64,000 nucleotides of DNA. Source: Actinomarinicola tropica (GTDB taxonomy: Bacteria > Actinomycetota > Acidimicrobiia > Acidimicrobiales > SKKL01). Positions 1-64,000 of this stretch are shown here, piece by piece. Positions within the stretch are counted from its first letter, which is position 1; each line of letters opens with the position of its first letter. Both the position numbers and the translations under genes were made by a program. The notes below the pieces were generated by a model that was not told where the DNA came from, did no database searches, and was given only the letters and a program-made list of their open reading frames with translations. The stretch spans positions 3,065,001 to 3,129,000 of the forward strand of contig NZ_CP045851.1 in NCBI RefSeq assembly GCF_009650215.1, written 5' to 3'.

Positions 1-823
1 TGCCCTCGGCTGTGTGGTTGTAGACGACGTCGAGGATGACCTCGATGCCCGCGTCGTGCAGCGCCTTCACCATCGACTTGAACTCGGTGACCTGCTGGCC
101 GCGCTGGCCGCGGGTGGCGTACTCGTTGTGCGGGGCGAAGAAGCCGATCGAGTTGTAGCCCCAGTAGTTGCGCAGGCCCTTCTCGAAGAGCGTGTGGTCG
201 TGGATGAACTGGTGGACCGGCATGAGCTCGATGGCGGTGACGCCGAGCTTGCGCAGGTGCTCGACGACCGGCGGCGACGCCACCCCCAGGTACGTGCCCC
301 GCAGGTCCGGGTGCACATCGGGGTGCGTCATCGTCAGGCCCTTGACGTGGGCCTCGTAGACCACCGTCTCGTGCCAGGGCGTCGCCGGCGGACGGTCGTG
401 GCCCCAGTCGAACCACGGGTTGACCACGACCGACTTGGGGACGTGCGGGGCACTGTCGTCGTCGTTGATCGAGCCGTCGTCGAACCGGTACGGGAAGGCG
501 GCCTCGCTCCAGTCCATGCCGCCCTCGATGGCCTTGGCGTAGGGATCGAGCAGGAGCTTCGCCGGGTTGCAGCGCAGACCGTGCTCGGGCTCGTAGGGCC
601 CGTGGACACGGAAGCCGTAGCGGTCGCCGGGCCCGACGTCGGGAAGGAACCCGTGCCAGCAGAACCCCGTGACCTCGGGCAGGTCGACGCGCCGCTCGGT
701 GCCGTCCTCGTCGAAGAGGCAGAGCTCGACGCGGTCGGCGAGCTCGGAGAAGACCGAGAAGTTGGTCCCGGACCCGTCGTAGGTCGCACCGAGGGGGTAG
801 GGGTTGCCGGGCCAGACGCGCAT
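1..823 (-). CDS. glgX: Glycogen debranching enzyme GlgX, N-terminal part (cut by window edge)
   Basis: Isoamylase-type GH13 enzyme that hydrolyses alpha-1,6 branches of phosphorylase-trimmed glycogen in the cytoplasm. Only the first 274 codons are in the window; the full enzyme is about 700 residues. Visible are an N-terminal CBM48-like domain (GATYDGSGTNFSVFSE near residue 12) and the beginning of the GH13 barrel, ending just after the first conserved barrel motif DVVYNHTAEG. The catalytic residues lie beyond the edge. It is a close paralogue of the complete GlgX at 36123-38246: both share RNYWGYNSIGF and RGQQV, and the N-termini align as MRVWPG versus MEIWPG. The ATG at 823 is supported by a TAGCGT box 7 bases upstream and the absence of a ribosome binding site. 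It is divergent from the potassium-uptake operon. Confidence 0.93.
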   Translation of the reverse strand, partial: MRVWPGNPYPLGATYDGSGTNFSVFSELADRVELCLFDEDGTERRVDLPEVTGFCWHGFLPDVGPGDRYGFRVHGPYEPEHGLRCNPAKLLLDPYAKAIEGGMDWSEAAFPYRFDDGSINDDDSAPHVPKSVVVNPWFDWGHDRPPATPWHETVVYEAHVKGLTMTHPDVHPDLRGTYLGVASPPVVEHLRKLGVTAIELMPVHQFIHDHTLFEKGLRNYWGYNSIGFFAPHNEYATRGQRGQQVTEFKSMVKALHDAGIEVILDVVYNHTAEG

Positions 824-830
824 GGCGCTG

Positions 831-836
831 ACGCTA
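831..836 (-). promoter_or_regulatory. Putative leaderless -10 box for glgX
   Basis: TAGCGT read on the minus strand, followed by seven bases and the ATG of glgX. The box is identical to the one in front of glgE (51686-51691). No Shine-Dalgarno sequence lies between. Inferred, not measured. Confidence 0.5.
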
Positions 837-888
837 CCTGCGGGTCGCCTCGCTCAACCCTGTGATCTTCGGCCGGGGACGCGTCTGA

Positions 889-894
889 CAGGAT
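889..894 (+). promoter_or_regulatory. Possible weak leaderless -10 box for ktrB
   Basis: CAGGAT, seven bases before the GTG at 902. It departs from TANNNT at its first base. The spacing is what favours GTG 902 over the ATG at 893. Confidence 0.3.
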
Positions 895-901
895 GGCCGC
901 C

Positions 902-2251
902 GTGGCCCGCTCCGGGATCTTCGGCATCCGCCTCCACCACCCGGCCCAGGTCGTGGTCGCGGCGTTCGGCGTGACCATCCTCGCCGGCGCGTCGCTGCTC
1001 ATGCTGCCGATCGCGACGGCGGGTCCGGGGAGCACCCGGCCGATCACCGCCCTGTTCACGGCGACGTCGGCCGTGTGCGTCACCGGCCTCGTCACGGTGG
1101 ACACGCCCACCTACTGGTCCGGGTTCGGGCAGGGCGTGATCATGCTGCTCATCCAGCTCGGCGGCTTCGGGATCATGACGCTCGCCTCGCTCGCCGCGAT
1201 CTTCGTCAGCCACAAGCTCGGTCTCCGCTCGCGCCTGCTGGCCCGGGCCGAGACCGGGACTCTCGACCTCGGCGACGTCCGCTCGATCCTCTTCGGCATC
1301 ATCCGCTTCACCCTGCTGTTCGAGGGCGCGGCGGCGCTCCTGCTCACCCTGCGGTTCTGGATCTCCTACGACGAGGGCCTCCTGCGCGCTGTCTGGCTCG
1401 GCGTGTTCCACGCCATCTCGGCGTTCAACAACGCCGGGTTCGCCCTCTTCAGCGACAACCTGATGGGGTTCGCCGGCGACGAGCTGCTGCTCCTCGTCAT
1501 CGGGGCCGCGGTGGTGAGCGGCGGCCTGGGGTTCCCCGTGTGGCTCGACCTCCGCAACGAGCGCACCCGCTTCACGCGGTGGTCCCTGCACACCAAGCTC
1601 GTGGTGACGATGACGGCGGCGCTCCTCCTCGTCGGGATGGTGACGCTCACCGCGTTCGAGTGGGACAACCCCGAGACGCTCGGCGACCGCAGCGCCGTCG
1701 ACACCGTCGCCAACGGCACCTTCGCCTCGCTGACGCCCCGCACCGCGGGGTTCAACACCTTCGACTACGGCGAGGCGAACGACGAGACGATCCTCGTCAC
1801 CACGCTCCTCATGTTCATCGGCGCCGGGCCGGCGTCCACCGGCGGTGGGGTCAAGGTCACGACGGCGGCTGTGCTCGCCCTCATGGTGTGGGCCGAGCTG
1901 CGTGGCGACCCCGACGTCAACCGGTTCAGCCGCCGCATCCCGGCCACGGCGCAGCGCCAGGCCCTCTCGGTGGTGCTCATCGGCCTGACCGCGCTGTTCG
2001 CCGGCAACCTCCTCCTCACCGCGACGTCGCCGTTCTCGATCGGCGAGACGCTGTTCGAGGCGACGTCCGCGTTCGGCACCGTCGGGCTCTCGACCGGCAT
2101 CACCGGGCTCCTGGCCGACCCACCCCAGGCCGTGCTCGTCGTGCTGATGTTCCTCGGTCGCGTCGGCCCCCTCACCCTCGGCACCGCGCTGGTGCTGCGC
2201 GAGCGCGACAAGCTCTTCCGCTACCCGGAGGAGCGCCCGATCATCGGGTGA
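902..2251 (+). CDS. ktrB: Potassium uptake transmembrane subunit, KtrB/TrkH family
   Basis: Pore-forming subunit of a Ktr/Trk potassium transporter in the cytoplasmic membrane (449 residues, normal length for KtrB). The four membrane-pore-membrane repeats each carry the selectivity-filter glycine of the family: SAVCVTGLV near residue 57, SAFNNAGF near 173, TPRTAGFN near 278 and GTVGLSTG near 393. It is the first gene of a ktrB-ktrB-ktrA operon, with the next start 3 bases after its stop. The start is uncertain: an in-frame ATG lies at 893, but it has no spaced ribosome binding site, while GTG 902 has a CAGGAT box at the spacing seen for other leaderless starts here. Specificity for potassium is a family inference. 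Confidence 0.93.
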   Translation: MARSGIFGIRLHHPAQVVVAAFGVTILAGASLLMLPIATAGPGSTRPITALFTATSAVCVTGLVTVDTPTYWSGFGQGVIMLLIQLGGFGIMTLASLAAIFVSHKLGLRSRLLARAETGTLDLGDVRSILFGIIRFTLLFEGAAALLLTLRFWISYDEGLLRAVWLGVFHAISAFNNAGFALFSDNLMGFAGDELLLLVIGAAVVSGGLGFPVWLDLRNERTRFTRWSLHTKLVVTMTAALLLVGMVTLTAFEWDNPETLGDRSAVDTVANGTFASLTPRTAGFNTFDYGEANDETILVTTLLMFIGAGPASTGGGVKVTTAAVLALMVWAELRGDPDVNRFSRRIPATAQRQALSVVLIGLTALFAGNLLLTATSPFSIGETLFEATSAFGTVGLSTGITGLLADPPQAVLVVLMFLGRVGPLTLGTALVLRERDKLFRYPEERPIIG

Positions 2252-2254
2252 GCG

Positions 2255-3588
2255 ATGCTCCGCTTCCTCCGCATCCGCTTCACGCCGGCGCGCGTCCTCG
2301 TCGGGCTCTTCGCCGTCGTGCTCGTGCTCGGGACGGTCGCTCTGATGCTGCCGCCGAGCACCGCCGCCGGTCCGAACGCCACGTTCATGGACGCCCTCTT
2401 CACCGCGACGTCCGCGGTGACGGTCACCGGCCTCGTCACCGTCGAGACGTCGACGTACTGGTCCGGCCTGGGTCAGGCGATCATCCTCGTGCTCGCCCAG
2501 TTCGGCGGCCTCGGCATCATCACCCTCGGCGCGCTCGCCGGGCTCGTCGTGTCGCGTCGCATGGGGCTGCGAGGCCGGCGGCTCGCCCAAGTGGAGAGCG
2601 GGCTCGACCTCGGCGACGTGCGCCGGGTGATCTACACGGTGCTCGCCACCGCCGCGATCGTCGAGGTGACGGCCTTCGTCCTCCTCAGCGGCGCCCTGTG
2701 GCTCCACCACGACCTCACGTTCGAGCAGTCGGTCGTCAACGGGCTCTTCCACGCCATCTCGGCGTTCAACAACGCGGGCTTCACCCGCTTCGACGACAGC
2801 CTGGCCGAGTACGTGACCGATCCTTCGTCTCGTTCGTGGTCGCGGGAGCGGTCCTGATCGGCTCGATCGGCTTCCCGGTGCTGATGGACCTCCGCACGCT
2901 GCCCCGCCGGCCGCGCCGGTGGAGCCTCCACACCAAGCTCACGCTGTCGGTGACCGCGGCGATCCTCGTCGTGTCGACCGTGGTCGTGCTCAGCTTCGAG
3001 TGGACGAACCCGGACACGATCGGTGGGCTCGACACACGGGGCAAGGTGCTGGCATCGGCGTTCAACTCGACGATGCGCACCGCCGGCTTCTCCTCGATCG
3101 ACTTCGGTGACACCAACGAGACGACCCAGCTGGCCACGATCGTGTCGATGTTCATCGGTGGTGGCAGCGTGTCGGCCGCCGGCGGCATCAAGGTCACGAC
3201 GCTCGCCCTGCTCGTCCTCGCCGCCCGCGCCGAGTACCGGGGCGACGACGACTCCTCGGCGTTCGGCCGCCGCATCCCCTACGGCGCCATCCGCCAGTCG
3301 ATCGCCATCGCCCTCACGAGCAGCATCACCCTGCTCGGCGGCACGATGCTGCTGCTCGCGAGCGGACCGTTCGAGCTCACCGAGGCCGCGTTCGAGGCGA
3401 CCTCCGCGGTGGGCATCGTCGGCCTGAGCACCGGCATCACCGACGAGCTGAACACCTTCGGCCAGCTGGTCGTGATCGGCCTCATGGTCTTCGGCCGGCT
3501 GGGCCCCCTGACCGTCGGCACCGCACTCATCCTGCGCGAGCGCGAACGCCTGTACCGTTTCCCCGAGGAGCGTCCCTTCGTTGGCTGA
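2255..3588 (+). pseudogene. ktrB: Second KtrB/TrkH potassium transporter subunit, interrupted by a one-base deletion
   Basis: Paralogue of the upstream ktrB with the same four pore loops: SAVTVTGLV, SAFNNAGF, TMRTAGFS and GIVGLSTG. The reading frame opens at ATG 2255 and is lost near 2822: after YVTD the frame runs into a stop at about 2857, while the rest of the protein (SFVVAGAVLIGSIGF onwards to 3588) continues in frame 1. Adding one C at 2821-2824 (GATCCTTC to GATCCCTTC) restores a continuous protein of 444 residues that aligns end to end with its neighbour, so one base is missing. The 3' half keeps intact coding character and overlaps the ktrA start, so either the lesion is very recent or it is a sequencing/assembly error. 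No slippery heptamer for programmed frameshifting is seen. Confidence 0.85.
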
Positions 3589-4309
3589 GCAACCCACCCC
3601 CGAATCGAGCCCACCCAAGCACGTCGAGTGGCGACCGGAGCCCCCGACCGTCGCGGGCGACTGGGACGAGGTCCTCGTCGTCGGCCTCGGCCGGTTCGGC
3701 AGCGCGGTCGGCGCCACCCTCGAGCACCTCGGCTACGAGGTCCTCGGCGTCGACGAGAGCGACTCGGTCGTGCAGGAGCACGCCACGTCGCTCACCCACG
3801 TCGTGCAGGCCGACTCCACGAACATCGCGGCGCTCCGCCAGCTCGGGGCGGCGGACTTCGAGTGCGCCGTCGTCTGCATCGGCAGCGACATCGAAGCGAG
3901 CATCCTCACCGTCGCCGCGCTCCACGACCTCGGCATCGAGAACATCTGGGCCAAGGCGATCACCGAGTCCCACGGCCGCATCCTGCGGCGGGTCGGCGCC
4001 GACTCGGTGATCTTCCCCGAGCACGACATGGGCGTGCGCGTCGCGCACATGGTGACCGGTCGGATGATCGACTACATCGAGCTCGACGCCGGGTTCGCCC
4101 TCGTCGAGACGCTGGTGCCGAAGGAGGCCCAGGGCAAGACCCTGCTCGAGGCCAGCCTCCGCGCCAAGTACGACGTCACAGTGGTGTGCATCAAGCCGGA
4201 GGGCGAGATGTTCACCTACGCCACGCCCGACACGATGATGCGCGAGGGCGACATCCTCCTCGTCGCCGGCGAGACCAAGCGCGTCGAGCGCTTCGCCAAC
4301 GTCACCTGA
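3581..4309 (+). CDS. ktrA: KtrA/TrkA potassium uptake regulatory subunit
   Basis: Cytoplasmic RCK (regulator of potassium conductance) protein that assembles as a ring under KtrB and gates it in response to nucleotides. The 242-residue protein has an RCK_N Rossmann domain with VVGLGRFGSAVG near residue 33 and an acidic residue after beta-2 (GVDES), then an RCK_C domain from about residue 160 (ELDAGFALVETLVP). Length is normal for the family. The start is TTG at 3581, which overlaps the end of the second ktrB by 8 bases and implies translational coupling. Its 3' end overlaps the convergent O-methyltransferase by 8 bases. One KtrA would serve two KtrB subunits. Confidence 0.93.
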   Translation: MAEQPTPESSPPKHVEWRPEPPTVAGDWDEVLVVGLGRFGSAVGATLEHLGYEVLGVDESDSVVQEHATSLTHVVQADSTNIAALRQLGAADFECAVVCIGSDIEASILTVAALHDLGIENIWAKAITESHGRILRRVGADSVIFPEHDMGVRVAHMVTGRMIDYIELDAGFALVETLVPKEAQGKTLLEASLRAKYDVTVVCIKPEGEMFTYATPDTMMREGDILLVAGETKRVERFANVT

Positions 4310-4967
4310 CCCGGGCCAGCGTCAGCCCGTCGCCGACGGCGAGCACCGCCACCTCGACGCGGTCGTCCGCAGCCACGTGGTCGTTGAACGTCCGGATGGC
4401 ACGCGTGTCGCCGTCGGTGTCGGCCTCGTCGACCACGCGACCGCTCCACAGCACGTTGTCGACGAGGACCACCCCACCCGGGCCCATTCGGCCGACGATC
4501 TCCTCGTAGTAGTCGAGGTACCCGCCCTTGTCGGCGTCGATGAACGCCAGGTCGATGCGGGTGTCGCCCGGCAGCGCCCGGAGCGTGTCGAGCGCCGGTC
4601 CGATCCGCAGCTCGACGCGGTCGGCGACGCCGGCCCTGGCCCACGCCTCGCGCGCCAGCGCCGTGTACTCCTCGCTGACGTCGCAGCACAGGAGGCGCCC
4701 GCCGTCGGGGAGGCCCCGCGCGATGCACGTCGAGCTGTAGCCCGTGAACGTGCCGACCTCGACCGCGAACGCCGGCGCGATGATGCGGGTGAGCACGGTG
4801 AGGAACGCTCCCTGCGCGGGATCGATCTGCATGCCCGCCCGGTCGCCGAACCGCTGGCGCGTGACCTCGACCAGGTCGGTCAGCACCTCATCTGGCGGCG
4901 TGCCGTGGTCGACCATGTAGCGGTGCAGCGCAGCGTCGACGCCGATCTGCTTCGGTGCGTCGTCCAT
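4302..4967 (-). CDS. Class I SAM-dependent O-methyltransferase
   Basis: A 221-residue member of the catechol/caffeoyl-CoA O-methyltransferase family (Methyltransf_3), which transfers a methyl group from S-adenosylmethionine to a hydroxyl of a small phenolic or related substrate. Seen are the SAM-binding motif VEVGTFTGYSS near residue 70, the acidic residue after beta-2 (CCDVSEEY), and the metal/catalytic motif DLAFIDADKGGY near 144, followed by GGVVLVDNVLWSG. Length is typical. ATG 4967 is supported by a TACGGT box six bases upstream. It is monocistronic, divergent from the lipoprotein at 5011. The natural substrate cannot be told from sequence. Confidence 0.9.
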   Translation of the reverse strand: MDDAPKQIGVDAALHRYMVDHGTPPDEVLTDLVEVTRQRFGDRAGMQIDPAQGAFLTVLTRIIAPAFAVEVGTFTGYSSTCIARGLPDGGRLLCCDVSEEYTALAREAWARAGVADRVELRIGPALDTLRALPGDTRIDLAFIDADKGGYLDYYEEIVGRMGPGGVVLVDNVLWSGRVVDEADTDGDTRAIRTFNDHVAADDRVEVAVLAVGDGLTLARVR

Positions 4968-4973
4968 CGCGGC

Positions 4974-4979
4974 ACCGTA
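4974..4979 (-). promoter_or_regulatory. Putative leaderless -10 box for the O-methyltransferase
   Basis: TACGGT on the minus strand, six bases before ATG 4967, with no Shine-Dalgarno between. Confidence 0.5.
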
Positions 4980-4998
4980 CCCGGGGCCGACGGCGGCG

Positions 4999-5004
4999 TA
5001 TCCT
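4999..5004 (+). promoter_or_regulatory. Putative leaderless -10 box for the lipoprotein at 5011
   Basis: TATCCT, six bases before GTG 5011. It sits back to back with the box of the divergent methyltransferase. Confidence 0.5.
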
Positions 5005-5010
5005 TCGCCC

Positions 5011-5586
5011 GTGCACAGGCGGCGAAGGACAACCGCTCGACGGGCGACCGGCAGCATCCTCGTCGTGCTCGTGCTCGCGCTCGGCGCGTGCAGCTCGGAC
5101 GACGCCGACGGTCCGGACGAGCAGGCCGGATCGACCACCACGTCGACGACCGCGGCGACCACCACGACGAGCACCACCCTGCTCCTCGACCGGCTGCCGG
5201 CCGACGAGTCCCTCGAGACCGCCGCGCAGGTCGAGGCGGCGTACCTGCACCACTGGGGCGTGGTCCTCGTCGCGTTCGACGAGCTCGATCCGGACCTCCT
5301 CGAGCTCGTCCTCACCGGTGAGCTCCTCCAGGTGCGGCGGGACCAGATCGCCCACCTCGACGCCGAGGGCCAGCGCATCACCGGCACGCTCGAGCACGAC
5401 GTCACCGTCGAGGTCGTGAGCGAGACCGAGGCGATGGTGACCGACACCCAGCGCAGCCACCTGGTGACCGTGGACGCCGACGGCGAGGCCGTCAGCGATG
5501 ACGACGGCGCGACCTCGATCAACGAGTACACGCTGGTGCGGGACGGCGACGCGTGGCTGGTCGCCTCCGCGGTCCAGAAGAGCTGA
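5011..5586 (+). CDS. Hypothetical secreted lipoprotein
   Basis: A 191-residue protein with an arginine-rich start, a hydrophobic segment and a lipobox LALGACSS with the lipidated cysteine at residue 27, so it should be anchored on the outer face of the membrane. A Thr/Ser-rich linker (about residues 41-57) leads to a small alpha+beta domain rich in Asp, Glu and Val ending in DAWLVASAVQKS. That ending resembles extracellular NTF2-like domains that measure a conserved WLV strand, but I cannot assign it firmly. GTG 5011 is set by the TATCCT box. Its stop is 3 bases from the end of convergent aroC. Function unknown. Confidence 0.85.
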   Translation: MHRRRRTTARRATGSILVVLVLALGACSSDDADGPDEQAGSTTTSTTAATTTTSTTLLLDRLPADESLETAAQVEAAYLHHWGVVLVAFDELDPDLLELVLTGELLQVRRDQIAHLDAEGQRITGTLEHDVTVEVVSETEAMVTDTQRSHLVTVDADGEAVSDDDGATSINEYTLVRDGDAWLVASAVQKS

Positions 5587-5589
5587 CCG

Positions 5590-6690
5590 CTACCCCTCCA
5601 GCGGGGGCAGGACGTCGACCGTGCGCTGGCGCAGCCAGTGGTCGGCGAGGACGAGGAGGGTCATGGCCTCGACCAGCGGCACGGCCCTCGGCAGGACGCA
5701 CGGGTCGTGGCGACCCTTCGCCGCCAACGTCACGGCGTTGTTGTCCCGGTCGACCGTCTTCTGCTCCGACGAGATCGTGCCCGTCGGCTTGAACGCCACG
5801 CGGAGGACCACGTCCTCCCCGTTGGAGATGCCGCCCTGGATGCCACCCGAGCGGTTGCTCGAGGTGCGCGGCCGGCCGTCGGGGCCGGGCACGAACGGAT
5901 CGTTGTGGGAGAGGCCGGTCATCCGCGTGCCCGCGAAGCCGCTGCCGATCTCGACGCCCTTGGCGGCCGGCAGCGACAGCATGGCCCCGCCGAGGGTGGC
6001 GTCGAGCTTGTCGAAGACCGGGTCACCCAGGCCCACGGGGACGCGGCGGGCCACGCAGGTGACGACGCCGCCGAGTGAGTCGCCGGCCCGGCGGGTCTCT
6101 TCGATCGCCGCCTCGATGCGCGCCGCCGCGTCGGGATCGGGGCAACGCGTCGGGGTGGCCTCGACGTCGTCGAGCGTCACCGCGTCGACGTCGACCTCGG
6201 CATCGATCTCGTGCACCGAGCTCACCCAGGCGAGCACCTCGACGCCGGCGACCTCACGGAGCAGCTGTCGCGCCACGGCTCCCGCCGCGACCCGACCGAT
6301 CGTCTCCCTTGCCGAGGACCGGCCGCCGCCCTGCCAGTTCCGCAGGCCGTACTTGGCCTCGGTCGTGTAGTCGGCGTGGCTCGGCCGGTAGACGTCCTTC
6401 AGGTGGTCGTAGGCGTGGGGCCGGGCGTCGGTGTTGCGCACGAGCATCGCGATCGGGCTGCCGAGGGTGCGGCCCTCGAACACGCCCGACAGGATCTCGA
6501 CCTCGTCGGCCTCCTGGCGCTGGGTCACCAGCCGGCTCTGGCCCGGCCGGCGGCGATCGAGGTCGAACTGGATCGCCTCGAGCGACAGCGCCAGCCGCGG
6601 CGGGCACCCGTCGACGACGACGCCGACGCCGCCGCCGTGGGACTCTCCGAAGGTGGTGGCGCGGAAGGCCTGCCCGAAGCTGCTGCTCAC
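5590..6690 (-). CDS. aroC: Chorismate synthase
   Basis: Converts 5-enolpyruvylshikimate-3-phosphate to chorismate, the last common step of aromatic amino acid synthesis, using reduced FMN. The 366-residue protein shows the three family signatures: GESHGGGVG near residue 15, the central [10 protein letters not shown] region near residue 128, and the C-terminal [17 protein letters not shown]. Length is normal. The usual aro neighbours (aroK, aroB) are not adjacent; aroC stands alone, convergent with the lipoprotein gene. GTG 6690 is placed by a TAGGCT box seven bases upstream. Confidence 0.97.
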
Positions 6691-6697
6691 CCGGCGG

Positions 6698-6703
6698 AGC
6701 CTA
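6698..6703 (-). promoter_or_regulatory. Putative leaderless -10 box for aroC
   Basis: TAGGCT on the minus strand, seven bases before GTG 6690, with no Shine-Dalgarno between. Confidence 0.5.
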
Positions 6704-6787
6704 CCGGTGCCCCCGAGGGGTGATCGTCGGACCGCCGGGTAGACCGGCGACCGATCATCCGTCCCGCCGCCGACCCCGGAGCACGCG

Positions 6788-7480
6788 TTGAGCGACCTCT
6801 CCCCCGCCACGACCGACCGATCGCCCGCCCCCGCGTCGCTGCCGGGCCGGATCCGCGACACCGGGCTCGGTTGGGTCCGGTCCCTGGCCGGCTCGACGAA
6901 GGCGCTGCCGACCGCCACCGTCGGCGCGGTCGGCGACCGCCTCGACCAGCTCGTCGACAGGGTGGTGCGCCACCCGTCGCCCGTCCGCACCTCCGAGGAG
7001 CTCGCCGAGGCGCTCACCGCCCTGCGGGAGAACAAGAACGGCGCGGCGTCGGCGGCGTCGTTCCTCGCGTCCACCAGCCTCGCGTCGCGCACCCTGCGCA
7101 TCGGCACGAAGAAGATGCCGCTGATCGCCGCCGCGACGGGCGCCGCGTCGGCGCTGGCGGTCTTCGCCACTGGGTTCAGGGAGCTGCGGATGATCGCCTC
7201 GCACCTCGTCCACCGGGCGCACGCCGCCGGCGTGGTCGTCGACCCGGGCGCGCTGCGGTCGGTCGCGCTCCAGGTGTACCTGCGTCCGGGGGAGACGCCG
7301 CGCCTCGACGAGGCGCCGTCGCTGCTCACCGCACGCCTGGCCACGCGCTGGTCCCGCACCGCAGCGGCCGAGGCGCTCCCCCTCGTGCCCGACAACCTCG
7401 GTCGCCCCAAGGTCGCCCAGTGGGTCACCGCCGCGTCGACGGTCGACCCCCGGGTGCTCGCCTCGCGACCCAAGGCCTGA
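6788..7480 (+). CDS. Hypothetical protein, alanine-rich, one possible membrane segment
   Basis: A 230-residue protein I do not recognise. The N-terminal 60 residues are Pro/Ser/Thr-rich and look disordered. Helices rich in Ala, Leu and Arg follow, with a hydrophobic stretch [17 protein letters not shown] near residue 120 that may be a membrane helix or amphipathic helix. Codon use matches the surrounding genes, so the frame is coding. The start is TTG 6788 with GGAG seven bases upstream; it is one of few genes here with a plain Shine-Dalgarno start. The gene ends one base from the convergent gene at 7481. Confidence 0.75.
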
Positions 7481-8083
7481 TCACTCGCACTGCAAACCCA
7501 ACGAGGCGCAGTTTTCACGCCGCCAACCGGTGAGCAGCTGCATGACCTCGTGGAGCCGCTGCGTTTCGATCAGTGCGGCGACAGCCCCTGCGCGCTCGAG
7601 AAGCTCGTCCTCCCACGGGTAGGTCGGCCGATGCCGTCGGACCCGGTGCAAGACCTCGATGGCCCCCTGAGGGTTGCCTGACAGGACCAATCCGTAGGCT
7701 CGTGCCTCCTGCATGCGCACGTTGTCGACCCCGCCCGGCGGCGGAGCGATGGGCGAACCACCGCGAGCGTTCGCGATCGCCTCATCAGCGGCGCCGCCGA
7801 TCGCTTCGGCGAGGCCGGGTGAATCGATCGGATAGGTCGTGGAGCCTCCCCCGAATCGTTCCGACCAGCTGAGATCGACAACGCCGTCCAGCGGGACCAC
7901 GAGAGGCGTCCTTACGACCCAGAGGTAGATCTCGCCTGACCGCCGACCAGAGTCTTCGGCGAGCACTCCATGGAGGACCCAGGACACGGGCCGGGTGAAA
8001 GCGAGCGTCTTCGACCAACCCCAGTCCGCATCGATGGCCGACAACGTCGGCCTAGAGAGGCGCTTCCATTCAGCTGCTCTCAT
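7481..8083 (-). CDS. Hypothetical protein with codon use unlike its neighbours
   Basis: A 200-residue protein. The N-terminal half has an order typical of small alpha/beta domains ([35 protein letters not shown]) and the C-terminal half is helical ([18 protein letters not shown]), recalling a single TPR-like hairpin. No signal peptide or membrane segment. The DNA is clearly less GC-rich at third positions than flanking genes (codons such as TCG/CGT/GAT/CAA mixed in), which suggests recent acquisition. The start at ATG 8083 has a strong GGAGG five bases upstream, unlike the leaderless genes around it. Some immunity-like or DUF4304-like proteins have this general make-up, but I cannot assign it. 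Confidence 0.75.
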
Positions 8084-8189
8084 CGGGCCCTCCGGTCGAG
8101 ATCGAGTCCGTGCAGCGATGGGAACGGGGGTCGTTCGCAGCGCTTCACAGAGTCGGCGCCCCGGCGTTCCGGTCGCCGCGAGCGGGTGC
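8084..8189. other. Short intergenic gap
   Basis: About 106 bases between the end of glgP and the start of the hypothetical gene. Apart from the GGAGG of the hypothetical gene I see no hairpin, repeat or RNA gene. Confidence 0.4.
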
Positions 8190-10262
8190 TCAGTAGGGGC
8201 GGCCGGGGATGGGCCGGTAGAGCCGGTCCTGGTAGTCCCGCACCATGCGCGACGCGGTGACCTGGGGGCCGAGGGAGGCCCACGTGTGGCGCACCCGGTC
8301 GAGCCAACGGGACGAGAGCGGCCGGCCGTCGGCGTAGAAGAGCGGCACGATCTCGTTCTCGAGCACGTCGTAGAGGACGCCCACCTCGGCGGCGTCGCGA
8401 GTGACCCGGTCCTCGAACTCCTCGAAGGAGGGGATCGACCAGCCGTTGCCGCCGTCGTACATCTCGGCCCACCAGCCGTCGAGCACCGAGAAGTTGAGCG
8501 CGCCGTTCAGCGCGGCCTTCTCCCCCGACGTGCCGCACGCCTCCTGGGGCCGCACCGGGTTGTTCAGCCACACGTCGCTGCCGTGGTAGAGCGCCCGGGC
8601 GACGCCGATGTCGTAGTCGTCGATGAACACGAACCGACCGGCGAACGTGGGATCGGCCGACACCTCGAGCACCTGCCGGAGGAGCGCCTTGCCCGGCTCG
8701 TCGGCCGGGTGCGCCTTGCCGGCGAAGACGACCTGCACCGGCCGGTCGCCGTCGAGCAGCAGGCGCTCGAGCCGGTCGCGGTCGGAGAGCAGCAGCGTCG
8801 CCCGCTTGTAGGTGGCGAACCGGCGGGCGAAGCCGATGGTGAGCGCACCGGGGTCGAGCGCCTCGGCGGCGTGGGTCTGGCCGCGCTCGGCGAGCCGATC
8901 GCGCACGAAGCGGACCAGCCGCTCGCGGGCCGCGACGCGAGCGTCGCGCAGCTCGTCGTCGCCCAGGGCCGAGACGGCCCGCCAGTCGTCGGCCGACGCG
9001 TCCGGCCAGTCGACGCCGATCACGCGGTCGAAGATCGCCTGCACCTCGGGCGAGGTCCACGTGCGGGCATGGACGCCGTTGGTCACAGCGGTGATCGGGA
9101 CGTCGCGCTCGGGCGTGTCCGGGAAGACCGAGGCGAACATCGAGCGGCTCACCGCGCCGTGGAGCTGCGAGACGCCGTTCGCTCGTCCTGACACCCGCAG
9201 GCAGAACGCAGCCATGTTGAACGCGTCGGGTCCGTCGTCGGCGTAGCGCCCGAGCTCCATCAGCTCGTCGATCGAGACGCCGACGCCCTCGCACCACCCG
9301 CCCAGGTACGTCTGCATCAGGTCCCGCGGGAAGCGGTCGATGCCGGCGGGGACGGGCGTGTGGGTGGTGAAGACGAGCGACGCGCGGTTCTGCTCGACGG
9401 CCTCGTGCAGCGAGGCGCCGGAGGAGACCATCTGGGCGCGGATCCGCTCGAGAGCCAGGAACCCCGCGTGGCCCTCGTTCAGGTGGTACACCCGCGGCGC
9501 CATGCCGAGCGAGCGAAGGACGCGGACGCCGGCGACGCCGAGGATGAGCTCCTGACGGACGCGGTGGGCCTGATCCCCGCCGTAGAGGCGGTCGGTGATG
9601 TGCCGCGCTCGCTCGGAGTTGCCGTCGACGTGGGTGTCGAGGAGCAGCAGGGTGATCCGACCGACGTCGGCCTTCCACACCTGCACGGCCACGTTCTCGT
9701 CGCCGACGGCGACCGTCGCCGCTGCGCCGTGGACCTTCTGGAGGCCGACCATCTCGGGCCGGATGTCGCGGTAGTGCTCGAGCTGGCCCTGGCCGGGGAC
9801 GAGCTCCTGTCGGAAGAAGCCCTGGCGGTAGAAGAGGCCGACGCCGACGAGGGAGAGGTCGAGGTCGCTGGCCGCCTTGAGGTGGTCGCCGGCCAGCACC
9901 CCGAGCCCGCCGGAGTACTGGGGCAGGCTCTCGGCCACGCCGAACTCCGGGGAGAAGTAGGCGACCTGGGGCGCGCGGGGCGGCCGTCCCGGCTGCACGT
10001 AGGCGAGCAGCTCGGCGTGCAGGTGGTCGGCGTCGCGGACGAAGTCGGCGTCGGCGGCGAGGTCCCGCCAGGTCGACTCCTCGAGGTCGGCGAGGAGCTG
10101 GAGCGGCGACCGATGGCCGACCTCCCAGCCGTCGACGGACACCCGCGCGAAGAGCTGCTGGGTGGGCACGTCCCACACCCACCGGAAGTTGCGGGCGAGA
10201 TCCTCGAGCTGGCGGCGCAGGCGGGCGCGCGGCTCGTCGGGGAGGGCAGCGTCGGGGTTCAC
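8190..10262 (-). CDS. glgP: Alpha-glucan (glycogen/maltodextrin) phosphorylase
   Basis: GT35 phosphorylase that releases glucose-1-phosphate from the non-reducing ends of glycogen or maltodextrin, using pyridoxal phosphate. At 690 residues it is the short form common in actinobacteria and thermophiles. Seen are FSPEFGVAESLPQYSGGLGV near residue 90, LNEGHAGF in the middle, and the C-terminal pyridoxal-phosphate region ACGTSGEKAALNGALNFS, with the lysine expected to bind the cofactor. GTG 10262 is chosen because a TAACGT box lies seven bases upstream; an in-frame GTG at 10271 would overlap that box. It is monocistronic and divergent from the M3 peptidase. It works with GlgX and MalQ in glucan breakdown. 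Confidence 0.95.
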   Translation of the reverse strand: MNPDAALPDEPRARLRRQLEDLARNFRWVWDVPTQQLFARVSVDGWEVGHRSPLQLLADLEESTWRDLAADADFVRDADHLHAELLAYVQPGRPPRAPQVAYFSPEFGVAESLPQYSGGLGVLAGDHLKAASDLDLSLVGVGLFYRQGFFRQELVPGQGQLEHYRDIRPEMVGLQKVHGAAATVAVGDENVAVQVWKADVGRITLLLLDTHVDGNSERARHITDRLYGGDQAHRVRQELILGVAGVRVLRSLGMAPRVYHLNEGHAGFLALERIRAQMVSSGASLHEAVEQNRASLVFTTHTPVPAGIDRFPRDLMQTYLGGWCEGVGVSIDELMELGRYADDGPDAFNMAAFCLRVSGRANGVSQLHGAVSRSMFASVFPDTPERDVPITAVTNGVHARTWTSPEVQAIFDRVIGVDWPDASADDWRAVSALGDDELRDARVAARERLVRFVRDRLAERGQTHAAEALDPGALTIGFARRFATYKRATLLLSDRDRLERLLLDGDRPVQVVFAGKAHPADEPGKALLRQVLEVSADPTFAGRFVFIDDYDIGVARALYHGSDVWLNNPVRPQEACGTSGEKAALNGALNFSVLDGWWAEMYDGGNGWSIPSFEEFEDRVTRDAAEVGVLYDVLENEIVPLFYADGRPLSSRWLDRVRHTWASLGPQVTASRMVRDYQDRLYRPIPGRPY

Positions 10263-10269
10263 CGTGCGC

Positions 10270-10275
10270 ACGTTA
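10270..10275 (-). promoter_or_regulatory. Putative leaderless -10 box for glgP
   Basis: TAACGT on the minus strand, seven bases before GTG 10262. Confidence 0.45.
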
Positions 10276-10303
10276 CCGAGCGACGTCCGGCCCGCGTCCC
10301 GCC

Positions 10304-10309
10304 TACCGT
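10304..10309 (+). promoter_or_regulatory. Possible -10 box for the M3 peptidase operon, with a short leader
   Basis: TACCGT about 36 bases before ATG 10346. Unlike the leaderless genes, this start has a ribosome binding site (CGGAG, seven bases upstream). Confidence 0.3.
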
Positions 10310-10345
10310 GTGGCCCGACCGACGTCACACGCAACGGAGCCGCGC

Positions 10346-12172
10346 ATGACCGCCACCGACGACCGCCTCGACGCCGACCTGACGGCCGAGGACGTGGCGT
10401 GGGACCTCGAGACGCTGGTCGACGGGCGCGGTGCCGAGGGGGTCGACGACCTGCTGGCGGCGGCCGACGCGCTGGCCGACCGGATCGCCGCACGACGGGG
10501 CCAGGTCGCCCAGCTCGATGCCGCCGGACTGGACGAAGTGATGCGCGAGCAGGCCGAGCTCCACACCCTCGTGGGCCGGGCGGGCTCCTACGCCGGCCTG
10601 CGGTTCGCGGTCGACACCGCCGACGCTGCGGTGGCGGCGCTCATGCAGCGGGTCGACGAGCGCTCGACCGCCATCGGCACCCGGCTGCTCTTCTTCGACC
10701 TCGAGTGGGCCGCCGTGGACGACGACCACGCCGAGCGCCTCCTCGCCGACGAGCGCCTCGCCTGGTGCGCCCACCACCTGCGCAACGTGCGCCGCTACCG
10801 CGACCACCTCCTCTCCGAGCCGGAGGAGCGCATCCTCACCGAGAAGGCGGCCACCGGCCGCAACGCCTGGAGCCGGCTGTTCTCCGAGCTCACCTCGGCG
10901 ATCAGCGTCGAGCTGCCCGACGGGCAGGGCGGCACCGAGACCGCCAAGCTCGAGACCGCCCTCAGCCGCCTCGCCGACCCCGACCGTGAGGTGCGCCGCA
11001 CCGCCGCCGAGGCCGTCACCGCCGGCCTCGCCCCCGGGCTCCGCACGCGGGCGTTCGTCTTCAACACGCTGCTGCACGACAAGGCGGTCGACGATCGCCT
11101 GCGCTCCTATGCCACGTGGCTCACCAGCCGGAACCTGGCGAACGAGGCCACCGACGAGTCGGTCGAGGCCCTCGTCGCCGCGGTGCGATCCCGCTACGAC
11201 ATCCCGCAGCGCTGGTACCGGCTGAAGGCCGACATCCTCGGCGTCGACCGCATCGCCGACTACGACCGCATGTCCTCGGTGGCCGAGTCCGAGGCGCAGA
11301 TCGGCTGGTCCGCCGCCCGCGAGCTCGTCCTCGACTCGTACCGATCGTTCTCCCCGGAGATGGCCGACATCGCCCTGCGGTTCTTCGAGGAGTCGTGGAT
11401 CGACGCCCCGGTGCGACCGGCCAAGCGCCCCGGCGCGTTCTGCGCCTACACCGTCCCCGACCACCACCCCTACGTGATGCTCAACTGGACGGGGCGGCGC
11501 CGCGACGTGCTCACCCTGGCCCACGAGCTCGGCCACGGCCTGCACGCCTTCCTCGCCCGCGACCAGGGCGTCTTCCACCAGGGCACACCTCTGACCCTGG
11601 CCGAGACGGCGTCGGTGTTCGGCGAGACGGTCACCTTCGGGCAGCTCCTGGACGCCACCACCGACCCGGGCGAGCGGCTGGCGCTCCTCGCCGAGAGCAT
11701 CGAGGGCGCCATCGCCACCGTGTTCCGCCAGACGGCGATGAACCAGTTCGAGGCGGCGGTCCACACCGCACGGCGCGAGGAGGGCGAGCTCTCCGTCGAC
11801 CGCTTCGGCGAGCTGTGGGCCAGCACCCAGGCCGACATGCTCGGCGACGCCGTCGAGATCACCGAGGGCTACCGCACCTGGTGGTCCTACATCCCGCACT
11901 TCATCGGCACGCCGGGCTACGTCTACGCCTACGCCTACGGGCAGCTGCTCGCCCTGTCGGTCTACGCCCGCTACGAGGAGCAGGGCGGCGACTTCGTCCC
12001 CCGCTACCTGCACCTGCTGTCCGCCGGCGGCTCGATGCCACCCGAGGAGCTCGGCCGCATCGTCGGCTGCGACCTGGCCGACCCCGGCTTCTGGGGCGCG
12101 GGGCTCGACATCGTGCAGGGGCAGCTCGAGGCAGCCGAGACCGCCGCCCACGACGCGGGTCGGCTCCGATGA
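10346..12172 (+). CDS. M3 family oligoendopeptidase (PepF type)
   Basis: Zinc metallopeptidase that trims short peptides in the cytoplasm. The 608-residue protein has the M3 fold with the catalytic motif LAHELGHGLH near residue 391 (His-Glu-x-x-His) and a downstream glutamate within AETASVFGET, the third zinc ligand. The C-terminal HFIGTPGYVYAYAYGQLLAL is the family's substrate-tyrosine region. Length fits PepF. ATG 10346 is preferred over an upstream in-frame ATG at 10310 because it has GGAG seven bases before it. The stop overlaps the start of the aldehyde dehydrogenase (ATGA), so the two are co-translated. Confidence 0.94.
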   Translation: MTATDDRLDADLTAEDVAWDLETLVDGRGAEGVDDLLAAADALADRIAARRGQVAQLDAAGLDEVMREQAELHTLVGRAGSYAGLRFAVDTADAAVAALMQRVDERSTAIGTRLLFFDLEWAAVDDDHAERLLADERLAWCAHHLRNVRRYRDHLLSEPEERILTEKAATGRNAWSRLFSELTSAISVELPDGQGGTETAKLETALSRLADPDREVRRTAAEAVTAGLAPGLRTRAFVFNTLLHDKAVDDRLRSYATWLTSRNLANEATDESVEALVAAVRSRYDIPQRWYRLKADILGVDRIADYDRMSSVAESEAQIGWSAARELVLDSYRSFSPEMADIALRFFEESWIDAPVRPAKRPGAFCAYTVPDHHPYVMLNWTGRRRDVLTLAHELGHGLHAFLARDQGVFHQGTPLTLAETASVFGETVTFGQLLDATTDPGERLALLAESIEGAIATVFRQTAMNQFEAAVHTARREEGELSVDRFGELWASTQADMLGDAVEITEGYRTWWSYIPHFIGTPGYVYAYAYGQLLALSVYARYEEQGGDFVPRYLHLLSAGGSMPPEELGRIVGCDLADPGFWGAGLDIVQGQLEAAETAAHDAGRLR

Positions 12173-13551
12173 GCGTCGACGTCGGCGCCGTCGTCGCCGC
12201 CCGCCGAGACGCCTTCCGCGCCGGCACCACCCGGCCGCTGCGCTGGCGCCGGGAGCAGCTCCTCAACCTCCAGCGCATGCTCGAGGAGCAGTCCGAGCGC
12301 TGGGCCCGTGCGCTGCACGCCGACCTCGGCAAGTCCGAGACCGAGGCGCACATCACCGAGATCGGCTTCTGCGTCGGGGAGATCCGCCACATCCTCAAGC
12401 ACCTCGACGACTGGGTCGAGCCCGAGCGGGTGAAGGTGCCGGTCAGCCAGAAGCCCGGGCGCGCCGAGATCGTCAACGAGCCCCTCGGCGTGGTGCTGAT
12501 CGTCTCGCCGTGGAACTACCCGCTCCACCTGCTCGTGGCGCCGCTGGCCGCCGCGCTCGCCGCCGGCAACGCCGTGGTCTGCAAGCCGTCGGAGCTCGCC
12601 CCCGCCACCTCCGCCGAGCTCGCGAGCCTGCTCCCCCAGTACCTCGACACCGAGGCCGTCGCCGTCGTCGAGGGCGGCCCCGAGGTCGCCACCGCGCTGC
12701 TCGACGAGCGCGTCGACCACGTGTTCTTCACCGGCTCGACGGCGATCGGCCGCAAGGTGATGGCCGCCGCCGCCCGCCACCTCACGCCGGTCACGCTCGA
12801 GCTCGGCGGCAAGAGCCCGGCGATCGTCGACCGCAGCGCCCGGCTCGACGTGACGGCCAAGCGGATCGTGCTCGGCCGGTTCATGAACGCCGGCCAGACC
12901 TGCGTCGCCCCCGACCACGTCCTCGTCGACGAGGAGGTCGAGTCCGAGCTCTGCGAGCGGATGGTCGCCGCGGTGCACGACTTCTTCGGCGACGACCCCG
13001 CGGCGAGCGCGGACCTCGGCCGCATCGTGAACGACCGGCACGTCGCCCGGCTCCAGGGGCTGCTCGACGGCGGCGGCTACGAGGAGGTGCTCGTCGGCGG
13101 GGACGTCGATGCCGCGTCGCGCTACGTCGCCCCGACGATCCTGCGGGGCGTCCGTCCCGACGCGCCCGTCATGGGCGAGGAGATCTTCGGCCCGATCCTG
13201 CCCGTGCTCGGCGTGCCGTCCCTCGACGACGCCATCGACGCGGTCAACGCCGGCGAGAAGCCGCTCGCCCTGTACGTGTTCGCCGAGGACGACGACGCCG
13301 TGGAGGCGGTGCTCGAGCGCACCAGCTCCGGAGGCGTGTGCGTCAACCACACCCTGCTCCAGCTCGGCGTGCCCGACCTGCCGTTCGGCGGGGTGGGCGA
13401 GAGCGGCACCGGCGCCTACCACGGGCGCGCCGGCTTCGACGCGCTGAGCCACCGCAAGTCGGTCTTCCGCAAGTCGACCCGACCCGACCCGTCGATCGTG
13501 TACCCGCCCTACGGACGGTGGAAGTCGAAGGTCATCCGCGCCGCGACCTGA
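12169..13551 (+). CDS. Aldehyde dehydrogenase (class 3-like)
   Basis: NAD(P)-dependent oxidation of aldehydes to acids. The 460-residue length and sequence order fit the class 3/coniferyl-aldehyde group, which is shorter than class 1/2 enzymes. Seen are the cofactor-loop motif SPWNYPLHL near residue 112, the general-base glutamate in LELGGKSPAIV near 210, the catalytic cysteine in NAGQTCVAPD near 245, and EIFGPILPV near 340. A hydrophobic membrane anchor, found in some class 3 enzymes, is absent. It overlaps the M3 peptidase by 4 bases (ATGA), but the pairing suggests no specific substrate. Medium- or long-chain aldehydes are likely by family. Confidence 0.93.
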   Translation: MSVDVGAVVAARRDAFRAGTTRPLRWRREQLLNLQRMLEEQSERWARALHADLGKSETEAHITEIGFCVGEIRHILKHLDDWVEPERVKVPVSQKPGRAEIVNEPLGVVLIVSPWNYPLHLLVAPLAAALAAGNAVVCKPSELAPATSAELASLLPQYLDTEAVAVVEGGPEVATALLDERVDHVFFTGSTAIGRKVMAAAARHLTPVTLELGGKSPAIVDRSARLDVTAKRIVLGRFMNAGQTCVAPDHVLVDEEVESELCERMVAAVHDFFGDDPAASADLGRIVNDRHVARLQGLLDGGGYEEVLVGGDVDAASRYVAPTILRGVRPDAPVMGEEIFGPILPVLGVPSLDDAIDAVNAGEKPLALYVFAEDDDAVEAVLERTSSGGVCVNHTLLQLGVPDLPFGGVGESGTGAYHGRAGFDALSHRKSVFRKSTRPDPSIVYPPYGRWKSKVIRAAT

Positions 13552-13579
13552 TCCCGACGACACCGGCCCCGGCGCCCGG

Positions 13580-13585
13580 TACTGT
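13580..13585 (+). promoter_or_regulatory. Possible -10 box for cbiM
   Basis: TACTGT about 49 bases before ATG 13635. The gene has a GAGAGGA ribosome binding site, so it would have a short leader. Confidence 0.25.
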
Positions 13586-13634
13586 CGGACGCCCGGTCGA
13601 CCGACCGCCGCCACGACCGAGAGGACGGCTCGCC

Positions 13635-14516
13635 ATGCACCTCCCCGACGGGATCCTGTCCGGACACGCCGAGATCGTCGGCGCCGTCGCCGCCGCCGGA
13701 GGCCTCGCCGTCGCGGCGCGGGCCGCTCGCCACCAGGCGACCCGCGTGCCCGCCGGTCGCATCGCGGCGGTGGGGGCGCTGGTGTTCGCCGGCCAGATGG
13801 TCAACGTGCCGGTCGCGTCGGGGACGAGCGGGCACCTCCTCGGCGCCGCGCTCGCGGTGGCCCTCCTCGGTCCCGGGATCGGGATCCTGACGACCGCGGC
13901 CGTCCTCGCCGTGCAGGCCCTCGCCTTCGCCGACGGCGGTGTGAGCTCGCTCGGGCTCAACGTGCTGAACATGGCCGTGGTGCCGGGCGCGGTGGCCGCA
14001 GCGCTGATCGGCACGGCCGGCTCGGCCACCCGTGCACCGCGCCTCGCCGCGGCGGCAGGCCTCGGCACCTTGGCGGCGGCGAGCGCCTTCTCCCTCCAGT
14101 ACGCGCTGGCGTCGCTGCGCGGCGAGCCCGCCGGCACCGTCGTCGCCGACATGCTCGCCGTGCACGTCCCGATCGCCGTGCTCGAGGTCGCGCTGACCCT
14201 GGCTGCGGTCGCCGCCGCTCGCGCCGTCGACGCCCGCCCGGCCGCGGTGGCGCTCGGCGCGGTGGCTGTCGCCGCCCTCGTGGCCCCGTGGGCCAGCAGC
14301 GCACCCGACGGGCTCGAGCGGGTGGCCATCGACCGCGACTTCGCCTCGCTCGCCGGCGCGCATCCGCTCGACGGCTCCCCGCTCGCCGACTACGCGGTCG
14401 CCGGCGTCGACCACCAGATCCTCACCGTGGCGATCGCGGGAGCCGTCGGCGTCGCTCTGGTGGCCGCACTGCTCGGAGGCAGTGCACGGCTGGCCCGGGC
14501 CGTCGTCCGCGCCTGA
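13635..14516 (+). CDS. cbiM: CbiM-type cobalt/nickel ECF transporter component fused to a PDGLE domain
   Basis: Membrane S-component for uptake of cobalt or nickel. The protein (293 residues) begins with the metal-binding N-terminus MHLPDGILSG, whose free amino group, His2 and following residues form the metal site. Six or seven hydrophobic segments fill the first 210 residues. The C-terminal part carries SSAPDGLERVA near residue 222 and a final membrane helix (LTVAIAGAVGVALVAALLGG), the PDGLE/CbiN-like module that replaces a separate CbiN. The partner energising proteins CbiQ and CbiO do not follow; convergent genes begin 5 bases downstream. A ribosome binding site (GAGAGGA) precedes ATG 13635. 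Confidence 0.88.
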   Translation: MHLPDGILSGHAEIVGAVAAAGGLAVAARAARHQATRVPAGRIAAVGALVFAGQMVNVPVASGTSGHLLGAALAVALLGPGIGILTTAAVLAVQALAFADGGVSSLGLNVLNMAVVPGAVAAALIGTAGSATRAPRLAAAAGLGTLAAASAFSLQYALASLRGEPAGTVVADMLAVHVPIAVLEVALTLAAVAAARAVDARPAAVALGAVAVAALVAPWASSAPDGLERVAIDRDFASLAGAHPLDGSPLADYAVAGVDHQILTVAIAGAVGVALVAALLGGSARLARAVVRA

Positions 14517-14520
14517 ACCC

Positions 14521-15300
14521 TCAGGGGGCGATCCGCGGCACGCCCGCCGCCTCGGTCATCTCGTCGTAGCCCGCCGCGAGGTCGCGGAGCGCCTGACCGC
14601 CGTCCCCCCGATACGACGGGCCGTGCATGATCGCGAGCGTCGACGGTGCGAGCTCGGCCAGGCCCCGCAGGGTCGCTCCCGTGTGCGGGGCGAGCGCCGT
14701 CGCGTGGAACATCCCCTCGGCCGCGAGGGCCGGGCCCACGACGTCGGACTCGACCAGGGCCGGTGAGGCCCCGATCCCGGTGAACAGGTCGCCGCAGAGC
14801 AGGGTGCCCGTGGTCTCCTCGAACAGCACCTGCGCCTCCCACCCGTGGGGCACGTGAGGCGTGGAGATCTGGCGGACGCGCTTCCCGCCGAGGTCGATCA
14901 CCTCGCCCTCGGCCAACGCCCGGGGCGGACGGTCGCAGAGGTCGTTCAAGGAGACATCGCAGCCGAGGGCGCCGAACGCGACCTGGCTGTCGGGTGCGGC
15001 GGCGAGCCACATGTTCATCGCACCGCACTCGTCGGACTCGACGTGTCCGAAGCTGATCCACGCCAGCGACTCGACGGCGACCACCGTCGACACCGCCTCG
15101 GCGACGAGCGGGAAGAGCCCGCGCGGACCGGTGTGGAACAGCATGGGCTCGTCCGCGACGAGCAGGAACTGGTTGAACGTGAAGCCCTCGGGCGTGACGT
15201 CGGGGATCCAGGTGGAGATGCGGTAGACGTCGTCCGCGATCTCGTCGATGACCGGCTGCATGGGTTCCATGCAGGTGTGGCGTTCATCTTCGACCGCCAC
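14521..15300 (-). CDS. MBL-fold protein of the oxygen-binding di-iron (ODP/flavodiiron) type
   Basis: A stand-alone metallo-beta-lactamase-fold protein of 259 residues. In place of the HxHxDH motif of hydrolases it has FGHVESDECGAMN near residue 85, the H-x-E-x-D pattern of flavodiiron proteins and ODP sensors that bind a non-haem di-iron centre. Later metal-ligand positions are present: TPHVPHGWEA, LLCGDLFTG with the bridging aspartate, and IMHGPSYRG. No flavodoxin domain follows, so an oxygen/NO sensor or a small oxidoreductase using a separate flavin partner is more likely than a hydrolase. The start is either GTG 15300, three bases after the upstream stop, or ATG 15270, nearer to the usual N-terminus. 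Coupled to the TPR gene. Confidence 0.85.
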   Translation of the reverse strand: MAVEDERHTCMEPMQPVIDEIADDVYRISTWIPDVTPEGFTFNQFLLVADEPMLFHTGPRGLFPLVAEAVSTVVAVESLAWISFGHVESDECGAMNMWLAAAPDSQVAFGALGCDVSLNDLCDRPPRALAEGEVIDLGGKRVRQISTPHVPHGWEAQVLFEETTGTLLCGDLFTGIGASPALVESDVVGPALAAEGMFHATALAPHTGATLRGLAELAPSTLAIMHGPSYRGDGGQALRDLAAGYDEMTEAAGVPRIAP

Positions 15301-15303
15301 CGT

Positions 15304-17259
15304 TCAGTCCGCGTCGAACACCTCCTGCACCGGACCGGTCCGCCACAGGACGGGATCGTCGAGCCCCGGCTCGTAGGCGCAGTAGAGGCCCGTCCGCACC
15401 CGGCGATCGAGGACGGCAGCATCCTCGGGAAGGGCGTCGGAGATGCGGGCGATCGCCGACCGCAGCGCACGCGTGACGTTGAGACGGGCGCGCTCCGCCA
15501 CCGAGCCGGCGCGACGCGCTCGCCCACCCAGCCCGAAGGCCGATGCGAGCTGGCCCACGAGCGCGTCGAGCTCGCTCTGCATCTGCTCGGCGTCGTCGAG
15601 CGCGCCGCACTCGAGCGCGTCCTCGATCTCCGAGCGCAGGGACTCGATCCGCGTCCGGTAGGCCGCCCGGCTGCGGGCGTCGATCAGCTCGCCCGCGTCG
15701 CCCAGTCGGCGGCGATCGAGGCCCTCGGCCACGCCCTCCACGCGATCGACGAGGTCCAGCGCGTGGCGCTCCACACCTGGAGCCTGCAGCAGCTGCGACA
15801 GGTAGGCCAGGCCCTTGGACCGCGGCAGGAGGACGGTGGTCGCGCCCGCTGTCACGCACCACCGGCCCCCCACCGCCGTCAGCGCGGCGGACCGCCGCGG
15901 CGCGGGTCGTCCCGCACCGGCGAGGCGATCGAGGAGGTCGAGCTCGCCCGGCCGGAGCACCACGTCGAGCCCGCTCACGATGCTCCGGGCCATCGCGGCA
16001 TCCTCTCGGGCCGCGTCGAGCGCGCCGGCCTCCTCCCGGAGCGCGGCGAGGCGGAGCAGGAGCGTGAGCTCGAGGAAGGGCAGTCGGGTCGCGGCGACCT
16101 GGTCGACCGCTTCCTCGAGCAACACAACAGCCTCCGTCGTCGCGCCGGTGGCCGCCAGGGCCCGAGCACGAGCGGCGGACGCCCGGGCGCGCAGCGCCGG
16201 GACGTCGATGCCGTCGAGGCGACGCGCCAGATCACCGCAGGTGCGGAGGGCAGTGGCGCCGTCGCCTGCGGCGACCTGGGCGTCGACGACCACCGCGAGG
16301 AGCTCGACGGCGCGCAACCGGTCGTCACCCACCATCCGCAGGCCCCGGACGGCGGCGCGCCGCGCCAGGTCGTGATCGCCCCGCTCGAGGTGCAGGCGTG
16401 CGAGCGGCACGAGCGCGTCGACCGTCTGGTCCAGACCGAGCAGCAGCTCCTCCGCCTCGGCCGGTCGCCCCTGCCGGGTGCGCAGGTCGGCCAGGGCGAG
16501 GCGCGGGTGCCAGGCCGGCATCCCCATCGCCTCCTCGAACGCCGCCACCGAGTCGAGGAGGAGGGCCTCGGCCTCCCCCCACCTCCCCTGCTCGACCATC
16601 ACGGTCGCCCGGAGGCTCTCGCAGTGGCTGGACAGGAAGATCGGAGCGCCGGGGTCGGGCCCGATCAGTCCTCGTCGACGAAGGAGGTCGACCCACGACT
16701 CCGCCCGGTCCACGGCCGACGAGTGCTGGCACGCGGTGAAGAAGGAGCACACCGACTTGGCCGCGACCTCGGCGTCGTCGACCGGGCCGCACGCGAGAGC
16801 CATGGCTTCGTCGAGCTGGGCCATGCCCTGTTCGATGCGCCCGGCGCGCACGTGGGCGAGGCCGCCGTCGGCCAGAGCCTTGGCCTCGAGGTTGACGTCG
16901 CCGAAGCGGCGGGCACGGTCGAGCGCGAGCTCGGCCGACGCGAGCAGCACGTCGGGATCGTCCACGTCGCATCCCATCGCCGCGACCGCGACCCAACCCT
17001 GCTCGATGCACGGCGGTTCGTCCTCGACGAGGCGACGAGCACGAGCGAACCACGCACGGGCCGCGGTGAGGTTCCCCATCCCGGACCCGTAGGCGTCCCC
17101 GAGGCGGGCGCACGCGAGCGCGGCACCCCGCACGTCGCCCGACGCGGTGCGAGCTCGGATCGCCGTGGACAGGTGGGCGACGACACCCGCGAGGTCCATC
17201 CGCGCGTAGGCGGCGTCCGCCTCCTGCAGCGCGCGAGCGGCCTCGTCCTCCGGCTCCAC
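15304..17259 (-). CDS. TPR-repeat protein with an actinobacterial regulator-type C-terminal module
   Basis: About 651 residues, nearly all helical. From roughly residue 10 to 480 it is a series of TPR-like helical pairs (ALACARLGDAYGSGMGNLTA, EAKALADGGLAHVRAGRIEQ), expected to form a protein-binding solenoid. The C-terminal 190 residues (GGRWCVTAG, LLPRSKGLAYLSQLLQAPG, ending in RTGLYCAYEPG) resemble a module that I recall at the C-terminus of large actinobacterial AAA/BTAD-type regulators, after their TPR region. No ATPase or helix-turn-helix is present here. GTG 17259 has a GATGCT box six bases upstream; an in-frame GTG at 17280 is the alternative. It is translationally coupled to the di-iron MBL protein. 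Role unknown; a regulatory scaffold is my inference. Confidence 0.8.
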   Translation of the reverse strand: MEPEDEAARALQEADAAYARMDLAGVVAHLSTAIRARTASGDVRGAALACARLGDAYGSGMGNLTAARAWFARARRLVEDEPPCIEQGWVAVAAMGCDVDDPDVLLASAELALDRARRFGDVNLEAKALADGGLAHVRAGRIEQGMAQLDEAMALACGPVDDAEVAAKSVCSFFTACQHSSAVDRAESWVDLLRRRGLIGPDPGAPIFLSSHCESLRATVMVEQGRWGEAEALLLDSVAAFEEAMGMPAWHPRLALADLRTRQGRPAEAEELLLGLDQTVDALVPLARLHLERGDHDLARRAAVRGLRMVGDDRLRAVELLAVVVDAQVAAGDGATALRTCGDLARRLDGIDVPALRARASAARARALAATGATTEAVVLLEEAVDQVAATRLPFLELTLLLRLAALREEAGALDAAREDAAMARSIVSGLDVVLRPGELDLLDRLAGAGRPAPRRSAALTAVGGRWCVTAGATTVLLPRSKGLAYLSQLLQAPGVERHALDLVDRVEGVAEGLDRRRLGDAGELIDARSRAAYRTRIESLRSEIEDALECGALDDAEQMQSELDALVGQLASAFGLGGRARRAGSVAERARLNVTRALRSAIARISDALPEDAAVLDRRVRTGLYCAYEPGLDDPVLWRTGPVQEVFDAD

Positions 17260-17265
17260 GACGAC

Positions 17266-17271
17266 AGCATC
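17266..17271 (-). promoter_or_regulatory. Possible leaderless -10 variant for the TPR gene
   Basis: GATGCT, six bases before GTG 17259. The same hexamer at the same distance precedes the divergent gene at 17321. The first base departs from TANNNT. Confidence 0.25.
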
Positions 17272-17308
17272 GCACCCCACCCGTCGCTGCGAGGGCCCCT
17301 CACGGCGC

Positions 17309-17314
17309 GATGCT
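17309..17314 (+). promoter_or_regulatory. Possible leaderless -10 variant for the PrmA-like gene
   Basis: GATGCT, six bases before GTG 17321; mirror image of the box of the divergent TPR gene. Confidence 0.25.
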
Positions 17315-17320
17315 GGCGAG

Positions 17321-18253
17321 GTGGAGGGGATCGACGGCGGGCACAGGGCGGAGGCGGTCGAGGTCGTCGTCGACCGCTCCGGGGCCGAGCTCGCCGCAGG
17401 TCTCCTCTGGTCCCTCGGCATCTCGGCCCTCGTGGAGGAGGACGCGGCCGACGGTTCGGTGCTGCTGCGCTGCGACGTGCCGCCCGGAGGCGTCGAAGCG
17501 GCCCGTGCCACGCTCGGGACGGTCGCCACGTCGGTCGAGCTCGTCCGCGTGGACGACGGGCTCGACGCCTGGCGCGCCCACGCCGAGGCGGTGCGCGCCG
17601 GCCGGCGCCTGGTCGTCCGGCCGCCCTGGGTGCCGCTCGGCGAGCTGCGGCCCGACGAGGTCGTCGTCGAGCTCGACCCCGGACGGAGCTGGGGTCACGG
17701 CGCGCACCCGACAACCCGGCTGTGCCTCGGCGAGGTCGAGCGCCTCTGCGACCGCGGCGGCATCGACCGCGTCCTCGACGTCGGTTGCGGGAGCGGCGCC
17801 CTCTCGATCGCCGCAGCCCTGCTCGGCGCAGGTCACGTGGTGGCCTGCGACATCGACCCCGAGGCGGTCCGGGCCACCGGAGCGAATGCCGAGCGCAACG
17901 CGGTCGGCGAGCGGATCGCGGCGCGCCTCGTCGACGATCACGAGCGACACGACCCGCTCGCACCCGTCGACGGCACCTTCGATCTCGTCGTCGCCAACAT
18001 CGGGGCGGCCGCGCTGCGCGCTCTCGCGCCGCACCTCCTCGCCCGGCTCTCGTCCGACGGCGTGCTGATCGTCAGCGGGCTGCTCGACCCGCCACCGCCC
18101 GACCTCCCCGCAGCGTTCGCGCCGCTGCAGGTCGCCGCCGACCTGCGGCTCGACGGCTGGACGGCGCTCACGCTGCAGCGCCGGTCGGCGACCGATGAGC
18201 CCGGCGTGACCGCACCGTCATCCCCCGCACACGGAGCGAGGAGGACATCGTGA
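17321..18253 (+). CDS. prmA: PrmA-like methyltransferase (ribosomal protein L11 methyltransferase family)
   Basis: SAM-dependent methyltransferase of 310 residues. The N-terminal 100 residues match the L11-binding region of PrmA (VVVDRSGAELAAGLLWSLG). The catalytic domain starts with DPGRSWGHGAHPTTRLCL near residue 120, the typical PrmA lead-in, followed by SAM motif LDVGCGSGALSIAA near 151, acidic CDIDPEAV, and VANIGAAAL near 226 in place of the usual NI-LA-PL. The target lysines of L11 are the expected substrate, but the changed active-site motif (GAAAL) leaves room for another protein. GTG start; its 3' end overlaps the DUF4287 gene by 4 bases. Confidence 0.85.
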   Translation: MEGIDGGHRAEAVEVVVDRSGAELAAGLLWSLGISALVEEDAADGSVLLRCDVPPGGVEAARATLGTVATSVELVRVDDGLDAWRAHAEAVRAGRRLVVRPPWVPLGELRPDEVVVELDPGRSWGHGAHPTTRLCLGEVERLCDRGGIDRVLDVGCGSGALSIAAALLGAGHVVACDIDPEAVRATGANAERNAVGERIAARLVDDHERHDPLAPVDGTFDLVVANIGAAALRALAPHLLARLSSDGVLIVSGLLDPPPPDLPAAFAPLQVAADLRLDGWTALTLQRRSATDEPGVTAPSSPAHGARRTS

Positions 18254-18465
18254 GCGCAGAGAAGCCGAAGGGTCCGGCGTCGTACTTCCCGTCGATCGAG
18301 CGGACCTACGGGCGACCGATCGACGAGTGGCTCGACCTCGTCCGCGCACGGGGCGACGAGGCGCACATGGCGACGGTCGGCTGGCTGAAGGCCGAGCACG
18401 GCATGGGCCACGGGCACGCCAACGCCATCGTCGCCCACGTACGGGCCGAGTCCGATCGAGCCTGA
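18250..18465 (+). CDS. DUF4287 family small protein
   Basis: A 71-residue soluble protein that matches the short DUF4287 domain: SYFPSIERTYGRPIDEWLDL followed by a helix-turn-helix-like segment GWLKAEHGMGHGHANAIVAH. The family is widespread in actinobacteria and often sits next to methyltransferases or DUF1801/DUF5655 proteins; its biochemical role is unknown to me. The GTG start overlaps the stop of the PrmA-like gene (GTGA). The palindromic repeat A lies immediately downstream. Confidence 0.85.
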   Translation: MSAEKPKGPASYFPSIERTYGRPIDEWLDLVRARGDEAHMATVGWLKAEHGMGHGHANAIVAHVRAESDRA

Positions 18466-18468
18466 GAC

Positions 18469-18609
18469 GTTCTCGGTACGGGACGCGACCCCTGAGGTCG
18501 CGATCGGTACCCAGAACGGCCCCGGCCCGCTTGGTCCCCGGAACGACCACGGCCAGAGGCGTTCTGGGTACGGGACACGACCGGTGAGGTCGAGATCGGT
18601 ACCGAGAAC
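18469..18609. repeat. Repeat A: two 49-bp palindromic units between convergent genes
   Basis: Unit 1 is 18469-18517 and unit 2 is 18561-18609, each followed by the same 12 bases ggccccggcccg. Within each unit the first and last 22 bases pair at 17-18 positions around a 5-base loop. The outer 11 bases are arranged so that the left arm of unit 1 (gttctcggtac) pairs perfectly with the right arm of unit 2, and the right arm of unit 1 pairs perfectly with the left arm of unit 2 (gttctgggtac). The element fills the space between the DUF4287 gene and glgA, which end towards each other, so it may act as a two-way terminator or be a REP/BIME-like element. Confidence 0.85.
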
Positions 18610-18627
18610 GGCCCCGGCCCGGCCGCG

Positions 18628-19821
18628 TCAGAGGAGCGAGCGGTACAGCTCGACGGTGCGGGCCGCGATCTCGGGCCACGCGAAGCGCTCGAGCACCCGG
18701 GCCCGGCCGGCCTGCCCCATGCGTTCGCCGGAGGCGGGGTCGCCCAGCACCTCGTCGATGCGTCCGGCGAGGTCCCGGGCGAACCGGTCGGGATCCGCCG
18801 GCCCGCCGTAGGGATCGTCACCGACCTCGAACGGCACGAGGTGCCCGGTCTCACCGTCGACGACGATCTCGGGGATGCCGCCGACGGCGCTCGCCACCAC
18901 CGGCGTCTCGCACGCCATCGCCTCGACGTTGATGAGGCCGAACGGCTCGTAGACCGACGGGCACACGAAGACGCTCGCCCGGCTCATCAGCTGGACGACC
19001 GCCGGGCGGGGCACGAGGTCGTCGATCCAGAGCACCCCGCCGCGGCGGTCGGTCAGCGTCGCGACCTTGTCGCGGACCTCGGACTCGATCTCGGGCGTGT
19101 CGGGAGAGCCGGCGAGCAGCACCACCTGGGCGTCGCTGCCGAGGTGCCCGACGGCGTCCAGCAGCAGGCTGATGCCCTTCTGCCGGGTGATGCGGCCGAC
19201 GAAGAGGACGAACGGCCGCTCGGGGTCCACCCCGAGGGCGACCAGGTGGTCCGAGCCCGGATCGGGGCGGTACTCGTCGGTGTCGATCCCGTTGTGGACG
19301 ACGTGGACGCGGGCGGGGTCGACATCGGGGTAGCACCGCAGCAGGTCGGCCCGCATGCCGTGGCTCACCGCCACCACCGCGTCAGCACCCGCGAGCGCGG
19401 TGCGCTCCGCCCACGACGACAGGCGGTACCCGCCGCCGAGCTGCTCGGCCTTCCACGGGCGCAGCGGCTCGAGGCTGTGCGCCGTCGTCACGTGCGGGCG
19501 TCCGTAGGTCATCGCCGCCAGGTGCCCCGCCATGCCCGCGTACCAGGTGTGGCTGTGGATCAGGTCGACGCCCTCGAGGCCCGCGGCCATCGCCAGGTCG
19601 ACCGACAGCACCTCGAGCGCGGCGTCGTGCGGACGGTCCCCGGCCAGCGCGTCCCACGGCTGGTACGTGCGGGCGACGAGCGGCGACGGCCGGGGCGCGC
19701 CGAACGCGTGCACCTCGACGTCGACGAGCCGATCGAGCTCGCGGGTGAGGTACTCGACGTGGACGCCCGCGCCGCCGTACACCTCCGGCGGGAACTCACG
19801 CGTGCAGACGGCGACGCGCAC
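18628..19821 (-). CDS. glgA: Glycogen synthase / maltose-1-phosphate synthase, Corynebacterium type (GT4)
   Basis: GT4 glycosyltransferase (397 residues) that uses ADP-glucose. It is the actinobacterial type, unrelated in sequence to the GT5 GlgA of E. coli; in mycobacteria the equivalent (GlgM) makes maltose-1-phosphate for GlgE. Seen are the N-terminal acceptor/donor loop FPPEVYGGAGVHVEYL near residue 10, the phosphate-binding FVGRITRQKG near 205, and the EX7E donor motif within YEPFGLINVEAMACETPVV near 300. GTG 19821 lies two bases after the stop of glgC, so the two are coupled: GlgC makes the ADP-glucose this enzyme uses. Confidence 0.94.
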   Translation of the reverse strand: MRVAVCTREFPPEVYGGAGVHVEYLTRELDRLVDVEVHAFGAPRPSPLVARTYQPWDALAGDRPHDAALEVLSVDLAMAAGLEGVDLIHSHTWYAGMAGHLAAMTYGRPHVTTAHSLEPLRPWKAEQLGGGYRLSSWAERTALAGADAVVAVSHGMRADLLRCYPDVDPARVHVVHNGIDTDEYRPDPGSDHLVALGVDPERPFVLFVGRITRQKGISLLLDAVGHLGSDAQVVLLAGSPDTPEIESEVRDKVATLTDRRGGVLWIDDLVPRPAVVQLMSRASVFVCPSVYEPFGLINVEAMACETPVVASAVGGIPEIVVDGETGHLVPFEVGDDPYGGPADPDRFARDLAGRIDEVLGDPASGERMGQAGRARVLERFAWPEIAARTVELYRSLL

Positions 19822-19823
19822 GG

Positions 19824-21062
19824 TCAGCCCGGGGGGACGAGCTGGTGCTTGCCGATCGCGACCACGCCGCCGGCGGACACGGTGAAGCGCTCGGCGTCCA
19901 GGTCGGGATCGACGCCGATCTGCACGCCGGGGGGTACCACGACGCCCTTGTCGATGATCGCTCGGCGCACGACCGCGCCGGCACCGATCCGGACGTCGTG
20001 CATGATCACCGAGTCCTCGACCAGCGCGCCGGCGTCGACCTTCACGTTCGGGGAGATCACCGACCTCCGCACGGTGCCGCCCGAGATGATCGCCCCCGCG
20101 CACACGATCGAGTTGATCGCCTGGCCGGTGCGGCCCTCGCCGTCGAGCACGAACTTGGCGGGCGGGAGCGACCCGACCGACGTGAGGATCGGCCACTCGC
20201 GGTTGTAGAGGTTGAACACGGGGTGGACGTCGACGAGGTCCATGTGCGACTCGTGGAAGGCGTCGAGCGTCCCGACGTCGCGCCAGTAGCCCTGGTCCCG
20301 AGGCGTCGATCCGGGGATGACGTTGTGCGTGAAGTCGTAGGCCTGGGCCACGCCGGACTCGACGAGGAGCGGGATGATGCTGCCGCCGACGTCGTGGGCC
20401 GAGCTCGAGTCGAGGGCGTCGGTGTTCAGGACCTCGAGGAGCGTCTCGGTGGTGAACACGTAGTTGCCCATCGAGCCGAGCACCATCGTCGGGTCGTCGG
20501 CGAGCCCCTCGACGTCGGCGGGCTTCTCCCGGAACCGGGCGATGCGGTTGCCGTCGCCGAGCTCGAGGACGCCGAACTGATCGGCCTGGTCGACCGGGAC
20601 CCGCAGGGCGGCGACCGTGACGCCGGCGCCGCTCTCGATGTGCTGCTCGACCATCTGGCGGGGGTCCATCCGGTAGATGTGGTCGGCGCCGAAGACGAGG
20701 ATGTACTCGGGCTGCTCGTCGGTGATGATGTTCAGGTTCTGGAAGATGGCGTCGGCCGACCCCGAGAACCAGAACGGACCCCGTCGCATCTGGGCCGGGA
20801 CGGTCGTGACGTAGTTGCCGAGCAGCGTCGACAGCGGCCAGGTGCGGGAGACGTGCACGTCGAGGCTGTGGCTCTTGTACTGGGTCAGCACGACGATCTT
20901 GCGGTAGCCGCCGTTGACCAGGTTCGACAGCACGAAGTCGATCAGCCGGTAGTGGCCGCCGTAGGGCACCGCGGGCTTGGCCCGGTCGGCGGTCAACGGG
21001 GACAGGCGCTTGCCCTCACCACCGGCGAGGACCATGCACAGGACGCGCGACGGGTCGACCAC
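19824..21062 (-). CDS. glgC: Glucose-1-phosphate adenylyltransferase
   Basis: Makes ADP-glucose from ATP and glucose-1-phosphate, the committed step of glycogen synthesis. The 412-residue protein has the nucleotide-binding [19 protein letters not shown] near residue 12, [12 protein letters not shown] near 98, [11 protein letters not shown] near 124, the glucose-1-phosphate site [10 protein letters not shown] near 190, and a C-terminal left-handed beta-helix ([20 protein letters not shown]). GTG 21062 is chosen because TAGGGT lies seven bases before it; the upstream in-frame GTG 21071 would overlap that box. Allosteric control by glycolytic intermediates is known for the family. Confidence 0.97.
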
Positions 21063-21069
21063 GGCGGTC

Positions 21070-21075
21070 ACCCTA
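21070..21075 (-). promoter_or_regulatory. Putative leaderless -10 box for glgC-glgA
   Basis: TAGGGT on the minus strand, seven bases before GTG 21062. The following bases (GACCGCC then GTG) match the arrangement in front of the second glgX at 36123. Confidence 0.5.
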
Positions 21076-21125
21076 CTGGCGCGCCGACGCCGCGAACGCG
21101 GGCCGAACCGCGAGGCGGAGCGTCG

Positions 21126-21980
21126 TCAGCGACCGGCCGAGACCGCCGCGACGCGCGCCGCGTGCTCGGCCGCGAGGTCCGCCAGGTGGGTGGACGCAGG
21201 GGGCCGGGCGTGGTCGTGCGCGGGTTCGCCGTCGAAGCGCACCGTGCGCAGGGGCCACCCACCCACCTCGAGTCCGGCGGGCCCGGGGCGCACGTCGCGC
21301 TCGTGGCGGTTCCACGCCGAGAGGCCGAGGCCGAGGTCGGGCGTGGGGTGCGCACCGAACCACGACAGCCCGACGTCGAACGACGGCAGCGGCCGATCCC
21401 CCGCGTCGGTCCGCCCCTCGTCGCAGGAGCGGAGCAGCTGCTGCTTCCGCCAGCGGAGGAGCCGGCGCGCTCCGAGGGTGGACGGCCAGCTGATGAGGTC
21501 GGGGTCGTGGAACCCCTCCCGAGCGAGGTCGGACGAGGACGGCCAGCATCCGTCGTCGTCGAGGGGCACCGCCACGCGGGGGACGACGCTGACGCCGTCG
21601 CCGTCGGCGAGCTCGACGAAGTCGTCGAGTCGCCGGTACGTGCACGCGTCGTCGGGGAGGCTGAGGACGCGGCGGTGGCCTCGATCGAGCAGGGCGGACA
21701 CCCCCCAGGGGACGAGCGCTGTGCGCGCCCGGGCGACGCCGTGCACCGCCAGGAGGTCGCGGCGACGATCCGGCCGGAGGTCCAGCGCCCTCGCGTCGAG
21801 CTGCTCGACCGAGTCGGCGATGTCGACGGTGGCGCCGCGGAGCTGGTCGACCACCACGACCGCGACCGGCGCCTCCGGGTGGAAGGTCACGAAGGACTCG
21901 ACGGCGACGGCGGCCAGGTCGAGCCTGTCGCGCGAGGTCACGACCAGGGCGGCGAGCCCGGTGGTCCCCTCCAGGGGCAT
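21126..21980 (-). CDS. Glycosyltransferase-like protein with a degenerate nucleotide-sugar site
   Basis: A 284-residue soluble protein, last gene of a three-gene operon with a nucleotidyltransferase and a 4,6-dehydratase. Its order of elements follows the N-terminal GT-A domain of the large glycosyltransferase at 32107-34503: VESFVTFHPEAPVAVVVVD compares with SSFLEHHPGATLDVLVVD, RVLSLPDDACTY with MYLDPDIVVFD, and LSAWNRHERDV with AYWNLHERPL. The metal-binding D-x-D is replaced by PDD, so activity with a nucleotide-sugar is uncertain. No membrane segment. ATG 21980 overlaps the upstream stop by one base (TGATG). The substrate is unknown; a sugar-binding or glycosyltransferase role in surface polysaccharide is inferred from context. 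Confidence 0.75.
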   Translation of the reverse strand: MPLEGTTGLAALVVTSRDRLDLAAVAVESFVTFHPEAPVAVVVVDQLRGATVDIADSVEQLDARALDLRPDRRRDLLAVHGVARARTALVPWGVSALLDRGHRRVLSLPDDACTYRRLDDFVELADGDGVSVVPRVAVPLDDDGCWPSSSDLAREGFHDPDLISWPSTLGARRLLRWRKQQLLRSCDEGRTDAGDRPLPSFDVGLSWFGAHPTPDLGLGLSAWNRHERDVRPGPAGLEVGGWPLRTVRFDGEPAHDHARPPASTHLADLAAEHAARVAAVSAGR

Positions 21981-22717
21981 CAGCTCGGGCCCGGCAGGAT
22001 CGCGGCACGGCGCTCGGCGAACTCGCGCTGCGCCCGCTCGTGGTCCTCGGGTCGCCCGATGTCGGCCCAGTACCCGTCGAACCGGTGGACGGCGACCTCC
22101 TCGCCGGCGTCGAGGAGCTCGGCCACCACCTCGTCGAAGTCGACGGGACCGTCACGCCGGGCGATGCGCTGGGCCGCCGGGCCGTAGACGTTCACGCCGA
22201 TCGCGCACGCCAGCTCGTACTCGGGCTTCTCGCGGATCCGGAGCAGGCGATCCCCGTCGACGTCGACGACACCGAACTCGATCGGGAACGTCCGGCGCTG
22301 GACCGTGACCGTCATCGCCGCGCCGGTCCGCCGGTGCGTCGCGAGGACGTCGGCCACGTCGAGGTCGGTCAGCACGTCACCGTTGACGACGAGCAGGTCG
22401 GCGGGACACGGCGCGACGAGGCGCAGCGCACCCGCCGTGCCGAGCGGCTCGACCTCCCGCACGGTGCGCACCTGCAGCGAGGACGCGTGGCGGGCCGTCG
22501 CCAGGTAGGCCTCGATCAGCTCCCCGAGGTGGCCGAGGGAGATCGTGACCTCGTCGAAGCCGGCGTGCTCCAGCTGGCGCAGCAGGATCTCGAGGATCGG
22601 GAGCTCACCGATCGGCACGAGCGGCTTCGGGAACAGGCTCGTGAACGGCTCGAGGCGTCGACCACGACCGCCGGCGAGGACCACCACACCCACATCCGTC
22701 GGCACCGCGACGCTCAC
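21980..22717 (-). CDS. Nucleotide-sugar pyrophosphorylase (NTP transferase family)
   Basis: A 245-residue nucleotidyltransferase that joins a sugar-1-phosphate to a nucleoside triphosphate. The N-terminus has the signature VVLAGGRGRRLEPFTSLFPKP, followed by LLVVNGDVLTDLD (metal-binding aspartate) and RIREKPEYE (sugar-phosphate site). It lacks the extra CBS pair of some guanylyltransferases and the left-handed helix of GlgC. It lies 8 bases after the 4,6-dehydratase gene. It probably supplies the NDP-sugar that the dehydratase modifies. Base specificity (UTP, GTP or CTP) cannot be told. Confidence 0.9.
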   Translation of the reverse strand: MSVAVPTDVGVVVLAGGRGRRLEPFTSLFPKPLVPIGELPILEILLRQLEHAGFDEVTISLGHLGELIEAYLATARHASSLQVRTVREVEPLGTAGALRLVAPCPADLLVVNGDVLTDLDVADVLATHRRTGAAMTVTVQRRTFPIEFGVVDVDGDRLLRIREKPEYELACAIGVNVYGPAAQRIARRDGPVDFDEVVAELLDAGEEVAVHRFDGYWADIGRPEDHERAQREFAERRAAILPGPS

Positions 22718-22724
22718 GTGTCCC

Positions 22725-23732
22725 TCACAGCGCGAACCGCGTGACGTCGAACATCTCCCGATGGTCCCGGATCCACGCAGCGGTGCGTTCCAGGCCGGCG
22801 CGCAGGTCCACCGACGGCTCCCACCCGGTCAGCGCACGGAGGCGCGAGGCGTCGGCCACGAGGCGGTCGACCTCGCTCGAGCGCGGACGGGTGCGCGCCT
22901 CCTCGGTCACGATCTCGAGCGGTCGTCCGACCACCTCCGCCACCAGGTCGACGAGCCGACCGATCGAGGTCTCGACGCCGGTCCCGATGTTGAGGACCTG
23001 GCCGCGCGCGTCGGCGCACGCCCCGATGGCCAGGAGGCCGGCGACGGTGTCCTCGACGAACGTCAGGTCGCGCGTGGGCCACGTGGACCCCAGCCGCACC
23101 TGGCCGCCGGCGATGGCCTGGCTCAGCACGGTGGGCACGATCGCACGGGCCGTCTGGCCCGGTCCGTAGACGTTGAACGGCCGGGCGAGGGCGACGTCGA
23201 TCCCGAAGCTGCGGTGGAAGCTCAGCGCCAGCTGGTCGGCCCCGACCTTGCTGGCGGCGTAGGGCGACTGGGCGTTGAGCGGATGCTCCTCGTCGATGGG
23301 CGTTCGCTGCGCGCTGCCGTAGACCTCGCTGGTCGACATCTGGACGACGCGGGACGCCGCACCGGCGCGCAGCGCCTCCAGGACGTTGAGCGTGCCGACC
23401 GTGTTCGTCTCGAGCACGTCGCGCGGGGCGCGGTAGCTGTGGGGGATGCCGACGTGCGCGGCGAGGTGGAAGACCACGTCGCACCCGTCGACGGCTCGAC
23501 GCACCCACTCGACGTCGCGCACGTCGCCGGGGTGCACGTCGATCGCGACCCGGCGCTCGGCGTCGAGCAGGTCGAGGCGGCCGGCCGACCCGTCGCCCCG
23601 GTAGTGGGTGAGGGCGTGCACGCTCGCCCCGCGGTCGACGAGGGCGGCGACGAGCTGGCTGCCCACGAACCCTCCGGCGCCGGTGACAGCGACGCGGCGG
23701 CCGCTCCAGTCGCGATCGGCTGCGGCGGACAC
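22725..23732 (-). CDS. NAD-dependent NDP-sugar 4,6-dehydratase/epimerase (LegB-like SDR)
   Basis: Extended short-chain dehydrogenase of 335 residues. It has VTGAGGFVGSQL near residue 16 (NAD binding), HLAAHVGIPHSY, the catalytic STSEVYG and YAASK (Tyr-x-x-x-Lys) near 155, and RPFNVYGPGQTARAIVPTVL. The last motif and the PTRDLTFVEDT segment resemble LegB-type NDP-GlcNAc 4,6-dehydratases, but no other legionaminic acid genes (aminotransferase, NeuB-type synthase) are in the window, so the end product is open. GTG 23732 is placed by a TAGATT box seven bases upstream. First gene of a three-gene operon, divergent from the glycosyltransferase operon at 23777. Confidence 0.9.
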   Translation of the reverse strand: MSAAADRDWSGRRVAVTGAGGFVGSQLVAALVDRGASVHALTHYRGDGSAGRLDLLDAERRVAIDVHPGDVRDVEWVRRAVDGCDVVFHLAAHVGIPHSYRAPRDVLETNTVGTLNVLEALRAGAASRVVQMSTSEVYGSAQRTPIDEEHPLNAQSPYAASKVGADQLALSFHRSFGIDVALARPFNVYGPGQTARAIVPTVLSQAIAGGQVRLGSTWPTRDLTFVEDTVAGLLAIGACADARGQVLNIGTGVETSIGRLVDLVAEVVGRPLEIVTEEARTRPRSSEVDRLVADASRLRALTGWEPSVDLRAGLERTAAWIRDHREMFDVTRFAL

Positions 23733-23739
23733 CGACGGG

Positions 23740-23745
23740 AATCTA
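23740..23745 (-). promoter_or_regulatory. Putative leaderless -10 box for the dehydratase operon
   Basis: TAGATT on the minus strand, seven bases before GTG 23732. Confidence 0.5.
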
Positions 23746-23763
23746 GCGGAGACCCCCGACCGG

Positions 23764-23769
23764 TAAGGT
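23764..23769 (+). promoter_or_regulatory. Putative leaderless -10 box for the 23777-29942 operon
   Basis: TAAGGT, seven bases before GTG 23777. It faces away from the dehydratase box in the same 44-base gap, so both halves of the polysaccharide locus fire from one small region. Confidence 0.5.
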
Positions 23770-23776
23770 CGCCCGG

Positions 23777-24952
23777 GTGCGGCTCCTCATCGTCGGCATG
23801 CCCGAGAGCATCCACCTCCAGCGGTCGACGACGCTGCTCGAGGGCCTCGGGTGGGACGTGCACGTGGTCGCTGCGACCAGTGCTGACTGGTACCGCGGCT
23901 TCGGCGACGTGACGCTCCACAGCACGCGGCCGCCGGGCGACCTGGGACCCCAACCCGGAGCCCGGATGGTCGACCACAGCCGACGGGCGGCGGAGCTCGC
24001 ACCGCTCGGCCTCGCGGCCCGCGCTGTCCTCCTCGCCGAGATCATCGACGACGTGGCGCCCGACGTGGTCCACAGCCACCAGCTCACGATCGCCGGGGCC
24101 ATGGCCGCCCTGGCTCGGCGGCACGTGCGTCGACCGTTCCCCCGGTGGGTCGTGTCGAACTGGGGCAGCGACCTCCAGTTCTGGGCGCGCGACCCCGAGT
24201 GGGCGCGGGTCCTCCGCTCGATCCTCCGGGACTGCGACGCCTACTGGTGCGAGTGCCACCGCGACGTCGGCCACGCCTGGCGAGAGGGGTTCCGGGGCAC
24301 GGTCCTCCCGGTGCTCCCCGTCGCCGGCGGCATCGACCTCGACGAGGCCGGGCGCCGACGGGCACCGGGACCGACCTCGGCCCGGCGCAGCATCGCCCTC
24401 AAGGGCTACGACCACCTCCTCGGCCGAGGTCTCGTGGCCCTCGACGCCCTCGACGCCTGCGGCGACCTGCTCGAGGGCTACGAGGTGACCGTCTACGCAC
24501 CCTCGGGCGAGCACGTCGTGCAGGCCGCCCACCGGCTCACCCAGCACGGAGCGCACGTCACGGTGCTCCGCGACGTGCCCTACGACGAGATCCTGGCGGC
24601 CCACGGGCGCGCCCGCACCTCGATCGGCCTCAGCGTCGCCGATGGCACCAGCACGGCGTTCCTCGAAGCGCTGGTGGGCGGCAGCTTCCCCATCCAGTCC
24701 CGCTCTGCCTGCGCCGACGAGTGGATCGACGACGGCACCACCGGCCTGCTCGTCGACGCCCAGGACGTCCGCGCCGTCCACGACGCCATCCGGCGTGCGC
24801 TCACCGACGACGACCTCGTCGACGAGGCGACGCCGGCCAACGACGCCGCGGTGCGCATGCACCTCGATCGCCGCGAGATCGCCCGCCGCACGGTCGCCGC
24901 CTACGAGCAGGTCCTCGCCGCGCCGCCGATCGGCGCCCGGGACGTCGCATGA
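23777..24952 (+). CDS. Glycosyltransferase, family 4 (group 1)
   Basis: A 391-residue GT-B glycosyltransferase for surface polysaccharide assembly. The N-terminal half has a Rossmann start MRLLIVGMPESIHLQRSTTL and the motif DVVHSHQLTIAGA near 97. The C-terminal half has IALKGYDHLLGRG, and a donor-site region STAFLEALVGGSFPIQS near residue 293 that fits the E-x7-E position of GT4, though the first acidic residue is weak. No membrane segment. First gene of a six-gene run in which each stop overlaps the next start by 4 bases. Donor and acceptor unknown. Confidence 0.85.
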   Translation: MRLLIVGMPESIHLQRSTTLLEGLGWDVHVVAATSADWYRGFGDVTLHSTRPPGDLGPQPGARMVDHSRRAAELAPLGLAARAVLLAEIIDDVAPDVVHSHQLTIAGAMAALARRHVRRPFPRWVVSNWGSDLQFWARDPEWARVLRSILRDCDAYWCECHRDVGHAWREGFRGTVLPVLPVAGGIDLDEAGRRRAPGPTSARRSIALKGYDHLLGRGLVALDALDACGDLLEGYEVTVYAPSGEHVVQAAHRLTQHGAHVTVLRDVPYDEILAAHGRARTSIGLSVADGTSTAFLEALVGGSFPIQSRSACADEWIDDGTTGLLVDAQDVRAVHDAIRRALTDDDLVDEATPANDAAVRMHLDRREIARRTVAAYEQVLAAPPIGARDVA

Positions 24953-25887
24953 CGAGTGGACGCACCGCGGTCGTCGTCCTGGGCGGGGGTCCGGCCGCCC
25001 TGGCCGCCGCCCGGTCGGCCGAGGAGCTGGAGGTCGACGAGGTCGTCGTCCGCGACGCCACCGACCACCTGCCCTGGAACGACGTGTCGGCGGAGGTCGT
25101 CCGGTTCCTCCGTGCGGGTGACGATCCGTTGCCCTGCCCGGCCGTGCCCGACGCGCTGGCGGTCGACCACGCCGTCGTGGGCTCGTGCCGCACCAAGGGT
25201 CCCGGGGCGTGGGGCGGCCACCTCTCTCCGACCGCCGGGCGCTCGGCCGACCCCGCCCTGCTGCTCGCGAGGCTCGAACCACCCCTCTCCGCCGTGGCGG
25301 TGCGGGCGGAGGCCCTTCCGACGACGACCGAGGTCGCGCCGGGCGAGCCGGGCGGTGTGGCGTGGCTCCTCGCCCGGATCACCGCCGAGGGCGGGACGCT
25401 CGGAACGGTCGAGGGTCCGCTGGCCACCGTGGCACCCCTGCCGCGCGACCACCGGGTGCACGCCCTCGCCGCGCTGGGCTCGACCGAGCTCGCCGCCCGG
25501 CTCGGCGCGGCCCACGGGATCCGCAAGGACCTCCTCGAGTCGACGTGCCTGGCCGGTCCCGATGCCCCCCGACCCCCGCACGGGTGGTGGCGTCCCATCC
25601 TCGACCGTGGCGACGCCGGGCAGGTCGCCGACCTCGTCGTCGAGCTCGAGTGGGCGCTCGACCGCCAAGGGGACCGCATGCGCTCCCTCCTCGGCGACCC
25701 CCACCTCGACGGCATCGACGCCGCTGTGGCCGAGGCGGTCGACACGGCGATCCTCTACGAGACCAGTCGCCTGACCCACCAGGAGAACGTCCGCCTCAGC
25801 GAGACGGTCGCCTGGCTGCACGCCGAGGTGGCGGCGCGCGACGCGCGGATCGGCGAGCTGGAGAGCCGCCAGGCGGGAGAGCCGTGA
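24949..25887 (+). CDS. Unrecognised protein of the polysaccharide operon, with C-terminal coiled coil
   Basis: A 312-residue soluble protein. It opens with a Rossmann-like strand-loop-helix, TAVVVLGGGPAALAAARSA, which looks at first like a FAD-binding motif but lacks the rest of that fold; the following EVDEVVVRDATDH is more like the second strand of a GT-A glycosyltransferase. There is no D-x-D. The middle is Pro/Ala-rich with HGWWRPILDRGD. The C-terminal 60 residues form a coiled coil whose core VAWLHAEVAARDARI is repeated in the next gene product (VAWLHGEIRRRDREL). ATGA overlaps join it to both neighbours, so it belongs to the pathway. A degenerate glycosyltransferase is the best guess. 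Confidence 0.75.
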   Translation: MTSGRTAVVVLGGGPAALAAARSAEELEVDEVVVRDATDHLPWNDVSAEVVRFLRAGDDPLPCPAVPDALAVDHAVVGSCRTKGPGAWGGHLSPTAGRSADPALLLARLEPPLSAVAVRAEALPTTTEVAPGEPGGVAWLLARITAEGGTLGTVEGPLATVAPLPRDHRVHALAALGSTELAARLGAAHGIRKDLLESTCLAGPDAPRPPHGWWRPILDRGDAGQVADLVVELEWALDRQGDRMRSLLGDPHLDGIDAAVAEAVDTAILYETSRLTHQENVRLSETVAWLHAEVAARDARIGELESRQAGEP

Positions 25888-26894
25888 GCCGCGCCCCGTG
25901 GGAACCGCCGCTCGTCTCCGTGGTGATCCCGACGTTCAACCGCAGCGAGCACCTGCCCGAGACGCTCGACAGCATCCTCATCCAGGACCACCCCGCGCTG
26001 GAGGTGGTCGTCGTCGACGACGGCTCCACGGACGCGACGCCCGACGTGCTCGCGCGGTACGCCGCGGTGCACCCCGAGGTGGTGCGGGCGGTGCGCCAGG
26101 ACAACGCGGGCCAGTCGGCCGCCGTCAACCACGGCCTGTCCGTGGCGTCGGGCGAGCTCCTCACCCTGGTGAGCGACGACGACCCGCTGCTCCCGGGTGC
26201 CGTGTCACGGCTCGTGCAGCCGTTCCTCGACGACCCGGACCTCGTCGCCGCCTACCCGGACTGGCGACGCATCGACCCGGACGGTGCGACGGAGGCCGTC
26301 ATCCGTCCCCTCGACTACCGGTTCGAGGACATGGTGCGCCTGTCGATCTGCATCCCCGGCCCGTGCACGCTCTTCCGTCGCGCCCTCGTCGACCTCACGG
26401 GAGGGTGGGACCCGACCTGGCGGTTCGTCCCCGACTTCGACTTCTGGCTGCGCGCCGGCCTCCACGGGCCCATGCGGCGCGTGCCCGAGGTGCTCGCCAC
26501 CTGGCGGAACCACCCGGGGGCGACCTCGAACGCACGGAACCGGACCCGCCTGGCACACGAGCACGTCGAGGTCATCGAGCGGTTCTTCGCGCGGGACGAC
26601 CTGCCTGCGTCGATCAGGGCCCTCGAGGCCGAGGCGCTCCACCACGCCCACGCCACGGCTGCCCTGGTGCTGACACCGGCACGGCCCGGGAGGTTCGAGA
26701 TCCGCGATCGCACCGCACCCCTCGTCGCGACCACCCACCCGCCGGCGGCACCTGCCGACGACGACGTGGCGTGGCTCCACGGGGAGATCCGGCGCCGCGA
26801 CCGCGAGCTGGCCGCGCTCCGCGCCACGAACCACATCCTCGAGCAGCGGATCGACACGATGCAGCGCATGCTCGACTCCGGGGTGCGGCCGTGA
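25884..26894 (+). CDS. Glycosyltransferase, family 2, with C-terminal coiled coil
   Basis: A 336-residue GT-A enzyme. The N-terminal domain has the family 2 hallmarks: VVIPTFNRSEHLPETLDSI near residue 13, VVVVDDGSTDATPDVL near 38, and the metal-binding LVSDDDPLLPGA near 93, with FVPDFDFWLRA (acceptor-side acidic motif) near 180. From about residue 290 a coiled coil follows (VAWLHGEIRRRDREL), continuing to the end, which may hold it to the product of the gene before it. No membrane helix. GTG 25884 overlaps the upstream stop; its own stop overlaps the next start. It adds a sugar to a growing surface glycan; which sugar is not known. Confidence 0.9.
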   Translation: MSRAPWEPPLVSVVIPTFNRSEHLPETLDSILIQDHPALEVVVVDDGSTDATPDVLARYAAVHPEVVRAVRQDNAGQSAAVNHGLSVASGELLTLVSDDDPLLPGAVSRLVQPFLDDPDLVAAYPDWRRIDPDGATEAVIRPLDYRFEDMVRLSICIPGPCTLFRRALVDLTGGWDPTWRFVPDFDFWLRAGLHGPMRRVPEVLATWRNHPGATSNARNRTRLAHEHVEVIERFFARDDLPASIRALEAEALHHAHATAALVLTPARPGRFEIRDRTAPLVATTHPPAAPADDDVAWLHGEIRRRDRELAALRATNHILEQRIDTMQRMLDSGVRP

Positions 26895-27799
26895 CGGGAC
26901 GCGCGCCCGCCCCCCTTCTCGTCCTCGGCGGAGAGGGGCTCGTCGGCCACCGCGTCGTCGCCGAGGCCGTTCGCCGCGGCGACGTCCCCGTGGCCTGGAC
27001 CGCCCACGGCGACGGCTCCACCGGGCGCCGTGCGCTTCCGGGCACCCACCCGGTCACCGGCGTGGACCTCACGTCGCCCGAGGTGGTGCGCGCCGTCCTC
27101 GACGAGGTCCGGCCCTCGGCCGTCGTCAACTGCGCCGGCATCGTGAAGCAGCGGATGGCGGCGACCGGCGCGGCCAGAGCCGTCGCGGTGAACTCGTGGC
27201 TCCCGCACGAGCTCGCGGCGCGCTGCACCGACCGCGGCATCCGACTCGTCCACCTGTCGACCGACTGCGTCTTCTCGGGCGACCCGGTCGGCCGGGGCGG
27301 CGCGTACGACGAGAGCGCCCGACCGGACCCGGTCGACCTCTACGGACGCTCCAAGCTGGCCGGCGAGGTCGAGTCGCCCGGCACGTGCACCGTGCGCACG
27401 TCCGTCGTCGGACGGGAGCTGCGCGCCGGTTCGGGGCTGCTCGAGTGGCTGCTCGGCCAGCGAGGTGCGGTGAAGGGCTGGACAGGTGCGCTGTTCTCGG
27501 GGCCGTCGTCGCTCGAGCTCGCCCGCCGCCTGGTCGTCCTGGCACTCGACGAGCAGCACGTCGCGGGGGTGCACCACCTCGCCGCCGCGCCGATCTCCAA
27601 GCACGACCTGCTCGTGCTCCTCGCCGAGGCGTTCGGCCTCGATGTCGAGATCCGGGCCGACGCGTCGGTGCGCATCGACCGATCGCTCGACGGCGCGGCG
27701 CTCGCCGCGGCCACCGGCGGGCCGCTCCCCGACTGGCCGACCATGGTGAGCGAGCTCGCCGACGACCCGATGGACTACGCCCACCTGCGGAGGGGATGA
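26891..27799 (+). CDS. RmlD-type NDP-sugar 4-ketoreductase
   Basis: SDR-fold reductase of 302 residues with LVLGGEGLVGHRVV near residue 11, NCAGIVKQ near 78, STDCVFSGDP near 118 and YGRSKLAGE (catalytic Tyr-x-x-x-Lys) near 147, the order seen in dTDP-4-dehydrorhamnose reductases. It lacks the C-terminal cupin of FnlB/CapF. Its place directly before an FnlA-type dehydratase and a WecB-type 2-epimerase suggests that it reduces the 4-keto group of a UDP-L-hexosamine intermediate, as WbvR does in UDP-L-QuiNAc synthesis, rather than dTDP-rhamnose. No rmlA, rmlB or rmlC is nearby. GTGA and ATGA overlaps with both neighbours. Confidence 0.88.
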   Translation: MTGRAPAPLLVLGGEGLVGHRVVAEAVRRGDVPVAWTAHGDGSTGRRALPGTHPVTGVDLTSPEVVRAVLDEVRPSAVVNCAGIVKQRMAATGAARAVAVNSWLPHELAARCTDRGIRLVHLSTDCVFSGDPVGRGGAYDESARPDPVDLYGRSKLAGEVESPGTCTVRTSVVGRELRAGSGLLEWLLGQRGAVKGWTGALFSGPSSLELARRLVVLALDEQHVAGVHHLAAAPISKHDLLVLLAEAFGLDVEIRADASVRIDRSLDGAALAAATGGPLPDWPTMVSELADDPMDYAHLRRG

Positions 27800-28863
27800 G
27801 TGTGGAAGGCCTGAACGTCCTCGTCACAGGAGGCACCGGATCGCTCGGCCGGGCACTGGTGCGCCGGCTGCTGTCGGGGGTCGACGGCACCCCGGCGTCG
27901 ATCACGGTGCTCTCCCGCGACGAGGCGAAGCAGCACGCGATGCGCCTCGCGCTGTCGGGGCGTGGCCCCGGCACCGACGACGTCGCCTACGGGCAGGCCG
28001 GCCAGCGGGTGCGCTTCCGGGTGGGAAGCGTCGCCGATCGCGACGCCGTCGTGCGCGCGCTCCAGGGGATCGACGTCGTGGTCCACGCCGCCGCCCTCAA
28101 GCAGGTGCCGACCTGCGAGTACTTCCCCTCCGAGGCGGTGCGGACCAACGTCGACGGCGCGGCGACGCTGGTGCGGGCGATCGCCGAGCTCGACCTGCCG
28201 GTGCGCACCGTCGTCGGGGTGAGCACCGACAAGGCGTGCAAGCCCGTGAACGTCATGGGCATGACGAAGGCGCTCCAGGAGCGCGTGCTCGTCGAGGGCA
28301 ACCTCGCCGCCCCCCAGACGCGCTTCGTCGTGGCGCGCTACGGCAACGTCATGGGTTCCCGCGGCTCGGTGCTCCCGCTGTTCCACGACCAGATCCGACG
28401 TGGTGGACCGGTCACCCTCACCACCGAGGCGATGACCCGGTTCTGCATGAGCCTCGACCAAGCGGTCGACACGGTGCTCGCCGCTGCGGTCCATGCGCTC
28501 GCCGGCGAGACGTTCGTGCCCCGGATCCCCGCGGCGCGGATGGTCGACCTGGTTGCGGCCCTGATCGGTGACCGCGACGTCCCCGTCGTCGCCACAGGTG
28601 TCCGGCCCGGGGAGAAGACGCACGAGGTGCTGATCTCGGAGGAGGAGTCGGCCCGGACGGTCCGAGCCGGCGACCACTGGGCGATCGGACCGCTGCTGCC
28701 CGAGCTGCGCACGGATCGCGAGGGCGAGCCCTTCGGCGCCGGCGAGTACTCGTCGGCCGACGACCTGCTCGACCTCGACGGGGTGCGCGACCTCCTCGCC
28801 ACGCACCGCATGCGGTTGAGCGACGAGCCGTTCGACCCACGAGCCTCGGTCGACGTCGGATGA
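27796..28863 (+). CDS. UDP-GlcNAc 4,6-dehydratase/5-epimerase, FnlA/CapE type
   Basis: A 355-residue SDR of the polysaccharide biosynthesis (CapD/FnlA) family. Seen are VTGGTGSLGRALVRRLL near residue 10, the diagnostic AAALKQVPTCEYFPSEAV near 97 (CEYFP is the FnlA/CapE form; PseB-type enzymes have AEYNP), STDKACKPVNVMGMTK near 140 with the catalytic lysine, and RYGNVMGSRGSVLPLF near 176. By family it converts UDP-GlcNAc to a 4-keto-6-deoxy-L-sugar. It overlaps its neighbours by 4 bases and forms a three-enzyme set with the RmlD-type reductase and the WecB-type epimerase. Confidence 0.9.
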   Translation: MSVEGLNVLVTGGTGSLGRALVRRLLSGVDGTPASITVLSRDEAKQHAMRLALSGRGPGTDDVAYGQAGQRVRFRVGSVADRDAVVRALQGIDVVVHAAALKQVPTCEYFPSEAVRTNVDGAATLVRAIAELDLPVRTVVGVSTDKACKPVNVMGMTKALQERVLVEGNLAAPQTRFVVARYGNVMGSRGSVLPLFHDQIRRGGPVTLTTEAMTRFCMSLDQAVDTVLAAAVHALAGETFVPRIPAARMVDLVAALIGDRDVPVVATGVRPGEKTHEVLISEEESARTVRAGDHWAIGPLLPELRTDREGEPFGAGEYSSADDLLDLDGVRDLLATHRMRLSDEPFDPRASVDVG

Positions 28864-29942
28864 AGGTCCTGACCGTCCTCGGCACCCGGCCCGAGATCAT
28901 CCGCCTGTCGCTCATCATCGAGGCGCTCGACGACGCTGTCGACCACGTCGTCGTCGACACCGGGCAGAACCCGGATCCCGCGCTGTCGACCGCCTTCTAC
29001 GAGGAGCTGGAGCTGCGAGCGCCGGACCACCGACTCGACCTGCCGGCGGGACGCGTCGGCCGGCGCCTCGGTGCTGTCCTGGGAGGTGTCGACGAGCTGC
29101 TCGCCGCGGAGCAGCCGGACCGCGTCGTCGTGCTCGGCGACACCGACAGCGCCATGGCAGCCATCGTGGCCAAGCGCGCCGGCATCCCCGTCGTCCACCT
29201 CGAGGCGGGCAACCGGTGCTTCGACGACCGCGTCCCCGAAGAGGTCAACCGGAGGGTGATCGACCACGCCTCGGACCTCCTCCTCCCCTACACCGAGCGC
29301 AGCCGCGACCACCTCCGCGACGAGGGGATCCCCTCGTCGCACATCGTCGTGAGCGGCAACCCGATCCACGAGGTGATGCAGCACCACGCCGCCCGCATCG
29401 AGAGCAGCGACGTCCTGGCACGGCTCGGGCTCGATCACGGCGGCTACGGGCTCGCCACGATCCACCGGCAGGAGAACGTCGACGACCCGCGCCGCCTCGA
29501 CGCCCTCGCCCGGTCGCTCGACGCCGCGGCCGCCGAGCTCGGCGCACCGATCGTCCTCAGCGTGCACCCCCGAACCGCCGACCGCCTCGCGGCGGCGGGC
29601 CTCGACGTCAGCGAGCGGATCATCGCCTCGCCTCCCTTCGGCTTCGCCGACTTCGTGCGCCTCGAGGCCGGCGCCCGCATCGTCTGCACCGACAGCGGCA
29701 CCGTGCAGGAGGAGTGCTGCCTGCTCGGGGTCCCCGCCGTCACGCTGCGCGACTCGACCGAACGTCCTGAGACCGTCGAGTGCGGCAGCAACGTCGTGAG
29801 CGGGGTGGAACCCGACGCCGTCGTCGCGGCCGTGCGGCTCCAGCTCCGACGGCCGCGGGCGTGGACACCGCCGGGTGAGTACCTGCGCGACGACGTCAGC
29901 GCCACCGTCGCCGGGGTGGTGACCGGGCCGCTACCCGCCTGA
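28860..29942 (+). CDS. wecB: UDP-N-acetylglucosamine 2-epimerase, WecB/FnlC family
   Basis: Epimerises C2 of a UDP-N-acetylhexosamine through a GT-B-like fold. The 360-residue protein has TVLGTRPEIIRLS near residue 5, GDTDSAMAA near 93, HLEAGNRCFDDRVPEEVNRR near 115, ATIHRQENVDD near 198 and the UDP-binding TDSGTVQEECCLLGVP near 278. In this operon the substrate is probably not UDP-GlcNAc but the UDP-L-sugar made by the two preceding SDR enzymes, as for FnlC/CapG/WbvD. ATGA overlap with the upstream gene. The 3' end overlaps the convergent methyltransferase gene by 12 bases. Confidence 0.93.
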   Translation: MKVLTVLGTRPEIIRLSLIIEALDDAVDHVVVDTGQNPDPALSTAFYEELELRAPDHRLDLPAGRVGRRLGAVLGGVDELLAAEQPDRVVVLGDTDSAMAAIVAKRAGIPVVHLEAGNRCFDDRVPEEVNRRVIDHASDLLLPYTERSRDHLRDEGIPSSHIVVSGNPIHEVMQHHAARIESSDVLARLGLDHGGYGLATIHRQENVDDPRRLDALARSLDAAAAELGAPIVLSVHPRTADRLAAAGLDVSERIIASPPFGFADFVRLEAGARIVCTDSGTVQEECCLLGVPAVTLRDSTERPETVECGSNVVSGVEPDAVVAAVRLQLRRPRAWTPPGEYLRDDVSATVAGVVTGPLPA

Positions 29943-31652
29943 CGACGCGCGGCCCACGCGGTGGGCGTCGGGCACGTGTCCGGCGCGGACGACGCCGGTC
30001 GGAGCGTCGTCGTCAGGCAGGGTCGCCCCGGCGCGCGGGTCGTGGTCGTGGACGATCCCCATCTGCCACTGGAAGCCGCGAACCTCAGGCGCTCGCGCCG
30101 TGGCGAGCGCGAGGCCCCGCCGCTCCAGGGCGTCCAGGAACCACGACCGCTCGTAGATCACGGCGTTCGTCGGGTCGTGCTCGTTGACGAACAGCGCGTG
30201 CTGGTCCTCCTGGAGCATCGGGAAGCCGACCCGGTCGAAGAGGAACCAGGTCGTCCACGCGATGCCGTCGTCGGCGAGCACGCGGGCCATCTCGTCGAGG
30301 TAGTGGTCGACCGAGGACGGGAGGACGTGGGTGAACACCGACAGCGCGAGGAAGAGCGTCACGTCGCCGTCCGCCACCGGGAACGGCAGGTGCGGCGGCT
30401 TGTCGGCACCGGGGTTGAAGCCGGGGTTGTGGACGTCGTGGTGCTCGAAGCGGAAGTGCTCGTCGAACGGCTCGAGCCGGCGCTGGCACCACTCGACCAT
30501 TCCGAGGTGCAGGTCGAGGCCGAGGTACCGGCCAGGGCGGGGCGTCTGCTGGAGGAGCTTGCGCGCGTTGCGCCCGCAGCCGCTCCCCCAGTCGAGGACG
30601 AACCGGTAGGCCTCGACCGGCACGTCGTCGCCGAGGAGCAGCGCGCCGTCGGGGTTGTCGAACGCCTCCACGTCGGTCGGGCCGACGAGCGTCCGCATCT
30701 CGATCGGCGGCACGGGCAGCGGCTCGCCCTCGACGGGAGCCGTGTGCTCCGCCCGCCGGGGCGGGACGGTGGTCGGTGGTGCCGCGCCCGCGCTCGGAGC
30801 AGGCGGCGCCGGTGCCGCATCGGAGGTGCCCTCGGCGACCGCCCCGAGCGCGGCGGCCTCGTCGGCCAGGTTCCGCAGGTGGAGCAGGATCCCGTCGAGC
30901 TCGGCCTCGGCCTCCAGTCGGGCACGCAGCAGGACGCGGCGCTCGCCTTCGGCCGCCGCGACGGTCGACACCCACCGGTGCGGCTCGGCCCCGTCGAACA
31001 CGTTGGCGGGCACGGACAGGGCGGCGAGTGCCTCGTCGTCGTCGGCGCGCGCGTAGAAGCGGTTGAGCCCGTCGAAGAGCGCACAGGCGTACCCCGCCTC
31101 GAGGAGGATCGGCTCCCAGGAGTCGTGGTCGGGCGTCGGCGAGTTGGGCTCGGTCGCCTCGACGACGACCACGCGGATGTCGACCGCATCCCAGTCCACG
31201 GCGGACAGGACCGCACGCTCGTGGCCCTCCACGTCCACCTTCAGGAAGTCGGCGCGCGCGATGCCGTGCTCGGCGAGGAGCGCGTCGAGCCGCTCCACGG
31301 GCACCTCCTCCGAGGTGAGCACCTGGCCCTCACGCCGGTAGCGCGCCGCGACGTCGTCCTCCAACGTGGAGCCGCCACGGTTCTCAGGCGGGCCGACGTG
31401 GAGGACAGCGGTGCCCGCACGATCGCTCAGCGCGACGCGTTCGTTGATGTCGTCGGGACGCTGCTCGACGAGCAGCTCGTGCCACTCGGCCAGCGGCTCG
31501 ACGTTGAGCCCGCGCCAGCCCCGCTCGGAGAAGTGCTGGGTCACCGAGTCGTGCACCGGGTGCCCGGCGCCGACGTCGATCCAGAAGCCGTCGTCGCCGG
31601 TGAAGAGCCGAGCGAGGACGACGTCCTCGCCGTTCTGGGCGTAGGAGATCAC
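29931..31652 (-). CDS. Two-domain methyltransferase: FkbM family plus class I SAM methyltransferase
   Basis: A 573-residue fusion. Residues 1-240 are an FkbM domain: ISYAQNGEDVVLARLF at the start, FWIDVGAGHPVHDSVT near 24 (SAM site), and FLKVDVEGHERAVL near 136. A Pro/Ala-rich linker covers about 280-325. The C-terminal 240 residues are a second SAM-dependent domain with FVLDWGSGCGRNARKLL near 349, GLDLHLGMVEWC, and LSVFTHVLPSS near 430. It probably O-methylates two positions, or two sugars, of the surface glycan. GTG 31652 overlaps the upstream stop (GTGA). It is the last gene of a three-gene operon and converges on wecB. Confidence 0.88.
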   Translation of the reverse strand: MISYAQNGEDVVLARLFTGDDGFWIDVGAGHPVHDSVTQHFSERGWRGLNVEPLAEWHELLVEQRPDDINERVALSDRAGTAVLHVGPPENRGGSTLEDDVAARYRREGQVLTSEEVPVERLDALLAEHGIARADFLKVDVEGHERAVLSAVDWDAVDIRVVVVEATEPNSPTPDHDSWEPILLEAGYACALFDGLNRFYARADDDEALAALSVPANVFDGAEPHRWVSTVAAAEGERRVLLRARLEAEAELDGILLHLRNLADEAAALGAVAEGTSDAAPAPPAPSAGAAPPTTVPPRRAEHTAPVEGEPLPVPPIEMRTLVGPTDVEAFDNPDGALLLGDDVPVEAYRFVLDWGSGCGRNARKLLQQTPRPGRYLGLDLHLGMVEWCQRRLEPFDEHFRFEHHDVHNPGFNPGADKPPHLPFPVADGDVTLFLALSVFTHVLPSSVDHYLDEMARVLADDGIAWTTWFLFDRVGFPMLQEDQHALFVNEHDPTNAVIYERSWFLDALERRGLALATARAPEVRGFQWQMGIVHDHDPRAGATLPDDDAPTGVVRAGHVPDAHRVGRASSGG

Positions 31653-32110
31653 CGGTGCCGGATCCTCCGGGCCACCGCGCCGATCGCCCAACGGGGGTCG
31701 GCGACGGCGTGCCGCAGCCGGCCGTAGGTGCGACGCCACGGGGCGAGGAGCCGCATCGTGCGGGTGGCGTGGATGGCGTCGACCTCGGTCCGCAGCGCGT
31801 CGCGCTCGGCGCGCAGCCGGACGAGCTCGTCGCCGAGCGTCCGCACCGCCGGTGGCAGGCCCTCGAGCCGGCCGGCGCGCAGAGCCTCGTCGACCTCGGC
31901 GTCGCGGTGGAGCCGCACGACGTCGGGGTCCGCCGCCGCCTGCGTGGCGAGCGCAGCGCGCAAGGCGTCCGCCTCGGCCTCCAGGGCCGCGATCCGGCTC
32001 GCCTGCAGGCGCAGCGCCGTTCCCACGGTGTCGACGAGCCGCCGCGCCTCGGGCACCTGGGCGTGCAGCCGCGGCGCAGGCGCGACCGCGTCGACCTCCG
32101 ACGTGCTCAT
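31649..32110 (-). CDS. Small coiled-coil protein of the polysaccharide locus
   Basis: A 153-residue protein made almost entirely of heptad helix (RIAALEAEADALRAALAT, LGDELVRLRAERDALRTEVD). The C-terminus TRTMRLLAPWRRTYGRLR resembles the short basic amphipathic tail found after coiled coils in many polysaccharide glycosyltransferases and methyltransferases, which may touch the membrane. No enzymatic motif. It overlaps the upstream glycosyltransferase (ATGA) and the downstream methyltransferase (GTGA), so a scaffold or chain-length ruler for these enzymes is the likely role. A TAGGGT box seven bases before ATG 32110 suggests an additional internal promoter. Confidence 0.82.
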   Translation of the reverse strand: MSTSEVDAVAPAPRLHAQVPEARRLVDTVGTALRLQASRIAALEAEADALRAALATQAAADPDVVRLHRDAEVDEALRAGRLEGLPPAVRTLGDELVRLRAERDALRTEVDAIHATRTMRLLAPWRRTYGRLRHAVADPRWAIGAVARRIRHR

Positions 32111-34440
32111 GCCGCCGACCCTACCCTTCGTGACGATCTGGCCTCGCTGAGCGCCAGGACGCGGTCGCGGAGCCATGCGCCGGCTCGCTCCGCCGAGTGC
32201 CGATCCCTCACGTCACGCTGGGCCTGCAGCCCGAGGCGTCGCGCCAGGACCGGGTCGTCGACGAGCGCCCGCATCGCCGACGTCGCGGCGGACAGGTCGG
32301 GCTCGGCCCACGTGGCGGCGGGGTCGTAGGGCGGGTTGCCGGCGCCGACCGGGACGCGCTCGTAGGGCACGAGGATGCTGTTCTCCGGCGTCATGAACTG
32401 GAGGTTGCCGGAGTAGCCGGTCGCCACGACCGGCTTCCCGGCCGCCATCGCCGAGGCCATCGTCAACCCGTAGCCCTCGGAGCGGTGCAGGGACACGTAG
32501 GCGTCGGTGTGGTGGACGAGCGCCGACATCCGCAAGCGTGAGAGGTACCCGTCGCGGATCTCGACGTCGGGGCGGCCTCGCGCCATCGAGCGGAGTCGCT
32601 CGAGCTCGGTCCGGGCCGAGTCGCCGTTGATCGACTTGACGATCAGGTGCGTGCCGTCGTCCGGTCCGAAGGCATCGAGGTACGCCTGCAGGACGCCGGT
32701 GGGGTTCTTGCGGCCGGGCACGCTGAACGCGTCGAAGTGGAAGCCGAACACGAAGGGCCCGTCGGGAAGCCCGACGTCCGCTCGGGTCAGGTGCGTGGGT
32801 GGCGGCGGCTCGACGACGAGGGGCATGACCCGCACCGGGCACGGAGCGTGCGGCCGCAGAGCCGCGGCGACGAACTCGCTCGCCACCCAGAGCTCGTCGA
32901 CGTGGCCGAACGAGCCGTGCAGCGCGGGCGGGAACTCCTCGAGCTCCCAGAACCACACGCCGACGCGGACCTGCCCGGCGTCGAACGCGCCCGGCGCGTC
33001 GGCGACGAGACGGGGGGTCGAATCGGCGTTCACGCACATCACCGAGACGGCGTAGGGCCACTCGCTCGAGCGGCCGACGTCCTCGGCGACGCGACGTGTG
33101 GGGTCGTGCTGGCGGGAGTGCGTCGCGGTGTAGCGGTGGATCGTGTGGGGCACGGACCCCGCTTCCGCGGCCCGGACGACGAGCCGACCGACCTCCCCGA
33201 CACCGAGCTCGGCTCCCATGTAGCCGAGGACGTTCGCGCCCGGGCGCAGGCACCGGGTCGAGGGCGCCTCGTCGGACGCGCCCACCAGGAGGTGGCCGTA
33301 CCGGTCCTGGTACCACTCGTCGTGCGCGGCCCACGCCGAGAGCCCGGCGCCCCCCTGGCCCGCCAGGTCGCCGAAGGCGACCTGCAGGTCGACCCGCATG
33401 GTCCACACCATGCGTTCGAGACGGGTGACGACCCCGCCGGGGTGGGCGACGACCGGCGCGTTCAGCCATCGCAGCACGGCATCGGGATCCTCGGGCGAGA
33501 ACGGCTCGGGCAGCTCACCGTCGGCGGGGTCGGGTTGGAGCAGCGCCGTGCGGAACGTGCGCCTGACCTCCAGGGGGATCGGTCCCCCTCCCATGCGGTC
33601 GTACCCGTACGGTCGGTCGCCGTCGCCGCCGACGTGGCGCAGCTGCTCCGCGTAGCGCTGGGCCAGCTCGGCGAGGACCGGCTGGTCGCTGAGCAGGACG
33701 CGCGGCTCTCCGAGCGTGTGCCGAGACAGGAGGTGGGGGCTCGCCGGGTCGAAGCCGCTGAGGTGGAGGAACCGGAGCGTGGCGCCACCGGCGAGGACGC
33801 GCCCGTCGTGGTCACGGGAGAGCGGACGCTCGTGCAGGTTCCAGTAGGCGACGTTCCAGCCCGGGTCCCGCACGACGTGGTGGTCGAACAGGGCGGGGAC
33901 GAAGTCGATCCACCGCTGGTCCGTGAACATCCCCGACGCCGGCTCGTTGCACGCGTGGTGGACGGTGCGTTCGTGCCACCAGTCGAGGAAGCCCTCGGCG
34001 CCCGGGCCGACAGCGATGAACCCGAGGTTGAACTGCCCGGCGACCAGGAGGTCCTCGTCCCGCACCCGAGCGCCGTCGCGCGGGAGGGGCGACAGGACGT
34101 GCGGGGTGAGCACGATGGGCGTGCGGCGGGCAAGGTCGTGCGCGGCCTCGATCGAGTCGAAGACGACGATGTCGGGATCGAGGTACATCACGGGCTCGCC
34201 GTAGCGCTCGAGGAGGTGGCGCAGCAGCGCCGGCTTCACCGCGGTCGCCATCTCGGTGACGTCGTAGATCATCGCCATGTCGTGCACGGTCCTGCGGCCG
34301 ATGCCGAGGTCCTCGGTGCCGAGCACCGATGTGCCCGGGGCCACCGGTTCGAGCGGGGGCGCCTCCGGCGCCTCGCTGTCGACGACGAGCACGTCGAGGG
34401 TCGCCCCCGGGTGGTGCTCGAGGAAGGACGAGGCGAGCAC
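32107..34440 (-). CDS. Large two-domain glycosyltransferase (GT-A-like plus GT4), true start unclear
   Basis: A bifunctional glycosyltransferase. Residues 1-330 are a GT-A-like domain: SSFLEHHPGATLDVLVVD, YLDPDIVVFD with the D-x-D near residue 86, GQFNLGFIAVG and AYWNLHERPLSR. Residues 400-760 are a GT-B/GT4 domain: GVWFWELEEFPPALHGSF, GFHFDAFSVPGRKNP, and the donor motif HRSEGYGLTMASAMAAGKPV. It probably adds two consecutive sugars. The only standard start in the frame is GTG 34440, but coding similarity continues upstream (HACTIIAANYQSRARVLA) to a stop at 34504. The natural start is probably the codon at 34494-34492, which reads ATC, behind a TAGGTT box. First gene of a three-gene operon. 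Confidence 0.88.
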   Translation of the reverse strand: MLASSFLEHHPGATLDVLVVDSEAPEAPPLEPVAPGTSVLGTEDLGIGRRTVHDMAMIYDVTEMATAVKPALLRHLLERYGEPVMYLDPDIVVFDSIEAAHDLARRTPIVLTPHVLSPLPRDGARVRDEDLLVAGQFNLGFIAVGPGAEGFLDWWHERTVHHACNEPASGMFTDQRWIDFVPALFDHHVVRDPGWNVAYWNLHERPLSRDHDGRVLAGGATLRFLHLSGFDPASPHLLSRHTLGEPRVLLSDQPVLAELAQRYAEQLRHVGGDGDRPYGYDRMGGGPIPLEVRRTFRTALLQPDPADGELPEPFSPEDPDAVLRWLNAPVVAHPGGVVTRLERMVWTMRVDLQVAFGDLAGQGGAGLSAWAAHDEWYQDRYGHLLVGASDEAPSTRCLRPGANVLGYMGAELGVGEVGRLVVRAAEAGSVPHTIHRYTATHSRQHDPTRRVAEDVGRSSEWPYAVSVMCVNADSTPRLVADAPGAFDAGQVRVGVWFWELEEFPPALHGSFGHVDELWVASEFVAAALRPHAPCPVRVMPLVVEPPPPTHLTRADVGLPDGPFVFGFHFDAFSVPGRKNPTGVLQAYLDAFGPDDGTHLIVKSINGDSARTELERLRSMARGRPDVEIRDGYLSRLRMSALVHHTDAYVSLHRSEGYGLTMASAMAAGKPVVATGYSGNLQFMTPENSILVPYERVPVGAGNPPYDPAATWAEPDLSAATSAMRALVDDPVLARRLGLQAQRDVRDRHSAERAGAWLRDRVLALSEARSSRRVGSAA
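32118..32123 (-). promoter_or_regulatory. Putative internal leaderless -10 box
   Basis: TAGGGT inside the last codons of the large glycosyltransferase gene, seven bases before ATG 32110 of the coiled-coil gene. Confidence 0.35.
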
Positions 34441-34500
34441 CCGGGCCCGCGACTGGTAGTTGGCGGCGATGATCGTGCAGGCGTGGACAGCGATGGTCGG

Positions 34501-34506
34501 AACCTA
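34501..34506 (-). promoter_or_regulatory. Putative leaderless -10 box of the large glycosyltransferase
   Basis: TAGGTT on the minus strand. Six bases downstream, where every similar promoter here has ATG or GTG, the sequence is ATC (34494-34492). Confidence 0.45.
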
Positions 34507-34526
34507 GTCCGCCCCTGCCGGAGCGA

Positions 34527-36035
34527 TCAGGGACGGCGCACGCCGGCTGCGTCGGCGAGGCGGTCGCGCCCCTCCGACTTGGCTCGGTACAGCCGACGGT
34601 CGGCGGCGCGCAGAAGCCCGTCGGCGTCGTGGCCCGTCGCCGGCTCGTCCTCGGTCGTCGCGACCCCTGCGCTGACCGTCAGGTGGAGCGACTGACCCTC
34701 GACGTCGACGGCACGCTCCCTGACGGACGCGACGATCCGACCGACGATCGCGCGGGCACCGTCCTGGTCCGTGTCCGGCAGGGCGATGACGAACTCCTCA
34801 CCGCCGAACCGGGCGACGACGTCGGTGCCCCGCGTCAGCTCGGTCAGCTGCTCTGCGAGGCAACGCAGCGCCCCGTCGCCCACGGCGTGCCCGAGGCGGT
34901 CGTTCACGACCTTGAAGTGGTCGATGTCGATCATCGCCACCGAGTAGGGCGCGCCCGTGCGACGGTGGTGCCCGGCCATCTCCGCGAGGCGCGGCAGCAG
35001 GTAGCGGCGGTTGTGGAGCCCGGTCAGCGGGTCGCGGACCGAGTGCTCGACCAGCTCGCGCTCCAGGCGGTGACGAGCCACGGCACCGGCGAGCAGCCCG
35101 GCGACGACGACGAGCAGATCGGTCTCCGCCGAGGACCAGTCGCGGGCGCGATCGGCGTCGATGCCGACGAACCCCTCCACGCGGCCGTGGATCTGGATGG
35201 GGACGCACAACATGGCTCGCACGCCCTGGGAGCTCAGGTACGACCGCTCGGCGACGGCCTCGGCCGGCAGGCGGTCGACGTCGTCGACCGCGAGGACCCG
35301 GCCCGCCCGGACGAGCTGGGCCATCTGGTCGCGCCACCAGCCGTACTGCAGCAGGGAGCCGTCGCGCTCCTGCGCGATGAGCGACGGGACGCCCGGCCGA
35401 CACCACTCGTGGGTGTCGGTGGCCCGGCTGAGCTCGTCGTCGAGCTCGCACAGGTACGTGCGTGCGGCGTCGAAGAAGTCGCCGACCGCCTCGAGCACGC
35501 GGGAGATCGACGCGTCGAGGTCCTCCGCGAGGCCTGAGGTCAGGAGCTCGGCCGACAGCTCCGCGATCAGCCGCTGGTAGCGGGCGTGCTCGGCGTGCTC
35601 CGCCTCGCGGGCCCGCAGACCCTCCTCCAGCTCCTTGTGCTCGTGGATGTCGTTGAGCTGCCCGTACCAGAGGACGGCGCCTCCCTCCTCCTCCTCGGGG
35701 ACGGCGAGCGCGTCGAACCAGCGGACGGTGCCGTCGGCGAGGTGGAGGCGGGCCTCCTCGTGCCACGGGGTGAGGCGTCGCGCCGAGTGGGAGATGCTGG
35801 CGATGACCCGTCGGCGGTCCTCGGGGTCGATGATCTCGAACATCGGCGTGGCATCGCGCGCGAGCTCGTCGGGGTCGAGCCCGAGCAGGGGCACGATCCG
35901 GTCGCCGATGAACGGGAAGCGGTGGGTCGTGCGGTCGTCGGAGACCTCGTAGCTGAAGATGACACCCGGGAGCGCGGCCGCGAGCCGTCGGAACGCGTCG
36001 GCCTCGACGTCGCTCGATCCTCCGGTCGTGCTCAC
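34527..36035 (-). CDS. Diguanylate cyclase with PAS and GAF sensor domains
   Basis: Makes the second messenger cyclic di-GMP from two GTP. The 502-residue soluble protein has a PAS domain (residues about 15-140: FSYEVSDDRTTHRFPFIGD, ending in QLNDIHEHK), a short coiled coil, a GAF domain (155-325) and a GGDEF domain (340-495) with DPLTGLHNRRYLLPRL, FGGEEF near residue 410 (active site) and an RGTD five residues before it, the product-inhibition site. The GGEEF form is active in known enzymes. No EAL domain and no membrane helix. GTG 36035 has GAGG-type pairing upstream, with GTG 36041 as the alternative. Signal unknown. It is divergent from glgX. Confidence 0.92.
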   Translation of the reverse strand: MSTTGGSSDVEADAFRRLAAALPGVIFSYEVSDDRTTHRFPFIGDRIVPLLGLDPDELARDATPMFEIIDPEDRRRVIASISHSARRLTPWHEEARLHLADGTVRWFDALAVPEEEEGGAVLWYGQLNDIHEHKELEEGLRAREAEHAEHARYQRLIAELSAELLTSGLAEDLDASISRVLEAVGDFFDAARTYLCELDDELSRATDTHEWCRPGVPSLIAQERDGSLLQYGWWRDQMAQLVRAGRVLAVDDVDRLPAEAVAERSYLSSQGVRAMLCVPIQIHGRVEGFVGIDADRARDWSSAETDLLVVVAGLLAGAVARHRLERELVEHSVRDPLTGLHNRRYLLPRLAEMAGHHRRTGAPYSVAMIDIDHFKVVNDRLGHAVGDGALRCLAEQLTELTRGTDVVARFGGEEFVIALPDTDQDGARAIVGRIVASVRERAVDVEGQSLHLTVSAGVATTEDEPATGHDADGLLRAADRRLYRAKSEGRDRLADAAGVRRP

Positions 36036-36067
36036 CCTCACCTCACACGTGCCAGTCCCCGGCGGGA

Positions 36068-36073
36068 ACCGTA
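36068..36073 (-). promoter_or_regulatory. Possible -10 box for the diguanylate cyclase gene
   Basis: TACGGT about 32 bases before GTG 36035, giving a short leader that contains GAGGTGAG. Confidence 0.25.
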
Positions 36074-36109
36074 CTCCGTACAGCTCTCGGGCCACAGGAC
36101 CGAGGCTCC

Positions 36110-36115
36110 TAGAGT
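36110..36115 (+). promoter_or_regulatory. Putative leaderless -10 box for glgX
   Basis: TAGAGT, seven bases before GTG 36123. An in-frame GTG at 36114 overlaps the box and is therefore unlikely to be the start. Confidence 0.5.
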
Positions 36116-36122
36116 GACCGCC

Positions 36123-38242
<2,120 letters not shown>

Positions 38243-38246
<4 letters not shown>

Positions 38247-39742
38247 AGCTCCCCCTCACACCGCTCGACCTCCTCACCCGCGCCCGCCGGCTCTTCCCCG
38301 ATCGCGTCGGGGTGATCGACGGCGACGTCCGCCGCACGTACCGCGAGTTCGCCGAGCGATGCGACCGCCTGGCGTTCGCCCTGCGCGACGAGCTCGGCGT
38401 CCGGCCCGGCGACCGGGTGGCCTGGCTCTGCGGCAACACCTCCGAGCTGCTCGAGGCGTACTTCGGCGTGCTGCTCGCGGGCGGTGTGCTCCTGCCGCTC
38501 AACATCCGCCTGGCCGCCGCCGAGTCCCGCTTCGTGCTCGACGACGCCTCGGCCGTCGTCCTGTTCCGCCACCCCGACCAGCCCGACGTCGGCCACGCCG
38601 TCCGCCAGGTCGTCCTCGGCGACGAGTACGAGGCGCTGCTCGCCCGCCAGCCCGCCGAGTCGTTCCCGGTGCCGGTCGTCGACGAGGACGACGTGGCCGA
38701 GCTCTTCTACACGAGCGGCTCGACCGGCCGACCGAAGGGCGTCCTGCTCACGCACCGCTCGCTCTACCTGCACGCCATCCACTCGGCGCTCACGTCGAAC
38801 ATCTCCGGCGAGGACGTGATCGTCCACACGATCCCGCTGTTCCACGTGAACGGCTGGGGCACACCGCACTTCCTCACCGGCCTCGGCGGCGTGCACGTCA
38901 TGCTCCCCCGCTTCGACGCCGGCGAGGTCCTGCGCCTCATCGAGGCCGAGGGGGTGACCCGTCTGTTCGGGGTCCCCGCGATGATGCGGATGATCCTCGA
39001 CCACCCCGACGTCGCCACCCGCGACCTGTCGACGCTGCGCCAGGTCTCCGTCGGCGGCGCGCCGACACCGCCGACCCTCCTCGCCGAGATCGAGGAGCGG
39101 CTCGGGTGCGAGTGCATCTGCGGGTACGGCATGACCGAGGCGAGCCCGTCGCTGACCCGCTCGCTCACCAAGCCCGGCGCCACACCGTCGGTCGAGCGGC
39201 GGGCCACGACCGGTCTGCCGTTGCTCGGCGTGGACGTCCGCGTCCTCGACGACGACGACCGCGAGGTGCCGTGGGACGACACCACCACGGGCGAGGTCTG
39301 TGCCCGGTCGAACCACGTCATGTCGGGGTACCTCGACCGCCCCGAGGAGACCGCCGCCGCGCTGCGGGGCGGATGGCTGCGCACCGGTGACGTCGCCGTC
39401 GTCACGCCCGACGGCTACCTGCGCATCGTCGACCGCAAGAAGGACCTCGTCATCTCGGGCGGGGAGAACGTGTCGACGGTCGAGGTCGAGCACGTGCTGT
39501 CGTCCCACCCGGCGGTGCACGAGGTCGCGGTCGTCGGCCGCCCGGACGAGCGGTGGGGCGAGGTCCCGGTCGCCTGGGTGTCCCTTCGGCCCGACGCCGA
39601 GGCGACCCCGGAGGAGCTGATCGCCTTCACCCGCGAGCGGCTCGCCGGGTTCAAGGCGCCGAAGCGGGTGACGATCGTCGACGAGCTGCCCCACGGCGGC
39701 ACCGGCAAGATCCTCAAGCACGAGCTGCGGTCCCGTGGCTGA
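38243..39742 (+). CDS. Acyl-CoA synthetase / AMP-dependent ligase
   Basis: ANL-superfamily ligase of 499 residues that activates a carboxylic acid to acyl-AMP and then acyl-CoA. Seen are the P-loop YTSGSTGRPKGVLLTH near residue 155, the acyl-site GYGMTEASP near 293, the hinge region WLRTGDVAVVTPDG near 376 with VDRKKDLVISGGENV, and the catalytic lysine in GTGKILKHELR near 488. It resembles medium/long-chain fatty acyl-CoA ligases; substrate is not determinable. GTG 38243 overlaps the glgX stop and the gene overlaps the aminotransferase by 8 bases. Confidence 0.93.
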
Positions 39743-40922
39743 CGCCCCGCCGCCCCCGCCGGGCGGTCGCCCCCCGTTGGTCGAGCGCATGCAGGGGTTC
39801 GGCGAGACGATCTTCGCCGAGATGTCGGCGCTCGCCGTCCGCACCGGCGCGGTGAACCTGGGCCAGGGCTTCCCCGACACCGACGGACCGTCCCTGATCG
39901 CCGAGGCGGCCGTCGACGCCATCCGCGCCGGCCACAACCAGTACCCACCCGGCGTCGGCATCCCCTCGCTCCGCGCCGCGATCGCCGACCACCAGCGCCG
40001 CTTCTACGGGATCGAGCTCGACGCCGACACCGAGGTGCTCGTGACGGCCGGCGCCACCGAGGCGATCGCCGCGGCGCTGCTCGCCCTGTGCGACCGGGGC
40101 GACGAGGTCGTCACGTTCGAGCCGTACTACGACTCCTACGCGGCGTGCATCGCGCTCGCGGGCGCCGAGCGTCGCGTCGTCACCCTCCGACCGCCGTCGT
40201 ACGGCTTCGACCCCCAGGATCTCGACGCCGCGATCACGCCCCGCACCCGGCTCATCCTCCTCAACACCCCCCACAACCCCACGGGCAAGGTGTTCTCCCG
40301 CGACGAGCTCGACCACGTCGCCCGCCTGGCCGTCGAGCACGACCTGCTCGTCGTGACCGACGAGGTCTACGAGCACCTGGTCTTCGACGGCGAGCACGTC
40401 CCCATCGCCACGCTCCCGGGCATGGCGGAGCGCACGCTGACGATCTCCTCCGCCGGCAAGACGTTCTCCTTCACGGGGTGGAAGATCGGCTGGATCAGCG
40501 GACCCGCCGCACTCGTCGCCGCGGTGCGGACGGTGAAGCAGTTCCTCACCGACGTGAACGGCGCGCCCTTCCAGCCGGCGGTGGCCAGCGGGCTCGCCCT
40601 GGGCGACGGGTACTTCACCGACTTCACCGCCGACATGCGGGCCAAGCGCGACCTGCTCTGCGACGGCCTGGGCGCCGCCGGCTTCGAGGTGTTCGTGCCG
40701 CAGGGGACCTACTTCGCCACCGTCGACGTGCGCTCGGTGGGAGCCGACGACGGGCGGACCTTCTGCCTCGAGCTGCCCGAGCGCTGCGGGGTCGTCGCCG
40801 TCCCGAACGTCGTGTTCTACGACGACGTCGACGCCGGCCGCACGCTCGTGCGCTTCGCGTTCTGCAAGCGGACCGAGGTGCTGGAGGAGGCGATCCACCG
40901 GCTCGCCGCGCTCGGCACCTAG
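39735..40922 (+). CDS. Pyridoxal-phosphate aminotransferase, class I/II
   Basis: A 395-residue fold-type I aminotransferase. It has NLGQGFPDTDGP near residue 40, NQYPPGVGIPSLR near 68, LLNTPHNPTGKVFSRDEL near 175, DEVYEHLVFDGEHVP near 205 and the cofactor lysine in SSAGKTFSFTGWKIGW near 241. This combination is typical of the kynurenine/methionine/N-succinyl-diaminopimelate aminotransferase (DapC) group of actinobacteria. DapC for lysine and peptidoglycan synthesis is likely, but neighbours give no help. GTG start overlapping the ligase by 8 bases. Repeat B follows directly. Confidence 0.92.
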   Translation: MADAPPPPPGGRPPLVERMQGFGETIFAEMSALAVRTGAVNLGQGFPDTDGPSLIAEAAVDAIRAGHNQYPPGVGIPSLRAAIADHQRRFYGIELDADTEVLVTAGATEAIAAALLALCDRGDEVVTFEPYYDSYAACIALAGAERRVVTLRPPSYGFDPQDLDAAITPRTRLILLNTPHNPTGKVFSRDELDHVARLAVEHDLLVVTDEVYEHLVFDGEHVPIATLPGMAERTLTISSAGKTFSFTGWKIGWISGPAALVAAVRTVKQFLTDVNGAPFQPAVASGLALGDGYFTDFTADMRAKRDLLCDGLGAAGFEVFVPQGTYFATVDVRSVGADDGRTFCLELPERCGVVAVPNVVFYDDVDAGRTLVRFAFCKRTEVLEEAIHRLAALGT

Positions 40923-40927
40923 ACGAG

Positions 40928-41029
40928 GGTCGGGCGCGACATCCGGCGCATGTGCCGCCAACCGCGCCCAACCACCCCGGTCGGGCGCGACATCCGGCGC
41001 ATGTGGCGCCAACCGCGCCCAACCACTGC
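40928..41029. repeat. Repeat B: two tandem 51-bp hairpin units
   Basis: Unit 1 is 40928-40978 and unit 2 is 40979-41029, with three differences in 51 bases. Each starts ggtcgggcgcgacatccggc. In unit 2 the first 11 bases (40979-40989) pair at 10 of 11 with 41014-41024, and an inner GGCGC/GCGCC stem sits inside, giving a two-stage hairpin. The position just past the aminotransferase stop suggests a transcript-end or REP-like role. Confidence 0.85.
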
Positions 41030-41105
41030 GGTGGGGGTGAGCAGCGCGTTTGGCCTGCGAGCGCCGTGGGTATCGATCGGCGGACGCTACGAGGAGCCCA
41101 CCCAC

Positions 41106-41477
41106 ATGAGCACCGCTGAGAGCCGCAACCCCGCTGACGCCGACGTGCCGATGCAGGAGATCGCCGTCAACGCCTACCGCACCGAGTCCGCGATGGTCAT
41201 CGTCGCCCCAATGCCCGGCGTGATGCCCGACGACGTCGACATCCGCGTCGATGGCACCTCGGTCAGCCTCCGTGCCGAGCTGCGCAGCGACGCCCCCAAG
41301 GACTACGTCATCCACGAGTGGGACTACGGCGCCTACCAGCGCACCGTCGACATCGGCGAGGGCTACGGCGCCCCCGTCACCGCCACGCTCGGCAAGGGCC
41401 AGCTCGTCGTGAGCCTGGCCGCCGGCGGCGACGCACCGTCCGGGCCCATCGAGGTCCACGCTCCTGGGCCCGGCTGA
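41106..41477 (+). CDS. Small heat-shock protein-like (Hsp20/alpha-crystallin domain)
   Basis: A 123-residue protein with a compact alpha-crystallin fold: VNAYRTESAMVIVAPMPGV near residue 21, DDVDIRVDGTSVSLRAEL near 42, and GAYQRTVDIGEGYGAPVTAT near 76, followed by GKGQLVVSLAA. It lacks the long N-terminal arm and the C-terminal I-x-I tail that drive large oligomers, so it is a minimal holdase-type member. ATG 41106 has GAGGAG at 41091-41096, one of the few strong ribosome binding sites here. Probably stress-related; no CIRCE or HAIR operator is evident upstream. Confidence 0.85.
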   Translation: MSTAESRNPADADVPMQEIAVNAYRTESAMVIVAPMPGVMPDDVDIRVDGTSVSLRAELRSDAPKDYVIHEWDYGAYQRTVDIGEGYGAPVTATLGKGQLVVSLAAGGDAPSGPIEVHAPGPG

Positions 41478-41501
41478 CGCCTCGCCGGTCCCGCCTCTCG
41501 G

Positions 41502-41544
41502 ACGTGGCGGGGTCAGGTCACCCCGCCGACCGGCCCCGCCACGT
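41502..41544. terminator. Hairpin, probable terminator
   Basis: Perfect 11-base arms acgtggcgggg / ccccgccacgt (41502-41512 and 41534-41544) around a 21-base loop, between the convergent Hsp20 and DUF1269 genes. No T-run follows, which is common in GC-rich actinobacteria. Confidence 0.55.
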
Positions 41545-41572
41545 TCGTCATCCCCGTTCCCCCCAAGGCCCG

Positions 41573-41602
41573 CCCCGTGACCGCTCCAGAGTCGTCACGG
41601 GG
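41573..41602. terminator. Second hairpin between the convergent genes
   Basis: Perfect 9-base arms ccccgtgac / gtcacgggg (41573-41581 and 41594-41602), 12-base loop. Likely serves the minus-strand DUF1269 gene. Confidence 0.5.
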
Positions 41603-41629
41603 CGGTGCCGCGCCCGGTGGCGGGACGCG

Positions 41630-42259
41630 TCAGGGCGACGTGCGGAGGTCGGAGCCGAGCGCCGCCTCGAGCTCGGCGCGGGCGCCGGCGGGCAGGTCGG
41701 TGGCCACGACCTTGCCCTCGTAGCGACCGAGCTCGCGCAGCGTCGTGTGCTTGTCCTTGATCGAACCGAGGAGGAGCAGGGCCGACGACCCGGGCTCGAG
41801 CCACTCGGCCATGTCCTTGATCCAGCCGTCGTCGAGACCGCGGTCGGTGAACTTGCCGTAGATGGCACCTGCGGCGGCGCCCCCGGCGAAGACCAACGGC
41901 GCCGCGGGACCGGCGAACAGCCCAGCGATGATGCCGATCCAGCCGCCGAGCAGCGCCCCCCGGCCGGTGGTGATCTCGACGGTCTGCTGGACACGCCCGC
42001 GCCCGTCCTGTCCCTTGGTGATCACGACGGCATCGGTGACCCCGACGACCCCTTCGCGCGCCAGGTTGGCCACGTTGACGAGCACCTCGTCGGCTCGTCC
42101 CGGCTTGTCGAACACGATGGCGACGAGGTACTCGCCGTCCTCGCGCTCGGGGTGCTGCTCGTCGTCGTCGGGGGAGACGGGGGGCGCGCTGCGCTCGTCG
42201 TCCAGCGGCGACCCGGAGACCTCGTCGCCCGGGAGCGGCCCGTCGTCGTCGATCGGCAT
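41630..42259 (-). CDS. DUF1269 family membrane-associated protein
   Basis: A 209-residue protein. The first 40 residues are acidic (GEDEE-type composition), then a DUF1269-like domain begins at LVAIVFDKPGRADEVL. The centre is a glycine-rich hydrophobic hairpin (GALLGGWIGIIAGLFAGP and VFAGGAAAGAIYG, about residues 100-135) that should insert in the membrane. SALLLLGSIKDKHTTL follows. The family is often stress-induced and has no known activity. ATG 42259 has a TAGAAC box six bases upstream. It ends towards Hsp20, with two hairpins in the gap. Confidence 0.85.
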   Translation of the reverse strand: MPIDDDGPLPGDEVSGSPLDDERSAPPVSPDDDEQHPEREDGEYLVAIVFDKPGRADEVLVNVANLAREGVVGVTDAVVITKGQDGRGRVQQTVEITTGRGALLGGWIGIIAGLFAGPAAPLVFAGGAAAGAIYGKFTDRGLDDGWIKDMAEWLEPGSSALLLLGSIKDKHTTLRELGRYEGKVVATDLPAGARAELEAALGSDLRTSP

Positions 42260-42265
42260 GGGTGT

Positions 42266-42271
42266 GTTCTA
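42266..42271 (-). promoter_or_regulatory. Possible leaderless -10 variant for the DUF1269 gene
   Basis: TAGAAC on the minus strand, six bases before ATG 42259. The last base departs from TANNNT. Confidence 0.3.
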
Positions 42272-42306
42272 CCCGAACCGTCCGCCGACGGCACCGCGCG
42301 ACGGCT

Positions 42307-44223
42307 CTACGCGGTGCCGTTCCCCGGCACCAGGAACAGCGCGCCGAGCGGGGGCAGGGTGAGCACGACCGAGTGGTACTCGCCGTGGCTCGGCACCGGG
42401 ACGGACTCCGCCCCGCCGAGGTTGCCCACCCCGCTGCCGCCGTACATCTCGGCGTCGGTGTTGACGACCTCGCGCCAGTAGCCGGCGCGGGGCACGCCGA
42501 GGCGGTAGTTGTCGCGGACCACCGGCGTGAGGTTGAACACCGCGAGGACCGGGTCCTCGCCCTCCTCGCCGAGGCGCAGGAACGCCAGCACGTCGTTGTC
42601 GGTGTCGCTGGCCTCGACCCATCGGAAGCCGTCGGCGTCGCAGTCCTTCTGGTGCAGCGACGGGAAGGACCGGTAGGCGCCGTTGAGGTCGCCGAGCAGG
42701 CGCGAGATGCCGGCGTGGCCGGGGTCGTCGAGCAGGCTCCAGTCGACCGATCCCTCGTGGCTCCACTCGGTGAGCTGGCCGACCTCGCCGCCCATGAACA
42801 GCAGCTTCTTGCCGGGCTGCGCCCACTGGTAGGCGTAGAGGAGACGGAGGTTGGCGAGCTGCCGCCAGCGGTCACCTGGCATCTTCGCGAGCAGCGAGCC
42901 CTTGCCGTGGACGACCTCGTCGTGCGAGAGGGGCAGCGTGTAGTTCTCGGTGGCGTAGTAGACGCCGCGGAACGTGAGCTCGTGGTAGTGGTGGTGCCGG
43001 TGGATCGGGTCCCGCTGGAAGTGCTGGAGCGTGTCGTGCATCCAGCCCATGTCCCACTTGAACCCGAACCCGAGACCGCCGACGTAGGTGGGTCGTGACA
43101 CCATCGGCCACGCGGTCGACTCCTCGGCGAAGGTCGTGACGTCGGGGAACTCGCCGAAGATGGCGGTGTTCATCTCCCGGAGGAAGCCGATCGCCTCCAG
43201 GTTCTCCCGGCCGCCGTACTCGTTCGGGATCCACTCCCCCTCCTTGCGGGAGTAGTCGCGGTAGAGCATCGACGCGACGGCGTCGACCCGGATCCCGTCG
43301 ATGTGGTAGCGGTCGAGCCACGAGATCGCCGAGGAGATGAGGAACGCCCGCACCTCGTGGCGTCCGTAGTTGAAGATCAGGCTGTCCCAGTCCGGGTGGT
43401 GGCCGAGCCGGCGGTCCTCGTGCTCGTAGAGGTGGGTGCCGTCGAACTGGCCGAGGCCGTGCGCGTCGGCCGGGAAGTGCGACGGGACCCAGTCGACGAT
43501 GACGCCGAGGCCCCGCTGGTGGAGGTGGTCGACCATCGCCATCAGGTCCTGCGGCGTGCCGTAGCGGCTCGTCGGCGCGAAGTAGCCGGTGCCCTGGTAG
43601 CCCCACGACCCGTAGAACGGGTGCTCCATGACCGGCAGCAGCTCGACGTGGGTGAACCCGTGGGCCTCGAGGTGGTCGGCGAGCGGCCGGGCGAGCTCGC
43701 GGTACGTGGGGAAGCGGCCGTTCTCGGCGTGGGCCCGCCCCCAGGAGCCGATGTGCATCTCGTAGATGGAGATGGGGGCGTCGAGGGCCGCCCGCTCGCC
43801 CCGGGTGGACATCCAGCGCGCGTCGGACCACTCGTGGTCGAGGTCCCAGACGACCGAGGCCGTGTTCGGCGGCACCTCTGCGAAGGTGGCCATCGGGTCG
43901 GCCTTCTCGAGCACGCGACCCGACGGCGCCACGATCCGGTACTTGTAGAGCGACCCGTGGCCCACCCCGTCGATCCAGCCCTCCCAGATCCCGGAGCCGC
44001 CGCGCGGCTGCAACGGGTCGGCATCAGGGCTCCACCCGTTGAAGTCGCCGATGACCGACACCTCACGGGCGCTCGGCGCCCAGACGCCGAACCAGGTGCC
44101 GGGCCGACCGTCGCGCTCGACGATGTGGGCGCCGAGGTGGCGGTGGAGGTAGCGGTGGGTGCCCTCGTTGAAGAGGTGGAGGTCCTGCTCTCCGAGCATC
44201 GTGGGCGTGGCGTCGGTGGTCAC
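42307..44223 (-). CDS. glgB: 1,4-alpha-glucan branching enzyme
   Basis: Introduces alpha-1,6 branches into the glucan chain. The 638-residue enzyme has a CBM48 domain (TWFGVWAPSAREVSVIGDFN near residue 42) and a GH13 barrel with VIDWVPSHFPADAHGL near 240, the nucleophile in GIRVDAVASML near 314, the acid/base in TFAEESTAWP near 366, and LSHDEVVHGKGSL near 431. It lacks the extra N-terminal N1 domain of E. coli GlgB, as in many short forms. GTG 44223 overlaps the malQ stop (GTGA) and has AGGAGG six bases before it, the clearest ribosome binding site of the operon. Last gene of glgE-treS/mak-malQ-glgB. Confidence 0.97.
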   Translation of the reverse strand: MTTDATPTMLGEQDLHLFNEGTHRYLHRHLGAHIVERDGRPGTWFGVWAPSAREVSVIGDFNGWSPDADPLQPRGGSGIWEGWIDGVGHGSLYKYRIVAPSGRVLEKADPMATFAEVPPNTASVVWDLDHEWSDARWMSTRGERAALDAPISIYEMHIGSWGRAHAENGRFPTYRELARPLADHLEAHGFTHVELLPVMEHPFYGSWGYQGTGYFAPTSRYGTPQDLMAMVDHLHQRGLGVIVDWVPSHFPADAHGLGQFDGTHLYEHEDRRLGHHPDWDSLIFNYGRHEVRAFLISSAISWLDRYHIDGIRVDAVASMLYRDYSRKEGEWIPNEYGGRENLEAIGFLREMNTAIFGEFPDVTTFAEESTAWPMVSRPTYVGGLGFGFKWDMGWMHDTLQHFQRDPIHRHHHYHELTFRGVYYATENYTLPLSHDEVVHGKGSLLAKMPGDRWRQLANLRLLYAYQWAQPGKKLLFMGGEVGQLTEWSHEGSVDWSLLDDPGHAGISRLLGDLNGAYRSFPSLHQKDCDADGFRWVEASDTDNDVLAFLRLGEEGEDPVLAVFNLTPVVRDNYRLGVPRAGYWREVVNTDAEMYGGSGVGNLGGAESVPVPSHGEYHSVVLTLPPLGALFLVPGNGTA

Positions 44224-46327
44224 GTCGGGTCCTCCTGTGGTGCGGTGCGTCGTGCGGCGTCCAGCCCGGTGAGGGCGTCGCGCGCGAGCTCGCCGCCGAG
44301 ACCGTCCTCGAGGGTGTGGGCGAACTTGCGGCGCCAGTTGGGGCGCTCGCGGTGGGTGCCGGGGACGTTCTGGGGCTGCTCCTCGAGCCAGAGGTCCTCG
44401 ACCGAGGTGAGGACGACGGCGGCGGGCGTGCCGCCGAGCCACTCGAGCGCGGCGGCGAGCGTCGGACCGGGGTCGGCCGGCACGTCGCGGTCCAGGTGGC
44501 GGCCGAGCGCGCCGGCGAGGGCCTCCCGCTCGGCCGTCCGGTCGGACCGCTGGCGCTCGGCCTCGTCGGCCTCGACCAGACCGAGGTCGACCGTGCCGTC
44601 GATGTCGTGGCCCTCCCACCAGCCGGCGAAGGTGGGCATGTCGTGGGTGTTGAGGCTGGCGACGGTGTGCGGCCCGGGGGACCGCAGCCAGCCGTGGTCG
44701 CGGGCGTGGCCGGTCTCGAACTGCAGCTCGTACATGCCGAGCATCGACCAGCGCTCCATCGTCTCGTTGATCTCGTCGGTGACCGTGCCGAGGTTCTCGC
44801 CCACGACGACGGCCTCCGCCCGCGAGGCTTCGATGGCGACCACCGCCATCAGCTCCTGGGTCGGGTACCGGACGTAGACGCCCTGGGTGGCGTCGAACCC
44901 GTCGGGGATCCACCAGAGGCGCTCGAGCGACATCAGGTGGTCGATCCGCAGGAGACCCGTGTGCCGGAGGTGGTGGCGGAGGGCCAGCATCAGCTCGCGG
45001 TGGCCGCGGGCCCGGGACTCGATCGGGTGCGGGGGCGGGAAGCCCCAGTTCTGACCGCCGCTGAAGAGGGCGTCGGGCGGTGCGCCGGTGGCGGCCCGGG
45101 CGAAGTTGCCCGGGTCCGACCACACGTCGAACCCTGCGGGGTTGGCCCCGAGCGGCAGGTCGAGCGCGAGGAGCTGGTCGCGGTGGCGGAAGGACGCGGC
45201 GAGCTCGGCCATCTGGGTCTCGACCGCGTACTGGACGTAGCGGTGCCGGGCCACGGCGTGCGGGTCGAGGTCGGCCGGCGGCGGCTCGGTGACCGGCGTG
45301 ACGCCAGCCGGTCCCCTGGCCTCGACCATCGCCCGGAAGCGGGCGTAGCGACCGAGCTCGGGCCGGTCGTGGGCGAACCGGGCGAGGGCGGACGCGGTGG
45401 GGCCCTCCGGGGTCTCGGCGAGGTCGGCCACCACCGCGTCGAGCACCTGGCGGACGAGCTGCGCCGCAGCGGCGTGGTCGACGAGCGGGCGCGCAGCCAG
45501 GTCGGCGGCGGCCTCGGCCAGCCGAGCGGTCCCGAGCAGCTCACGGGCTCGCGGGCTCTCGTCGATGCCGGGGAGCCGGCGCGGGTCGAGGTGCAGCTCG
45601 CTCCAGAAACGGCGGCTGACCGGCGAGTACGGGCTCGGTTCGAACGGGTCGTCGAGGAAGGTGGCGAGCAGCGGCAGGGTGGAGACGATGCGGCCACCGA
45701 GGGGGTGGACCCGGCGACCGAGGTCGTCGAGGTCCCCGAGGTGGCCGACACCGAGGTGGTCGACGCCGGGCCGGCCGGTGGGCACGACGGCGTATGTCGG
45801 CGCGAACACGCCCCAGTCGCGGCCCGGCAGCTGGGGCAGCGCGGGCGGCGGTGCGAGGACGAGCGCCTCCGACTCGGTCCCTGCGACCTCCACCGTCACC
45901 CGGTGGTAGCCGACCGGCAGCGCGAGCCCGGCGTCGACCCAGCGGACGGTGTGGCCGACCCCGTCGACGACGGCACCGCCGTAGGGCGGCGTGGCGGCGG
46001 CGTCGAGGTGCGCCTCGAGCGTCTCACCACCCTCGGTGACGACGAGGACGTCGACCCTCGTGTCGGCGTCGGCGGGCAGGCGCAGGACGAACGAGAGGGT
46101 GCGGCCGTGGGGCACGACCATGACCGGCTCGACCGGCTGGTCGTAGAGGCCGCGGGTGTGGGCGGCGACGGCCGCCTCGGCGTCGGACGGCGAGGCCACC
46201 GGCGCGCCCAGCTCGCGCAGCACGACGAGCAGGGCCTCGGCGTCGGCGTCGAACCACCGGCCCGAGACGTCCCAATAGCCGGTCTGGACGCCCCACCGCT
46301 CGGCGAGCTGCGCCAGTCCCGGATCGA

Positions 46328-46331
<4 letters not shown>
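44220..46331 (-). CDS. malQ: 4-alpha-glucanotransferase (amylomaltase)
   Basis: GH77 disproportionating enzyme that moves maltosyl or longer units between glucan chains. The 703-residue protein is the long actinobacterial form, with about 200 extra N-terminal residues forming beta-rich domains ([18 protein letters not shown]) before the barrel ([12 protein letters not shown]). Catalytic positions: [16 protein letters not shown] near residue 464 (nucleophile aspartate), [12 protein letters not shown] near 510 (acid/base glutamate) and [12 protein letters not shown] near 563. GTG 46331 overlaps the treS stop (GTGA) and the stop overlaps glgB. In this operon it probably recycles short malto-oligosaccharides. 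Confidence 0.95.
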
Positions 46332-51678
<5,347 letters not shown>

Positions 51679-51685
51679 GGCGGCG

Positions 51686-51691
51686 ACGCTA
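51686..51691 (-). promoter_or_regulatory. Putative leaderless -10 box for the glgE operon
   Basis: TAGCGT on the minus strand, seven bases before ATG 51678; the same hexamer and spacing as glgX at 831-836. Confidence 0.5.
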
Positions 51692-51769
51692 CCCAACCCT
51701 CGCCCGGGCCGAAACGGTCGATCCCGCCGTCCGGCCGGGGGCGGTTGGGTCGTCGGACCAACGGCCAAC

Positions 51770-51775
51770 TAGAAA
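51770..51775 (+). promoter_or_regulatory. Possible leaderless -10 variant for the FAS1 lipoprotein
   Basis: TAGAAA, seven bases before ATG 51783. Its last base departs from TANNNT. A TTGGGT lies 19 bases further upstream and could serve as a -35 element. Confidence 0.35.
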
Positions 51776-51782
51776 TGCACCC

Positions 51783-53153
51783 ATGTCTCGTCGCCGTCTC
51801 GCTCGACTCATCACCCCGGTCCTGGCCCTCGCCGTCGCCACCGCGGCCTGCTCGTCGGATCCCGGCGAGATCGTCGTCTCCGGCGTCGATCCCGTCACCG
51901 CCCCGAAGGACCTGGTGGAGACGCTCGAGGCCGAGGGCTTCACCGTCCTGGCCGCCCTCGTCGACGAGGCCGGCCTGAACGAGGCGCTGAGCGACGACGG
52001 CGAGACCACCTACACGATCTTCGCCCCGTCCGATGCGGCCTTCGGCGAGCTGGCGCCCGGCCTGGCCGAGCTGCTCTCTGGCGAGGACGACGTCGTGGCC
52101 GAGCCACCGCGCTCGACGGAACAGGGCGAGGTGAACACCGGCCAGGAGACCGGCGTGGAGGGCGAGGCCGCGGACGCCGAGGTCGATCCCGAGGCCACCG
52201 CCGACGACGGTGCGGCCGACGGCGACGCCGCCACCGGCGGCGACGACGAAGCCGACACCGCCGCCGAGGAGGGCCAGCTCCCGCCGGGCGACGACGAGCA
52301 GCTGGCGGGCGAGGATCCCCTGCCGAGCGACGACGACGCCGAGGACCAGGAGGGCACCGACGCGGAGGCCGAGACGGCGGTGCCGCCGGCCCCGACCCAG
52401 GTCGGCCCGCGCCCGTCGCGCGCCGAGATCCAGCAGCTCCTGGCCGACATCCTCAGCTACCACGTGGTCGAGGGGACCTACCTCGCCGCGGATCTCGAGG
52501 GCCAGGGGTCGCTGACGAGCCTCGAGGGCAGCGATCTGGAGCTCGGCTCCCGCGAGGAGGAGCCCGCCAACGAGGGTGACGAGCCCACCACCGTGCCCAC
52601 CGTCGACGGCGCGGACATCTCCGCCACCGACCTGCGCGCCACCAACGGCGTCGTCCACACGATCGACTCCCTCCTCATCCCCGAGGATCGCCAGGAGGCG
52701 CTCGACGCCCTCGTCGCCTCGATCCCGGTCACGACCGACGTCGTGTCGACGCTGCAGTCGACCGGCGACCACGGCGAGCTCATCGCCGCCGTCCAGCAGG
52801 CCGGACTCGCGCAGGACCTCGTCGACGCCGGCGCGCTGACCCTGTTCGCGCCGACCGACGCCGCGTTCCAGGCGCTCTCCCCCGAGCAGCGCGCCGCTCT
52901 GTCGGACCCCGAGGTGCTGGCGTCGGTGCTCGGCTTCCACGGCGTGCCCCAGACGATCACGACGGCCGACGTCGCCAACCGGGAGCAGGTCAGCACCCTC
53001 GAGGGCCAGGACATCCTCATCGTGAAGGACGGCGACACCTACACCGTCGAGGACGTGACGATCGACGAGTCGATCGTCACCACCAACGGCGTGGTGCACG
53101 TGATCGGCGAGATCCTCGTGCCCGACTCGGCGATGGGCCCCGGCGGGCTGTAG
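51783..53153 (+). CDS. Lipoprotein with two fasciclin (FAS1) domains, the first split by an acidic insert
   Basis: A 456-residue surface protein. The signal peptide ends in a lipobox VATAACSS (cysteine at residue 23). FAS1 domain 1 begins at DLVETLEAEGFTVLAALVDE and has YTIFAPSDAAFGEL near 79. It is then interrupted by roughly 110 residues very rich in Asp, Glu, Ala and Gly (about 100-210), and resumes at LADILSYHVVEGTYLAADL, with NGVVHTIDSLLIP. FAS1 domain 2 covers about residues 313-450 with LTLFAPTDAAFQAL and TTNGVVHVIGEILVP. FAS1 domains mediate adhesion. The acidic block should be disordered and might bind cations or proteins. Confidence 0.92.
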   Translation: MSRRRLARLITPVLALAVATAACSSDPGEIVVSGVDPVTAPKDLVETLEAEGFTVLAALVDEAGLNEALSDDGETTYTIFAPSDAAFGELAPGLAELLSGEDDVVAEPPRSTEQGEVNTGQETGVEGEAADAEVDPEATADDGAADGDAATGGDDEADTAAEEGQLPPGDDEQLAGEDPLPSDDDAEDQEGTDAEAETAVPPAPTQVGPRPSRAEIQQLLADILSYHVVEGTYLAADLEGQGSLTSLEGSDLELGSREEEPANEGDEPTTVPTVDGADISATDLRATNGVVHTIDSLLIPEDRQEALDALVASIPVTTDVVSTLQSTGDHGELIAAVQQAGLAQDLVDAGALTLFAPTDAAFQALSPEQRAALSDPEVLASVLGFHGVPQTITTADVANREQVSTLEGQDILIVKDGDTYTVEDVTIDESIVTTNGVVHVIGEILVPDSAMGPGGL

Positions 53154-53174
53154 CCGCTCCACCCTTTCCGCCAC

Positions 53175-53202
53175 GCGGCCGGGGCCCTCGTGCCCCGGCC
53201 GC
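53175..53202 (+). terminator. Probable terminator of the FAS1 lipoprotein gene
   Basis: Perfect 10-base arms gcggccgggg / ccccggccgc (53175-53184 and 53193-53202) with an 8-base loop, 22 bases after the stop codon. Confidence 0.6.
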
Positions 53203-53229
53203 AGCGCGTCAGGGGCCGCCGCCCGACGT

Positions 53230-53356
53230 CCCGCTGGCGCGATCACCCCCGCGGCCCGTCCCCGGGGGCGATGTCGCCAACCCGCTGGCGCGATCACCCC
53301 CGCGGCCCGTCCCCGGGGGCGATGTCGCCAACCCGCTGGCGCGATCACCCCCGCGG
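53230..53356. repeat. Repeat C: two and a half tandem 51-bp hairpin units between convergent genes
   Basis: Units 1 (53230-53280) and 2 (53281-53331) are identical; unit 3 is the first 25 bases (53332-53356). Each unit reads cccgctggcgcgatcacccc and closes with gggggcgatgtcgccaa; 14 of 17 positions of tggcgcgatcacccccg pair with the end of the unit. The element separates the FAS1 gene from ctaG, which face each other. Perfect identity of the two full units suggests recent duplication. Confidence 0.88.
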
Positions 53357-53380
53357 ACCCGCCTCACGGGTGGAGTGGGT

Positions 53381-54220
53381 TCAGCCCTGGGCGGCTGCGG
53401 CCCGGCGGCGACGCTCGCGGTCGTCGACGTGGCCCTCGCTGCGGGCCCAGCGGATCATGAGGCCGAACATCGTGCCCCACACCACCGGCAGCCCGCCGAC
53501 CTTCATGAGCGCCCCGGCCAGCGCCTGGTCCGAGCGAGCCTCGAGACCGAAGGTGCGGGGTGCGAGCTCGTAGGTCGAGTAGAGCGGGAAGTCGGCGAAG
53601 GTGAGGATGCCGCCCGGGATCATCGGGATCACCTGGGCCGCGAGGAACAGGTAGATCATCTTGTTGAAGTACGAGCGGGCCTGCAGCTCGGGCAGCGGCG
53701 AGAGGATCGGCATCCAGAGGAGCAACCCGCCGAGCAGCCAGGCGGCGTCGAGGGCGAACGAGCCGAGCTCGCTCGACCGGAAGGTGTCGACCGTGGCCGG
53801 CGCGTGGGTGGCGAGCAGGATCACGTTGTAGGCCACGCCGGCGATCAGCGGCTTCGTCAGGAGCCGCACGGCCCGGTAGGCCCGAAGGCGGCCGAGGACC
53901 CGGCGGCCCATCCACTCGGGGATGCCGAGGAGGATCAGCGGTGCGGCGCCGAGCGTGTAGAGCAGGAACTGCACCATGTGGGCGCTGGCGAGGTAGCCGG
54001 CGCCGAGCGTGCCGAGCGGCCAGTCGGTCGCCAGCCAGTAGACGGCGACGCCACCGACGAACGCGGCGACGCGCCGGCCGGCGTGGGGGTTGGCGCCCGT
54101 CCGGCGGCGCATCGACACGAGGTACGGGACGAGCAGCAGCAGCACCGACGCCCAGATGCCCGGGTAGGCCTTGGGCGACCAGGCCCACGGCTCGGTCAGC
54201 GTGACGCACCACCAGGTCAT
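53381..54220 (-). CDS. ctaG: Cytochrome c oxidase assembly protein, CtaG (caa3) family
   Basis: Polytopic membrane protein (279 residues, about seven helices) of the caa3-type CtaG family, which helps to insert copper into cytochrome c oxidase. Seen are the N-terminal WWCVTLTEPWAW with WSPKAYPGIWASV, HMVQFLLYTLGAAPLILLGI near residue 82 and IYLFLAAQVIPMIPGGILTF near 200. The family's conserved membrane histidines and methionines are partly present (HMVQ, ATHAP). ATG 54220 has GGAGGA six bases upstream. Last gene of the SCO1-PCuAC-cytochrome c-ctaG cluster. Confidence 0.88.
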   Translation of the reverse strand: MTWWCVTLTEPWAWSPKAYPGIWASVLLLLVPYLVSMRRRTGANPHAGRRVAAFVGGVAVYWLATDWPLGTLGAGYLASAHMVQFLLYTLGAAPLILLGIPEWMGRRVLGRLRAYRAVRLLTKPLIAGVAYNVILLATHAPATVDTFRSSELGSFALDAAWLLGGLLLWMPILSPLPELQARSYFNKMIYLFLAAQVIPMIPGGILTFADFPLYSTYELAPRTFGLEARSDQALAGALMKVGGLPVVWGTMFGLMIRWARSEGHVDDRERRRRAAAAQG

Positions 54221-54236
54221 GTGCTTCCTCCGGACC

Positions 54237-54620
54237 TCAACCGCCGGCCAGGTGACGAAGATACGCCGTCACGTCGTCGATCTCCTCATCGGCGAGGGGG
54301 ACGCGGGGCATCGACGGCGGGAACCCCTCTCGCACCTCGGCGGTGGGGTCGGTGACCGACCGCCGGAGGTACGCCTCGTCGACGACCGCAGTGCCCCCGC
54401 CCTCGAGGGGCACCTCCTCGCCCCAGGTGTCGGCCCACCCCGGGCCGATGCGGGTGGTGGTGCCGGCGTCGTGGCAGGCTATGCAGCCGACGTCGCGCGC
54501 GATCGCCTCGCCGCGGGCCACCGGGTCGTCCTCGTCGCCACCGCAGGCGCCGAGCACCAGCGCGAGCACCAGCGCGAGCGCCGCACGACCGGCCACGCCG
54601 ACGCTCTCAGCCGAGGGCAT
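54237..54620 (-). CDS. Small membrane-anchored cytochrome c (lipoprotein)
   Basis: A 127-residue lipoprotein cytochrome. A signal segment ends in LVLGACGG, then GEAIARDVGCIACHDAG carries the single haem site CxACH, with a distal methionine in FPPSMPRVPL near residue 105 and EEIDDVTAYLRHL at the end. It resembles the cytochrome c domain that is fused to subunit II in caa3 oxidases. It lies between PCuAC (14-base overlap with ATG 54620) and ctaG. An in-frame GTG at 54596 is a possible alternative start. It probably delivers electrons to an oxidase. Confidence 0.9.
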   Translation of the reverse strand: MPSAESVGVAGRAALALVLALVLGACGGDEDDPVARGEAIARDVGCIACHDAGTTTRIGPGWADTWGEEVPLEGGGTAVVDEAYLRRSVTDPTAEVREGFPPSMPRVPLADEEIDDVTAYLRHLAGG

Positions 54621-55074
54621 CGGCGACCGTCCCGACGGGCACCTCGACCTCGAGGTCGCCGCTGCGCTCGAGGTCGAGCACGACGGTGAGCCTGTCGCCC
54701 ACCTCGAGGGGGTCGACGCCGAGCAGCATGACGTGGAGCCCGCCGGGCTCGAACGTGACCGTCTCGCCCGGCCCGACCTCGACCTCGTCGACCGGCACCA
54801 TCCGCGACAGCCCGTCGTCGCCGGCCCGGGTCTCGTGCAGCTCCACGCCGTCGGCGGCCTCGGTGGTGGCGCCGAGCAGGCGGTCCGACCCGTCGCCGTC
54901 GTTCACGAGGCGCAGGTAGAGCGCGCCGTTGGCCCCGGCCGGCGCCGGAAGGACGGCGCCCTCGACGCGCACGTCGGGGGACCCGCCGTCGTCGTCGCCG
55001 CACGCCGCCAGACCGGTCGCCGCGAGGACGGCCAGCAGGACGACGGCGGCAGTGCGCCGTGGGAGGAGCGTCAC
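54607..55074 (-). CDS. Copper chaperone PCu(A)C family lipoprotein
   Basis: A 155-residue extracytoplasmic copper-binding protein that passes copper(I) to the CuA centre of cytochrome oxidase. The signal segment ends in LAACGDDD. The PCuAC signature is visible as ELHETRAGDDGLSRM (His and Met 12 apart) near residue 90 and GGLHVMLLG (HxM) near 120. GTG 55074 lies one base after the upstream SCO1 stop region, so the genes are coupled. Second gene of the copper cluster. Confidence 0.9.
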   Translation of the reverse strand: MTLLPRRTAAVVLLAVLAATGLAACGDDDGGSPDVRVEGAVLPAPAGANGALYLRLVNDGDGSDRLLGATTEAADGVELHETRAGDDGLSRMVPVDEVEVGPGETVTFEPGGLHVMLLGVDPLEVGDRLTVVLDLERSGDLEVEVPVGTVADALG

Positions 55075-55075
55075 G

Positions 55076-55738
55076 TCAGGCGTCGGGCACCGCGCCGGGC
55101 TCACGCAGCCCGTCGAGGACGGGGATGTCGTGGGCGAACTGCGACTGGCGCGACCCGAAGGGGTACTGGGTGTAGTTCAGGCCGTTCGGGGCGTAGGCGA
55201 TGACCTGACCGGCGTGGCCCATCGTGTACTGCTCGGGATCCTCCTCGTTGGGCTCCTTGATCGCCGGCGTCACGCCCGCGGCGACCTGGGCGGCTTCCAG
55301 CTCCTCGGACGTGCCGGTGAGGCCCACGAACGAGGTGGAGAAGTTGTCGAGGTAGTCCCGGATCACCTCGGGGGTGTCCCGCTCCGGGTCGACGGTGACG
55401 AACACCACCTCGACGTTCGGGGTCATCCCCGGCTGAGAGAGCACCTCGGACAGCTGGGCGAGGTGGACGGGGCAGATGTCGGGGCAGAACGTGTAGCCGA
55501 AGTACAGGAACGTGACCTTGCCCTCGGTCTCGGCCGCGAAGTCGTACGGATCGCCGTTCGTGTCGGTGAGCGTGAACTCCGGCTTGGGCGTGGCCTCGGG
55601 CATCTCCCGCCCCTCGAACGCCGAGGCGTCCGCCGCGGCCTGCTCGTCCCCGTCGCCGTCGGAGGAGCAGGCGCCGGCGAGCAGGGCGAGGGCCAGCGCG
55701 GCCACGAGGAGGCGAGCCGGGCGACGGGTCGAGCGCAT
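55076..55738 (-). CDS. SCO1/SenC family copper-delivery thioredoxin-fold protein
   Basis: A 220-residue lipoprotein (LLAGACSS, lipidated cysteine near 24) with a thioredoxin-like fold used to metallate or reduce CuA. It has FGYTFCPDICP with the CxxxC pair near residue 85, FVTVDPERDTP near 115, and a histidine in TMGHAGQVIAY near 175 that completes the copper site. Length is normal. ATG 55738 is preceded by CATCAT at six bases, a weak match to the local leaderless -10. First gene of a four-gene cluster. The oxidase subunits themselves are not in the window. Confidence 0.92.
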   Translation of the reverse strand: MRSTRRPARLLVAALALALLAGACSSDGDGDEQAAADASAFEGREMPEATPKPEFTLTDTNGDPYDFAAETEGKVTFLYFGYTFCPDICPVHLAQLSEVLSQPGMTPNVEVVFVTVDPERDTPEVIRDYLDNFSTSFVGLTGTSEELEAAQVAAGVTPAIKEPNEEDPEQYTMGHAGQVIAYAPNGLNYTQYPFGSRQSQFAHDIPVLDGLREPGAVPDA

Positions 55739-55744
55739 GGACCC

Positions 55745-55750
55745 ATGATG
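55745..55750 (-). promoter_or_regulatory. Possible leaderless -10 variant for the SCO1 cluster
   Basis: CATCAT on the minus strand, six bases before ATG 55738. The first base departs from TANNNT. Confidence 0.25.
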
Positions 55751-55802
55751 CCCGGCCCTCCCGTCGATCGACAGTCGGCCGGCCGAGCCACCGGTGGGCG
55801 GC

Positions 55803-56324
55803 TCAGTAGGGCAGGTCGAGGCCGATGTCGATCGGTGCGTCGGGCAGGTTCCCCTCGACGAGGTCGCCGAGGTGGTCGCGCAGGTTGACGGGCAGGGTGG
55901 TGACGTCGCTGGCTCGCAGCTCGTCGAGGCTCCACCACCTCCCGCCCTTGAACGCCAGCGCCTCCAGCGGCTCGAGGTGCGCGGGCCGGATCTCGTCGAC
56001 GCGGCCGCACCAGGCGACGTGGACCCGCTCCTTCTGGTCGAACACGTAGCCGCCGAAGGTGAACCGGGCGTGCTGGACCCACACGCACGGGCCCATCTCG
56101 GCGTCGGCGATGCCGGTCTCCTCGTACAGCTCGCGTGCCGCGGCGACCTCGCTCGTCTCCCCGGGATCCTGGCCGCCGCCGGGGATCTCCCACCACTCGC
56201 CCTTCGCCGGGTGCCCGGGATCGGAGGCGTTGAGGAGGAGGACGCGCCGATCGGGGTCCAGCAGCACCACCCGGGCCGCACGGCGCCCCCTCCAGCCGTC
56301 GTGCTCGACGTCCCGCACGCTCAC
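55803..56324 (-). CDS. NUDIX hydrolase
   Basis: A 173-residue NUDIX enzyme that cleaves a nucleoside-diphosphate-linked substrate. The NUDIX box is complete: GGGQDPGETSEVAAARELYE followed by ETGI, around residue 48. It starts RAARVVLLDPDRRVLLLN and ends with WWSLDELRASD. It is shorter than ADP-ribose pyrophosphatases, so housecleaning or 8-oxo-nucleotide hydrolysis is possible. Substrate not predictable. GTG 56324 overlaps the stop of the MFS gene (GTGA). Last gene of a run with the MFS protein and threonine aldolase. Confidence 0.92.
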   Translation of the reverse strand: MSVRDVEHDGWRGRRAARVVLLDPDRRVLLLNASDPGHPAKGEWWEIPGGGQDPGETSEVAAARELYEETGIADAEMGPCVWVQHARFTFGGYVFDQKERVHVAWCGRVDEIRPAHLEPLEALAFKGGRWWSLDELRASDVTTLPVNLRDHLGDLVEGNLPDAPIDIGLDLPY

Positions 56325-57502
56325 GCCGCGCTCCCCTCGATGGCCATGCCGGGCAGCGTAGGAGACGCCCGGTGGCGGAGCCGTGCGACGACGACGAGCA
56401 GCGACATGAGCGCCGCCGCGCCGGCGAACAGGGCGCCCGCTCCGACCCGCTCGTAGACGGGGGCGGCCGCCACCGCCGCCAGCGCCGCCATCAGGAAGCC
56501 GGCGGCCTCGAGGATGCCCTGCGCCGCTGCGGCGTCGGTCGGTGGCGCGGCGCGGCTCACGGCCAACTGCGCCCCCGGGGAGGTGGTGGCGTCGGCGACC
56601 GCGTGGACGAACACGACGACCATCAACCCCCAGAAGGCCTCGATCTGGCCGTAGGCGACCATGATCGGGACGGTGACGACCATCGAGATCGTCGCCGTGC
56701 GCATGCCGCCGAACCGGTCGGCCAGGCGTCCGCCGATCGGGGCGAAGAACGCCATCGGGATGCCGAAGGCGAGCAGGCTGAAGCCGATCGTCCGGGTGGA
56801 CGTGCCGAGGTCGGTGAGCAGGCGGGCCCAGATCGCCTCGAACACGCCGATCGCCAGGTAGAACGCGGCGCCGAGCGCGACGGCGGCCTGCAGCCCCGGG
56901 AGAGCGAGGAGCTGGCGGACCGAGCTGGCGTCCTGCGGGCGCGACGACTCGATCACCTCGGCCCTGACGACGCCCGGCACGCAGACGAGGACGACGGCGG
57001 CGAGGAGCAGGAACGGCGCGCGCGGTCCGGCCACGTCGGCGGCGAGGCCGGCGAGCGGCGGGCCGAGGACGAACCCGCCGACGGAGAACGACGTGAGCCG
57101 ACCGAGGAGCGAGCCGGCTTGGGCGCCGGCGACCCCGATGACGGCCCGGCGGGCGGCGGGGATGTACATGCCGTAGCCGATGCCGGTGAGCAGGCGTGCC
57201 ACCACGAACACGGCGACGTGGGACCCGACGCCCATGAGGAGCGTGCCGACCGCGGCGGACACGAGACCGGCGATCAAGAGCCGGTGGGCGTGCCCCCGAT
57301 CGGCGTAGGGCGCCAACCCCACCTGGGCGGCGAAGCCCGACGCGAAGGCCGCGCCGGCGACGAGCCCGAGCCCCAGGCTCGAGAACCCGAACCGGTCCTG
57401 GAAGTCGGCGAGCAGCGCGAACACCGCACCGTTGCTGAGGGCGAGCGCTCCGGTGACGACGTAGAGGGTGGCGGGCGGTCCGCTCGGGCGGGACCCGGTC
57501 AA
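56321..57502 (-). CDS. Major facilitator superfamily transporter
   Basis: A 393-residue membrane protein with about 12 hydrophobic helices. It has the MFS loop motif region DRGHAHRLLIAGLV near residue 75 (a variant of motif A), RLLTGIGYGMYIPAARR near 107 (motif B-like), and ADRFGGMRTATI near 268, the second-half copy. It looks like a drug-efflux or sugar-type exporter (DHA family), but no substrate can be named. TTG 57502 overlaps the aldolase stop (TTGA). No regulator gene is adjacent. Confidence 0.9.
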   Translation of the reverse strand: MTGSRPSGPPATLYVVTGALALSNGAVFALLADFQDRFGFSSLGLGLVAGAAFASGFAAQVGLAPYADRGHAHRLLIAGLVSAAVGTLLMGVGSHVAVFVVARLLTGIGYGMYIPAARRAVIGVAGAQAGSLLGRLTSFSVGGFVLGPPLAGLAADVAGPRAPFLLLAAVVLVCVPGVVRAEVIESSRPQDASSVRQLLALPGLQAAVALGAAFYLAIGVFEAIWARLLTDLGTSTRTIGFSLLAFGIPMAFFAPIGGRLADRFGGMRTATISMVVTVPIMVAYGQIEAFWGLMVVVFVHAVADATTSPGAQLAVSRAAPPTDAAAAQGILEAAGFLMAALAAVAAAPVYERVGAGALFAGAAALMSLLVVVARLRHRASPTLPGMAIEGSAA

Positions 57503-58527
57503 CCCGCCCCTGCCTCGGCGAGCTCGGCGACCGCGGCCACGACCGCGGTGACGTCGTCCGCCGTGACGTCGAGGTGGGTGACGAGGCGCATCGGCGAGGA
57601 CACGCCGTCGCCGAGGACGCGGATGCCGCGGGCGGCGAGCTGGGCACCGACGTCGTCTCGGCCGAGGCGGGCGAAGGAGACGACGACGTGGTTGGTGGCG
57701 ACGCCGACCACCTCGACCCCTCCGATCGATGCCAGGCCGTCGGCGAGCGCCCGGGCGTTGTCGTGGTCGACGGCGAGGCGGTCGACGTGGTCGGTCAGCG
57801 CCACGATGCCGGCCGCGGCGAGGACGCCGGCCTGGCGCATGCCGCCGCCGACGACCTTGCGCCACCGGTGGGCCCGCTCGACGAGGTCACGCGGCCCGCT
57901 CAGGACCGAGCCGACCGGCGCACCGAGGCCCTTCGACAGGCACAGCGAGACCGAGTCCGCCCCACGGGCGAGGTCCAGCGCGTCGACGCCCAGGGCCACC
58001 GCAGCGTTCATCAGCCGCGCGCCGTCGAGGTGCACGGCGAGGCCGTGACGATCGGCCCACGACCGGACCTGCGGGAGGTAGGAGACCGGGAGCGGCGTGC
58101 CGGCGATCGTGTTCTCGACGCAGACCAGGCGGGTGCGGGCGAAGTGCGGGTCCTGGGGCTTCACGTACCGGTCGAGGTCGTGGAGGTCGTAGGTGCCGTC
58201 GGCTCGCAGCTCGACGGGCTGGGGCTGGATGCCGCCGAGCACGGCCGCGCCGCCGCCCTCGTAGCGGTACGTGTGGGCCGACTGGCCGGCGATGTACTCG
58301 TCGCCCCGGTCGCAGTGGGACATGAGGGCGAGCAGGTTCGACTGGGTGCCGCTCGGGACGAACAGCGCGGCCTCCTGCCCGAGCCGCTCGGCGACCATCG
58401 CCTGGAGCCGGGCGACGGTGGGGTCGTCGCCGAACACGTCGTCGCCCACCTCGGCCTCGGCCATCGCCCGCCGCATCGACGGGGTGGGGGTGGTCACGGT
58501 GTCGCTGCGGAGGTCGATCGTGCGCAC
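57499..58527 (-). CDS. ltaE: Low-specificity L-threonine aldolase
   Basis: Pyridoxal-phosphate enzyme that cleaves L-threonine and allo-threonine to glycine and acetaldehyde. The 342-residue protein has the start IDLRSDTVTTPTPSMRRAM, GDDVFGDDPTV near residue 28, VPSGTQSNLLAL near 58, HLDGARLMNAAVALG near 165 and the cofactor lysine in SLCLSKGLGAPVGS near 199. Length is normal. GTG 58527 lies one base after the LysM lipoprotein stop, so it is in the same transcript. Confidence 0.95.
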   Translation of the reverse strand: MRTIDLRSDTVTTPTPSMRRAMAEAEVGDDVFGDDPTVARLQAMVAERLGQEAALFVPSGTQSNLLALMSHCDRGDEYIAGQSAHTYRYEGGGAAVLGGIQPQPVELRADGTYDLHDLDRYVKPQDPHFARTRLVCVENTIAGTPLPVSYLPQVRSWADRHGLAVHLDGARLMNAAVALGVDALDLARGADSVSLCLSKGLGAPVGSVLSGPRDLVERAHRWRKVVGGGMRQAGVLAAAGIVALTDHVDRLAVDHDNARALADGLASIGGVEVVGVATNHVVVSFARLGRDDVGAQLAARGIRVLGDGVSSPMRLVTHLDVTADDVTAVVAAVAELAEAGAG

Positions 58528-58528
58528 G

Positions 58529-58942
58529 TCAGCGCCCGATGCCCGGGCCGTCCTCGTTCTGCTGCCAGGGCGGCGGCACCGGGGCGTTCGGGTCCGGGAT
58601 GACGATCTGCTCGCCGGCGCGGATCGAGGAGGCGTCGAGGATGCCGTTGGCCTCCATGATGGCGGCGACGGGGACGCCGCAGCGGGTGGCCACGTGGCTC
58701 AGGCTCTCGCCCTCGGCGACGACGTAGCGGACCGGGCAGATCTCGACCGTCGACGGCGTCTGCTCCTCCTCGATGGCCGGATCGTCGATGTCGTCCGGTG
58801 CCGGCTCGACCTCCACCGTCGTGGTGGTGGCCCGGGTGAACTCGGCGAGCTGGAAGTCGCCGCACCCCGCGGCGCCGAGGATCACGGCGACGGCGAGCGC
58901 CGGGCCGACCCACCGACGGCCGAGGAGCGAGGAGCGCGACAT
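58529..58942 (-). CDS. LysM-domain lipoprotein
   Basis: A 137-residue exported protein. The signal segment ends in LGAAGCGD (lipobox), then a Thr/Pro/Glu-rich linker, then one LysM domain: RYVVAEGESLSHVATRCGV to IRAGEQIVIPD, about residues 73-117. The C-terminal tail PVPPPWQQNEDG is low-complexity. LysM binds the glycan of peptidoglycan, so the protein probably lies against the cell wall. ATG 58942 is fixed by TAGCCT at seven bases. First gene of the LysM-ltaE-MFS-NUDIX operon, divergent from the MBL gene. Confidence 0.9.
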   Translation of the reverse strand: MSRSSLLGRRWVGPALAVAVILGAAGCGDFQLAEFTRATTTTVEVEPAPDDIDDPAIEEEQTPSTVEICPVRYVVAEGESLSHVATRCGVPVAAIMEANGILDASSIRAGEQIVIPDPNAPVPPPWQQNEDGPGIGR

Positions 58943-58949
58943 CCCCGAC

Positions 58950-58955
58950 AGGCTA
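58950..58955 (-). promoter_or_regulatory. Putative leaderless -10 box for the LysM-ltaE operon
   Basis: TAGCCT on the minus strand, seven bases before ATG 58942. Confidence 0.5.
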
Positions 58956-58966
58956 CCTCCGCCTCC

Positions 58967-58972
58967 TACGCT
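58967..58972 (+). promoter_or_regulatory. Putative leaderless -10 box for the MBL-ppx operon
   Basis: TACGCT, six bases before GTG 58979. It sits 11 bases from the opposing LysM box. Confidence 0.5.
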
Positions 58973-58978
58973 GGCCGT

Positions 58979-59905
58979 GTGGCCGTCCCCTTCGATCGCG
59001 ACTTCACCGTCGAGCACGGGCACGTGGACCAGGTGTCGCCCACGATCCGGCGGATCGTGGCCCCGAACCCCGGACGGTTCACGTTCACCGGCACCGGCAC
59101 CTACGTCGTGGGCCACGGCACCGTGGCGGTGATCGACCCGGGGCCCAACCTCCCCGAGCACCTCACGGCACTCGAGGCCGCCCTCGACGGCGAGACCGTG
59201 TCGCACATCCTGATCACCCACACCCACGGCGACCACTCGCCCGCCGCTGCGCCGCTCAAGGCCCGCACCGGTGCGCTCACGTACGGCTACGGGCCCCACC
59301 CCGCCACCGACGTGCGGATCGGCGACGGCGAGGACGACACGCCGCAGGAGGAGCGCTCCGACCGCGACTTCGTGCCCGACGTCGAGCTGCGCGACGGTGA
59401 CGTCGTGGCCGGCGACGGCTGGACCTTCGACGTGCTGCACACCCCGGGGCACATCTCCAACCACCTCTGCTTCGCCTACCGGGAGGAGAAGGCGCTCTTC
59501 ACCGGCGACCACGTGATGGGCTGGTCGACGTCGGTCATCCCGTCGCCGGACGGCGACCTCACCGCCTACATGGCGAACCTGCGGCGCCTCCTCGATCGCG
59601 ACGACGACGTCTACTGGCCCACGCACGGCAAGCCGATCCACGAGCCACGCCCCTACGTGGCCGCGCTGATCGCCCACCGCGAGGAGCGGACGCGCCAGAT
59701 CGTCGAGCGGCTGTCCGCGGGCGACCGCACCATCGACGAGGTGGTCCCCGCCCTCTACGCCGACGTCGACCCTGCGCTGCACCCTGCGGCCGCACGGTCG
59801 GTGCTCGCCCACCTCGTCGCCCTCGAACGGGAGGGGGCGGTGCACGCCGACGGCGATCCCCTGACGCCGTCGACGACGTGGACCCTCCGCCGGGGACGCC
59901 CGTGA
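58979..59905 (+). CDS. MBL-fold hydrolase (LACTB2-like)
   Basis: A 308-residue metallo-beta-lactamase-fold hydrolase. The zinc motif ITHTHGDHSPAAAP near residue 80 is complete (HxHxDH), and TPGHISNHLCF near 158, FTGDHVMGWS near 178 and WPTHGKPIHEP near 215 supply the remaining ligands. The C-terminal helices (HREERTRQIVERL) match the LACTB2/endoribonuclease-like group. Hydrolysis of a thioester or RNA is possible; no specific substrate can be named. GTG 58979 is fixed by TACGCT six bases upstream. It overlaps the Ppx start by 4 bases (GTGA). Confidence 0.92.
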   Translation: MAVPFDRDFTVEHGHVDQVSPTIRRIVAPNPGRFTFTGTGTYVVGHGTVAVIDPGPNLPEHLTALEAALDGETVSHILITHTHGDHSPAAAPLKARTGALTYGYGPHPATDVRIGDGEDDTPQEERSDRDFVPDVELRDGDVVAGDGWTFDVLHTPGHISNHLCFAYREEKALFTGDHVMGWSTSVIPSPDGDLTAYMANLRRLLDRDDDVYWPTHGKPIHEPRPYVAALIAHREERTRQIVERLSAGDRTIDEVVPALYADVDPALHPAAARSVLAHLVALEREGAVHADGDPLTPSTTWTLRRGRP

Positions 59906-61464
59906 ACCTCCCCGAGGGGCCGGCGCACGCCGCCATCGACATCGGCACCAACTCGATCCACCTCCTCGTCGCCCGGTCGCCCGCGCCGGGACGCCTCGAG
60001 GTGCTGGCGCAGGAGAAGGAGGTCGTGCGCCTCGGCCACGGCGGCAGCGACATGCGACGCCTCGACCCCGACGCGATCGAGCGGGGCATCGCGGCCCTGC
60101 ACCGGTTCCGCCAGGTGGCCGACATCTGGGACGCCGACATCACGGCGGTCGCGACGTCGGCGGTGCGCGAGGCCGAGAACCACGACGAGTTCACGTCGCG
60201 GGCCCGCGACGAGGCCGGCATCGAGGTGGAGGTCATCTCCGGCGTCGAGGAGGCCCGGCTCATCCACCTCGGCGCGCTCCACGCCCTGCCCGTCTACGAG
60301 GAGCGGCTGTTCGTCGTCGACATCGGGGGCGGATCCACCGAGCTGGTGGTGGGGCAGCGGGAGGAGGTGCTCGAGGCCCGCAGCCTCAAGCTCGGCGCGA
60401 TCCGGCTCACCGACCGGTTCTTCTCCGACGAGCCGATCACGAAGTCGATGGTGAAGGACTGCCGCCGGTACGTGCGCTCGTTCCTGGAGCCGACGGCCCG
60501 CGAGCTCGTCACCCTGTCCCCCGAGGTCGCCGCGGGGTGCTCGGGCACCATCGAGACGCTGGCGGCCATGGCACTCGCCCGGCGGGGCGACGACCCGGGG
60601 CGCAACCTCGGCAACCTCTCGGTGACCGCGTCCGAGATCGCCGCCGTCGTCGACGAGATCGTGTCGGCACCGACCGCCAAGGAGCGGGCCAAGCTGCCCG
60701 GGATGGAGGCCAAGCGGGCCGACATCATCGTCGCCGGGGCGATCATCCTCGAGCAGGTGCTGGCCGCGCTCGACGTCGACGAGCTGCGGATCTCCACCTT
60801 CGCGCTGCGCGAGGGGGTGCTGCTCGACCAGGCGACGCACCGGGGCGGGGGCCCCCGCCACCACCTCACCGACCTGCGACGGGCGAGCACCGTGCACCTG
60901 GCGGACGCGCTCGACCCCGACCGGGCGCACAGCGACCACCTCACCGCGCTCGCGCTCCAGCTGTTCGACGACACCGCCGACGTCCACGGCCTCGACGACG
61001 CCTACCGCGAGCTGCTCGAGGCCGCGGGGCTCCTGCACAACGTCGGGCTGTTCATCAGCCACTCCGCGCACCACAAGCACTCGTACTACGTGATCCGCCA
61101 CAGCGAGCACCTCCTCGGGTTCACCGACCACGAGATCGAGCTCATCGCCCAGATCGCCCGCTACCACCGCAAGAGCGCGCCGAAGGACAAGCACCCGGAG
61201 TGGGCGGGGCTGAGGTCGGCCGATCGACGCGCCGTCGCCGTCCTCGCGGGCCTGTTGAGGGTGGCGATCGGCCTCGACCGCAGCCACGCCGGCGCCATCG
61301 CCGAGGTGCGGGCGACGGTCGACGAGTCGTCGGGGAGACTCGACGTCGTGGCCGCCGCTGCCGACGGCGCCGACCCGTCGCTCGAGCTGTACTCCGCCGA
61401 TCAGCGCAAGGACCTCTTGGCCGACGCCCTCGGGCTCGACGTCGAGATCAGCCTCGGGGCCTGA
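59902..61464 (+). CDS. ppx: Exopolyphosphatase/guanosine pentaphosphate phosphatase (Ppx/GppA)
   Basis: Hydrolyses polyphosphate or pppGpp, linked to the stringent response. The 520-residue protein has an actin-like ATPase fold: AAIDIGTNSIHLLVAR near residue 10, the acid/base region ATSAVREAEN near 90, FVVDIGGGSTELVVGQ near 139, and AGCSGTIETLA near 213. The C-terminal part is an HD-like helical domain (LLHNVGLFISHSAHHKHSYY near 376), as in long Ppx forms. GTG 59902 overlaps the MBL stop. The 3' end overlaps the convergent channel gene by 17 bases. Confidence 0.95.
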   Translation: MNLPEGPAHAAIDIGTNSIHLLVARSPAPGRLEVLAQEKEVVRLGHGGSDMRRLDPDAIERGIAALHRFRQVADIWDADITAVATSAVREAENHDEFTSRARDEAGIEVEVISGVEEARLIHLGALHALPVYEERLFVVDIGGGSTELVVGQREEVLEARSLKLGAIRLTDRFFSDEPITKSMVKDCRRYVRSFLEPTARELVTLSPEVAAGCSGTIETLAAMALARRGDDPGRNLGNLSVTASEIAAVVDEIVSAPTAKERAKLPGMEAKRADIIVAGAIILEQVLAALDVDELRISTFALREGVLLDQATHRGGGPRHHLTDLRRASTVHLADALDPDRAHSDHLTALALQLFDDTADVHGLDDAYRELLEAAGLLHNVGLFISHSAHHKHSYYVIRHSEHLLGFTDHEIELIAQIARYHRKSAPKDKHPEWAGLRSADRRAVAVLAGLLRVAIGLDRSHAGAIAEVRATVDESSGRLDVVAAAADGADPSLELYSADQRKDLLADALGLDVEISLGA

Positions 61465-62431
61465 CGAGCTCGTCGTCCCAGCCCTCGTCGACGAGCAGGC
61501 CCACGACCCGCGCGCGGCGCTCCTCGACGTCCGTCGAGGGCGGCACCGCATCAGCGACCAGCGGGATGTCGAGCGCGATCAGCGCCTGCACGTCCGGCGC
61601 GGGCACCTCGTCACCGGCGCGCGGGGGGACGCCGGCGAGGAGCCCGTCGAGCGCCGCGAGCAGTGGACGGGTGGCCGCGGGGTCGGGCCGGGCGTCGGGG
61701 TCCACCGCGTCGAGCAGGTGGAGGGCCTCCGTCAACGTGACCACGGCCGGGCCGAGAGCCGCGTCCCGCTCGACGCTGTGGAAGTAGCGCACGACGGGAT
61801 AGGCGAGGCGCTGCTGGCGCAGGGACTCGACGACCGGCGTCAGGTCGGTGAGGTGCTGGGAGAGCGACCCGAAGCCCGAGCCGCTCCAGGCACGGGTCAG
61901 GAGGTCCGTCGGCGAGCGACCGAGTGACGACACGTGGTTGGCGAACTGCCGGCGCGCCGACACCGCCGAGACGACCGGCAGCAGGAACGTGATCGTCAAG
62001 GTCACCAGCACGAGACCGGTGCCCGACATCACGGCGGTGGCGATCCGCCACCACCCCTCGCCGGGCTGCAGGTCGCCGAGGCCCAGGGTGAACACGCTGA
62101 AGCCGACGAAGTACACCCGTCCCGAGAGAGACGCCGGGACGCCCGACGGCTCGCGGACCGCCCCCTCGGCGCTGGCGAACACGAGGGTCCACCCGACGAG
62201 GGCCAGCGCGGTCCAGAGGACGAGGACCGAGGCGGCGACGGCCACGCCGGCGGCGCTCAGCGCGCGGTGGCCAGGGCGGCGGGCGTGGAGGGCGAGCGCA
62301 CCCCGCCAGGCGGCGTCCGCGATGCGACTCGTCACCGGACCGGCGCCGCTCCCGGCGGCGAAGGTCGTCCACACGACGTCGACGATCGTGACGGCGAGGA
62401 TCGCCAGGCCGAGCAGGATCAGGGCAGCCAT
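61448..62431 (-). CDS. Putative ion channel with an atypical potassium-channel pore
   Basis: A 327-residue membrane protein with about four helices in the first 160 residues and a soluble helical C-terminus. The pore region reads YFVGFSVFTLGLGDLQP near residue 107: the family selectivity filter TVGYGD appears as TLGLGD, with Tyr replaced by Leu. The preceding helix starts MAALILLGLAILAVTIVDVV. The cytosolic part (FANHVSSLGRSPTDLLTRAW onward) is unrelated to RCK. A potassium or non-selective channel is likely. ATG 62431 is fixed by TAGGGT at seven bases. Confidence 0.82.
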   Translation of the reverse strand: MAALILLGLAILAVTIVDVVWTTFAAGSGAGPVTSRIADAAWRGALALHARRPGHRALSAAGVAVAASVLVLWTALALVGWTLVFASAEGAVREPSGVPASLSGRVYFVGFSVFTLGLGDLQPGEGWWRIATAVMSGTGLVLVTLTITFLLPVVSAVSARRQFANHVSSLGRSPTDLLTRAWSGSGFGSLSQHLTDLTPVVESLRQQRLAYPVVRYFHSVERDAALGPAVVTLTEALHLLDAVDPDARPDPAATRPLLAALDGLLAGVPPRAGDEVPAPDVQALIALDIPLVADAVPPSTDVEERRARVVGLLVDEGWDDELVRPRG

Positions 62432-62438
62432 CCCCCCG

Positions 62439-62444
62439 ACCCTA
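62439..62444 (-). promoter_or_regulatory. Putative leaderless -10 box for the ion-channel gene
   Basis: TAGGGT on the minus strand, seven bases before ATG 62431. Confidence 0.5.
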
Positions 62445-62454
62445 CGGGCCGGGG

Positions 62455-62886
62455 TCAGCCGACGTTCTTGTCGACGTGGACGATCCTCCGTCCCGTCACC
62501 CGCTCGGTGTGCACGGCGACGACGTGGTCCTTCACGCCCTCGGCCCAGGGGCGGAGCCGACCGGCGTCGATCGTGGCGCGGCGCTCGGGATCGGTGACCT
62601 CCTCGGCCCGTCCGGTGACGACCACGCTCCAGCCGGTGTGGTAGATCGGATCGGCCTCGTCGATCTCGAAGGCCACGACCTGGCCGCGCGCCGCGGCGTC
62701 GAACTTGGTGCCGCTGGCCGTGCGGAAGAGCACCTCCTCGCCGTCCACCACGTAGTTGACGGGGAAGATCATCGGGTGGCCGCCCTCGACCACCGCGACC
62801 CGTCCGACACCCGCGGCCCCGAGCAGCCGGAGGCACTCCTCGCGGCCGAGGACCTCGAGCCCGCTGCGATCGTCGATCAGACGCAT
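62455..62886 (-). CDS. Pyridoxamine 5'-phosphate oxidase-like flavin-binding protein
   Basis: A 143-residue split-barrel protein of the PNPOx-like superfamily. It has the strand pattern VGRVAVVEGGHPMIFPVNYV near residue 27, VLFRTASGTKFDAA near 53 and WSVVVTGRAEEV near 86. Such short members (F420- or FMN-dependent, or nitroreductase-like) often bind F420 in actinobacteria. Its residues do not allow a choice between F420 and FMN. ATG 62886 has AGGAGG upstream and follows the UspA gene by 15 bases, so it is co-transcribed with it. Confidence 0.88.
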   Translation of the reverse strand: MRLIDDRSGLEVLGREECLRLLGAAGVGRVAVVEGGHPMIFPVNYVVDGEEVLFRTASGTKFDAAARGQVVAFEIDEADPIYHTGWSVVVTGRAEEVTDPERRATIDAGRLRPWAEGVKDHVVAVHTERVTGRRIVHVDKNVG

Positions 62887-62901
62887 GGGTCGCCTCCTGG
62901 G

Positions 62902-63720
62902 TCAGTCGTCGCCGACGTCGGCGGTGCGGGTGACGAGGACGAGCCCCGGGTGGTCGTGGACGACCTCGCTGGCGACGCTCCCCGCGACGACGCGCGCCAG
63001 GCCGGTCCGACCGTGGGTGGCCAGGGCGATGGTGCTGCAGCCGCGCTGGGCGGCGAACCGGACGATCTCGGCGGCGGGGTCCGAGCCGTGCAGGACCTCC
63101 CAGTCCACCGAGGGCACCTCGCGCGGCATGGCGCCGGCGATGCGCTCGACGTACGCCTCCTCGACCATGTCCCCGCCGGCGTCGCGGACCTTTGCGGCGT
63201 CGGAGGGGTCCCCGACCGTCACGATCCACATGCCGACGCCGAGCGCCGTCGCCCACGAGGCGGCCAGCGGGAGGATCGACTCCGACCGGTGGCTGCCGTC
63301 GAGCGGCACGAGGACGGGCCCGGGGACGGTGGCGTCGGGCGCCGACGACGGACCGACCAGCACGAAGGGCCCGCCGACCTCGCGGAGGGCCTCCTCGGCG
63401 ACCGAGCCGAACAGGGCGCGGCCGATCCCGCCACGCCCGTGCGTCGTCATGCAGACGACGGCGCCGGCACGGGCGGACACCGCGTCGCGGAGAGCGCCCA
63501 CGGGGCCGTTCAGCGGGTCGAGGACGATCTCGCCGCGCGGCGCGCCCAGGGCCTCGAGCCGCTCCGAGAGGTCCGTGCGGGCGAGGTCGACGTCGTCGGG
63601 GTGGACCGCCTGGAGCAGCACCAGTGCGGCGTCCATGCGCCGCGCCAGGTCCGCGGCGGGCGCCAGCGCGGCGTCCGCCAGCTCCGACCCGTCGATGGGG
63701 ACGATCACGTTCTCGAACAT
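62902..63720 (-). CDS. Universal stress protein with two UspA domains
   Basis: A 272-residue tandem UspA protein. Domain 1 starts FENVIVPIDGSELADAAL and ends with the ATP-binding motif THGRGGIGRALFGSVAEE near residue 103. Domain 2 starts GPVLVPLDGSHRSESIL near 142 and has THGRTGLARVVAGSVASEV near 245. Both keep the G-x2-G-x9-G(S) pattern, so both may bind ATP. Stress or dormancy-related by family. ATG 63720 has GAGAGGAG seven bases upstream. Coupled to the PNPOx-like gene. Confidence 0.93.
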   Translation of the reverse strand: MFENVIVPIDGSELADAALAPAADLARRMDAALVLLQAVHPDDVDLARTDLSERLEALGAPRGEIVLDPLNGPVGALRDAVSARAGAVVCMTTHGRGGIGRALFGSVAEEALREVGGPFVLVGPSSAPDATVPGPVLVPLDGSHRSESILPLAASWATALGVGMWIVTVGDPSDAAKVRDAGGDMVEEAYVERIAGAMPREVPSVDWEVLHGSDPAAEIVRFAAQRGCSTIALATHGRTGLARVVAGSVASEVVHDHPGLVLVTRTADVGDD

Positions 63721-63785
63721 GTGAGCTCCTCTCGGCTCCACCGTGCCGTGGCGACGGTCACCGCGGCAAGGGTCGAAGGTCCCCG

Positions 63786-64000
63786 TCAGCCGGCGCGGTC
63801 GGCCTGGAGGGCCGACCGGCGCACCTTGCCGGCGTCGTCACGGACCGGCACGTCGACGCGCTCGAAGCTGCGGGGGATCTTGTAGCGGACGAGCCGTTCG
63901 GCGAGGAACGCCCGCAGGTCGTCGTCGGATGGTTCCGGGGCGGACGGGTCGAGGTGCACGACGGCGTGGACCACGTTGCCGAGGTCCTCGTCGGGTAGCC
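63786..64000 (-). CDS. AMP-dependent acyl-CoA synthetase, C-terminal end (cut by window edge)
   Basis: Only the last 70 or so residues are in the window. They match the C-terminal lid domain of ANL ligases: YPDEDLGNVVHAVVHLD at the edge, LRAFLAERLVRYKIPRSFE, and DDAGKVRRSAL, where the lysine is at the catalytic position (GKV-R). The family forms acyl-CoA. The rest of the gene lies to the right. The end at 63786 is 65 bases from the UspA start, with no obvious terminator in the gap. Confidence 0.85.
   Translation of the reverse strand, partial: LPDEDLGNVVHAVVHLDPSAPEPSDDDLRAFLAERLVRYKIPRSFERVDVPVRDDAGKVRRSALQADRAG

Follow-up and report, generated by a model that had tools for sequence, protein, structure and literature searches.

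The locus and its reading frame

The window, by which we mean the whole 64,000-nucleotide stretch of Actinomarinicola tropica DNA that was analysed, carries on its minus strand a two-part glycosyltransferase frame that can be followed upstream as far as an ATC codon (Table 1). Re-reading of the sequence returned the same letters and positions for the stop, the box, the ATC and the GTG at 34440 as the original prediction had given. An in-frame stop TAG (34506-34504) forms the first part of the box TAGGTT, and the box is followed by ccgacc and then by the ATC. From the stop onwards the codons are GTT CCG ACC ATC GCT GTC CAC GCC TGC ACG ATC, and the stretch continues with ATC GCC GCC AAC TAC CAG TCG CGG GCC CGG up to the first standard in-frame start, GTG 34440, which is codon 19 if the ATC is taken as codon 1. 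The codon listing also bore out the statement that ATG, GTG, TTG and CTG are all absent in frame between this stop and GTG 34440. Close to the ATC, only the AGG within the box looks Shine-Dalgarno-like by eye.

The glycosyltransferase frame is intact and free of signs of decay. Its 795 codons rank at percentile 64 of 512 frames by per-codon coding score, with a GC3 of 0.94, and the stretch between the ATC and GTG 34440 scores as coding in its own right (12.4 bits). The C-terminal GT4-type domain corresponds to PF13692 (Pfam, 33 bits against a cut-off of 27, residues 624-711). For the N-terminal part, up to residue 613, neither Pfam (at 0.001) nor NCBIfam (at 0.01) gave a match. The DPD motif of the N-terminal part is invariant across six aligned sequences, and a distant match to this part (27% identity) is present elsewhere in the window, at 21207-21929 on the minus strand.

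Upstream, the frame of a diguanylate cyclase ends 32 bases before the ATC, so that co-transcription of the two genes is possible. This neighbour was also tried as a synteny marker and abandoned, as three other genomes of the family (G001-G003) yielded only other GGDEF-domain proteins, the best of them 43% identical and in the C-terminal part.

Table 1. Positions of the features discussed (plain numbers refer to the window; L numbers denote other stretches)
Feature	Location	Strand	Remarks	Basis
Diguanylate cyclase frame	34527..36458	-	PAS, GAF and GGDEF domains; upstream	Frame list, Pfam
TAGGTT box	34501..34506	-	TANNNT-type, -10-like; its TAG doubles as the frame-bounding stop	Sequence; box class with ATG/GTG 6-8 bases on
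ATC	34492..34494	-	Family start-codon column, six bases past box	Sequence, alignment columns
GTC	34486..34488	-	Two codons past ATC; alternative non-canonical start candidate	Sequence, alignment
GTG	34438..34440	-	First standard start in frame; by homology a Val codon within the fold	Sequence, homologues
Two-part glycosyltransferase frame	32107..34494	-	795 residues, ATC to stop codon; N-terminal DPD motif, C-terminal GT4-like domain	Frame list, Pfam, alignment
175-aa frame	31649..32176	-	No Pfam match; downstream, overlaps glycosyltransferase end	Frame list, Pfam
Methyltransferase frame	29931..31739	-	FkbM-type and other methyltransferase domains; downstream	Frame list, Pfam
infA (IF1)	L069:8062-8283	+	ATA in start column here; also L159-L188, L199-L228	Pfam IF-1
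rsfS	L152:5318-5707	-	ATC start column; relatives L190, L191	Pfam RsfS
rnc	L075:17260-18066	+	CTGATC at N-terminus; relatives L116-L118	Pfam RNase III
Ferredoxin-reductase-like gene	L083:6502-7701	-	CTG start column; relative L128	

Homologues and the start-codon column

Homologues of the glycosyltransferase were drawn from 59 related genomes, 397 genomes of the order, 20 extra stretches (matches of the 397-genome search that had no locus) and a wider search of genome contigs; several weak matches from the 397-genome search, and loci in which the C-terminal part alone was covered, were left unread. Removal of six duplicate loci left 55, and L007, L031 and L033 were dropped as their N-termini did not align, giving 51 homologues, paralogues from one genome included, to compare with the present gene. 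A standard start stands in the column of the ATC in 12 of the 51 (ATG in four, GTG in seven and TTG in one), and in 45 an ATG, GTG or TTG is found no more than nine codons upstream of a conserved Cys. Judged from these columns, the ATC occupies a start-codon column of its family. Only three of the 52 sequences are without a standard start within 20 codons, namely this gene, L037 and L059, and the last of these sits inside a much longer frame. Of the features expected in an AUC-start gene, the gene has an ATC in a start column shared with its homologues and lacks a standard start close by. L037, a homologue from G068 that is 51% identical over the N-terminal part and likewise has no standard start near its N-terminus, offers CTG at -10, ACG at -4 and TTG at -33 as candidates.

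The similarity to the family that had been claimed ahead of GTG 34440 is real. In a six-sequence alignment the columns C6, I8, A10, N12, Y13, A17 and R18 are invariant and precede this codon, V19 being the GTG itself, and the coding score of the stretch agrees. A start at GTG 34440 would cost the protein these seven invariant residues and exchange an eighth, and it was consequently rejected as the true start, as the original prediction had also held. GTG is present in this column (+13) in 19 of the 52 sequences, this gene counted, and most of the homologues concerned possess a start of their own further upstream. The other codon at which translation might begin is the GTC two codons past the ATC. 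In 12 of the 52 sequences this column is where the start codon closest to the conserved Cys falls, and a GTC start is described for Streptomyces sigR (PMC5472188). However, this GTC lies 12 bases past the box, beyond the range of 6-8, and a truncated protein begun at GTG 34440 meets the objection just given, so that a start at either codon appears very unlikely.

The N-terminal part was unmatched in G001-G003 (G001 being about 94% complete), two of which show weak matches to the GT4 part. The gene therefore seems to be dispensable, since three other genomes of its family were searched and are without it. Among genome contigs at large, the wider search for close relatives gave four distant matches of 32-41% identity.

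Leaderless-type boxes

The setting of the box was examined in 864 kb of this genome (the window and 40 further stretches), on both strands. The scan gave 465 TANNNT boxes, of which 188 are followed by ATG or GTG at a gap of 6-8 bases. These codons occur 63 times at gap 6, 84 times at gap 7 and 41 times at gap 8, in comparison with 6 to 15 times at each of the other gaps from 3 to 13. From this excess it follows that leaderless-type genes are a real class in this genome and that a gap of 6 is usual within it. TAGGTT, six bases ahead of the ATC, has the form and distance of such a box, although the gene departs from the class in its codon, which is neither ATG nor GTG. With 465 boxes over the two strands of 864 kb and three usual gaps, any given base has a chance of about 8e-4 of being preceded by a TANNNT box at such a gap; this is a genome average and may be higher between genes. 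The proposal that the box predicts a start exactly at the ATC thus holds in part: the distance is usual for leaderless genes and the codon reached lies in a start column of the family, but six bases is not a unique spacing, as gaps of 6, 7 and 8 are all usual.

ATC as such is not enriched after these boxes: the other gaps would lead one to expect about 14 occurrences at gaps 6-8, and 12 were found, seven of them at gap 6. At the same gaps TTG was found three times against about six expected and CTG 23 times against about 16, so clear enrichment is restricted to ATG and GTG. Over the whole genome the pattern TAGGNT-N6-ATC has four matches and its reversed form also four, whereas TAGGNT-N6-ATG has 31 against nine. 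In two of the four ATC sites the codon that follows is ATG or GTG, another site opens a frame that is apparently non-coding, and the fourth is the present gene. A genome-wide habit of using ATC after leaderless-type boxes was accordingly rejected, and on these counts the glycosyltransferase is a single case. When a coding frame and the absence of standard codons among the next ten were also required, ATC was left with two cases each at gaps 6, 9 and 13; the second case at gap 6 (L147) is contained in a long open frame, which we take to be dapF, and was dropped.

The description of the promoter as a perfect leaderless one did not survive, for nothing beyond the box supports it. The flank of the box scores low, at percentile 5 among leaderless-type sites and percentile 30 among random ones, by a profile that is weak. 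No -35 signal was found in the 188 leaderless-type sites, and for this reason the flank test says little.

These counts bear on the explanation that a recent substitution, one change from ATG to ATC, removed the start codon and left a gene that is silent or nearly so in this strain, its frame still intact because the loss is young. Work on Mycobacterium smegmatis describes a 5'-end ATG or GTG as necessary and sufficient for leaderless starts, CTG and TTG as poor, and ATC as a putative negative control (PMC4633059); at the present locus a leaderless-type box stands, at spacing 6, before that very control codon. Both this and the lack of ATC enrichment after boxes speak for a lost start, and the apparent dispensability of the gene points the same way. 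Against it stand 795 codons without another sign of decay, as well as the AUC, AUA and CUG in the start columns of other genes of the lineage described below. We regard a lost start as unlikely, though it is the strongest of the alternatives.

Unusual codons in the start columns of other genes of the lineage

The 512 coding frames in the 864 kb were screened for cases in which the coding signal reaches further upstream than the first ATG, GTG or TTG. There were 39 hits, many of them apparently false, and the glycosyltransferase gene was tenth among them. Four other hits, infA, rsfS, rnc and a ferredoxin-reductase-like gene, were traced into relatives.

For infA, 30 loci were read by eye out of 58 matches in 56 of the 59 genomes (G001 gave no match). 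The start column holds CTG in 29 of them, the remaining one being this genome, with ATA, and GGAG precedes the column in all 30; an automatic motif count returned 27 CTG, one ATA and two loci without the motif. A second set of 30 loci was read out of 147 matching genomes. It added CTG in five further genomes of the order, which makes 34 other genomes of the order read, all with CTG. In G412, of the same class and outside the order, the column holds GTA, and in 20 loci of other classes it holds GTG (11) or TTG (9), L223 having in addition an ATG two codons upstream.

In rsfS an ATC stands 15 codons ahead of the same column in the three family members with a match, this genome included (G000, G001 and G002; G003 gave no match), and neighbouring codons mostly differ among the three genomes. 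It is preceded by Shine-Dalgarno-like sequences, AGAGG, GAGAGG or GAAGGA, and no ATG, GTG or TTG was found in the 31 codons upstream in these genomes. ATC was absent from the start column in 30 further loci of the order; five of these (L235, L237, L244, L248 and L250) have CTG but no ATG, GTG or TTG in the 31 upstream codons, L237 having an ATC as well. For rnc, CTGATC is present in four of four family members amid diverged neighbours, with no ATG, GTG or TTG at the N-terminus here, and was not found in the other eight genomes searched. The start of rnc may be either the CTG or the ATC; in G002 there is also a TTG nine codons after the CTG. In this genome rnc directly follows a gene read as acpP. 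The ferredoxin-reductase-like gene has CTG in both members of the genus, and the same column holds GTG in G002 and G003, ATG in G009 and G014, and TTG in G022; in G005 and G051 an ATG lies three and four codons further upstream, respectively.

In this group, then, start columns retain AUC and CUG, and one of them holds AUA. Three more frames have coding signal upstream of their first ATG, GTG or TTG, perhaps reaching to a CTG, and were not counted as evidence for odd starts: a hydrolase (L074:7826-8662, minus strand), a family 2 glycosyltransferase (L150:3944-4837, minus strand) and a PAP2 gene (L143:6018-6791, plus strand). At L070:11428-13509 (minus strand) parts read as ClpP-like and crotonase-like lie in different frames, the ClpP-like frame being without a standard start, for which decay of the gene, a chimeric origin or a fault of assembly could account.

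A further explanation of the ATC is an error of base calling or assembly at a single position, by which an ATG came to be read as ATC. The two codons are one base apart, the three other family genomes searched are without the gene, and the frame-switching ClpP-like/crotonase-like gene in another stretch could be a signal of assembly trouble. The genome is nevertheless a single contig of 3.7 Mb. The odd starts seen in rsfS, rnc and the reductase recur in independently assembled genomes and so did not arise as errors here, and the ATA of infA is two bases removed from the CTG of its relatives, though one from a hypothetical ATG; these points bear on the genes concerned and not on base 34492. An error at this base is in our view quite unlikely, though more likely than a start at GTC or GTG 34440. 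Taken together, a lost start and a base error are about as likely as initiation at the ATC.

Discussion

It is suggested here, as the likeliest single reading but at somewhat less than an even chance, that ribosomes start translation of the glycosyltransferase at its ATC. The codon would be read with fMet and at low efficiency, in place of an ancestral ATG or GTG, and the product would begin fMet-AVHACTIIAANY, or AVHACT after removal of Met. Two transcripts could bring the codon to the ribosome: a leaderless one made from the TAGGTT box, with the ATC at its 5' end, or a longer, leadered one running in from the diguanylate cyclase gene. Through the odd start columns of the relatives, the case for AUC initiation looks better than the original prediction could have known. 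Such initiation is plausible, yet odd at a leaderless 5' end, and the use of ATG or GTG in the leaderless-type genes of this genome speaks against it there. The conflict with the leaderless rule would vanish if the transcript ran in from the upstream gene with a leader, or if the lineage truly differed in this respect. The ATC of the glycosyltransferase has a poorer Shine-Dalgarno match than that of rsfS. In M. smegmatis ATT also worked when a Shine-Dalgarno site was present, and CTG failed (PMC4633059).

Departures from the three common start codons are very rare. For 61,358 reconstructed AUG starts, a single switch to AUU and two switches to CUG are recorded, and AUC was never the outcome (PMC5622118).

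The gene infC encodes IF3, and its odd start codon (ATT in E. coli) serves autoregulation. AUC starts are already known, infC of Streptomyces being reported to have one (PMC5472188). Like the glycosyltransferase, it is an intact gene of a high-GC bacterium whose start position is occupied by ATC; however, the glycosyltransferase has no autoregulatory loop, unlike the gene of IF3. Streptomyces sigR resembles the glycosyltransferase as a gene other than an initiation factor with a rare start codon, in this case a GTC retained in 32 of 34 species (PMC5472188), but sigR has an extensive ribosome-binding site and there is none before the ATC of the glycosyltransferase. In box and spacing the locus is like the leaderless TANNNT genes of Actinobacteria (PMC3160421), and it differs from them in that such genes start with ATG or GTG, both in M. 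smegmatis (PMC4633059) and by enrichment here. If AUC does work on a leaderless mRNA, it would be an exception to the AUG-or-GUG rule of leaderless translation. A metabolic gene with AUC behind a leaderless box would add a new form to the known AUC starts, and our search of the open-access literature found no work joining "leaderless" and "AUC start codon".

What is new here, as the aligned columns indicate, is that a lineage keeps odd codons in start columns. It is possible, although we consider it unlikely, that the order has widened its functional set of start codons to CUG, AUC and AUA under constraint, the gene of IF1 included, and that AUC works leaderless in this genome. A gene finder that admits ATG, GTG and TTG alone would place the start of such genes wrongly or cut them short; the genes concerned here are those of IF1 throughout an order, and of RNase III and RsfS within a family.

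Compared with the ATC of the glycosyltransferase, the CTG start that infA shows throughout the order appears to be the more durable result. In the open-access literature we recognised no report on a CUG start of bacterial infA. The chloroplast gene (PMC9845219) is comparable as an IF1 gene with a weak start codon, UUG, and it differs in that the genomes of the order that were read have CTG and this genome ATA. By analogy with infC, a conserved near-cognate start suggests that the level of IF1 may be set by start-codon stringency. The infC gene of this genome appears to start with GTG.
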